The position numbers and the translations under genes are program-made. Under the pieces are notes generated by a model that saw only the letters and a list, made by a program, of their open reading frames with translations, had not been told where the DNA came from and did not search any database. A DNA stretch of 64,000 nucleotides. Origin: Balaenoptera acutorostrata. Taxonomy: Eukaryota > Chordata > Mammalia > Artiodactyla > Balaenopteridae. Location of the stretch: contig NC_080082.1 in assembly GCF_949987535.1 (NCBI RefSeq), positions 28,065,164-28,129,163 of the forward strand, read 5' to 3'. Of the stretch, positions 1 to 64,000 are shown in pieces (the stretch's first letter is position 1; the number at the start of each line of letters is the position of its first letter).

Positions 1-273
1 AAGGCTCCTGAGAGCAAGCCCTGGGCTGTCTCCCTGCCTGATCTTCCCTGACCAAAAAGATGCCTTCTCCCATCTCCACCCATCCATTCCCCACTCTCCC
101 GGGGGAGGGGCTGTCACAAGGCTCCACGCTGCTGTCTCTTTAGACCAGTGAGTGTAAAAGGCCAGTTCTGTCCCAAAGACATGTTTCGTTCACCCCACAT
201 TATGTTGTAAGAAAAAAAAATGGAATTAATGACCACCTTTTAAAAGTGAAATGTTTGGCATAAACATCCAAAA

Positions 274-396
274 ATTTTTTTTTTTTTTGGCCACACCACA
301 CAGCGTATGGGATCTTAATTCCCTGAACAGGGATTGAACCCAGGCCCTGGCAGTGAAAGCGCCAAGTCCTAACCATTGGACCGCCAGGGAATTCCT
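274..396 (-). mobile_element. CHR-1-type tRNA-derived SINE
   Basis: Read on the minus strand, the element has the SINE head, a tRNA-like B box (GGTTCAATCCC) and a poly-A tail, which appears as a T run at 275-288 on the plus strand. A target-site duplication TAAACATCCAAA flanks it at about 261 and 397. Family assignment is from memory of cetartiodactyl SINEs. Confidence 0.85.
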
Positions 397-700
397 TAAA
401 CATCCAAATTTCTGCTTCTCTTATAAAACCATACAGCTGGCAGCTCTGTGGATGCCCTCTTGAGGGACAGTAGTCAGCTGCCCATTAGACTGGCATGTGA
501 TTGCCAGTCTGTCGCTGTGCCCACCCAGGCCGCTGCATGTACTTATGTTCCCTGCCCGGCCCCTGGGGCCCTGCATTTGAGGCCCTGGGGACAGGACCAA
601 GACCAGCTCTTCTTAGCACAGAACCATGGGCCTCAGGCAGGTACCCTGGGAGAGGCTCAGCTCAGCTCCCCTGTTCCCTGCACTGCAGGAGTGAAAGCCC

Positions 701-815
701 AAAAGAGCATGTGGATCAGCCCCTCATTGTACAGATGAGGAGACCGAGGCTCTGGAAGGGGACAGGCTTGCCCAAGGTCACACAGCCACTCAGAGACAGA
801 GTCTGGATAGAATCA
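701..815 (-). repeat. MIR SINE fragment
   Basis: The sequence contains the characteristic MIR core in reverse: a 'cagatgaggagaccgaggctc' type stretch followed by 'cccaaggtcacacag'. It is an old, diverged copy within the ADGRG3 intron. Confidence 0.7.
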
Positions 816-1241
816 GGGCTGCTGCAAATATTGGGCAGGTTGTGCCCTGCACAAGGGCACCTGGCTGGGGGGCAGGTGGGGGCTGAAATCCAACTCACCC
901 TCCACTCACCAGGCTGAGCACCTGGCATGGCAGGTCAGAGGGATGGGGTGGGGGTACCTTTTAAATTTGTCCAAAGGTGCTATATAGGCTGTGGTGACCC
1001 AGGCTAGAGCAAGGCATCCTGCCTCCTGGTCCGGTTCTCTCTCCTTCTCACCCCCTCTCTCATTGTACTTCCTCTCTCCGGGCCTCAGTTTACCCTTGCA
1101 GGCCGTGAGCTAGCTGGATCTGAGGATACTTTGCCTTGACTTACTCGTCTCTCTTCCCAGGATTCCCTCCTCCCCCCACCTCCACCTCCTTCTGGTCCCC
1201 AGGACCCTGAGACCACCCCAGCTTCCACAGCCCGCACTCAC

Positions 1242-1335
1242 AGCTCCAGCGTGGTGGTGTTCTTCTTGTCACGGATGGCATAGGGGCCATAGCTGTTGGC
1301 GCTCCCTGTGCCGATGACTATTAGGGCAGGCAGGC
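1242..1335 (-). CDS. ADGRG3: ADGRG3 coding exon 10: TM4 and ECL2
   Basis: Acceptor CCCCCAG|GC, donor GGAGCT|GTGAGT, phase 1 to 2. It encodes [20 protein letters not shown], then an NTT sequon and LE(L). The following exon, which should complete the loop with Cys-Trp-Phe, is outside the window. Confidence 0.95.
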
Positions 1336-4300
1336 CTGGGGGCAAGGGGAGGAGGAGGTATGGCATTGCTGGGGCTCCCTTGGCACGTCCTCCTCCAAAT
1401 CCCCCTCCAGCTGTCCATCCCTCAAGCTCTGAGCCAGTCAAAGAGGGAGCTGCCCCTCCCCCGCCCCAGGCTGGTCCCCTTCCTGCCTCTTCCAGAGTCA
1501 GCCATCCCCTCTGCCTGGCCAAGCGGCACCTACCCCAGCCCACAAGGCTCAGCTTCAGGAAGTAGTGCCCGATGTAGGTGTTAAAGACCTTGATGACGAG
1601 CAGGTAGAGGTGGAAGGCTTCCAGGCCCATCCAGGTGAAGGCACAGAGCAGGAAGTAGTGGAAGACGGCCCCCCGGGCCCAACAGGCAGCATCGGACCCC
1701 TTCAGGCCATGCCCCACATTGATGAAGAAGGCCAGATTCAGGAGAAATAAGCTGACGCTCAAGGCCACGTGGATCTTGGGGGCGTCTTCAAACTTGAACC
1801 TCTGCCGGGAAAACCTGGGGCAAGAAGGGCCAGTGAGAGGCTGCAAGGGGGCACCCAGGCCTCTCCATCTGACCACCTCTGTTCCACCCCTGCCAGCAAC
1901 CAGAGTGTGAGAACATTCCAGTTCAAGTCCACGAGCCCTCTCATGACCCGTAGGGCCCTATGGATTCTGGATCCTGTTGGCTTCATCCCTTGACTCCATG
2001 CTTGAGCCAAATTACCTAATTTGCAATTCCCTAAATGCATTCTGCTTCTCTACGCCTCCCGGACTTTGCCCACACTCTTCCCTCTGCTCTCAATGCCTTT
2101 CCCTGCTTCACCTTCAAAATCCCCCTTGGGTGTTTCTTTCTGGGACGGCTGTCTCTGAATGTCACTTATCCCAGGCCTATTTGGAAGCTTCCCAGCAGTG
2201 AGCGCGGTGTAACTCTCCACCCACCCCTTATTTCCGTCTCTCCCCAGGCTTTGACCTGGGGCCTCACACAATAAGCAGGAGGAAGCCCTGCGCTGGTTGA
2301 GTGAGTGGACAGACAGGGCGTGGATGCATGAAGCCTAGAACTGAGTAGGGAGGGTGAGGCTCAGAGAGGAACAGGGACCCAGAGCCAGGGGCTCCGGACT
2401 CCCAGTCCAGGGCTTCTTCCCAGGGCTCACTTCCCCCTCCGTGGAGTTCCCACTGCCAATTCCTAGCAAATCAGCTCCAAAGGACTCTCAGTGGAGGGAG
2501 GGGAGCTCAGGGCTGCCTGGAGTGGGCATGAGGGATAATGTCCACCTCACCTGAGATGCCAGGCCCCACCCTTGGGAGATGTCGACAGTGCCTCCTGGCG
2601 CTCCAAGCCCGTCTCACAGGGACCAGCAGTGCAGCCAGCTGGCAAGTCATGCTCAGCTTATTGCAGATGGATGCTCGGCTTATGAGGCCAGGGCTTGGGG
2701 GATGGGGGCAGGGGGGGCACCACTTACACTCACAGTTCGGTCCGAGATGGAGTGGGTGGGGCTGGTGGGGGCCTCAGCCCAGGGCCAACCAGTGCCAGCA
2801 TGTGCAGGAAGGCAGTGGGAGGGCCCCAGACTGGGAGTCAGAAGACCAAGGGCTGCTCCAGGCCCGTCATGGGTCGGGAGGCCAGCCGTGGGGCTGCTCC
2901 CACAGGCTCCTTCAGGCTGGCAGTTCCTGCGGGTCCCTCAGCCATGGCCGGGGCCTGGGCACAGGCTGCAGGAGCCTCTGGTGTTTTTGCTCCTCCTTCT
3001 TCCAGGAACAGCCCCAGGTTTCCCTGGGGAGCACCCTTCCCTACTCTCAGCCATGCGCTCTCAAACCCAAGGGCAGGCACTTGGGCGGCCTGACCAGTCA
3101 GTGTAATTCATCCTTCCACCACAGTGGCGTGTTCAGTCATGGGCACATGGTCTAAGTTAGACCAGTATAACTCAACTCTGGTATACATGGGATAAAACTG
3201 CACAGACATACACACACACACACACACACACAGTACATGCACAGGGTCAGCTTCCTTGGTGTATGACCTCTGCAGGGCCCTGCACTCAGAAGGGCCCTAT
3301 GCTTATTTTAATGCTCTGCTGTCACCATCTTGAAATTCTTAATAATTTTTGAGCAAAGGGTTACATATTTTCATTTTGGACTGGGCCCTACAGATGATAT
3401 AGCCAGTCCTGTGTGCGTGTGTGAACACACACACAATTGAGTGCATGTGGAAAATGGTGGAAACTGAATGAGCTCTGCAGTCTTGTTAGCAGTGCTGTAA
3501 CAATGTCAATTTCCTGGTTTTATATTGTACTACAGTTACAGAAAATGTCATCACTGAGGAAAGCTGGATGAAGGAACCATGGGACTCTAGGTACTATTTT
3601 TGCAAGTTCCTGTTAGTCTATAATTATTTCAAAATAAAATTTTTAAAATTTATATATTTATGTATTTTTATTTTCGGCTGCATTGGGTCTTTGTTGCTGC
3701 GCATGGGCTTTCTCTAGTTGCAGAGAGCAGGGGCTACTCTTCGTTGTGGTGCGCAGGCTTCTCATTGCGGTGGCTTCCCTTGTTACGGAGCATGGGCTCT
3801 AGGTGTGCGGGCTTCAGTAGTTGTGGCATGAGGGCTCAGTAGTTGTGGCTCTTGGGCTCTAGAGTGCAGGCTCAGTAGCTGTGGGGCACGGGCTTAGTTG
3901 CTCCGCGGCATGTGGGATCCTCCCAAACCAGGGCTCGAACCCGTGTCCCCTGCATTGGCAGGCGGATTCCTAACCACTGTACCATCAGAGAAGTCCAATA
4001 AAGTTTTTTTAGAAACTTCAATTCTGGGCCTTAGTTTAGAATATTAGCTGTCCAGGCAGCTAAGAAGCTATGATGCAAGCCTGGGGCTCCCCAAGGCCCC
4101 TGAGGATGGAGAAGTTGCCTGACATGACTGACAAAGGAGAAAGCAAAGTTTTGAGAATCAGAGGGACACCAAGTCCTGGAGACATCTTTTGAGCCCCTGG
4201 ATCCAACATCACCTGAAGTGAACTCACCTTGGGCTTTTCAATTCTGTGAACCACACATTACCTATTATGTTTAAGCCAATTTGAGTTGAGTTTCTGCCAC

Positions 4301-7300
4301 TTGTAACTGAAATAGCCAGACACATTTCAACCTCCAATCCCATTTTATAGATGAGGAAACGGAGGTTTGGAGAAAACATCAGTGTAATGCTGCACGACTA
4401 ACACTACCCTGCTGGTTTCTACCCTGCCCTGCTGCCGCTCTTGAGGGCAGGAGGGAGATGTGGGGTGGGGATGGGGTGACCCACCTCAGGACAGCGTAGA
4501 GGACAATGGTGAAGGCCAGGAAGATCATGGAGGTTCCGCAGCCAGCCTGGGAAATGCGTGTGAGGGCCTTTACGGTGACTTGGTCCAAGACCGGCCTCTG
4601 TGGATGATCCCCCCAAATAAGAATCCTATCAGTTGGAGACCAGGCCCAGACACCCCAAAGGCCTGGCCCCTGCCAGGCAGCCTCCTCCCTGGGCCGGGAG
4701 CCTTGGCACTTCCAGAATCGCTAGGATGGCGGGGGGCGGGGGGGTGTGCGCCATTACCAGCAGCAGGGCGAAGAAGGTCAGGTGGTCACAGCGGCAGGTA
4801 GTCCTATTGCCTCCGAACTCTGTGGAGCAGCCCTTGGAAGACCAGTCTCCTGATGACCCTGGGGAGGAGGAGGGGGAGTCTAGGGGAGGGGACGGGAATA
4901 TAGGGAAGCAGAGGGGAGGGGAGGGCAGGGAAAGGGAAGAGAGGGGTCCAGAGAGGAAAGAAAGAGGGGAGGGGCCCTGCGGTTGGAGTCCTGTCCCCTA
5001 AGGAGCCCTTACCCTCCGCCCATCTTACCCAGGGAAGATCCTCCAGGCCCTACCTTTAGTCACGTCCCAGAATACACAGCTGAGGGTCACGTTCTGAAAC
5101 CAGAGATTGGGAGTCAGGGGCGAGGCAGGGGAAGTTGGGAGAGGGGAGAGGAGGGTAGGACGGGGACGGGGAGAGGACAGTGTGCTCTGGGTCTCAGCAC
5201 ACGCACGCGTTAGGTAGAAGCAAGTCTCAGCCTGTGGTCACACGGGAACGCGAAGCGTTTGATGTATCCTGGGTCAGCGTGTCGGGGGTGTGGGGAGGCG
5301 TGGGGCTGTGGCTGGCGGGGGCGCAGGTCTACAGGCACATGCCTTTAGAGGAGCGTGTGTGTGGGCAGCCGTGCGCGTGCACGTGTGTTTGCCAGGTCCC
5401 CTGGGCACCTCTGTGAGCACAGGAGCGGAGGGTGTCTGGGAGGCATGTGGATACATGCGTGCACAGGGTAGGCATGTGTCCATGGGCACAATTGTGTGTC
5501 TGGTCCTAATGGCTTCTCCCAGGTGGATGTGGGAGCATGGGGTGTGCAGAGTCCGTGTGTGTCTGCCCACATGCCCAGGGGTGCCCACCCACATGTCTGC
5601 CCCTCAGGAGCTGCCAGGCCAGGGTGGGGGACTCACAGGAGGCTGGTGCTGGTGGGAGAAGGTGATCTCCAAAGGCTCAGCCAGGCCGGTGACATTTATA
5701 TGACCCAAACTCAAGCCCACCACGTGATTGTTCAACACGTTGCTGCCGTCCTCTAGGCTGAGCCGGGGGCCCTGTGGAGGGACATGGGTGAGGCCAGGCT
5801 GCACAAGGCGCTGCCCCAACCCAACCCTGGTCAGGGCTCCTGGGAGCCTCTAGGGCTTGTGGCCCTTGCCTGGAGGGCAAAGTCTGGGGCCGGGGGACGA
5901 GGCAGGGAGTCATGGACGACCTTCTCCCTGCTGCTCCCTGTACTCTGCTCCAGCTGGGCCAGGGCGGGCCCTACACTCCAGGCCAAGCGGCCGCAAAGCC
6001 ATGTACCTGATGGCTCTCCGTTGCTGGTCTCCAGGCCTCCCCCGCCCTCTTAACTGGAGTGCAGGGTTAGAAGGAAGATCAGCCAGGAAACGGAGGGCAG
6101 TGGTGCCTACAGGTGGGGAGCACCTGCCCACACCAGCGCTCAGGGATACACATGTCCCCATGGGAGTGGAGACACACCTCTGGGGACATACCTGGTACAA
6201 ATTTGCAAGGGCCTGGGTACACTTGCTCATGTGAACATGGTCACACCAGGACACATGATTACGTGTGCACCAGGAATAAGGAAGGAGATGCATGTTTGTT
6301 CATGCACAAGGACACACAGGGGACATGAACACACTTGGGATACACATACAGGAGTCCAAGGGCACAGGTGTGGGCAGTCCAAACAGCTGAGTGTGAATAA
6401 CCAGCGTGAGCCTGCGGTCCACAGACCCTAGAGACGGGGGTCTGGGATGGCCTCGGCTGCTTTAGGAACGTTCCAGAGGCTCCTCACTTCCTCCATCCCC
6501 ATTGGGTCCCTCAGCAAAGACTCCAGAGACGGCCGGCATGTCCTGGGTAACCAAGCATTGAGCCTCAGCCACCCTGAGCCTCTCCTCACCTTGAAGACAT
6601 TCCCCGAACCAACGTCCAGGATGGTTATGGCCAACCGAACCATTGGCCTGCTGCCCTGCAAGGATTCAAAAAGGCTCCTGGGCAGCCGGACTCTGTCAGG
6701 GTGCCGGTGCTCGTCCTCTGTCACCTGCTTCGGAACCTGCAACCACAGACCCAGCCGCTCTGTCTTTCCCTGAGGAGCCCAGCCCCCAACACAGGTCCTG
6801 CCCCCCCCACCACTAGATGGAAGGAGAAACAGGCATGCTGGGTGGTGGGGCAGCACTGAGGACCGAGGACAGCTCTGAGAGGCAGGACACGTGGGGGCAC
6901 GGTCCAAGCTCTGCTCTGTCCAGGCTGTGAGCCCCTGGCCAAATCACAGCCCTTGTGGAGCCTCGGTTTTCCCAATATGGAGAACGGAGCCAGTAAGATG
7001 CCCGCATGGCCACCCATCAGGCTGAAAGTGGGCTGTGAAGGGGCGACACCTGGACAGGTCAGTTTGCAAGTGTGAGGGAGGGTCAGTTGTGGTGCTTTTG
7101 GTCAGGGTCCTGACCGCCGTTGTGCTGACATACGGCTATGGTGACAGTGTCTATTTTCCAACTCAGGGATAAATGGAAAGCGTAAGGCCATCAGGAAGGG
7201 AGACAGCAAGGGCCGAGAGGGAGGACACAAGAATTCACACTGAATGTGATATCCAGCCCCGCCCAACAACAACACATTTTGTAAAAGCTAAGAATGGTCA

Positions 7301-10300
7301 AAATATTAAAATAAATTTTACTGGTAGTTGCCAAGCGTGTTTTGTTCATTCTCTGACCTCATTGCTCCCCTGGGGCTGCAGCCTGGTCCCACCTGGTCCT
7401 GCCTCAAAAGCATCCCATGGGCATTGGAACAGGGGGCACTAAGTGTTGTAGCCGAGAGCCTCAACTTTCTGCTTCCCAGTCCAGAACCTTGTCAAAAGGA
7501 CACGTGGGTGATTTCACAGGCTGGTTTATACCCCACGCAGAGGGCTCAGCTGCTGGGGTGAAGTGATAAAGGGTTGAGAAAGGCCCCGTCCATCTTCCAT
7601 CTCCCCTTCTCCAGGCAGACCTAAAATCCCTCCATGATAGACCACTTCCCTGCTGCCCGAACTTCCACCCTCAGCTTTATGCCTTAAGGGAGGCTGTGCC
7701 CTCGCTGCACCAAGCATTCCCTGTGAGTTATCTCATTTGCTCCCTCTGACAACCTTGAAAGTGGGCAATATCATCCCCATTTTACAGATGGGGAAACCGA
7801 GGCTCAGAAAAGTTAGGTAATTTGTCCAAGATCACAATAGCTGGTAAGGGGTGGAACTGGGATTTGAATCCAGACCTATGTAAACCCAGAGTCTGCCCGT
7901 TAACCCTTTGCAGCGCCTCTACAAGTGCCTTTACCTGGTTTCTAATGTGCCCCTGGTGGAAGAGTTCATGGGAACCTCAGACTTTGGAGGAGCCTTCGAG
8001 CTCATTTTACAGATGAGGACTCGGGGGCCCAGAGAGGGGAGGGGATTTCCTGGAGGACACCTAATCAGGTGGTGGGAAGTCCAGGGCTAGAACCCTGACT
8101 CTCGATTCGGTGATCTTCTGAAGGTCTCATCCTAGCACCCTAGGTAATATATTACCAGGATCCACTCAACCAATTAACTCACCAGCACCCATTAACCAGG
8201 TGGCAGAGAACTACCAAACGGGACATGGGAAGGATAACTGTTGATAAACCAAGCACAGACCATGACTCTCTCAGAAAAATATGCCTGAGGAAAGTAGGAC
8301 CAGGACCGGCCAGTGGGGATGGGGGAAGCCTTCACCTGAGAGGGGGTCAGAGAGAAGTGCAGGTCTTCTGAGATGCTGGTGCTGATGTTCTTGACAAGAG
8401 CCGTCAAAAAACCCATATTCACTGTCTCTGTCAGACTCTTCTCCGCCAGATGGATCTCATAGTTCAGCCAGTATCTACAAGGGAAGATAGGGTCTTGCAG
8501 GCTGAGTTACCCACTCACCTGTTCCACTCACCTGGATGATGGGAGGAGAGATACCATGCGCAGCGATCTTCAGGCTCCTGGTGTAGGAGGGGTGACCCAG
8601 AATATCAAAGGAAAGACCCTGGGATGCTGCAGGAGAAGAGAGGTGGCACGGGAGTGATTCATGCTGGTTCTGAGGGATTCCGGCCAGTGGCCCCTCTGAG
8701 TATTTTATGTATTTCTCTTTTTCGTAACAAAATACATTACAATGTAAAGTTTGTCATTTTAACCATTTTAAAATGTGCAATTCAATGGCATTAAATACAT
8801 TCACAATGTGTGAAACCATCTTTGCTATCTAGTTCCAGAACATGTCCATCACCTCAAAAGGAAACCCTGAACCCATTAAGCAGTTACTCTTCCCCCAGCC
8901 TCTGGCAACCACTAATCTATGAATTTGCCTATTCTGGATATTTCATATAAATGGAATTATATGATATCTGGTCTTTTGTGTCTGGCTTCTTTCACTTAGC
9001 ATGTTTTCAAGGTTTATCTATGTTGTAGCATGTATACGTATTTCATTCCTTTATACGGATGAATAATATTCCTTTGTATGCATATACCGTATTTTGTTTA
9101 TACATTTATCCATTGATGGGCATTTGGATTGTTTCCACTTTTTGGCTATTGTGAATAGAGCTGCTTGTATTCACGTAAAAGCTTTTGTTTGAAGGCTTGT
9201 TTTTAATTCTTTTGGGTGGATACCTAGGAGTAGAATTGCTGTGTAATTCTGTGTTTAACTTCTTTTTTTGTGTGTGTGTGTGTTTAACTTCTTGAGGAAG
9301 TGTTAAACTGTTTTCCATAGCAGCTGCACCATTTTATATTCCCACCACCAATGTATGAGGGTTTCAATTTCTCCAGATTCTTGCCAACACTTGATATTTT
9401 TCACTTTGTTTTGTTTCATTTGCAATTATAGCCATCCTAGTGGGTGTGAAGTGGTATCTCATTGCAGTTTTAATTTGCATTTCTCTAGTGACTAATGATG
9501 TTAAGCACCTTTTCATGTGTTTATTGGTCTCTGTAAATCTTCTTTAGAGAAATTCTTCTGAGTATTGGAAACTGTGGGATGATCACTGTGAGGTGTGAGG
9601 GCTAACTCACATTTATTGAGTGCTAGGTGAATACTGGGAATTCAGCCTTTGAAGACTTAGCTGTATGGGAACTGACTTATGGGAACTGAGCTGGTCTTGG
9701 AAAAACATAGAACACAAATTTAATTGCCATTTATTTTACTACAGCCCCCTTGCCATGGGCTAGAAAGTTAGGGTGAGGAAAGTCCCCCCTCCCACCCACG
9801 TCCCTATCCTGGTGCTCTCCGTGGTGCTGAAACTTCTCTTTGGTCAGTGTTCCTTTTCCCAAGCCTGGGGTCCTAAGACATGCTGCCCACCTTTTTAAAG
9901 CAATTTTAAACAGGTGAAGGCTGAGGTAGCAAAGGTATAGAAGGGGAACAAGAGCAGATAGAGCCAGATCGAGGCTACTGGAAAGGAGTAGCTATGGCGG
10001 GCTTGCCAGGGAGGCAAAAGGGAGGCTTTTATTTCGACATTTTTTTGAACACAGTTACCAAGGAATAAAACTCCAAGGAAACCACAGGAAAAAAATATTG
10101 TAAAATATAAAGAGTAAACCATGCAAATATGTGCACATGAGCTTGGATGGTTCAGGCAATTAAAACATTCAGCCAGAAACAGTGGGATGAGATTGCCCAA
10201 ATCCATTGATTGAGCTACACCAACTGATAATAGTTTTTTATTTATCTCATAAAAATCTAAATGAAGAAGTATTGTGATTTTTATTGTTACCAAATAAAAT

Positions 10301-11123
10301 AGAGAATTGTATTTCACAATACATAGAGTTCACCTCATGCACTTAAAAAATTCCTTGGCCTTACCAAACAGCCCATGAATTTACCTTCTTGAGGGAAGAT
10401 TTCCTGATCTGGTTCTCAGAGCACTTTAAAAAAATTGTTTTAGTTGTGAAAAGTAAAATATATTCAAAAAGTCTAAACCATAGATGTACAGTTGAATTTT
10501 TAGTTATAAAGTTGACACCAACTTAAGGATCATCTTCTTTGTCTGATATTGATTTAGCTCTTGAGATATCTTTTGGTTTGTGTTTGCATGATACATTTTT
10601 TCATTGTAAGTGGTGTGAGGTTCAACAACTTGTCTTTTACCTTGGAGGGGATATATTGATATTCTCTAGTCCTCTGAATGTCCAGGAGATTCACTGAGGT
10701 GATGGGACCCTGAATCCTTGTGGAGTTTGTCTCTTACCCTCTAGTTCACATATGTCTTCCTAAGGCATCTTCACAACTTGCCACTTTCTGCTCATCAGAT
10801 CTAATCAGCATAAGTGAAACAAATTTTTTAAAAAAGATGAAACTCAGGCATACTGATGAGGGAAAGAAGCCAGACACAAAAGAGTATGCACTATGTGATT
10901 CTATTTGTAGGAAGTCTGAGAACAGGGAAAATCAATACTTGGTTATAGAAGTTAAAATAATGGTTACCATGAGGTGGCGCTATTGACTGGGAAGGAGCAT
11001 GAGGGACCCCTCTGTGAGGCTAGAAAAGTTTTATAAGCTTAATGTGGGTGGTAATTAAAGGATGTGTATATAAATACGTAGAATTTTATTGATCTGTACA
11101 GTTAACATGTATGCATTTTGCTG

Positions 11124-11171
<48 letters not shown>

Positions 11172-14100
11172 TATACCTCAAAATAGATTTTCTTGGAAAA
11201 AATTCAGGCTTTGGACTTCTGCTTCTGAGTAGGGTGGAGTTATTTGTGATGGATCAATGCTCTCACTGAGAACAAATAGAAAAGCTAGACATAATACAGA
11301 AATAATTTGTTAAAGGCATCAGAGCTGCTAAAGCAGAGAGGGGCTAAAATTCTGCAGAGGGAGCATCATAGAAAAATGAACTGAAAATCTGCTGTTGCTT
11401 TTTTTCCCTGGGGACATGTGCTCATTCTAAGCATGTCCTTTGTCTAAGCATGGACGAAAGGCTGGGAATTTGAGCTTCATCTGAATAGAGGTCACTGTTG
11501 GTCATAAAAAATGCCCTGCTGTCACAATATGAATGAACCTCAAAAACGTGCTAAGTGAAGAAAGCCAGATGCAAAAGACAACATGTTGTATGGTTTCCTT
11601 ATATAAAATGCCCAGACAGATCAGTGGTTGACTGTGGCTGGGTTTGGATTGCAAACAGGCACAAGAGCACTTTGTCAAGTATAAACAGGGCATTTGGTGG
11701 TCTTGGTGGTGGTGTTGGGGTGGTGCAGAGGGTGAAGAAATAAACCTGGGCACTCGAAGGGTCTCAAAAGTACAGCTGATTTCTCCTCCAGACATTTTTC
11801 AGAATTGTGAGACTCTATAGTCTGAGAGGCACTAGCTAAGCTGAAAATTCTGAAAAGTAAGAGTTTTCCACAGTATTTTACTTTCTTTTAGTGGATCATA
11901 GAGACAAACGTGAAAGATAAAGCAATAAATCTTTGAGAAGAAAACATCGAAGAGTATCTTCATGATCCTGGGGATGCAAACATTTCCTAAAAAGGACCCC
12001 AAAGCATTAACTATAAAGTAAAAATCTGGTATATTACACTACATTAAAATTAAGAATGTCTGTCTGTAGTCAAAAGACAATGCTAAGAGAATGAAGAGGC
12101 AATCCACAATGAAGGAGAACATATTCATGTGTATCTATTTGCAAAGACATGTAACCAGAATATATAAAGAACCCCTAAAGATCACTCAGAAAAATTCAAA
12201 CAACCCCATAAAACAACAAGCCAAAGACTTAAAAGGCCATTTCACAAAGAGGATATCAAAATGTCTAATAAATATATGAAAGATTAAGTTAAACTTAATC
12301 AGGTAAATATAATTAAAATCACCATATGATACAGTACAAACTTGCCAGAATGGCTAAAATGAAAAAGCAGACAATACCAAGTGTTGACAAGGATGTGAAA
12401 CAACTAGAACTATCATACACTGATCGTGGGAGTGAAATTTGGTTTAAGAACTTTGGAAAACTGTTAGGCAGTTTCTATTAAAGCTAATCACATGCCTTCC
12501 CTATGACCCACCAATTTCACTCCTAGGAATATACCTTACAGAAATATATATGTTCACCAAAACACACGAACAAGAATATTTACAGCAACACTCTTTGTAT
12601 AAGCCAGAAACTGGAGATTACCCAAATGTTACTATACAGCAACATAGTAGAATGGATAAATGACGTATGTGATATATCTATAGCTATCTATATCCATCCA
12701 TATCTATCTATCTATCTAAAGAAATACACCAAAATGAAAATAATGATTATCTCTGGATAGTAAGAAGGGGAATTTTCCACTTTTCTTCTTATAGCTGCTT
12801 TCTAAATATTTTATGAAGAATAAAATTACTGGACTTCCCTGGTGGTGCAGTGGTTAAGAAGCCACCTGCCAATGCAGGGGACACGGGTTCGAGCCCTGGT
12901 CCGGGAAGATCCCACATGCCGCGGAGCAGCTAAGCCCGTGTGCCACAACTACTAAGCCTGAGCTCTAGAGCCCACGAGCCACAACTACTGAGCCCTCGTG
13001 CCACAACTACTGAAGTCCACGCGCCTAGAGCCTGTGCTCTGCAACAAGAGAAGCCACTGCAATGAGAAGCCCACACACCGCAACGAAGAGTAGCCCCTGC
13101 TCACTGCAACTAGAGAAAGCCCGCACGCAGCAACAAAGACCCAACGCAGCCAAAAATAAATAAATAAAATAAATTAATTAAAAAAATAAATAAAATTTAA
13201 AAATCAAATTACTTTTATAATTAGAGTCATTAAAATAAAGAACACTCAAATTTATTGAGTTCCTATTATTTGCTAATAACTTTTCCATGCATAATCTCCT
13301 TTAATCTCAACAACCACCCCAGGAGGAAGGCATAGGAGAGAGATCAAGAATAAAGGCTTTGGAACAGTAATGAAATGACAATGCTGGTAAGATAATGATA
13401 ACAGCTAACATGTCTGAATTATGTATTTAATCTTTGCAGTAATTCTACAAGCCAGGTGTTATTTCAGCCCCATTTTACAGATGAGGAAACTGAAAGTTAA
13501 CCTGTCCAAAGTCCAATTCCACTTTTGAGCACTGCCAGTCTGACCCTAGTCTGTATGACTGTACACTTCCTCTACTGCCCTCCAGACCTAGGTTCATGTT
13601 TGACTTTGCTACCTACCTGTTGTGTAACGTGGGCAAGTTACTTAACCTATGGGAGCCTTAGTTTTCTTACCTGAAAAAAGGGTTGATAACAGGACCTACC
13701 TCATAGGGTTGTAAAGGTAAAGGAGATAACTTGGCTAAGTGATAGAGTTGGGAACCGAGTCCACATCTTCTGATGTCAGAGCTCCTACTCTTCCCCAAGG
13801 TGTTTAAGCCCTCCATAAGGCAGCACAAAGAGGAGCTTCCTGAACAGCTGCTCGGAGATCCGAAGCTCCCGGAGCAGCTGCAGGTACGCATGGGAGCCTT
13901 TTCAGGCCACTGAAGTGATGGCACTCAATCAGATTGTTGTGCTAACATCAAGTCTGAGAACATAAACTTTTCACTCATTTTCTCCAACAAATATATACTG
14001 AGTGCATACAAGCCTGTCCTGAGTATCCCAGAAGAGGATGGGTAATTCCGATTGGAAGGGAGAGGAGGGGAGAAAGGCAAAGATCTTTTTGAAGGTGACT

Positions 14101-17100
14101 CTTGGAGATGCTGTATTCCAAACCCTTTCCTCTCCCTCAATCCAGTATCTCTTGGTCTCTTGGTCTTATCAGTCTCTTGATCTCACTGATTCTACATCAT
14201 TCAACGTCTCTGACCCATCCCTCCTATCCAGGTACACAGTGCCAATTGGTGGTGGTGCTGGTGGTGGTTCAGCCCTCACTCTTACCCAGACCACCACAGT
14301 TGCATCCTACCTGCTCACGTCTCTTGTCACATCACCACCCTCATATCCTTCCCTGAAGCCTGAGCCATCTTTCTAAAATGCAAAGTTGACTATGCTTTTC
14401 CTGTATTTAAAATATATCATTGCCCTGCCCCCTCCCGCAGTGGTATAGCTTACACAACCCTTCACACTTTGGTCCCTGCTTACATTTCCAGCCCAACCCC
14501 CCCACCAACCTCCCCATTGTTGCCTCCACCCCCAGCACTTTACTCTTTCACAGTTCAAAGCACTGTAGTTCTCCCTGTATCCCCTAACACTGCTTAAGTC
14601 CAATGGGAAATCTCCTATGCAGCCTTCAAAACCCTTTCATGGGTGGCCTCATCTGTGAAGCCTTGGCAGATTTCCCTCCTTTGAGCTAACCTGGTGCCTT
14701 GTCTACCCTCTGTATGATCGCACTCTAGAATCACCATCATTTGGGGCCATGTCTCTCCCTCCACAACTCCCAATGACAGGGACAGGGGCTAATTTCACCT
14801 CTGCATCCCCTGGATCATAGGGTCTTGGTGGTCAGGGGGAATGTGGGTGTCAAACAAGGTGGAAGGGTGAGATGAGAGCGGCATTTTCTGGGTCCAAATA
14901 GGGCTGATAGCTCCATCCCTTCCTAACAGCCTCCCTACTCCACCCCTGCCGGAGCCCCCAGATTCCTGCTCCAGCTCAGAGGGCCCTTTACCTCTGCAAG
15001 TTTCCCAGGTTGCAGGATTCATTCCCTGACCGTGCACACTCTGAGAAGCACTTAGCAGTGTCCTTAAGGCCGAAGTCGTCAAATCGGTTTGCATTGATGA
15101 GTCCTTTGCAGGGTTGTCTTGACTCCTCATGTATGGTTGCGGAATTCTTCTGATCTAAGAGAGGGATACAAAGTGTGAATGGGCTGCATGGGGAGGGGCC
15201 ACACGGGCAGCGGGTAGGGGAGCTCAGGCTCCAGAGTCTGGTGGTGCGGACTAGAATCCGGCTCCATCCATCCACGCTGACTGTGTGAACTTGAGCTGGA
15301 CTCATACCCATCTCGTTCTTTATACACTTGCATACTATTTCAGTATATGGGTGTTGCTATGCTTTTTCAATTGGTCCCCTGTTGGTGAACATTTAGGGTG
15401 TTTTTGTTTTGTTTCGTTTACTATTTTGAATAATGCTACTTATACCTTTGTCAGCTTATGTTAAGAATTCATAGAAAACATTCCTATCCTTGGAATTTCT
15501 GTATCAAAATGTAGGAACTTTTAGAAATTGCTAAGTATTACCGAATTTCCTTCTTAAAAGGGCTACACCTATTTACACTCGCACCAAAAGTGGGCAAGAG
15601 TGACTATTTACTCACATGTTCACAGCCCTAGACTTTACCAAACTTTCAAATCTTTGCCAGTTTGAGGGGTAAAATTGAATTTCATTTCAACTTAAGAAGG
15701 AGTTTGAGCATCTATTTGTATGTCTTTTTCCATGAACTGCTTTATTGTATCCTTTGTGGGGGTGGTGGGGCTGGATCTTGACAATCTGCACCTTTACATT
15801 TCTGACTGGCCCACCAGGAACTGTGGGTGAAGTGGGCAGGGAGACGTTTACTTTTCATATTTTTACGCCCTTCTCCAGTGTTTGATTTTTTTTTTTAAAT
15901 TATGTACAATATTACTTTCACATTAAATGAAACTAGTTAAATTTTAAGACAAAAATAAAATACATAGTAAAGATAATGGCAGACCAAAGTTAGGGTAAAC
16001 GTAGGTAAAAAAATAACATTTTCAAGTGGATTTTATGATAATTAGCCCTATATGTGACAATGTTTTAAGTAGCTTGTAAAGGAACTTCAGTTTTCTGTTA
16101 GACTGTAAAGATATTCATAACACGTTGTTTAATGGGAAAAATCACATGATGGGTGAGCATGTGTATAATAACATCCACGTTTGCTTTTTAAACAGAGGAG
16201 GAAGAGAGAAAGAAGAAGGAAGGAAGGCGTAAGAGAAAAAGAGAAAGAGGGAAGAAGAGCAGAGAGGGGGAGGAAATTGTCAGCTCCAGGGAAGGCACCA
16301 TTCTCTTTGTAATTCCAGCCCTCTGTGTGCCTGAGGGGTTACACATGGGTGCTGGGTGCAGGGGGCAACTCGGTGGGTGTTAACAGAGCCTCCCTCCTGG
16401 CCTGCCATGAAATTTCAGGGCCATTGGGCTTGTGAAGCTCTTGGCAAGTACCTGGTGCGGAGAAGATTATGAAACATCGTTTTTGCAATTATTTTTGGAA
16501 GACGTTAGAAGAAGCATTTAGCCCAGACTGGGAGAGCCTGAACCAGGCCAGTGCGCGGGAGGCCGGCCCCTCCAACCCACCCTACTCTTCTCCATCCCGC
16601 TCTGCCCCAGAGCTTGGCCTCCAAGGACCACCTCAATCTGCATTCATATGGGGGGGGGGGAGGAGGTCAGAGGTCAGGGCAGTACTCGCCCCTCCCTAAG
16701 GCTCCCCACCAGTGGCCTGCTTCCCTCTGTCAACAGCCACAGCTTCTTGTCCCTTGTGCCAGCCCTGACAGGTCCTTGGTAAAGTATCCCTTTATTAAAG
16801 AGTGTGTCTGCTTCCCTCTGGGCCCCCACCATGCCCTGGACTCTTCTGAAGCACCCCATCACTCTGCTAGACTGTGAGTCCCTTGAGGGCAGGGACCACA
16901 TGGTATATGAGCACAGGGCCTGACGCTGAGAAGAGGGCTCCAGCAGCGCTTCTGGAATGAATGAACGAAAGAGCAAATGAACGCATGGCAACTGCCCCAA
17001 AATGTCCACAGAAGAAGGAGCCTTGGGCTTCCCTAGTGGCGCAATGGTTGAGAATCCGCCTGCCAATGCAGGGGACACGGGTTCGAGCCCTGGCCTGGGA

Positions 17101-18566
17101 AGATCCCACATGCCACGGAGCAACTAAGCCCATGCGCCACAACTACTCAGCCTGCGCTCTAGAGCCCGCAAGCCACAACTACTGAGCCCACCTGCCACAA
17201 CTATTGAGACCTGCGCGCCTAGAGCCCGTGCTCCGCAACAAGAGAAGCCACCGCAACGAAGAGCAGCCCCCGCTCGCCACAACTAGAGAAAAGCCCACGC
17301 TCAGCAACAAAGACCCAACGCAGCCAAAATTAATTAATTAATTAATTAAAAAAAAAAAAAAAAGGAGCCTTCCCTCTAGACATAAACCTCTCGGGGCTCC
17401 TCACACTGTTTAAACAGCTGAACCAGAGCACCCGTCACCATAGGGTAAACTCCATCACTCGGGGGAGCCTTCAAGGCCCGACCAGAAAATTACAACTTTC
17501 ATGAGGGGCCCAGGGTCCTTATGAGACCGAACAAGAGCCACTAGTGGTTGTGAAGTTAATTAATCCATCAGGTGTTGCCGCCATCCCGCCGGGACAGCCC
17601 AGCCATTTTTCACACTTTTTGGAGCCATAGACTAAACTTTGCGTTTCCCTGAATCTCCCAACATTTGAAGAGAAGAGGGTTTTTTGAAGCCCCAAAAAGA
17701 GGTCGGTCCGTACGCGCAAAGCCGTGTGACCGCATGCTGGACACACACAGGGGTGGGGGACAGGCACGCAGGCCACTCACTGAAGCAAGAGCGAAACGGC
17801 AGGAGCATGCAAGGCTCGGAGATGCATGCACGGGGCGGGCGCAGCTTCCTCTGCCCGAGGGGATCCCTGCAGACGGCACAGAGCGCCAGGGAGAGCTGGC
17901 CAGGTGGGCCAGGGGTGGGGCCGGCTTTCTTGGGAGCGGGGACAGCAAGGGCCGGGCCAGGCGCCCTCCAGCTGCCTCTGGACAACCACCGCCTGGCTGT
18001 GGGCAAGGCCGAGCACGAAGGGGCAGGAAGAGCCTTGTTCCCGGCTTGGATGACTGAGGACCGGGGGACCGCTGAGGGGACACGGATGGGAGCCGGCGTG
18101 ACAGGGGAAGGGGGGTGGACGGGGTCGGGGGAGGGCTGTGCAGGCCCGGCCCGGCCTCAGCCTCGAGGGTCCCAGCCGCCTTCCCCTGGAGCTCAGAGGC
18201 CATCTGGAGAAGAGCTTGTCCTGGGCCCACCCGTGTCCCAGAGCCAGGCCTGTCGGGTAGCCGCAGTCTGAGGGACGAAGTGTGGGCGCACCCCCCATGC
18301 TCTCCCATCTCCAGGGCGCTGTGGGGAAGCAAAGGGGACCTGAGACCAGGGCTGACCAAAGTCTATCGGGAGAGCAGGACTGACCCCAACGACGGAGGAG
18401 GTGCTGCGGCCGTCAGGTGGGCTCCTCGGAGGACCTGCTCCAGACGCCCCCCTCCCTGCCCCCGACCCTGGGTCTCCCCGGCTTGGCCAGAGGCGTGAGG
18501 AGCCGGCCGCTCACCTGAGGCCAGGTGCAGGAGGAGCAGGACGCCCAGGGCCCTGCGGGCCACCAT
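1242..18566 (-). CDS. ADGRG3: Adhesion G-protein-coupled receptor G3 (GPR97), ten 5' coding exons, 3' part outside window
   Basis: Cell-surface adhesion GPCR, known mainly from neutrophils and other leukocytes; glucocorticoids acting through Go have been reported for the human protein. Coding pieces on the minus strand: 18515-18566, 14992-15154, 8336-8474, 6590-6736, 5637-5771, 5054-5093, 4758-4858, 4485-4597, 1534-1814 and 1242-1335. They join in one frame to 421 codons plus two bases, and every visible splice site is GT-AG. Order: signal peptide (leucine-rich, residues 1-17), extracellular region/GAIN, GPS with CRCDHLTFF (predicted cut between Leu252 and Thr253), TM1, TM2, TM3, TM4 and the start of ECL2. 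TM5-TM7 and the C-tail lie below position 1. ADGRG3 is preferred over ADGRG1 or ADGRG5 because of the motifs YWLNYE, DRVRLP and [22 protein letters not shown] and its place downstream of ADGRG1. No stop or frameshift was found. An N-glycosylation site that is GNRS in human reads GSRP here. Confidence 0.95.
1534..1814 (-). CDS. ADGRG3: ADGRG3 coding exon 9: TM2, TM3 and start of TM4
   Basis: Acceptor TTGCCCCAG|GTT, donor GGCTGGG|GTAGGT, phase 2 to 1. It encodes [18 protein letters not shown] (TM2 start), the ECL1 cysteine in DAACWARG, and TM3 [20 protein letters not shown]. It ends at LSLVGWG in TM4. Confidence 0.96.
2005..2200 (+). repeat. Probable L2 LINE fragment
   Basis: The pyrimidine-rich text (Leu/Ser/Pro codon-like, 'cccttccctgcttcaccttcaaa') resembles the L2 3' region. 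It is highly diverged. Confidence 0.35.
3211..3232. repeat. (CA)n microsatellite
   Basis: Eleven perfect CA units inside an ADGRG3 intron. Confidence 0.95.
3644..3996 (-). mobile_element. CHR-2-type SINE
   Basis: On the minus strand it reads from a GGACTTCTCTGATGGT-type head through the tRNA-like B box and the CHR-2 unique region to an A/T-rich tail. AATAAA(A/G)TTTTT lies on both sides (about 3633 and 3997) as a target-site duplication. Confidence 0.88.
4485..4597 (-). CDS. ADGRG3: ADGRG3 coding exon 8: stalk and TM1
   Basis: Acceptor CATCCACAG|AGG, donor CCTGAG|GTGGGT, phase 0 to 2. It encodes [19 protein letters not shown] and a hydrophobic TM1 ([15 protein letters not shown]). Confidence 0.95.
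4758..4858 (-). CDS. ADGRG3: ADGRG3 coding exon 7: GPS autoproteolysis site
   Basis: Acceptor TCCCCAG|GG, donor CTGCTG|GTAATG, phase 1 to 0. It encodes [12 protein letters not shown], an NRT sequon and [13 protein letters not shown]. The His-Leu/Thr triad is the expected self-cleavage site, so the tethered agonist would begin TFFALLL. Confidence 0.95.
4863..4976. repeat. Purine-rich, G-run-rich low-complexity tract
   Basis: The plus strand is almost entirely G and A, with many GGG and GGGG runs. On the ADGRG3 sense strand it forms a very long pyrimidine tract directly before the exon 7 acceptor at 4858. Confidence 0.8.
5054..5093 (-). CDS. ADGRG3: ADGRG3 coding exon 6: CVFW microexon-like segment
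   Basis: This 40-base exon lies between acceptor GGTTTCAG|AAC and donor CTAAAG|GTAGGG, phase 0 to 1. It encodes [13 protein letters not shown]. The Cys-x-Phe-Trp strand is a hallmark of GAIN domains and pairs with the GPS cysteines. The matching ADGRG1 exon at 30761-30806 is 46 bases. Confidence 0.93.
5637..5771 (-). CDS. ADGRG3: ADGRG3 coding exon 5: GAIN domain segment
   Basis: Acceptor CTCCACAG|GGC, donor CCTCCT|GTGAGT, 45 whole codons as in human. It encodes [20 protein letters not shown] and then an NVT sequon, ending HQPP. Confidence 0.94.
6590..6736 (-). CDS. ADGRG3: ADGRG3 coding exon 4: GAIN domain strand segment
   Basis: Acceptor GGTTGCAG|GTT, donor TTCAAG|GTGAGG, 49 whole codons, the same length as in human. 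It encodes VPKQVTEDE, then [13 protein letters not shown] and [18 protein letters not shown]. The human GNRS sequon is GSRP here, so this glycosylation site is absent. Confidence 0.94.
7725..8095 (-). repeat. Two MIR fragments
   Basis: Two successive reverse-orientation MIR cores are seen: 'ccccattttacagatggggaaac' at about 7776 and 'cattttacagatgaggactc' at about 8003. Each is followed by the decayed 'aggtcacacagctggtaag' block. Confidence 0.7.
8336..8474 (-). CDS. ADGRG3: ADGRG3 coding exon 3
   Basis: Acceptor CCCTTGTAG|A, donor CTCAG|GTGAAG, phase 2 to 0. It encodes (R)[12 protein letters not shown] through SLTPSQ, including an NIS sequon. It aligns residue by residue with human ADGRG3 YWLNYEAHLMK. 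Confidence 0.93.
8532..8626 (-). CDS. Candidate alternative ADGRG3 exon (exon X)
   Basis: On the minus strand a strong acceptor (pyrimidine tract then CTCCTGCAG) and a consensus donor (CCAG|GTGAGT) bound 95 bases. One frame is open and reads CA, then 31 codons beginning [10 protein letters not shown] and ending SPPIIQ. It cannot fit between exons 2 and 3 because both junction phases clash. Exon 1 leaves phase 1, exactly what the leading CA needs, and exon X ends on a full codon, as exon 4 requires. An exon 1 - X - exon 4 transcript would therefore be in frame. The gap to exon 3 is only 57 bases, very short for an intron, which also suggests X and exon 3 are not joined. No transcript evidence is available, and I know of no human counterpart. 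Confidence 0.35.
8712..9535 (-). mobile_element. Old L1 LINE fragment (ORF2 end and 3' UTR)
   Basis: Its reverse complement contains recognisable L1 text such as 'catgctaagtgaaagaagccagacacaaaag', 'tcacaatagccaaaaagtgg' and 'atgagataccacttcacaccc'. It carries many stops and no intact ORF. Confidence 0.85.
10840..11168 (+). mobile_element. L1 3'-end fragment with (TG)n microsatellite
   Basis: 'gaaagaagccagacacaaaagag' and the downstream 'ggtggtaattaaagg' match the 3' UTR of older L1 subfamilies. A (TG)n run at 11126-11168 follows. Confidence 0.75.
11515..11650 (+). mobile_element. L1 3'-end fragment
   Basis: A short diverged copy with 'gaatgaacctcaaaaacgtgctaagtg' and 'agccagatgcaaaagac', in the same orientation as its L1 neighbours in this large intron. 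Confidence 0.65.
11868..12830 (+). mobile_element. Old L1 LINE fragment (ORF2 3' part)
   Basis: It contains decayed ORF2 text: 'aaagacatgtaaccagaat', 'ccaatttcactcctaggaatatacc' and 'acccaaatgttactatacagc'. A (TATC)-like simple repeat lies near 12680-12720. The coding frame is broken throughout. Confidence 0.8.
12832..13190 (+). mobile_element. CHR-2-type SINE
   Basis: Full-length copy: head GGACTTCCCTGGTGGTGCAG, B box GGGTTCGAGCC, repeated 'CACAACTACTGAG' blocks, then an A/T-rich (AAATA)n tail. AAATTACT-like sequence flanks both ends. It inserted at the end of the older L1. Confidence 0.92.
13225..13730. repeat. MIR fragments in opposite orientations
   Basis: 13225-13515 reads as MIR on the minus strand ('cattttacagatgaggaaactg'). 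13560-13730 reads as MIR on the plus strand ('gtgggcaagttacttaacct'). Confidence 0.65.
14110..14820 (+). repeat. L2 LINE fragment
   Basis: The text is typical of the L2 3' half: 'ctgagccatctttctaaaatgcaaa', 'atttaaaatatatcattgccc', 'cccttcacactttggtcc' and 'tgtgaagccttggcagatttccctcc'. It is diverged and non-coding. Confidence 0.65.
14992..15154 (-). CDS. ADGRG3: ADGRG3 coding exon 2: N-terminal Cys-rich ectodomain segment
   Basis: Acceptor CTCTTAG|AT, donor CAGAG|GTAAAG, phase 1 to 2. It encodes a segment ending CNLGNLQ(R), with cysteines in [18 protein letters not shown] and ESCN that correspond to human ADGRG3, and an NES glycosylation sequon. Confidence 0.92.
15330..15760 (-). mobile_element. 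Diverged L1 fragment
   Basis: Antisense L1 3' text ('attttgaataatgctact', 'ggctacacctatttacactcgcacc', 'tcatttcaacttaagaagg'). The degree of decay is high. Confidence 0.55.
16195..16282. repeat. Purine-rich (GGAA/GAAA)n tract
   Basis: About 85 bases of nearly pure A/G on the plus strand, with GGAA repeats, in ADGRG3 intron 1. Confidence 0.8.
16750..17014 (+). repeat. L2/MIR-like 3' fragment
   Basis: 'gactgtgagtcccttgagggcagggacc' and 'gaatgaatgaacgaa' resemble the end of L2-type repeats. The younger CHR-2 SINE inserted just after it. Confidence 0.5.
17025..17362 (+). mobile_element. CHR-2-type SINE
   Basis: Full-length copy with head GGCTTCCCTAGTGGCGCAAT, B box GGGTTCGAGCC, (TTAA)n and a poly-A end. 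A perfect 10-bp target-site duplication AAGGAGCCTT lies at 17015-17024 and 17363-17372. Confidence 0.95.
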
Positions 18567-18760
18567 CCCTGGCCAGCCTGGTCCACACCGGCCGGAGCCC
18601 TGCAGCTGCGCGTCCGGCCGCTCCCAGGCTCTGCCGAGCCGGCCCACCCCCGCCCCCCGCCACGGCCGCAGCGTTGCCGCTTCCTGTGGCCCCGCTCACA
18701 CCCTTCCTGCTCCATGGCACCGTCGGTTGGGTTGTGAAAGGTGAGTGTGGGCAACCGGGC
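17700..18760. promoter_or_regulatory. ADGRG3: GC- and CpG-rich region around ADGRG3 exon 1 (probable promoter)
   Basis: CpG-rich sequence surrounds the exon carrying the start codon. On the sense (minus) strand just upstream of the ATG there is no clear TATA box. An ETS-like CAGGAAGCGG lies near 18676, in keeping with myeloid ETS-driven genes (inference). The start site itself cannot be fixed from sequence. Confidence 0.45.
18515..18566 (-). CDS. ADGRG3: ADGRG3 coding exon 1: start codon and signal peptide
   Basis: The exon starts at ATG (18564-18566 complement) in the context CAGGGATGG and encodes [17 protein letters not shown], a short basic n-region plus hydrophobic core. The donor is CTCAG|GTGAGC and the phase after the exon is 1. 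An in-frame upstream ATG at 18647 would add 27 non-hydrophobic residues and bury the signal peptide, so the inner ATG is chosen. The human protein also starts at this position with a leucine-rich leader. Confidence 0.88.
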
Positions 18761-18769
18761 AGCGTTCCT

Positions 18770-21700
18770 AGTCTCACCCCGCCCCGTGACCACCTGCAGA
18801 GCAGACCCGACTCGGCAGGAGCTGCTGAACCCACCCAGGGATGCTGCGCCCAGGGCCTCGTCTGGGTGGGTGCTGCGGGGCTGGGGTTCAGCGGCCACAG
18901 AGGCCTCGGCACCCGAGCAGGGCCCTGGGGAGTGACAGTGAGCCAGGCTTCGGAGTCAGGAACCCTTACCTCAGATGCTCCTTTCACAAGCTGGGGGCCT
19001 CCCTGAGCCTGTTTCCTCCTCTGTGAAGCGCATACAGCAATGCGGCTGCCCCCTAGGGCTGTGCTGGGGTCTGAGGAGGCCGGCAGCATGCCGGGCGCAC
19101 GCGCACGGCCTGGCTATAGGGATGAGGATGAAGATGTGGAGAGCGTTCGCACTCCCTCATTCATGCCTGTGATTTGGACAAGACCAGGCTCAAGCCCACG
19201 CCTGCTGGGGTCCAGAGGAGGAGCCAGCCCTGGAGGCCCCGGGGCCCCTCCCCCCACAGCAGACTGAATAACAGGAGGGGCAGGATGGCGGGGGACAGGA
19301 GCATGGGCCCTGGGGGTTGCTCCGGCCTGGGCTGACATCTGTCCTGGCCACTTCCTGGAGGCCTGAGTTTGTGTGAGCCGACCTCTGCTAAGGAGGCAAG
19401 TTTCTCACAAGGCATGGGGAGAGCTCCTGAGATGATGCCTGTGGAATTGCTCAGTCAGTGGGCGTGGCCATTATTATCACTATCATGATTATCAGTACTG
19501 TGAAATTATCATCACCATTGCCCAGCGGGTCACGGGTGGCCCAGACGGGAAGTGGGGCAGCAAACACATATGGGTTGCAGTATGTAGGCAGCGGAAGGGC
19601 TGACCACCCAGGCCCCCACTGTGGTGGCCCCAAGGAAGCCATGTGGATGAGGCCAGGGCCCTTGGCTGGCTACTTCGAGATCAGAAGGTGAAGGGCGCTC
19701 CGCCAAGGAAGTACATCATCACCAGCATCCGCTCTCGGGGCCACACGGCCAGAGCTGGCCCTGCTCCACCCTGGGGTCTAATGGGGACCCGCCCAGCCCT
19801 GACTGGCCTCTATTTCCCCTTCCTCCCACACAGTGTCCGGACAGGACTCAGTCTCCTGCTAGGCCCTCTGGGCCTGGGGTGGGTCAGGGCCACTCATGGG
19901 GCGTGGGTGGCAGGTGGGAATCTGACATGGGCCCCAGGCACTTCCTCTGCAGGGAAGGCTGGGAGGGTGAATGCCCCTCCTCCCACCCAGCCACATGTCC
20001 CGGCAAGGGGAGAGGGTGGACGGCTTTGTGAACTGTGACCTGCTAGGCCCACCCCTGGAGACCCACCCTGCGCCTGGGCCCTCCAGAGGGGCTCATGGAT
20101 GCCTGTTTGTAAAGAAGAGCCTGGAGGCCTGCAGACCAGGACCCAGATCGTGTGCAGTACACCTGGGATGACAGGACCGGGGACTGGCAAAGTGGCAAGG
20201 AGGGTCCAGCAGAGCCAGAGGGAGGGCCACCTCTCCTGGGCCCCACGGGGGCTGGGGATTGGCCTGGGGCCACTTGGAGCCCTGGGACCGCTAAATTCCA
20301 GGGGAAACCTTCCCCTTCTGCCACCTCCCACCCCCAGCTTGTGCATACGGCTCCAGGTGGGCACCTGTCTCCAGGAGCGAGGCCTCCAGTACTCTGGCCA
20401 GGCCTGGCCAGCACTCACACCCTGGCCACTCCAAACCATTTCCCACTCCAAAGGGGAAACAAACCTGGCCACGTCCTGGTGGGAAGAGTGGTCCTATCGT
20501 CCAAAGTCCCACAGCCCAGAGAAGCGCATGGTAAAAACCATCAGGGTCAAGGAGCACCACGGAGCTGTCAGGTGGCCCGTGCAGGGCGGGTCACGAGAGG
20601 ATGGGACCCGACCCAGCACCCCAGCCCCACTACCTGAGCTGACCTCGGAAACAGAAACTAGGTGTCAAGAGAGTTCTTTGAAGTGGGAGAATTTGAGGGG
20701 AGTCCCACCTGCCCGGGGGAGGGGGCTGGGTCCCTTCCTTCCCTCTCTGAGGATGGGGGAGGTATCCCCTCAGGTCTAGCCAAGTGATGGGGGTCCAAGA
20801 GACCCGAGAGAGGTCTCTGAGAGCGGAGCTGGCTCTGATTCCACCCAGCTGCTCAACCGGGACACCGTGGGGAAGGTTTGTCCTCTGTCCTCAGGGGTTG
20901 GGGCACAAGAGGAGCCCGCCACCTGGAGAAGGTGGAGGCAGAGGCCAATGGAAGCAGCAGGAGGAGGGGTTGGGAGAGAGGCAGGGGGCAGGGGGTTCCC
21001 ACGTGCCAAGGTCCCTGCAGGTCCCCAAACATCCCACATTCACGCTCATCACACCACTGCCAGTCCCCTAGCCACCAAGGCACTTCACACCCGTCCCGTC
21101 CAACTCGAGAGCTGCCTCTTTCCCTGGCCTGCGCTCCCCCTGGAGCAGCCAGAAGAGGAGGGAGGAGACTGCAGGGGCGGAAAGCTCAGATGTGGGCCTG
21201 GGCTGGACCTGTGCTGGACCTTTAGACCTGGACACAGAGAGCCGTGATCGAACAAGACTGCTCCCATAACTGAAGGGGGACAGAAACTTATTTGACCTGC
21301 CTCACCTGTGTCACAGAATGGAGAGGGGAAATTTGACGGGACAAGTTTGAAGGCAGTGATGGCAGAAGAGTCCAGTCGTTTCATTCTTGCAGACCATCCA
21401 CTTCACACCGGTCAATAAACTGGTTACACAGGTCCCGCGACCAGCCAAGGGCTGAATTCAGCCCTCAGACGTGATATCTTTGACCAGAGAATATTTTGGA
21501 TTAGCCAAGTTTTTTAAATCAGGGGATTTTACACCAGCACGATCTGGATTTCTTATTTGTCGTAAAAGGCAGGCAGTCTGGCTACACGGGCCTTCATCCC
21601 TCCGAGGTGGCGACCGGCTGGAGCGGAGCAGCTGCTGCATTCTCTGCGTGGGGCTCGTAACCTTCAGTTCACCACAGACCCCGCGCAGCACTGACACCCA

Positions 21701-21860
21701 GTTGCCATTCCTCCCCGCAACTTTGCCCTGACAACGTTTCCAGCAGATGTCTTTCACACATGGCCCTCTTCTATTGTTCATGTTTCCTGATTGGCCCCCA
21801 GGTGTTTTTTTATCATTGATTCTTAAGCACAGAAAAAAGCTCAGAAGGAAATTCTTGCCG
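18770..21860. other. Intergenic region between ADGRG1 and ADGRG3
   Basis: No coding gene is recognised. Around 19390-19550 there is MIR-like text, and much of the rest is unique GC-rich sequence. The unexplained minus-strand ORF at 21458-21967 overlaps the ADGRG1-proximal end. Confidence 0.6.
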
Positions 21861-21967
21861 CAGTTGGTTAGGTGATAACAGCTGATTTTTATTTTTTCTA
21901 TGTACTCTTCTACAGCTTCCAAATTCTCTACGATGAACATGTACTTCTTTTTAATATGAAAAGACAA
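21458..21967 (-). other. Unexplained 169-codon open frame
   Basis: An open frame starting MSFHIKKKYMFIVENLEAVE, Lys/Glu-rich at first and Arg/Ser-rich later, with cysteines in CVKDICWKRC. I recognise no family. It overlaps candidate ADGRG1 polyadenylation signals (ATTAAA and AATAAA on the same strand), and its flank 'ggctgaattcagccctcagacg' has the feel of an old transposon. It may be a decayed element or chance. Confidence 0.2.
21888..21893 (-). terminator. Candidate AATAAA polyadenylation signal of ADGRG1
   Basis: AATAAA on the minus strand in an A-rich context, about 1.34 kb past the ADGRG1 stop codon. An ATTAAA lies 62 bases upstream of it. No unambiguous GU-rich element was identified. 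Confidence 0.35.
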
Positions 21968-22009
21968 ATGAACTGGTAATTACAAAGAAAATCCTCCCCA
22001 TCTTTAAGG

Positions 22010-22190
22010 CTGAGAGCCAGATCAAATGCTGCCTCCTACAGGAAGCCTTCCTGGAGTCCCAGCCAGGAATGATGGCTCCCCCAACTCTGTGCCTGTACCT
22101 CTAAGAGTTCTTGTCTCATGCCTGCCTCCCACATTAGACTGAGAGCTCGCAGGGGAAGCGACCAGGTCTGGCCACCTGTGTCCAACAGAA
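22010..22190 (+). repeat. L2 LINE fragment
   Basis: 'cctacaggaagccttcctggagtccc' and 'cattagactgagagctc' are typical L2 3' text, antisense to ADGRG1. Confidence 0.65.
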
Positions 22191-22700
22191 TTAACTGTGA
22201 TGGGCTGCGAGGTGCGCTCAAGATCGTCTGCAGGGTTTCTACGGAGCATGTCAGGCTCTACAAGCATCACCAGCGGAGGCGTGTCTCAGTCTTTGGAATG
22301 CTGAGGTGGAAACAAATTTGGACTGCTACGTTCCACAGTTCTTGCCACAAGAGGGCTTCGGGAGAGGCTGCGGCCCCCTGTGAGGTGTGGGCTTGGCAGT
22401 GGTGAGCTAGGGTGATGCAGCTGTGGAGAGGCCCACATGGAAAGATGGACCTAGCCCAGCCCAGAACGTTTATACTAAGCCGAGTCAGGGGCAGGCAAAC
22501 GCCCATGCAGTAGATAAAGGCTTACAGCAGGCACCAGGTAGCTCTCGGGAACCGCTACCCAAAATCCAGCATTGGAATTGGGGACTCCGGGCTGTGAGTG
22601 GAGGGCTAAGGAGGTCCAAGGAGAGGAAGGGAGGACCAGGAAGGGGAGAGGGAGGGCTGGGGAGGCTGACAAAGGGTGATGGCCCTGGGCTCAGAGGGCC

Positions 22701-22744
22701 AGCATAACGACAGCCCAGCTCCCTCCCTGGGCTGTCATTATGCT
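22701..22744 (-). repeat. 18-bp inverted repeat with 8-nt loop in ADGRG1 3' UTR
   Basis: Arms 22701-22718 and 22727-22744 match at 17 of 18 positions. On the ADGRG1 sense strand the one mismatch is a T/G (U-G) wobble, so the RNA stem would be unbroken. Arm text is AGCATAATGACAGCCCAG, and the loop is GGAGGGAG. Confidence 0.85.
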
Positions 22745-23230
22745 CCAGGGAGGGAGTGCTCCTCCTCCAGGGGTCTGGCTCAAAGCTCTGCCCCAACTCA
22801 TTTTCCCTGCGGGCCATCCTTAGATTAAAATGACAGGGGCTACAGAGTGCCCTCATGGTGATCACCAGAGACAGAACAGCTGTGGCACATTCCTGTCCTG
22901 GGCTGGGGCACAGGGCCAAGGATGCCACCAGCCTCCAAGGTCCAAGGCCTGCAGATTCCAGCCATGAGGGCCAGTCCAGTGGTGGTGCATTAAGACCAGC
23001 CTTCAGTCCCATTCCTGAGCCCCCTGAGCTGGACCCAAGAGGCAAGTAGCCCCCCGGCCAATTCAGAAGGCCCAGCTTGGGAGTCTGGCTGCCATGGCAA
23101 CAGCCGCATCCTTCCGAGGTCCTTGGGCCTTCTCAAGTCTCCGGCTGGCTTGGCCTGGCTGCAGAGGCCACAAGCAGCAGTGAAGAGAGACCGCAACTCT
23201 GCTTCCTCACATCGGCGGGGGGCTGGCGGC

Positions 23231-35733
<12,503 letters not shown>

Positions 35734-35945
35734 CTTCCTCCCCAGAGTCACCCTGAGAAGTCACCGCCTGAAAGAGGCCAGGAGTGTTGGCTTGAGGGCC
35801 TGACCCACAGGGTGGCTGTGCCAGCCCTGCAGAGGGAGAGGCTGGGGTAGCATGGATGTGGGATGTGAGGTGGGGAGGCAAGCGTGGAAACAGTCCGTGG
35901 ACCTCCCCAGAGCTGCCAGGAGCTGAGCATCAAGAGGCCGTGGCT

Positions 35946-36875
35946 AAAAGAAGACACACAAATGGCCAACAGGCACACGAAAAGATGCTCCACAGCGTTA
36001 ATTATTAAAGAAATGCAAATCAAACTGCAGTGAGGTATCAACACACACAGGTCAGAATGGCCATCATTAAAAAGTCTGCAAATAACAAATGCTGGAGAGG
36101 GTGTGGAGAAGAGGGAACCCTCCTACACTGCGGGTGGGAATGTAAATTGGTGCAGCCACTATGCAGAACAGTATGGAGGTTCCTCAAAAAACTAAAACTA
36201 GAGTTGCCATATGATCCAGCAATCCCACTCCCGGGCATATACCCAGACAAAACTATACTTCAAAAAGATGCATGCACCCCTACGTTCATAGCAGCACTAT
36301 TCACAACAGCCAAGATGTGAAAACAACCTACATGTCCACTGACAGAAGAATGGATAAAGAAGATATGGTACATATATACAATGGAATACTACTCAGCCAT
36401 AAAAAAGAATGAAATAATGCCATTTGCAGCAACACGGATGGACCTAGAAATGATCATACTAAGTGAAGTAAGTCAGACAGAGAAAGACAAATACCATATG
36501 ATATCACTTATATGTGAAATCTAAAATATGACACAAATGAACCTATCTATGAAACAGAAACAGACACACAGACATAGAGAACAGACTTGTGGTTGCCAAG
36601 GGAGTGGGGGTGGGGGAGGGATAGATTGGGAGTTTGGGATTAGTATATACAAACTATTACATATAGGATGGATAAACAACAAGGTCCTACTTTATAGCAC
36701 AGGGAACTATATTCAATAACCTGTGATAAACCATGATGGAAAAGAATATGAGGAAGAATATATATGTATAACTGTATAACTGAATCACTTTGTTGTACAG
36801 CAGAGATCAATACATTGTAAGTCAACTATTCTTCAATAAAATAAAATTAAAATATAAAAATTTTAAAAAATTAAA
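35946..36875 (+). mobile_element. Young 5'-truncated L1 LINE (ORF2 3' end and 3' UTR)
   Basis: It starts within late ORF2 ('aaagaagacacacaaatggccaacagg'), runs through 'aatggaatactactcagccat' and ends in an A-rich tail. A 14-bp target-site duplication AAGAGGC(C/A)GTGGCT flanks it at 35932-35945 and 36876-36889. It lies antisense in the intron just 5' of the ADGRG1 start-codon exon. Confidence 0.95.
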
Positions 36876-39119
36876 AAGAGGCAGTGGCTGGGTTCAAGTC
36901 CCAGCTCCACCTCTTGCTCGCTGCATGACCCTGTAAAAGGGTCATGGAAAACAGGACTAATAATAGTACCTCCCTCCGGATCCAGCAGTGATGGGGTAAT
37001 CAGGCTAGAACTGCGGGGGGGGGGGGGTCTCCCCAGCACCACCAGGAACCACCCCAACCACCCTGCCCCCTCCGGGCCTGAAGAAGACACAGGAAAAAGG
37101 GGGCTTGCAGGGCTCTCCTCCTGGAACCTCACCACCATCATCCCTAAGACCCAGCTCAGAGGACACCTCCTTCAGGAAGCCTTCCTCAACTCCCTCTACA
37201 GTCAGTCCTGGCCTCCTTTGGTTCTCTATGTCTGTGTGTCTGTTTCTGTTTCATAGGGTCCCGTTAGCCAACTCTGGGAGGTGCAGGATGGTACATCCCT
37301 CCTCCTGGTGTCGGCCAGGGAGCTGCGGATCCATCTCTGTGCACAGGGCCTGGTGTGCACGGAGGTCGCTGGGCAGGTGGACAGTGAGGGAAATGGACTG
37401 AAGGATCAGTGCAGCCACAGCGCCCTCTACAGCCAGGGGATAGAGGAGACAGGCACTTCCTGTTACGGCCACCAGGGGGCGCCAGTTCCCAGGGCAGCTG
37501 GAAAGGCAGGGGTACCTCCCAGTCTGGCCGGGAGACATAGTCTGGCCCAAGTCGGGGGAGATCCAGTTCCCCTCAGCCCCATCCTCTTGTAGAATGCCCC
37601 CCCCCAGCCTCTATTAGCTGAGCACCTACTACCTGCCAGCCTGTGCTGACCCACCCCCCCTCACCCCTATACCTGTATTAATCTTCATTCCAACCCTGTG
37701 AAGTCAGCCCTACAATTGGCCCATTTCACAGACAGGGAACCTGAGATCCAAGGAATTAAATGACTTGCCCAAGATTGCTCCAGACGCCAAGGGCTTTCCC
37801 TGCCTGGTCAGGACTGTAGTGCCTGGTAGGGAACCTGTGTGCCTGGTACTTATAGAGAGATGCTGGGTGGCTTGGATGCAATCATCTGCCACAAGCCAGA
37901 TAAAAGGAAGCCTGGCAACCATGGGGCATGAGAGGAGTTTGACTTTGGGAGGAAACCAAGGAGGGCTTCCAGGAAGAAGTGGCTTTTGGATGGAATATTT
38001 AAGGGCAGCATTAAATGGAGGGGTGGTCCATGCAGGAGTTCACCGTCTCCTTCCTGGGCGGGGCCTTCCTTTAACAAAGCTGGCCCCCTCAAGCTAGAGC
38101 CCGTCTCCAGTGTCCCACCATGTGTAATGGAACCCCAATTTCTAGGGCCTGGTCAGTCTAATCATTGGTCAGTTGGGTTCATCATCCTGCCCTGGTGACA
38201 TCACAAGACCCCTGAGGAAGGATGTGAAAGTGTTTGGGGGAATGGCCGCTGTTTCCTACATTGTGATTTTTAAGGTTTCACTCTGCATCCTCTCTGAGCA
38301 TTTTGGCTCCTTTTGGGGTTTTTTTTTTGGTTTTTGGTGTTTTTGTTTTTAGGGAGAAGGAAGGATTTATTACTTGCTGCAAGTAAGGAGAACACTGGGG
38401 ATCTTTCCAAAGCAGTGTCTCCCATTTTGGCTCCTTTTAAAACTGCCACTCCAGACCAGTGAAAGGAAATCCAGCATCCAGGGACAGAAACATGTCTCTC
38501 CTGAACCCTTTCTCTTTCCTTCTTTCTTCTGCCGGTCACTGTCACTGTCTACATCTGATCCCCAATCCAAATGACACCTCCTCCAGGCAGCCTCCCCCAC
38601 CCCTGCTTTGACCCCTGCTTTATACTTCTGAACTCAGAGCTCACAATCACTTTGCAAATTTGTCCCCAATTCTCCATCTTTTGGCATTTGGATTCAAAGC
38701 CCAGAGAGGGCCAGTGATTTCCTGACATCATACAGAAAACAAGGAGGGAGCTGGCCAGAATCCATGTATCTCTCCGGCCCACTGACCTTCAAAGTGAGCT
38801 ACTACTATCGGTATACAGGGCCCAGGACAGGGCAGAATCATCTGCTTTCATCAATCCTCCTAGATTGATTCCTTTGAGAGCAAAAAGGTGGAAACAGGGA
38901 GAGAGCTCCCCATCACTGGAGGCATACAAGTGAGGCTGCACCACTGTGAAGTACCATGATTCCAACAGACAGGGATCAATGGCATGACCTGATATTCCTG
39001 GCTCATCCCCACTCTACCCTGGCGACTTGAATAGCCACTCCAAGGTGAACAACTCTAGCCCTATGGACATTCTTGGGATTTGAGGGGAGGGACTGCCTGG
39101 CTTCCTTTAACCCACCCTT

Positions 39120-39335
39120 AGTAGACTCTGGAGCCAGACTGTCTGGGTTCAAATCCCAGTCCCCCTACTCAATAGCTGTGTGTCCTTGGGCTAGTTACTC
39201 ACCCTCTCTGGGCCTCACTCTCATCATCTGTAGATAGGAATAAAAATTGAGACTACTGCAAGGGTCGTTGTGAGAATTAAATGACTTGATACCTGTAGAG
39301 GACTTAGAGCAGGGCCATGCACACGGCAGGCGCCA
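39120..39335 (+). repeat. MIR SINE, near full length
   Basis: 'gactctggagccagactgtctgggttcaaatccc' through 'agatatctct' follows the MIR consensus over most of its length. Confidence 0.8.
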
Positions 39336-40275
39336 TAGGTGTCAGCTAGATATCTCTGTATCCTTCCTGACCAGCTCATGCCTGCCCCTCACTCAACCCC
39401 TGGGCCTGTCACAGGTTCCTACTCCTACACCTTCCCTCTCACCCTCCATGTAACCCCCTCGGGGCCCCCACAGCCAGCTCAACTTCCAAAGCACCTTGAT
39501 GGGAAATTCTTAGAGCATGAAATTTCCTTTCCGGGAAGACTGAAACCCCACCCAGAAAACTTCCCTCCTCACAGCCCAGAACTGAGCCTGTCCCCAGAAG
39601 CCTCTAAGGGACAGAAGGGCTGAACTGGGGCACCATCTACGTTACCATGAAATCCTCAGAGCCACCCTGTAAGGCTGGTCCTACTGTTTTGCCATTTTAC
39701 AGATCAGGAAACTGAGACTAGGGAAGGGCCATCTGTTCCAAGATCTCCACCAGTGGAGCCAAGACACAGACCTCAGTCTCACCCTAGAGAACTCCTTGCA
39801 GAGCTGGCACTGTCAGTTTCTAGAGATGCATGCCCCCCTGGCTTTGGGAGACCCCCAAAGAAAAGGAGAGAAAAATGGTGGGGCGGGGGTCAGCCAAGAC
39901 CACAGGCAGTGCAGACAACTCCAGCCTGGGAGAGAGGATTTGGGGGGCCAAGCCCCCTAGTGATGCTCCCATCCCCCAGCTCCCCTTCTGGAGCAGCTGC
40001 CCTTGACCTCAGGCCTTCCGTAAACACAGAGAACAAAACAGTCTGGCCCAGCTTGACACAATGGGGGCCACCATCACAGAGTCCCCAAGGATCCAGGCAG
40101 AGCAGAGGGGGCCAGGGCTCCTTTAAGCCAAGACTCCCGGCTGCCCATCCCCAGGGCTGGCTGGGCTGGGGAGGAAGGGCCCCGGCTCCAGCGCAGGCCC
40201 AGCCCTGCCCATCCTCGTGGTGGGGGAGAGGGCAACAGGCAGGGGATCCGTGGCTCACTTTCTCCCGCTGGGGCC

Positions 40276-40289
40276 TGAGTCACTTCCTC
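40276..40289 (-). promoter_or_regulatory. ETS-AP-1 composite site
   Basis: On the ADGRG1 sense strand it reads GAGGAAGTGACTCA, an ETS core (GGAA) fused to a perfect AP-1 site (TGACTCA). It lies about 4.5 kb upstream of the ADGRG1 start codon. Function is inferred from the motif only. Confidence 0.5.
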
Positions 40290-40737
40290 TGCCATCCGTG
40301 TAGAGCCACGAGTCACCACTGGCCCAGTCCAGGCTCCTGGAAAACCCATTTCCTCGGAGGATGGAGGTGGAAGTTGAGTGGACAGGACCTGGGCAGCTCT
40401 GGGGTTAACCCTTCCTGGGCAGGCACCTCCCCAGGAAGATGACCTGGACCTGGGCCCCCATACCTTTCCTTCTCCTGCCCGTAACATACACTGTGGACCA
40501 CAAACTTATCCACCCCCCGGCCAGCCTGTCTCTTTGCCTGCAATGCCTTCCCTAACTCCATGACCCAACTCATCTTTTGAAACTCAGTGAAGACACGCCC
40601 TCCCCATGAAGCTTTGCCTAAGTGCCCATCTGCCATTAGAATTAACTTCTGTGTCCTTGGTAGGGCGCAGGGAAGGGGGCCGACCATGACCTACACTCAA
40701 CCCTATGTGCCCCCCTTTGCCATGAGGAGTTAACATC

Positions 40738-40920
40738 AGAGGTGCCCAAACCTACCCACGGGTCAGAACCACCCGAGGAAGTTCACTAAAATGCAGACTC
40801 ACAGGCCCCTGCACACTGAGGGGCAGATGCTACAGGTCTGGGGTGGGGCTCGGGAGTCTGGCTTTAACAGGTGTCCTGTTGATTGACACTCTGCGGGTTT
40901 AGAGCCACTGGCTTACAAGG
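40738..40920 (+). mobile_element. MER5-type DNA transposon relic
   Basis: 'gtcagaaccacccgaggaagttcactaaaatgcagactc' and 'tacaggtctggggtggggc' match MER5A. Confidence 0.75.
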
Positions 40921-42554
40921 CTGGGGTAACACCAGTAGCCCTGTTTAACAGAGTCAGAGGCGGGTAGGGCCCAGCCCCAGATCACTCAGATGGTAAAAGG
41001 CTGGCCCTGGACGGGGTCCAGGGCAGCTTGCCTCCCTGCAGTGCCTCTTCTCAACCTCACTGGTGGTGAGGATGAATCACCACCCTGGCTGGTTCACCCA
41101 GCGTTTAGCAGGGTGCCAGGAACCTGGAAGGGGCCTCCCAAAGCACAGCTGGGAGCAGGAGGGCGTGGGTGGGGGAAGGAGCCCCTGCCTGAGTGGGTCT
41201 TCAGGTGTGAGACTGGTCTTGCCCTTCTCGGGGGGGGGGGAAGGACAGTAGAGAGAGGACCCAGCTCAGCTTTCCAGCTCCAGCCCCCAACCTCAACTGC
41301 TCTCCAGTGGGGGGAGGGGAAGAGGGGGCAAAACGGAGCTGCCGGCTACGCCCCTCCCCCGAGCCCTGGGCAGAGGGCCTTAGGAAAGAAAGATTTGGCC
41401 AAGAGAGGGGTTGGCGAGCGTGAAGTCCTTGAGGGTAGAAGCACGCACGTGAGTGTGGATGTAGGTGTGCATGCACGTGTGCGTGTGTGCACCACATGTG
41501 TGGGAGAGTGAGGAGGAACGTTAGGGGAGAGCGGAGGCTCTATAGCAGGTGTTTCCTCCACAGGAGTGCTGTCGGGGGTGGAGAGGACCCTCCACCAGCC
41601 GTTTCCAAACTCTTTTGTAAGTGTCAATCTGACTTAGAAACACCGCGTACCCAACAAACAAAGGAGGTGCCCGCATCAGACCCGGCGGGCCCCCGGACCA
41701 AGCCTCACTCCCAGCCCAGCCGCCAGCCTCTCAGCAGTGCCCGTGGCTCCTGGGAGCACAGATGGCACACATGGAGCCCCTCTGTCCTCCCTCTCTTCCT
41801 GCTCCGCAGGCCGGGTGACTGAGGCCCCAGCTAGGTGACCACACAGGACTCCCCGCAGGAAGGGTGTTCTGGCCTGGCTGGGGAAAACACAGTGACCTCA
41901 GGTTTCAGGAATTTTTCTACAATAAAGGAGAATAAAGATTAAGCTAGCTGCCTGCCCGCAGGGGCTGGCGGATGCCAAGACCTTGCCTGCTCACTGCCGG
42001 GATGGGTCCCACATTCTTGCACCAGACCCGCAGAAGGGCTGCCCCGCCCACGCAGGGCCCACCACCCCACGGCTTCTGCTGCAGCCAAGTCCCTGGGCCA
42101 TAGCTCCTTCTGCGTGCCCAGACAGGCCCTGGCCCTGCGGGGAGACCGGGGAAGGGGAGGAGCGAGGCGCCTGCCCAGGTGAAAGGACGCTGGGTTCTCC
42201 CGGAAAGCCAGCTATCCAGAGCCACCCATCTGGTGGCCTGCTTTATCTGGAACTGGAGTGTTTGCTTAAGAGGCCTCAGAGAGGCCAACCTACAGTCACC
42301 AGAGATGAGCCTGGGCTTGAGCGTTCCCACCTCCAAAGCTCTGCACACACCAGTCCTCCCTGGGATGCCAGCCTTGTGACACGTCTGTAAAGGTCCCCAT
42401 ACCCTGGGCCTCAGGCCTCCACATCCTCACCCGACTGCCCCCCCACACTCCAGCCACGCAATGCCTGGCAGAACACCAGATGGTGAGTGGGAATAAACAG
42501 AGGTCTGTCTGGTACAGTGAAAAGGGCCCTGGAATCCAAGAAGAAGAGTGAGGG

Positions 42555-42790
42555 GGATGACAGTTCCCATTCAGCAAGCGCTCACATTGCGCCCGGCACC
42601 GTGCAAAGCGCTTTTCCCAAATGATCGTTCAATCCTCACCTTACCTCTGCGAAACAAATGCTATTATTGCCCCCACGGTAAAGACAAGGAAACGAAAGTC
42701 CAAAGAGGCTAAGTGATATCCAAGATCACAGAGCAAGTAGCCAAGCCAGGATTCAAACTCCAGTCTACCAAATCTCAAAGCCCGTGCTTT
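42555..42790 (-). repeat. MIR SINE
   Basis: 'gcaagcgctcacattgcgcccggcaccgtgcaaagcgc' and 'gccaagccaggattcaaactcc' are reverse MIR text. Confidence 0.75.
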
Positions 42791-43419
42791 TAGCCATTGT
42801 GGTCTCCGGAGTCCCTTCCTTCCCTTCTCTGGGGCTATCTCCCTGATTTTACCATGAGGTAACTTTGCCAAGCATTTCCTAAGAAGCTCTAGTTCCCAAG
42901 TTAGAGAAGTACTGCAGGCCCTACTTGGTCTTGTGAATTAACACGTCAAAGGCTCTGATAAGTCCTGCAGAAAGAAAATCCACAGGCTTAGTTTCCCAGC
43001 CCAATGTGATGGTGCATCCTCTTTTGCAGGACACCTGTTACCAACATGAAAAAAAGAGCTCTCAGAAATCTTGACATCACATAGAAAAGAAGCCTGTCAG
43101 CATCCCCGCTCCCAGCCTCCAGCCCCCTCCCCTCCCCTCCCCTCCAAGCTGTCCCAGAGGCCATTAACTAGCATGAGATGGGCTGCAGGAGCCATTTAGG
43201 CTGCGATGTTCCCAAGGGCAACTCATCACCATCTTTGACACTTCCAGGTGAGAGGTCCTGGGGGAACCTGGGTTATATTCAGCCCCATCCCACCTCCCTT
43301 TGGCCGGAAGAACCAGCTCTTGGGGAAAGGGGCACTACCATCCCTGTTTCCAGATTGGCTATTCCATTAAAGTCAGCCACAGTCACCTCAAGCATCTGAG
43401 ACACTTAGAACGTTGGGAC

Positions 43420-43475
43420 TGAAAGGGAGGGAGGGAGGGAGGGGGAGAGAGAAAAAGAAAGAGAGAGAGAAAGAG
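43420..43475. repeat. (GGGA)n/(GA)n purine tract
   Basis: GGGA repeats followed by GAGAAAAAGAAAGAGAGAG on the plus strand. Confidence 0.9.
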
Positions 43476-44554
43476 GTGATGAGGATGCAAGAGCTTTTAG
43501 GAGCTGAGAATCAAAGTCTTTCAGAATCTGAGTGTGGATGGAAAAGACCTAGAACCTCAGGGAAGAGGAGGGATTAGGAAGGGTCCCAGGTCTGGCCCAG
43601 TCTGGAGTGGGGCTCAGGCAGCAGGACTTCTCACGAGCAGTCCCGGCACAGTGGCGCCGGCCCTGTCCAGCTCCACGCCCCTGGGGCAGCCTGCAGCCCA
43701 CAGCCAAGTCTCCCCACAGCCCTCCCCAAGAGGAGCAGCTGAGGCTGGACCCCAGGACCCCAGGGCACTCACCAGTCAGCACCTGCACAGGGAATGCAGA
43801 CTCCCAGAGCAGGGGTAGCATAGGGTCCAGGACCAGCTCCGCAGCTAACTGGCCCTGAGACCTCTGGAGCAGCCTGTCCCCTCCCTGGGCCTCAGCTTCT
43901 TCCTCTGTCGAGGAGGTGACCATGGTCCCTGTCCCCTGTCTGTCTTCTCCACAGCCCAGGGCCTCAGGATGCTTCCAGGGAAGGGTAGGGCTTACCTCCC
44001 AGCTGCCAGCAAGGGGAAAAGAAGATGCTGGCCATCTCCTCTCCTGGCCAGCCTGTCTTCCCTCTCAAACCACAGACGGACCTCAGCTGTATGGCTGCAG
44101 TTCCCCTTCCACATCTATATTCCCAACCTGCCCAAGGCCAGGCTTACAAGGTCAGCCCAGTCACCTCCCTGCTCATTTTGAGGGGGCTGCAGTTCGCCTC
44201 CCCCGGGCCTGGCAGAATGCCCGCCTTTGGAGCATAGGACCCTTAGCGTTCCCAAGGTCAGCCGCCAGCCCTCCCTTTATTTGTCTTCTCTTCTGGGTCC
44301 CAGATCCCTGGCTGAGGGGTGGACAGGACACACAGCCAGGTGTCCTCCCCCACGAGGGCAGTGCGCCTGGGCGAGGCTGAGGTTCCAGCTCCCTCCGGGA
44401 AAGGTCGGCGGAGGCACAGACCAGGATCCCATCCCAGCCCTCTGAGCACACATCGCTGCCTCACCGGGTCCTCCACTGCTGTTTGCACACGCCCACAGAC
44501 AGGGCGCTCACCACCTCCAGCCACAAAGCTAGCATTAATGAAGCTCTCTGAAAA

Positions 44555-44750
44555 TGCAAGACTTGATTCTAAGCTCTCTACACAAACGAACACATTTAAT
44601 CCTTCCCCAAATCTTATGAGACGAGTACCGTTATGCCCTTTTAACAAATAAGGAAACAGAGGCCCTAGAAGATCAAGTTACCCGTCGGAGATCACACAGC
44701 TCGCGGTGCAGCCTCAGGGCCTGGCTCCAGAACCCATGCTCTTGATTTTG
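44555..44750 (-). repeat. MIR SINE fragment
   Basis: 'taatccttccccaaatcttatgagacgagtaccgttatgcccttttaacaaataaggaaac' is a diverged reverse MIR. Confidence 0.65.
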
Positions 44751-45206
44751 CAGCCCGTTTCCCCTTGACATTACCTGACTGTTAGAAAGGGCTTCTCTTT
44801 AAAATTCGTAGTAAAAGATGCTCCCAAAAATGTGTTTCCTCGAGATTAGCTGAACACTTTCCTCTGAGGACCCTGGACCTGGAGCTCTGTCAGGACCATA
44901 TCCCAGCCCCACTCCTACACTCTCAGCCACCTGCAGGCCCTGGACCTCCCCTCCCAGCATCCTCAGAGGCTTGTCTTTGACGATGGGGGTACAGCCCGGA
45001 GACTGAAATTGAATTTTAGCTGGAGTGTGGCGGAGGGAAGGGGTGTGGGGTGTGAGCCCCTTACCCCCAACCACTTCCTCGTCGTTCTGATCTGCCGTCT
45101 GCTTCACTGACCAGGTCACCTCAGAGTAGCATCTCTGACTCTCCCAGGGTCCCTAGTGTCACCCCAGCCCCAACCCCACCTTACCCATCCGCTAAGTTCT
45201 CAGTGT

Positions 45207-45412
45207 TGGGAAGAAGGGAGGGGAGGAAGGGGGATGGAGGGGAAATGGAGGGGAGAGGAGGAGGGAGAAGATGATGATACAGGGGAAGAGAGATGGAGGG
45301 GAGGGGGGTGAACAAGGGAAAGGGGAGAGGGGATAAGAAGTGGGGATTTGGGGAGGAGAGGGGAGCGGGAGCAGGAATGAGAGCAATGGTGGGAGGAGGG
45401 GAAGAATCATAC
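45207..45412. repeat. About 200-bp polypurine/polypyrimidine tract
   Basis: The plus strand is nearly all G/A with many GGGG runs. On the ADGRG1 sense strand it is pyrimidine-rich and starts about 190 bp downstream of the predicted noncoding exon donor at 45601. Confidence 0.85.
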
Positions 45413-45600
45413 CTGGATTCCTCCTTCGTGTCATCAAGTGGATTATAAATACATAAAGAGCATGAATGAGTGGGCCAAGGGCTCGCCTTGTTTGCAGGAT
45501 GCAGCTCGCTGGGGTGGTGGGCCAGTTTCTACCCAGTTCAAGAGGCCAGAGGGGCACTTTGAAGCTGAGCCTCCCCAGCCTCGGTCCCCGCCCCCCTCAC

Positions 45601-45688
45601 CAGAGCCTCAAACAAAGCGGGCAGCCTGGGAAGACGGGCTGCAAGTCCCAGCCGCCAACCCGGGAAAAGGGGCGCAGGTGACAGCAGC
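45601..45688 (-). other. ADGRG1: Predicted ADGRG1 noncoding first exon (exon 1m-like), 5' end uncertain
   Basis: Directly downstream (sense strand) of the RFX tandem element there is a CpG-containing stretch ending in a good donor, GGCTCTG|GTGAGG. In human the equivalent element sits just upstream of GPR56 noncoding exon 1m. The start of transcription is not visible, so only the donor is well defined. Confidence 0.4.
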
Positions 45689-45739
45689 CCCTGGCAACCG
45701 TTGCCCTGGCAACCGTTGGCAGCTGCAGGGACTACGTCA
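45689..45739 (-). promoter_or_regulatory. ADGRG1: RFX X-box tandem element and CRE-like site of the ADGRG1 exon 1m promoter
   Basis: Two perfect 15-bp copies (sense strand CAACGGTTGCCAGGG) occupy 45689-45703 and 45704-45718. Their junction forms a full palindromic X-box, GTTGCC-AG-GGCAAC (complement 45700-45713). A CRE-like GTGACGTA follows at 45732-45739, with a CAGCTG E-box between. The arrangement agrees with the known RFX-responsive element upstream of human GPR56 exon 1m, which drives expression in progenitors of perisylvian cortex. Confidence 0.8.
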
Positions 45740-46289
45740 CTGCCCAGCTCCAACCCAGCACAGCGCAGGCCCTGATTTGTCCTGTGCCCAAATCCCCTTA
45801 CTTGGATGCTGGCCAGGTAGGGAGCTGGCAGGAAGAAAGGCAGAGTTTAGGACACCAGATTATGGGGTACACTGGGGGACACCTGCCTAAGTTTGTCAAT
45901 ATTGACTTTAAAAGCAAATCTTTTTAGAACACTAGTGGGGGCTACCCCTGTGATGAAAAATGCCTACTATCAGCTACATTTGCCCCTGAAGGCTGCCAGC
46001 TTGTGGCCTTGGCCTTGACCCACACTAGACACCCGTCTAATCTCCACCACTGGCTGCCATGAGCACAGAATGTGCACAATGCTTCCCTGGAAGCATCTTA
46101 GGGGAGTACCTCCTCCAGGAAGCCTTCCCAGATTGCCACAATCCACCAGGAATCTTCCTTCTGAGTTAGCCCTGGGTCTGGGGGTTCCCCCTGGCTTTCC
46201 TCCAGAGCTCCCTGGGGGCCAAGAGTGGGTCCTTTCTGTACCCCAGAGTGAGTACCAGTCTGGGGAGGGAGGAGAACAGAGGCAAAGCT

Positions 46290-46460
46290 TCTGAAACCCT
46301 GCCTATGTGCCAGGCACTACACTGAGCATTTTGGAGATCCATTTCCACCACTCTGCGAGGTTAGCCCTGTTGAACCCATCTTACAGATGCGGAGAGAGAG
46401 GCTCAGGGGCATGATGTGACTCGCTCAAGACCACCCAGCTGGTAAAAGCGGTGTATGGAA
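46290..46460 (-). repeat. MIR SINE fragment
   Basis: 'tgccaggcactacactgagcat' and 'cttacagatgcggagagagaggctc' are reverse MIR text. Confidence 0.7.
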
Positions 46461-47559
46461 TTCAACTCATGATCTCCTCTGAGACATGAAGACATCAAGA
46501 CCCAATATCCATCTGATACTTGACTAATCCCATCTCACGTTCAGTGCACATCCAAACTTTATTTGATCACCTCCAGTGACAGGGAGCTCACCTCATCTGA
46601 AGAGGACACATCCCTTTGATCTCTAAAAAGCCTTTCGTAGCCACTGAGTCAAAGGGAAAAGGACATCAAAGCCATGGGGTGGCCGCTGTGTGCCACACAG
46701 GGCCCAGAAGAGAACCAGGGCCGTGGGCGCCCACACTGAGGCCTTCAGCTCCAGACCAGCAGCAGATCAGGAGGTAGGGTGGGGCTGCTCAGGGGCCCAG
46801 GGTCTTCAGAGCACTTCCCCAGAATAAGCAGGAATCCCCTTGGCAATCACACTCCAAGGGGCTCTGGGATGGTTTCTGGCCGAGGCCATGGGAAAAGCAG
46901 CAGGGGCTGGGGTCCTTGGGCTGGTGTGCCCGTGCACCAACATCACGTCCTCCCCCACCGATGGACCAGAGCCAGGAGGCGGCTATTGTCTCGCTGCCGG
47001 CCCAGAGCTGTGTCCTATTCAGGCACTATTTTTGGCCCCCAGAGGAAGAGGAAAAGAAAGCAAAGAAAGGAGTTCCTGTTCTCAGTGGAACCTTTGCCTG
47101 GAAAGGATTCCAGGGCCTGCTGGGCCAGAGAAGGCAGTCACTGTTGGATCAAAAGATCCTGCACTTAAAAGGAGCTGGCAGGGGGCTGTGGTTCAGGGAA
47201 GCCAGAGGGAGGGCACAGATGGGGCACCCCTGGCCTTGTACACACACTTGGCGCTCACTAACTGCAGCGACACGCAGAGAAACAGAGGCACGGGATCCCC
47301 GGTTCCACCCATAGTCACTAAGCACTTGTAATAACAAAAATTTTTTAAATCTACAATGACGCAGAGCTGCCCAGAATCAAGTCTCTGCCAGAGAGATTGA
47401 CTATCCTCACCTAACACCCACAACGCTCCTGACCAGCGTGGAGGTCGGGGCCAAAATGATAAGCCTCATAAATCAGATAACTGACGCTCAGGGAGCAGCA
47501 CGACTGCCAAAAAACAAGCTAGCGACCCCCCTCCACTCCCTCCACCTTACGCCACCCCA

Positions 47560-47980
47560 AGCACCCCAGTTGCTTTCACCAACTCCAGCCCACGAGCCTT
47601 CTTTCTACCCTCAGACACACCTCAGGGCCTTTGCACACGCTTTCTGTTCAACATAGCACATTCTTTCGGGGTTCTTTCCCTGATTGGTTCCTTCTCAGGT
47701 CTTAATTCAAATGTCCCCTCTCCTAAGAAGCTCTCCATGTCCACCCAACCAAAATTATCCTCCCCATTCATCACTCTCTTCCATGCCACCTTATCTTATA
47801 AACTTTATAGCACTTCACACTGTCTGAAATGACCCTGCAATGTGCTTGTTATCCATTTCTCCATGTTTGCTCTGTCTCATCCATCTTGCTCATCACTCAT
47901 CTCTCCAGTACCTAGTACCACAGTGCCTGGTACTAGGCACTGTGATGCTCAATGAAAACTAGTTAATAAATGAATGAGTG
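47560..47980 (+). repeat. L2 LINE fragment
   Basis: 'cctcagggcctttgcacacgc', 'cttaattcaaatgtcccctctcc' and 'aataaatgaatgagtgaatgag' are strong L2 3' end signatures. Confidence 0.8.
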
Positions 47981-48689
47981 AATGAGACAGAGCTGGTACT
48001 CTGACTAGGCCAGGCCGGCTCCGAGCCTCTTCCCGATCGGAGCCAGTTCCTGACGCTCAGGGCAGGGAGATTCCAGCACTGAGCTGTCCCCACGCCCCAG
48101 CCTCTGACTGGATTAGGGGCATATACACCCTTGCCAGGTGCTTGGCCAGAGAGGAGCTCCCAAGACTGTGCACAGCCTAAGAGCCAGGACAGGACCCGAA
48201 ACTTCACGTCCCATACAGAGCCACCTGGTAAAGGCTCTTAAGAAGTCCTGCAGTGCAGAAGCCTGGGCGCACAAGGCTTTCCTAAACAAATGGGACCACA
48301 GACATACTTTCGCAGGTGCTGGATTATTTGAGGTCTGAGATCCCATCTGAATCTGTGATCAAAATTTGCATTTTCTCTCTACCCGAAGGCAAAGTAACCA
48401 CCGCCACGCCCCTCAACCACCTGCTCCTGGGGCCCAGGGCTAGAGGGGGCACAGGCATGGGATTTGCTGATGAAGGTGGGTCACATTCCCACTGCTGCAA
48501 ATGCCAAAGCTTCTGTCTGGACTCCCCGTGGGCTCCCCAAGGTGCAGCAAGGAGGGGAAATGGCACGTGCCTGTGGCCAGGGAGGATCCTGGGGTCTAGG
48601 CACCTGGGGGCAGGTGTATCCCAAGAACCAGCCTGCAGAGATTCATGACGGAGCTGGGGCAGTGACGGGAACCACACAGGAGCACGAAC

Positions 48690-48850
48690 CACACGATGTG
48701 CACCTGGCCTCCTGCAATGCACACAGCCACTCTGTGAGGGGTGGGCATTATTAAGCCCATTTTACAACTGGGAAAACTGAGGCTCAGAGAGAAGCCACTC
48801 TCCCAGGTGGCTTCTCCCCGGTGGGGTCACACGGCTGGTAAAACTGGACC
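48690..48850 (-). repeat. MIR SINE fragment
   Basis: 'attattaagcccattttacaactgggaaaactgaggctcagag' is reverse MIR text. Confidence 0.75.
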
Positions 48851-50009
48851 CACATCCAGCTCTGTGTACTCCTTTGCCTATGCTGCCCCCATTGTCCCGC
48901 ATGGCACCCCATCTGCAGTGCTGGAATCTGCAGGACATGGAGAGGAGGTGACAACCTCTCTAGGGAATGACATGAGGCCCAAGAGGATGCGCCATGGGTC
49001 CAAGGCATCGCAGCCCAGGAGCCAGACCCTCATCCCTAGGCTCATGGGGTCTGCAAGCATCCCCATCCTACCTGGACAACAGTTACTACATCTCCCAACT
49101 CTGGTTCCCCAAGCCCAGGTTGGGGGAGCAGAGGCCAGACTCCCGGGTGTGCTGACACCCGGTGCAGGGTCTCCTTGAGGAGACACTGGCTGTCCTTTCC
49201 AGTACAAATGGAGATGTGTGCTGCACCAGGGCCCGGCCCAGGTATTGGGACCTGCACATTCTTGGCTGCCAGCCAAGGAGCCGGAGAATAGACTCTGCCC
49301 ATCTGGTCTGGGGTGCGTGCATAGCCCCATGAGAGTGCACCAGGCATGGTCATGGACAAAGGATAAGTACAGCTTTGAGGAAATCGCACGAGGATTCCTT
49401 CCGGCCCTGCCCACTGCCCGCAGCTCTCGCCAGGCGATGTCACATGCAGGTGTGTGGGAGAGGGAAGTGCCACGACGAGGTCAGGCACACATCTACCAGG
49501 CGCAGGCCTATGGGATGAGGGCGAGCAAGGCGCAGCATCGGCTCCCTGATAATTTGGGAGGTGAGCATCCCCCTTCCCAACTCCTCCATCACACCCTCCT
49601 GCCTCATGCCTTCCGCTCTAACCACCGGCCTTTCAGGGCACTGGAGCGGGACTGGAGCCCGGACAGAGAGGCCCCCAACCCCAGGCCATCTTCCTCTAAT
49701 GCAGAGGCCTGTTCCCTGGTGCCTGGAAGCCCTGCCAGCTCCTCCAGGGCTCAGCTTTTATCTCGGCCTGCCTGGAATTGCCAAGTGCACCACAAACCGC
49801 CTGAGCCTGAGCCAGCGCCAGCCCAACTCCCACCACCCTGGCCTCCCCACCAAAGCACAAGTCAGGCTGCAGGTGGGGGTGGGCAGAGTCCCGCTGATAC
49901 CCAGGTGGCTCCAGTTCTCTTAGGGCGGGGAGGCAGGAAGAAGTGCCCCCAAGTTATTACACATTATCTCTGGGCCTCAGTGCACCCATTTGCCCAAGGG
50001 GGAGATCAT

Positions 50010-50165
50010 AATAGTAAAGGCTAACATATGGGCCACGTGCTGTTGTAAACACTTTACTGCATTAACACCTTGGTGCTCAAAACAGCCCCCTGAAGTAGAC
50101 ACTATTTTATCCACTTTTTCCAGATGAGGAAAATGAGGCAGATGCCCAAGTTCACACAACCCGAG
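50010..50165 (-). repeat. MIR SINE fragment
   Basis: 'aaaggctaacatatgggccacgtgctgttgtaaacac' and 'ccagatgaggaaaatgaggcagatgccc' are reverse MIR text. Confidence 0.7.
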
Positions 50166-50479
50166 AGGAACAAAATTCTCCCCAGACAAGCAGCCTTGCT
50201 ATCCCTGTGGGTCCTGTCGCCCCAGAAGAGCATGGGCTTAGCAGCAGCAGGGATGGGGGTCAAGACAAGGGCACATGTCCTCGGGCCCCCAGCACAGACT
50301 CTGGCCTGGCAGAGGAGCCCCCTCGCCAATGAGGGGGGCAGGAGAGCACAGCACAGAAAAGAGCCCAGACTCTGGAGATAAGAGGTCACTCCTGGGTAAG
50401 CCTCCTGTGCCTCAGTGTCCTCATCTCTAAAATGGGCACATCAGGAGCTTGTGCCTGGCAGGAATAAATGTGTGTGCAG

Positions 50480-50620
50480 GGGCTTCCCTGGCGGTCCAGT
50501 AGTTATGACTCCATGTTTCCAATGCAGGGGGCTGGGTTCGATCCCTGGTCAGGGAACCAAGGCCCCACAGGTCACATGGCATGGCCAAAAACAAAACAAA
50601 ACAAAACAAAAAAACAAAAA
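50480..50620 (+). mobile_element. CHR-1-type SINE
   Basis: Head GGCTTCCCTGGCGGTCCAGT, B box GGGTTCGATCC, tail (AAAAC)n. ATGTGTGCA-like sequence repeats at both ends. Confidence 0.9.
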
Positions 50621-52639
50621 CATGTGTGCAAAGCGCTGAGCCTAGGGCCCGGCAGAGTCTGAGGACAGGGAGGGTCCAGGACTGTTCTAGCCCAGCCGAG
50701 CCACCAGGGAACCAGGGAGAGCTGGGGGCTTGAGGGGCCTGCAGGGGGTGTCTCAACCCACTGGTGCCAGCGCAGGCACCGGGCAGGGATCAGAAAATGT
50801 ATGTTCCAAGCTCTCCCCTTCAGCAGCCCTGTCCTGACCCCCAAACCTGCAGGGTTCCCCATGGGTCTCAAGGAACTCCTGATGGGGCGTGAGGACCAGA
50901 CTGGTGGAGGGCAAGCCTGGGAGGCTGGGGCCCAGCCAGGACCCCACCCCACCCCGTTTGAGAGGTCCCTCTGTGCCAGCCCCGCCCTGCCCCCACTTGC
51001 CATCTGCCTGGTCCCCGGGGTCCTGGTCCCCCCAGCTGCTGTGTTTGCTCACGTGATGCCCCATCTGCTGTGAGTCAGAAGACAGATCCACAGGGCCACC
51101 CCGGGTCGGGGCTGGGGGTGCTGAGCCCGCTCTGGTTCTGGGTGGGCTGGCAGCACTGAGGTTTGGGCTGTGTTGTCACATTTCCCCCACCACCCTCACC
51201 AGCCCTGCCCCCGACCCTTAACTGCATCCCTGAAAGGGGCGCAGTCCACCACCCATCACCCACACGCAGCTCTTGTGGAGAATGAAGTGACCTGGGGCCC
51301 GGCTCAGCTAGAGCACAGTCCATGTGGCCCCCTTCATGGCTGTCCCTGCCCTGCCCCTCCCAAATTTGTCATGCCGGGCCCCGCTGGGAAGGCCACCCCC
51401 ACTACACACAGACCCGGCCACAGCTCCGCCGCCTCTTTTACCTGCCCTTCTCCTGGGCTGGGCGACCACCTCCCCTCTCTGTCCCCACAGCCATGAAGCT
51501 GCCCTCTAAGTAGAAGCCCCGGGCCTGGGGCAACCAGGTCAGCCCTGCATCACAACAATGCCCTCCTTATCCAGCTGGGCTGGCACCCTGGGCACCCAGA
51601 CCCCACCTGGCACCCACCTGGCCTGGCTGCAGTACCGCCCAAGTCTTCCCGCCATCCCTTCCGCTGAGAGCAGATTGGGACCTGCCAGCCTGGCACTCCA
51701 GGTCCCCCAAATGACCCATGCCAGGTCTCCAGTGCCATCGCCTGCTCTACTCCCCCCAGTTCTCATCATTCCCAAACCATTTCCCATGCAGTTTCCTCTG
51801 CCAGGAACGCCACCCCCCTCTTCCCTCCAATCCCCATACGTGTACATCAAACCCTCCTCCCCCTCCCCACCAGCATCCAAGGCCAGACTCTGTGCCCTCT
51901 GCAGAGCCTCCGGGTCCTCCCAGGTCAGGAAGTTCTCTCCTCCTCCACCAGCAAGCTTATCTGACTCGTCAGCCTCAGATCCTGCCTTGTTTGTTTGTGT
52001 TCCTGGCAAGATGAGGGTGTCCCAGCCTGGCTGACCAGGTCCTGCCCAGTGGCCCAGGGCACCAAAGCCAGCACAACAGTGCAGCCTGCCTAGCACAGCC
52101 TCCACCTCCCACACCACACTTGGAGAGGTGTCCTTCACGACCCTGACGCTCTCAGAGGCAAGACCGGGACCAAGGGAGGCTGGGCAGCTATTAACCCACC
52201 CTACATGCCCACTTAGCAACTGGGCAAACTGAGGCCCAGAGAGAGAGGCAAGTCAAGGCGGCCACGGTGACGCTATGACCAAGGTGGGGCTGCGTCTCAG
52301 GTCCCTAGAGTCCCTGCAGTAAAGGGGCTCAGATCTGGTCCCAAGAGCTAGTCCTGCCCTGGATATTGGCAGGGAAGACCTCACGGGACCCCTGGCCTGG
52401 GCTCTGGGGAACCAACTCAGCAGCTAGTGGCTCTCAGTGACCCGAGACGCTTCTCCCCACTCAGCCTCCAATCGAGAGGAATCAACCCTCTGCCCTCAGG
52501 GTATCTGCAGCAGGGGGGCAGGGGCTTGGCTCTGGACCACCCACACCCCATTTGTCTCATTCGCTGCTGTGTCCCTCCTCCCTAGAACAGTACCAGGCAC
52601 ACAGTAGGTGCTCAATAATTGTTTATATGAATAACTTCT

Positions 52640-52946
52640 GGGACTTCCCTGGTAGCACAGTGGTTAAGAATCCGCCTGCCAATGCAGGGGACACGGGTTC
52701 AATCCCTGGTCCGGGAAGATCCCACATGCCGCGGAGCAACTAAGCCCGCAAGCCACAACTACTGAGCCCACGTGCCACAACTACTGAAGCCCGCGCACCT
52801 AGAGCCCGTGCTCCGTAAAAAGAGAAGCCACGGCAACGAAGAGTAGCCCCCGCTCGCCACAGCTAGAGAGAGCCTGAGCACAGCAATGAAGACCCAACGC
52901 AGCCAAAAATAAATAAATAAAATAAATAAATTTATTAAAAAAAAAT
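52640..52946 (+). mobile_element. CHR-2-type SINE
   Basis: Full-length copy with GGACTTCCCTGGTAGCACAG head and an (AAATA)n tail. A perfect 10-bp target-site duplication AATAACTTCT lies at 52630-52639 and 52947-52956. It inserted at the 3' end of a MIR ('caggcacacagtaggtgctcaataa'). Confidence 0.95.
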
Positions 52947-54215
52947 AATAACTTCTTTGGCCCTCTAGAGCCACAAAGGCTATTCCTCCCCACCCCACCT
53001 AGCCCAGGCCAGAGCTGCTCCAAGCAGGATGGGAGCGGGGCAGGTGGGCAGGTGAGAGGGTCCTGCCTTAACTCACGCCCCCCGCCACTGCCTCAGTAAA
53101 ATGAACACCAGCCCCTTCCCATGGGGCCATGAGAGACCCCCAACTCGTTACCACAGGAAGGAGGCTGGTTGGGGAGGCGGGGAGGAGAGGAACCAGCAGT
53201 TCCCAGGTGGGGAAACCCTATCAGCACCGGGCAGACGGGGGCCTGGGGTCTGGCGGTTAGCAAGTAGGGAGCGCTCCAGCCCTCAGCCGCTGCTTCCCCA
53301 TCTACTGCTGCTGGTTTCCTGGACGTTCTCTCTCATCCCAGGTCCCCCATGTTCAGACTCCACTGCCAGGACCATCTCCTCCTAAAGGTGGCCTGGGCCA
53401 TGAAGGGCCAGACTGCCTCTGTTTCACTGCGGGGCCCCAGACGCAGCACCCGGGCAGCTGAAGGCAAGGCTGCCCTCAAGTGCCCATGCCCAGCCCCCTG
53501 CAGCATCCTTTCCTCCCCGAGGCTGGAGGCTGGCTTTCCATCCCCAGACTTGTTCTGTGACCTTAGGTAAGCCCCCTGTCCTCTCACAACCTTGGTTCTC
53601 CCATCTGTACAGTGGGGGCAGGAGAGCACAGTATCTCACCACCCACAGAGCAGACCCAGCTTGCAGGGCCCAGTGACTCTATCAGTTTGAGCCTCAGTTT
53701 CCCCAGCTAACAAATGGCTAGTGGCTCTGGGAGGTTCCATCCTCTCAGGCCCGTCCCCTTCCCAGGCGTCTCCCTGTCCATCCACCCCCAACTCTAGAGA
53801 CCCCGCACAGCACTGCTCTTGTGGGCTAGCTCCCACCCAGATACCAAGACTTCAGCGCCCCGGTCCACCGCCACCCCACCCTCTGCTGCACTCACTCCCA
53901 TCCCTCCTCGCTCCTGCCGTCATGCCCTTGATCTGGTACCTGGTGACGGGTAGAAGGTCCTGCGTGAGGCCGGGCAGCGTTCCCGCCTTTCAAGATCCCC
54001 CTCCAAGGCTTAACCTGCCAGCTGTGGTCCCGTTTCTGAGAGAGCCGGTGAGTGCGGCGGCTCCCAGCCCCTCTCCTGAGGCCGGGCAAGGCAGGCAGCC
54101 AGTGTGGAGCCCGGAGAAGCGCCGGGCTGTGTTTTTGGGTCGGGGGACACCCCCCTCCTGCCCCAACTGGGCTCCTCCCTCCTCGCAGCTCGGCTGGGGA
54201 TGACGGGACCATACG

Positions 54216-54477
54216 TGAGTCACAGATTTCTCAGAGGGAGGCTGAGAGGGGGCAGGGCTGAGAGAGCCGAGGCGGGGACACTGGGGGATGCCCATGACTC
54301 AGCTCTGGGCAAGGGGGCACTTCAGCCTCGCCCGCCCCCGATCCAGGCAGACAGGTGCCAGGCTTCATGGACGGGTGCTGGTCAGAGATAAGTCTTCCTC
54401 CTCGCCCTCCATCTGTTACTTCCCCAGGGCTGTTCTCCACAGAGTTCCCGCCGAGAGGCCAGAGTTGCTATGGCAAC
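54216..54477. promoter_or_regulatory. Candidate enhancer: AP-1 pair, GATA site and palindromic X-box
   Basis: Within 262 bp there are TGAGTCA at 54216-54222, TGACTCA at 54295-54301, AGATAAG at 54386-54392 and the full X-box GTTGCTATGGCAAC at 54464-54477. It lies about 18.7 kb upstream of the ADGRG1 start codon. The activity is inferred from motif clustering. Confidence 0.4.
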
Positions 54478-55119
54478 AGGCCACCCCGATGCTGGCGCCC
54501 CCCCCCCTCCGACCCCGCACCCAGGCCCGGCAACAACTGCCCTTTCCTGAAAGAAAGTCCAGCCTCCTTGGCAGCAGGCAGGAGCCGGCGCTGACCGGCA
54601 GGGCGGAAGGCACGCTGGGGAAGGGGGGTGTCAAGCAGCCTGGCATGCGGCCAGCCAGGCCACACACAACCGGCCACCTGACCTTGACTCCTCCCTCAGC
54701 CTCAGTTAGCCCCCCAGCGAAGGGATCCACCTCAGTGCTCCCCCAAGCATTCACAGTTTCAACACTCCAAGACTCAAGATCTGGATTCTGAGACCCCAGG
54801 GGCTTCTGGAAATGGCCTCCCAGCCCATCTGCTGGGCCAAAGGGGAAACTGAGGCCCAGGTGAGGAACCATTCCTGGTGGTTCCAAAAGCTCAAAGAGAG
54901 AAATTTGGAAATGGGCCGACACCCCCATTCCCTTTCTGGTCACTGGCCTCTGTCAGCATTTCCCTCCCACTGCTAAGGTTCATGGCCACCCTGGGAGTCA
55001 GGAAGCTTCGGATGGCCCAGGGCGCCCCCCAACCCTCCGCAGAGTGGGGATCCCCGTCTCCCCTCATCCCTCCAACGTGAACAGATGATTCCCAAGTCAC
55101 AGATGCTGGAAGGATTTCA

Positions 55120-55440
55120 CAACCTAATGAGGACAAGTGATGACAGCAACAATAACAAGAGTAATAATAATAATGATGATTACATTTACTGACCATTTAC
55201 TACATTCCAGACTCTTCCCTGGCACTGTCGCCACGGTGCCACAGGAAAATGTGTTGCTCAGACCAGCGCCTGACACTTGATGAGCCCTCAGTCAATATTC
55301 ATGGTGAATGTGGCGATGCAGAAGGAAGAGATATGAAGCCCAGAGAAGGGAATTAACTTGCCCAAGATCACACAGCTGGGAAGTGGCAGAGATGGGATGG
55401 GAGCCCAGGCGGTCTGGCTCCACAGCCAGCTGTCCTAACC
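55120..55440 (-). repeat. MIR SINE fragments
   Basis: 'tttactgaccatttactacattccagactc' and 'gaattaacttgcccaagatcacacagctggg' are reverse MIR text. Confidence 0.7.
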
Positions 55441-55677
55441 ACTCATGAATTTAGCCTCCCCAGGGGGACCAAGAAACAAGGGAGCAGAAACAGGATGGGG
55501 TGGAAAGGATCCAGGAAAGGATGGGGAGTCCCCTACATGCATGTCTTTGGGCAAGTCACCACCTCTAAGGTTCAGTTTCCCCAAGGTCTGTCCTTCAGGG
55601 CTGGGCCAGCTGGTCACTGGGGCAGCCTCAGCTGTTCCCCAGGGTCCAGGCCAGCCAGACAGCAGTCACCCACCCAT

Positions 55678-55699
55678 ACACACACACACACACACACAT
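55678..55699. repeat. (CA)n microsatellite
   Basis: A short, nearly perfect CA run. Confidence 0.9.
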
Positions 55700-56279
55700 G
55701 CCACAGAGGGTGCTGGCCTCCAGGGCACAGATGGAGGGTCAGTGGCGCCACTTTGCGGTTGGCACGGGCTTGCTGAGCTGGATGTCCAAGCAAGGGATGC
55801 AGAAGCCTGGAGCCAGCTGCCACTCTGGCCACCCAGGAGAGGCCTATGAGGTGGCCCGGCCAGGGCAGGAGTTGCTTGCCAAGCTCTGCCTGCCCTCTCA
55901 CCATCAGGCTGCTCAGAGACCTGCTGTGTGCTGGGCACTGTGCTAGGCTCCAGGGGGTGGGAGACAACCCTGCCTCATGTGGTGGTGACACCAGACAGTC
56001 AGTTATCGGCACCGTAGAGCCCCAGAGGGCTCTGAGAGTCAGAGGAGAGAAACCAAATAAGTTATTATTAATTACACCACCACCTCTTATTAGCATCGAT
56101 ACGTCCATGGGACTGATAACAGGGGCTGTGTCCATAGGGTTCACTGTGTAAGACCTCTGCTCTCCGTGGGTCCTTCTCACTGTATCCTCCCAACCCTGTA
56201 GGCTGGTCCCACTGGTATGTCAGAGACACAGCTGGTCTGTGGCTGGGCCTCCAGACCTGTGGGCTCTAACCAAGCACCT

Positions 56280-56440
56280 ACCAGTTGCCAGGCCCCTGCT
56301 AGGTTCATCACATTCATCATCTCCTCTGCCTCTCATGACAGCTGCTATCCTGCTCCACGGAAGAGGAAGGAGGCCCAGAGTGGGCGAGGACCTTGCCCTC
56401 ACCTTTCAGGGTCAGAGCCAGGGTTTGAACCAGGCTTGTC
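56280..56440 (-). repeat. MIR SINE fragment
   Basis: 'gttcatcacattcatcatctcctctgcctctcatgacagctgctatcc' then 'gtcagagccagggtttgaacc' is reverse MIR text. Confidence 0.6.
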
Positions 56441-56639
56441 GGCCCTTGAGCCTCAGCTGGGTCTTGAAGAAACGGTTTCAGTGAACAGAGACCAGCTGGA
56501 AGGACATTCTGGGTAGAGGGAACAGCATCAACAGAGGGGGAGAGGTGGGACATGGGAGACATCCTTGGAAGGAAGTAGGATCTAATTAGGGGGGTAAGGG
56601 CAGATGGGATTCTGAAAGCATGGAGTTTGCCTTTGATGG

Positions 56640-56783
56640 TATTTCGTCAAAGGTGCTGAGAAGCACTCAGAATGGTCCACAGACCTACAGCGTGACCAGA
56701 GAAGTTGTTAGAAATCCAGCATCTCAGGTGTGTCCCAGACCTGTTGAATCAGAATATGTATTTGAACAAGACCCCAGGTGCTT
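56640..56783 (+). mobile_element. MER5-type DNA transposon relic
   Basis: 'gttgttagaaatccagcatctcagg' and 'ctgttgaatcagaatatgtatttgaacaagacccccaggtg'-like text match MER5A. The younger SINE at 56796 cut into its 3' end. Confidence 0.75.
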
Positions 56784-56795
56784 CCAGCATTTGTT

Positions 56796-56907
56796 TTTTG
56801 TTTTTTGCCACATCACGTGGCATGTGGGATCTTCGTTCCCCAACCAGGGATCGAACCAGTGCCCCCTGCAGTGGAAGCACAGACCACTGGACTTCCAGGG
56901 AAGTCCC
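56796..56907 (-). mobile_element. CHR-1-type SINE
   Basis: Reverse-oriented copy with B box GGTTCGATCCC and a T-rich end. A perfect 12-bp target-site duplication CCAGCATTTGTT lies at 56784-56795 and 56908-56919. Confidence 0.95.
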
Positions 56908-57929
56908 CCAGCATTTGTTAAAGCAGGAGAAACTTTGGTCTACTCTAGGGGCTGTACCAGCAATGATGGGATGGGATGTGGAGGGGAGGCCAGGGCCCAG
57001 CGGGGGCACTGGAGAAGATGGAGGTGGGTGGGAGGCTAGGGGGGGAGACTTTGGTCCAAGAAACCAGAAGCAGGGCTAGGACCTCTTCTCAAATGTGAGA
57101 GGGGATAAGATATCAGAAACTGCCCTCAAGTATGTGGGGGCATGGGACGGGGTACAGATCTGGGAGACAGGCACAGCGGAATGGGGGTACCCTTGTGACA
57201 TATTGGGGAATCCTCCAAAAGGCAACTGGAAACACATCGCTAGGACTCAGGGGTGAAGGGCTGGGGTCCCCCAAGCCCAGGGAAGGTCATAAACATTACT
57301 GGCTGGTGATGGTGGCCAGAGATGGGGTGGAGAGTGCAGAAAGTTGCAGAAAGGCCTTCATTTGAAGGGATGGAGGAAAGGGGGTAATGCTACCACCTGG
57401 AGGTTGGTTCAGACTCTGGGCTCAGGCCAACGGGCTTCTCCTCCCAGGGGTGACTCAGGCAGCATCTCTCTAGCCATCCGCTGTCTCACTGTCAAGTGGG
57501 GATAATAACAGCACCACCAATAGTAAAAATGAGGCCACGTACATAAAGCTCATGGCCTAGCCCTGGCACAAATTCATGCTCTGATGTATTGTGCGGGCTT
57601 TGCTGTTCAGAGCAGCCTGAGAAGGAGACAGAGATGGGGCTGCCAGGGAGGTGGGAGGACGTGTGTTCCCCAGGACAGGAGGGAGGACGGGACATCCGTG
57701 GTGGCCACTGTGACAGAGGCTTGGGCAAGTGGGAGGACACAGCAGGGCTTCTTCCTGGAGGCCTCACCCTTTTCCATCTCTAACTCTCCAGCCTAGGCAG
57801 CCTTGCAACCAGTGAAGAGCTGTGCCCACCTGCAGGAAGAGTCATGGGCAACCACTGTCTGTGTGTAGGTGGGTTTTCATTGGACAAGAGCTGTTCGAGT
57901 TCAGGCTTCTCCCCTTGCAAGCTGAGTGG

Positions 57930-58230
57930 CCTTGTAAAGCACTGAGCACCACGCCTGGCACACAGTAGGTGCTCGACAAATGTTGGCCAATGTCATGATT
58001 ATCATCAAGTCAACACAAATGCCAAGGGCCAAGCACTCCACCATTGGCAAAGCCCTTTCATGGCCAGTGTCTCCTCTACAAACTGTGATGATTGTTCCCG
58101 CTTAACAGAGATGGAAACCGAGGCTCAGAGAGAGAACTTTCCCAAAGCCTCACAGCACATCAGCAGCAGAGCCAGGATTCGAACCCTTGTCTTGCGACCC
58201 AGACTACGTGCTTTGTGGCCAATGCTCCCA
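57930..58230. repeat. MIR fragments in opposite orientations
   Basis: 57930-58005 is a plus-strand MIR 3' end ('ggcacacagtaggtgctcgacaaatg'). 58010-58230 is reverse MIR ('aacagagatggaaaccgaggctcagag'). Confidence 0.65.
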
Positions 58231-58819
58231 GCCACCTCCCAGTACATTCCCGTGGGAAAGCCTCCTGGCTGCAGGCGCAGGGGCAGCCGCGGTCCCATGA
58301 TAACACCATCACAGCCATCCCAGGGCCCAGGGGGATGGCAATGCCCATGTGACTCAGCTGCCCTCACAAAGGGAACTGTGTGCGCAGTGCCTCAGGCCTG
58401 CCGCCCTTACCCACCACCCATCCCCCAGCTGCAGAAGGAGCAGGGAGCCTGACATATCCAAGACGCAGGGAGAACTAGAGGCACCTCAGCCAACGGCCCA
58501 AGTCTAATGGAGATTCAAGCCCAGGCTTGGGGTGCAGGAGGCGGGTGCCAGCCCCGGTGATGGAATGAAGGGCCAGGCAAGCAGAAGGGCAAAGACCGCC
58601 CAGGTCCCAGCCGGTTTTCTGAGGCCTTATTTGGAGCTCCAAGGACAGACTCAACCCCATTGGCTCTCTCGGGGGTGGAGCCCAGGCAGGTGCCCCCACC
58701 CACGTTTACCTGCATCAGGTTTCAAAAGCACTGGGGCTTGTGGTCTGGGCTCCTGTCCCCAGCACTGACCTCTCTCCACCCCTTCCCCCTGAAGGCTTCA
58801 GACTCAGAGCCCATGTACC

Positions 58820-58960
58820 ACTGTTGAGCTCTTACTGTGTACCATGCAAGTGACTTGCATTTTCTCCCATGATCCTGCCCAGGAGGCCTTGCCCCTTTTG
58901 CTGAAGGAAGAGACAGGCTCAGAGAGGGAGGGCGCCCAACCCAAGGTCACACAGGATCTG
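58820..58960 (-). repeat. MIR SINE fragment
   Basis: 'tgagctcttactgtgtaccatgcaag' and 'gctcagagagggagg...cccaaggtcacacagg' are reverse MIR text. Confidence 0.6.
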
Positions 58961-60795
58961 ACTTCAAGGCTTCCTTCCTCCCCCAATACCCTCTTCCTGG
59001 TTCCAGTGGCATCTTGACCACATGCCTACAAGAAGTGTCCTTGGACCTGCCCCAGACAGGCAGGCAGACAGACAGACATCCCCCAACCGTCACGGTCACC
59101 CTGTTCCTGCCCAGGAACATTATGCAGGGCCTTAGACAAAGTTCAGGTTGGCTGGGTCTCCAAGGGCCACCTCTGCTGACCTTTCCGGGAGGCGGGCATG
59201 GCTGGGTGCCCAGCTACCCAAGATAGAAGGTAGACAGGGCGGCCGCCTGGTCTTCCTAGGCATGACGGAACGTCTGACCTCAGCCCAGCCCCTCAAGTAC
59301 ACTTGGCAGGAAGGTTGAATCCAGCCAGAACAGGCCACACTCCTGCCTCCCAGCCTCCAGAAGCCCCTGATCCCAGGGCAAGGGCAGGCCCACCAACGAC
59401 AGGCCACAAGCCCTCTCCACAACCCCACTCCCATGCCACCAGCCTGGACCACCCTTACTGCGGGAAGCAGGCACAGAGCCGGGTACCCAGAGGCCTGTGT
59501 TCCTCAGGTGAGACCCTAACCATCTGTAAACATCGGGCGCCCCTTTGCAGCCCATGGGATTGGAGCCCGTGGGCTGGGTGGTGCTTCACCACTCAGTCAC
59601 TGGAGCTAAGAGTGCAGCCCTTCCTTGGGGTGTGACATCTGGGAGAACCACTCTTCCCAAGGGGACCCCTGGGGCTCTGCTCAGAGGCAGGTTTGCCTGG
59701 GGGAGACCCGGCGACTGGGAGGCTCCAAACTGCCCCTCACCGCCCCGACCCCCCAGATTCCTCCCAGCATTGCCCCCAAAGCCCTCCAAACAGCACAGCC
59801 TGGGACCTGGCATCAAACTGCCCAGATCTGAGCTTCTGAGCCTCAGTGTCCAAGGGTGTAAAATGGGGCCGCGCAGGTTTGTCTGCAGCCAGGGCCTCCG
59901 GGTAGCGCAGTAACAGGTGCTGTCATTATCCCAGGCTCTCTTTTCAATGCAGATTCCCCCCGTGGGAGGAGCAGAAGAGACTTCTAACTCCTCCATAGGT
60001 GCCTCCCTTCCTGAACATGAGGGCCCAGACAGGCCATCCCAGCTGCCATCGACGTCTCCGTGGTTGTGTCCCTTCTGGCAGTGCCCCCAACCCCAGCCCT
60101 GGCCCGTGAGGTTTGGTTGGCAGCTGCTCAGATGCCCAAGACTTGGGCCAGGTGGCTCTGGTCAGGGGTGAGGCACCGCCACGCACATGCCAAGGGAGGC
60201 AAATGAGGCCCAGAGAAGTTGAGCGACTACCCACCAGGTGGCACAGCAGTGGGCAAAGATGGCAGGTCTTGTTTTGTCTTGGGGTGAAAATGTGCCATCT
60301 CGCTTGAATGCCACAGGCTTCCCAGGGCCCAGGCTCTCGACTCTGACGTCCCCATGTGTCCCACTGCCACTCCCGCCCCCCCCTACCCACAAACACATTC
60401 ATTGGCGCCCGCCACAGGAGACACACCTAGGAGTCATAAAGAGGGTGCCTCGGTGTCCTCACCTGGCAACCAGGGCGGCCATCACTTCTCTTTTGGTGAA
60501 ATAAAGAGTCGTGTGTACTTTGTGGAAAGGCCAGCCTCGCCCCCAGAGACACCCCCATCGCCTCTCAGAAGCACTGCTTCCCGCCTGTGCATCTGGCCCG
60601 GCAGGCAGGGAGCCCCCCCCGGAGTCTCCCCATAAGTGCTGGGGCGCAGATGGCTCAGGAGGCGTAATGGGGCAAGGATGACAGACACTCATTAGCAGCG
60701 GAGGCTAATCAACAGAGGGAACACGGGGGGCCCATTTTGCTACCGCAATGCCCCAGGGAGCCAGGTGGGTGGGGGCAGAGCTGGCCGGGCGCCAG

Positions 60796-60818
60796 CCCCC
60801 CCCCCCCCCCCCCCCCCC
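60796..60818. repeat. Poly-C homopolymer (23 C)
   Basis: A 23-base uninterrupted C run (poly-G on the minus strand). The length may be unreliable in the assembly. Confidence 0.9.
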
Positions 60819-60829
60819 GCCCAGCCACC

Positions 60830-61900
60830 CACCTCTGTCTGCTGCCGTGTGCAGCCAGGAGCCTGGGTGTGTGGGGGCGGAGGTGCGGCTGGAAGGCTGC
60901 CGCTCCCGTCTTTGTTTTCAGACCTCTGCCCCCGCCACCTCCGCCACCTCCGTCCAGGTAGATAAGGAAGCAGCCCAGAGACCGCAGGCCTGGCTGAAGT
61001 TCCCACAGCGGGCACCGGCAGGGCCGGCCCTTTCCTCAGGATGGCTGCCCTCACCCTGGTGTGTCCTGGGCCGCCACCTAGGAGTCGCCAGGCCCGGGGC
61101 AGCAAGCGGCCATTTGGGGAACCGCTTGCCTTTCGCCTCCGGCCTCTGGCAGCCGAGGCCGGGAGGGCCGCGCTGCGGGCTGAGGGAGCTGCGGAGAGGC
61201 GGAGGGACCCCGTGCTGGCCAGAGGGGCAGGTACACCCCCAGGCCTGGGCCCTGTTCCCTCTCACCTGGGGAGGCCGCCCTCCTGCTCCTTGTCAAAAGT
61301 CAAACGACCTGGGCCACCAGCTCCCAAACCGCTTTCCCGTGGGACCCCCGGTGGAAACAGGCTCTGGGCGCTGGGGGCGTGCCTCCCGCCACCCCGTCCA
61401 AGCACCCAGGTCTGCAGCCTCCCCTCAGCCCGCTCCCACCCTGCCCCCTTCCCTGTGCCACGACGACCACCACGTCAGCACGGCCGGCCCACACTCAGAG
61501 CGCCAAGGGGTGACCCCGCGACAGCCAGGGCCTCCACATCGGCGCGGAGCCTGAGCCCTTGCCGGCCTCACGCATGCCCTCAGGCGCGGAGCGAGACCTG
61601 GGGGTCGGCCAAGGTCAAGCGAGCCAGGCTGGGAGCCACACACCCCCATCCTCTTCCTCCCCGGCCCGAACAGCAGCTTCTTACCTTCGGTCCCGGCAGG
61701 CCCCGGCCGGACTCTGCCTGTGCTGCCTGCCCCGCTTCCACCTCCTCCCGGGGCTCACAGGTACCTGAGCTCGTCTGGGCCGGCGGCCCCAGGTGTGGCT
61801 CCGCCTGCCCGTGTTGCCCGATTTCCGGTGGCCTCACAGCTCCCGCCTCCCTCTCTCATTCCTGCGTTTCCCTGCGGGAGCGGACCTGGCCCCTTGGGTG
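60830..61900. promoter_or_regulatory. CpG-rich region, possible distal promoter or enhancer
   Basis: GC-rich sequence with many CpGs (for example CCCGCCACCTCCGCC and GCGGAGAGGCGGAGG). Open frames here are GC artefacts. It could be a distal alternative promoter of ADGRG1, but no exon can be assigned. Confidence 0.3.
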
Positions 61901-62469
61901 CTGCATGCCCCAAACCCTCACTCACCTCAGCCCTTAATGGGCTTTCGGCACCCCTACCCAGGGACCCCTGGGCTGCTGGCCCACCGTGGCCCCCGAAGGG
62001 CTCTGAGTGCCCCCCTCCCCAGGGCTGGTGGGCGTGGCTGTCCCCACTGCCATATGCTATACCAACTCTGCGAGCTCCCACCTGCCTCCTCTGAGCTCAG
62101 GCCCCACCTGAAGCCTGGGCCCAGACTCACCTGCCTGCAAGATAAACAAGCCAGCAACCAGCAGCTGCTTAGAGGCAGGAGGCGAGGGTGGGGCACGGGG
62201 GGGCGATGGGGACCGGGGGGCACGGTCCTTGCTGTCAGAATGTTGAGCTGACACAGACGAAGGGAGGGGGCAAGAATGGAAGCTTCTTCCTTGGCAGGGA
62301 TTGGGGGCAGCTGCTCCAGGTATCCCGGGGTGCAGAGGGGAGTGGTCCAGGGAGGCTCTGCTTCACGCACGAGGTCCCCACGGAGCCTCTGAGCACACCC
62401 TTCCCAGCCTCCTCCTGGACCACTCGCCCCCCAGCCCTGCCTGCCCAGCCCCTGCATCACCCTTGAGGC

Positions 62470-62600
62470 CTTGCCCGAGACCAGTAGTTCTCCTGGGGAG
62501 CTTTTCAAAGTTCTCACCCCAGGTACCCATTCCCCCAGGTGGCTCTGATTCCCACCCCCACCACCAGTACCCACAGTATTAAGAACTGAGCCACCCGTTC
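62470..62600 (+). mobile_element. MER5-type DNA transposon relic
   Basis: 'ccagtagttctcctggggagcttttcaaagttctcacccc' and 'aggtggctctgattcccaccccc' resemble MER5A. Confidence 0.6.
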
Positions 62601-62964
62601 TTCTAAGAAGCCATCCAAGCAGTTGTTGATTCATTTGGCAAAGCCTGTACCAGGAGCCACTGTGGGCCGGCCCCAGGCTAGGCACTGAGGTACATAATTG
62701 CAACCTTGAGAGCCTTCCCTCGCCTCCCCTGCCAACACACACCATGTCTCTCTCCCACAGTCCCCTGAGTTCCCCCTCACCTGGGGCCCATCCCCCAGTG
62801 TGAGAGTCATTTCTTTCCTAGCCTGTGTGGCCTGCCAGATCACCAAACCCACGCCCCAGCCCAGGGCCTGGTGTGGAGAAATTCTGGGTGACTGGTGGGT
62901 GAAGGAGAAAGTGTGGGGAGAAGGAATGGATGATGGATGGACAGAAGGCTGGACAGGTGGATAG

Positions 62965-63400
62965 ATTCAGCCATGCATTTAGAGAGTGCCTATTGAGGGC
63001 CTACTGCGTACCAGGCACTGTTCTAGGCACTGGGGACACAGCAGCGAACAAAACACAAAAATCCCTGCCCTCTTAGAGCTGCGGGAGACAGATAATAAAT
63101 TAAATAAGGAAATAAATATGAAATATATCTAGTGGTAAGAACTATGGAGCAACAAAGCAAGGGAGGCAGAGAGAAGGATGGAGGAGAGAGGGTTGGTTTA
63201 GATTTTCTCAGAGAAGGTGACACTTGACACAGACTGAATGTGACAAGGGAGGTAGACTTTGCGATGTCTGGAGGGAGAGCATTCCAGGTAGCAGGAACAG
63301 CACATGCAAAGGCCCTGTGGTAGGTGGCTGCTTGGTGTGTTTAAGGAAAAAAGAGGATCCGGGCATGGCTGAATGAAGGGGTCGAGGTAGAGAGGAGCCC
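62965..63400 (+). repeat. Ancient mammalian interspersed repeat (MIR/L2-like)
   Basis: 'gtaccaggcactgttctaggcactggggacacagc', 'ccctgccctcttagagctg' and 'gcattccaggtagcaggaacagcacatgcaaaggccc' form a widely dispersed mammalian repeat. I cannot name its exact family with certainty. Confidence 0.6.
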
Positions 63401-64000
63401 AGGGAGATGAAGGAAGGATGGATGTACAGATGGACAGATGGGAACAAGTGTGGTGGATCTGGATCTGATGAAGTGTGGGAGAGCTCCAGCCCCCTGAGGG
63501 AGGGTTTGCCTCTTGGCCACAGCTCAGACTCATTCCTGGAGGCTAGCCCAGATCCCACTGCGGTTCCTTGTCCCCAGATCACCTCCCCACTTCACCTGGG
63601 GAAATTTCCAACTGCTGATACGGCCTCTGCTCTGCCCATGGGCATGGGTGCCTGCTCTGCTCAGCAGGAAGCTGTGCCCCTACCCCCAGGGCTGAGCACA
63701 GATGCGGGCACCAGGAGAGAAGTGGGGTGTCAGAGAGAAACGGGCCTTTAGGAAGAGGGCCTGACCCCTGAAACCCTGGAGTTTCCCCAGGGTCCTGAGA
63801 GCTGTACCCATGGCCCCAGAGATGACACCCACCCCGGTAAGGGCACCAAGGGAGTCCCACTGACTTCCTGTATACCCACTGGTGACTCCCCCCCTCCTGA
63901 CACCCACACTCCATCCCCCCACCCTATGCCACTCTGCCCCCAGGGCCCTGGCTAGTGATGTAATCACCAGGCTCTGTCAGGTGAGCAGGAGGGGCTGGGG

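Follow-up and report, generated by a model that had tools for sequence, protein, structure and literature searches.

A perfect 15-bp tandem repeat upstream of ADGRG1 in a baleen whale, with a predicted RFX X-box at the junction of its copies

A 15-bp unit repeated in tandem upstream of ADGRG1 in Balaenoptera acutorostrata probably corresponds, in a baleen whale, to the 15-bp RFX-binding element known from the ADGRG1 exon 1m promoter, carrying a junction-made dimeric RFX site that would be lost in an all-or-none manner. The repeat lies in a stretch of 64,000 nucleotides, the whole of which was analysed and is hereafter called the window. We infer positional orthology with the human exon 1m element, occupancy by an RFX dimer in the whale, and that what counts is losing the dimer site and not some other feature.

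The unit CCCTGGCAACCGTTG occurs in exactly two head-to-tail copies without a mismatch, and the perfect repeat ends at both outer borders, which bears out the claim of the initial annotation that two perfect 15-bp units are present (45689-45703 and 45704-45718). That annotation had given the interval 45689..45739, of which 45689-45718 is the repeat, while 45719-45739 lies outside it and carries CAGCTG, which we take to be an E-box, and ACGTCA, presumably a half CRE/ATF-like site. The features of the repeat and its flank are as follows.

45689..45703, no strand assigned: repeat copy 1, the 15-bp unit
45704..45718, no strand assigned: repeat copy 2, 100% identical to copy 1
45720..45725, no strand assigned: CAGCTG, adjoining the repeat
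45734..45739, no strand assigned: ACGTCA, with 15 bases between the repeat end and this motif

Simple-sequence runs excepted, this pair is the sole perfect two-copy tandem with a period of 12-40 in the window, and any perfect tandem pair of period 15-40 arose in 1/200 dinucleotide shuffles of the whole window. This rarity argues against a chance or neutral tandem duplication elsewhere that would not be the ortholog of the human element, and so does the presence of an RFX motif in a unit of 15 bp, the length given for human, on the upstream side of the right gene; such an origin seems extremely improbable, the point in its favor being that orthology to the human element is probable and not certain. 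The surroundings (45600-45799) have a GC fraction of 0.65 and a CpG observed/expected ratio of 0.44 and therefore do not form a CpG island, which, together with the matches to MYB, E-box and CRE-like motifs that the repeat and its immediate flank contain, counts against the favored reading. A scan of viral contigs for a degenerate version of the element was uninformative and gave no match.

The neighboring gene had been annotated as ADGRG1, and this identity was confirmed by tblastn, structure searches and a protein search. With a human ADGRG1 protein sequence as a query, tblastn placed the coding exons on the minus strand, from 35733 to 23234. Against solved structures, the exon at 34696-35121 matched ADGRG1 only, and the exon at 24844-25113 returned ADGRG1 as the first of 9 matches (E 9e-49), followed by ADGRG5 (3e-9). 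The initial annotation had named no strand. Because ADGRG1 is on the minus strand and starts at 35733, the repeat precedes the start codon by about 10 kb and is read by the gene as its reverse complement, a position upstream of the coding exons that agrees with that of an ADGRG1 exon 1m element. The gene features are listed below.

23231..35733, minus strand: ADGRG1 coding exons, 13 blocks, GT-AG spliced, start codon at 35733
45380..45688, minus strand: presumed exon 1m promoter/first-exon stretch, assigned by position only

A donor-like CAG/GTATGA is found near the low end of the latter stretch. The spliced ADGRG1 open frame has 686 residues, with the acceptor of block 5 picked by likeness to human among in-frame options that gave 685, 686, 692 and 694. 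No AG is present 18 bases before the acceptor of the exon starting at 27613 (27614-27640), and therefore the six-extra-residue form of the human sequence seems to be unavailable in the whale. In addition, a 50-bp unit occurs in two copies, 98% alike, at 29203-29302, in the ADGRG1 intron after the exon starting at 29616.

Weaker tblastn matches on the minus strand at 5.7-1.5 kb (1532-5753) belong to a neighboring paralog, probably ADGRG3. In P0001 and P0002, public protein predictions for Tursiops and fin whale, ADGRG1 is joined to this downstream neighbor, and these fusions are either an annotation artefact or a read-through transcript. The search of public proteins with the deduced ADGRG1 protein gave 382 matches among 7992 scored candidates, and six proteins taken from the best 120 of the 382 were compared. 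Among cetaceans, the whale protein is identical to that of fin whale at 588/595 aligned residues and to that of Tursiops at 624/643, both compared proteins being predicted fusions; one of the seven residue differences from fin whale falls at the fusion point. Among other artiodactyls, the values are 616/686 for camel, 611/686 for cow, 615/684 for pig and 541/577 for hippo, whose protein is partial. As for repeats, all SINE probes of the CHR family (5/5) matched, while seven other SINE probes (two ruminant, and pig, carnivore, primate, rodent and horse) gave no match in the window. Taken together, the protein and SINE comparisons make a baleen whale the most likely source, perhaps one other than the fin whale in view of the seven differences. 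A tRNA-Glu called by ARAGORN and Rfam at 318-391 overlaps a stretch resembling the head of a CHR SINE, and is therefore probably not a working tRNA gene; it was the single hit to RNA families, at 319-390.

The X-box of RFX1-4 targets is described in a passage of PMC5752003 by the consensus GTNRCC(N0-3)RGYAAC, and 45700-45713 fits it as a predicted site. The whale junction shares with this canonical palindrome all 11/11 constrained positions, matched on both strands, and the 2-bp spacer; it differs in that its palindrome arises at a tandem junction, with further half-sites 1 bp away. On the plus strand, the half-sites follow in the order GGCAAC (45693), GTTGCC (45700), GGCAAC (45708) and a degenerate GTTGGC (45715), of which the second and third, pointing inward with CT between them, form the full X-box and the outer two each lie 1 bp away. 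The first GGCAAC, together with the adjacent junction half-site, makes an everted GGCAAC-C-GTTGCC. The elements of this cluster, including candidate MYB matches, are as follows.

45700..45713, no strand assigned: full palindromic RFX X-box GTTGCC-CT-GGCAAC across the repeat junction, a consensus match
45693..45698, plus strand: additional RFX half-site GGCAAC within copy 1, not part of the full X-box
45715..45720, minus strand: degenerate RFX half-site (GTTGGC on the plus strand) at the end of copy 2
45698..45703, minus strand: match to the MYB consensus YAACKG (CAACGG on the minus strand) in copy 1, candidate only (consensus from a passage of PMC2797782)
45713..45718, minus strand: the same MYB consensus match (CAACGG on the minus strand) in copy 2, candidate only (consensus from the same passage of PMC2797782)

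The strict palindrome GTTGCCNNGGCAAC has one exact occurrence in the 64-kb window, at 45700-45713, against 0.03 expected, and at least one occurrence was found in 3/100 shuffles. Moreover, 3/30 of the GGCAAC/GTTGCC half-sites of the window fall inside 21 bp at the repeat. The loose consensus GTNRCC(N0-3)RGYAAC is unremarkable alone, with two distinct sites in the window (45700-45713 and 54464) and at least one match in 119/200 shuffles, and its expected presence in most shuffles is one of the points against the favored reading. The second of these sites, GTTGCTATGGCAAC (reverse GTTGCCATAGCAAC) at 54464-54477, precedes the start codon of ADGRG1 by about 19 kb and could mark an alternative first exon or an enhancer, or could be due to chance. 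Another string, GCTGCCATGGCAAC at 23088-23101, is a 10/11 X-box match about 130 bases beyond the ADGRG1 stop codon and presumably lies within the ADGRG1 3' untranslated region.

The site at 45700-45713 spans the two copies, and the initial proposal that the X-box is made only at the junction, its palindrome being absent from either unit alone, thus stands, although the absence of a palindrome from a single unit holds only for the chosen unit boundary. Because the 15-bp unit consists, in circularly permuted form, of the 14-bp X-box plus one C, the same letters can also be read as an intact X-box flanked by two half X-boxes. For the same reason n tandem units hold n-1 full X-boxes, and therefore the loss of one unit removes every full site. 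In the proposed mechanism, the GTTGCC half-site begun in copy 1 lies two bases from the GGCAAC of copy 2, and the resulting junction X-box would be a canonical seat for an RFX1-4 type dimer, flanked by one good and one degenerate half-site. The loss of one unit would take the number of full X-boxes from one to zero, not from two to one, and would leave behind a good half-site and a degenerate one in outward-facing orientation.

When one 15-bp unit was removed in silico, no consensus X-box remained, and 16 placements of the 15-bp deletion gave one identical product. The best remnant, GCAGCCCCTGGCAAC, matches 10/11 constrained positions with 3-bp spacing and is present in both the intact and the one-unit sequence, which counts against the favored reading; matches of 10 or better are ordinary, with 20 distinct sites in the window and 20 Markov-simulated controls averaging 22.75 (range 15-34). 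The earlier statement that one copy is not enough therefore stands for the consensus X-box, which is gone from the one-unit allele, but is too strong for RFX, since this allele retains a full RGYAAC half-site and a likeness to the MHC class II X1 box.

The X1 likeness of a single unit is a further point against the favored reading, and it bears on an alternative in which each unit would serve RFX or RFX5-type complexes as a half-site like the MHC-II X1 box, adjacent units would act additively or cooperatively, deletion would halve occupancy, and the palindrome would be incidental. We take the probe GATCTCCTAGCAACAGATGCGTCATCTC to be the HLA-DRA X box. In a passage of PMC4806502 this MHC class II X1 probe is listed as the XBP1 probe, and each whale unit shares 11/14 letters, counted by eye, with its X1-type portion CCTAGCAACAGATG. 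The pattern CCTRGCAACNGNTG finds both units without mismatch, as it must by construction, and two other places with one mismatch, the total of 4 matches being reached in 3/100 shuffles; it was written to cover both the unit and the X1 probe and is therefore no independent test. In addition, passages of PMC3414849 describe X-boxes with only one strong half-site, and a half-site RFX5 motif appears in a passage of PMC5838959. Against such a dosage effect, the junction half-sites, 2 bp apart, make up an exact canonical palindrome and neither unit is directly followed by an X2/CRE box, so that we regard this explanation as rather improbable. The whale element also differs from the MHC class II X1 box in having two tandem copies with no X2 box right after the unit, and an X1-X2 module of the MHC-II type was rejected on spacing, as ACGTCA begins at 45734, 15 bases past the second unit. 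In view of its X1 likeness and of the X-boxes described with just one strong half-site, one unit by itself may retain some binding at lower strength, and a full loss of RFX binding upon unit deletion may go beyond the sequence result.

The two YAACKG matches, one per unit, could instead indicate a composite RFX/MYB element, in which CAACGG would span the 1-bp gap between outward-facing RFX half-sites and the loss of one MYB site would contribute to the defect. A comparable arrangement is described in a passage of PMC2797782 for the MBS-1 cluster of the Rfx2 promoter, where a MYB consensus also lies within two RFX half-sites; the whale element differs in its two tandem copies and full junction X-box, and its MYB site is a candidate only. 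However, YAACKG is common, with 57 matches in the window on both strands, and MYB is therefore a candidate co-factor only; the passages on the human element in PMC6685065, PMC7790743 and PMC8988201 name RFX, not MYB. A composite role of this kind is thus very improbable.

The favored reading, a counterpart of the exon 1m element with a dimeric RFX site at the junction, draws on what is published for human GPR56/ADGRG1. The human element (Bae et al. 2014, Science) is known from a brain malformation, and the mutation reportedly takes out one copy of a tandem 15-bp pair. According to passages of PMC6685065 and PMC7790743, an RFX site is disrupted by the 15-bp deletion in human, in keeping with the earlier suggestion that RFX proteins are implicated, and a passage of PMC8988201, citing Bae et al. 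2014, mentions binding of the GPR56 promoter by several RFX factors. Reviews that cover human and mouse studies state, in the relevant passages, that the 15-bp deletion alters or removes GPR56 expression in the lateral cortex. The whale and human elements share the gene, the position upstream of the coding exons, the 15-bp element and the RFX site, as far as the published passages describe them, and differ in the host, a baleen whale, the human element being known here through PMC7726139, PMC6685065 and PMC7790743. Among the matches listed, the GPR56 passages hold no statement of the junction geometry, which is not proof of its being unpublished; the GPR56 passages of PMC13026096, PMC10793202, PMC9630472, PMC5744476 and PMC8766818 have nothing on a tandem structure. 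Among the literature matches to short strings of the element, none carries GPR56 in the title or the start of the abstract.

With regard to cortical folding, cetaceans are described in a passage of PMC5744476 as the most gyrencephalic mammals. A passage of PMC7726139 reports conservation of the deleted 15 bp across placental mammals, with, inside the 15-bp element, human and mouse one base apart and human and marmoset two. A folding-specific reading was set aside on the human-mouse comparison, the mouse cortex being smooth; with one human-mouse difference and two separating human from marmoset, whose cortex is near-smooth, there is no obvious relation between conservation and folding. The presence of the element alone is no explanation of folding, given its reported conservation in placental mammals generally and its near identity in mouse.

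A stronger claim, that the element is an all-or-none copy-number switch with full X-boxes equal to copies minus one, is possible but doubtful. If it were true, slippage to one copy would abolish, and slippage to three copies would double, the dimeric RFX sites in one step, copy number would give mammals a natural means of adjusting GPR56 expression by cortical region, and selection would keep two or more copies. The biology most likely comprises the expected ortholog of the published element, together with a testable geometric detail read from its letters. On this analysis a baleen whale seems to have kept the element intact, and the layout may give a simple reason for the harm done by the loss of one copy. 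The effect of a known non-coding mutation in human would find a concrete structural explanation in the junction geometry, in that no dimeric RFX site would be left once a unit is lost, and this geometry predicts the behavior of one-, two- and three-copy alleles.
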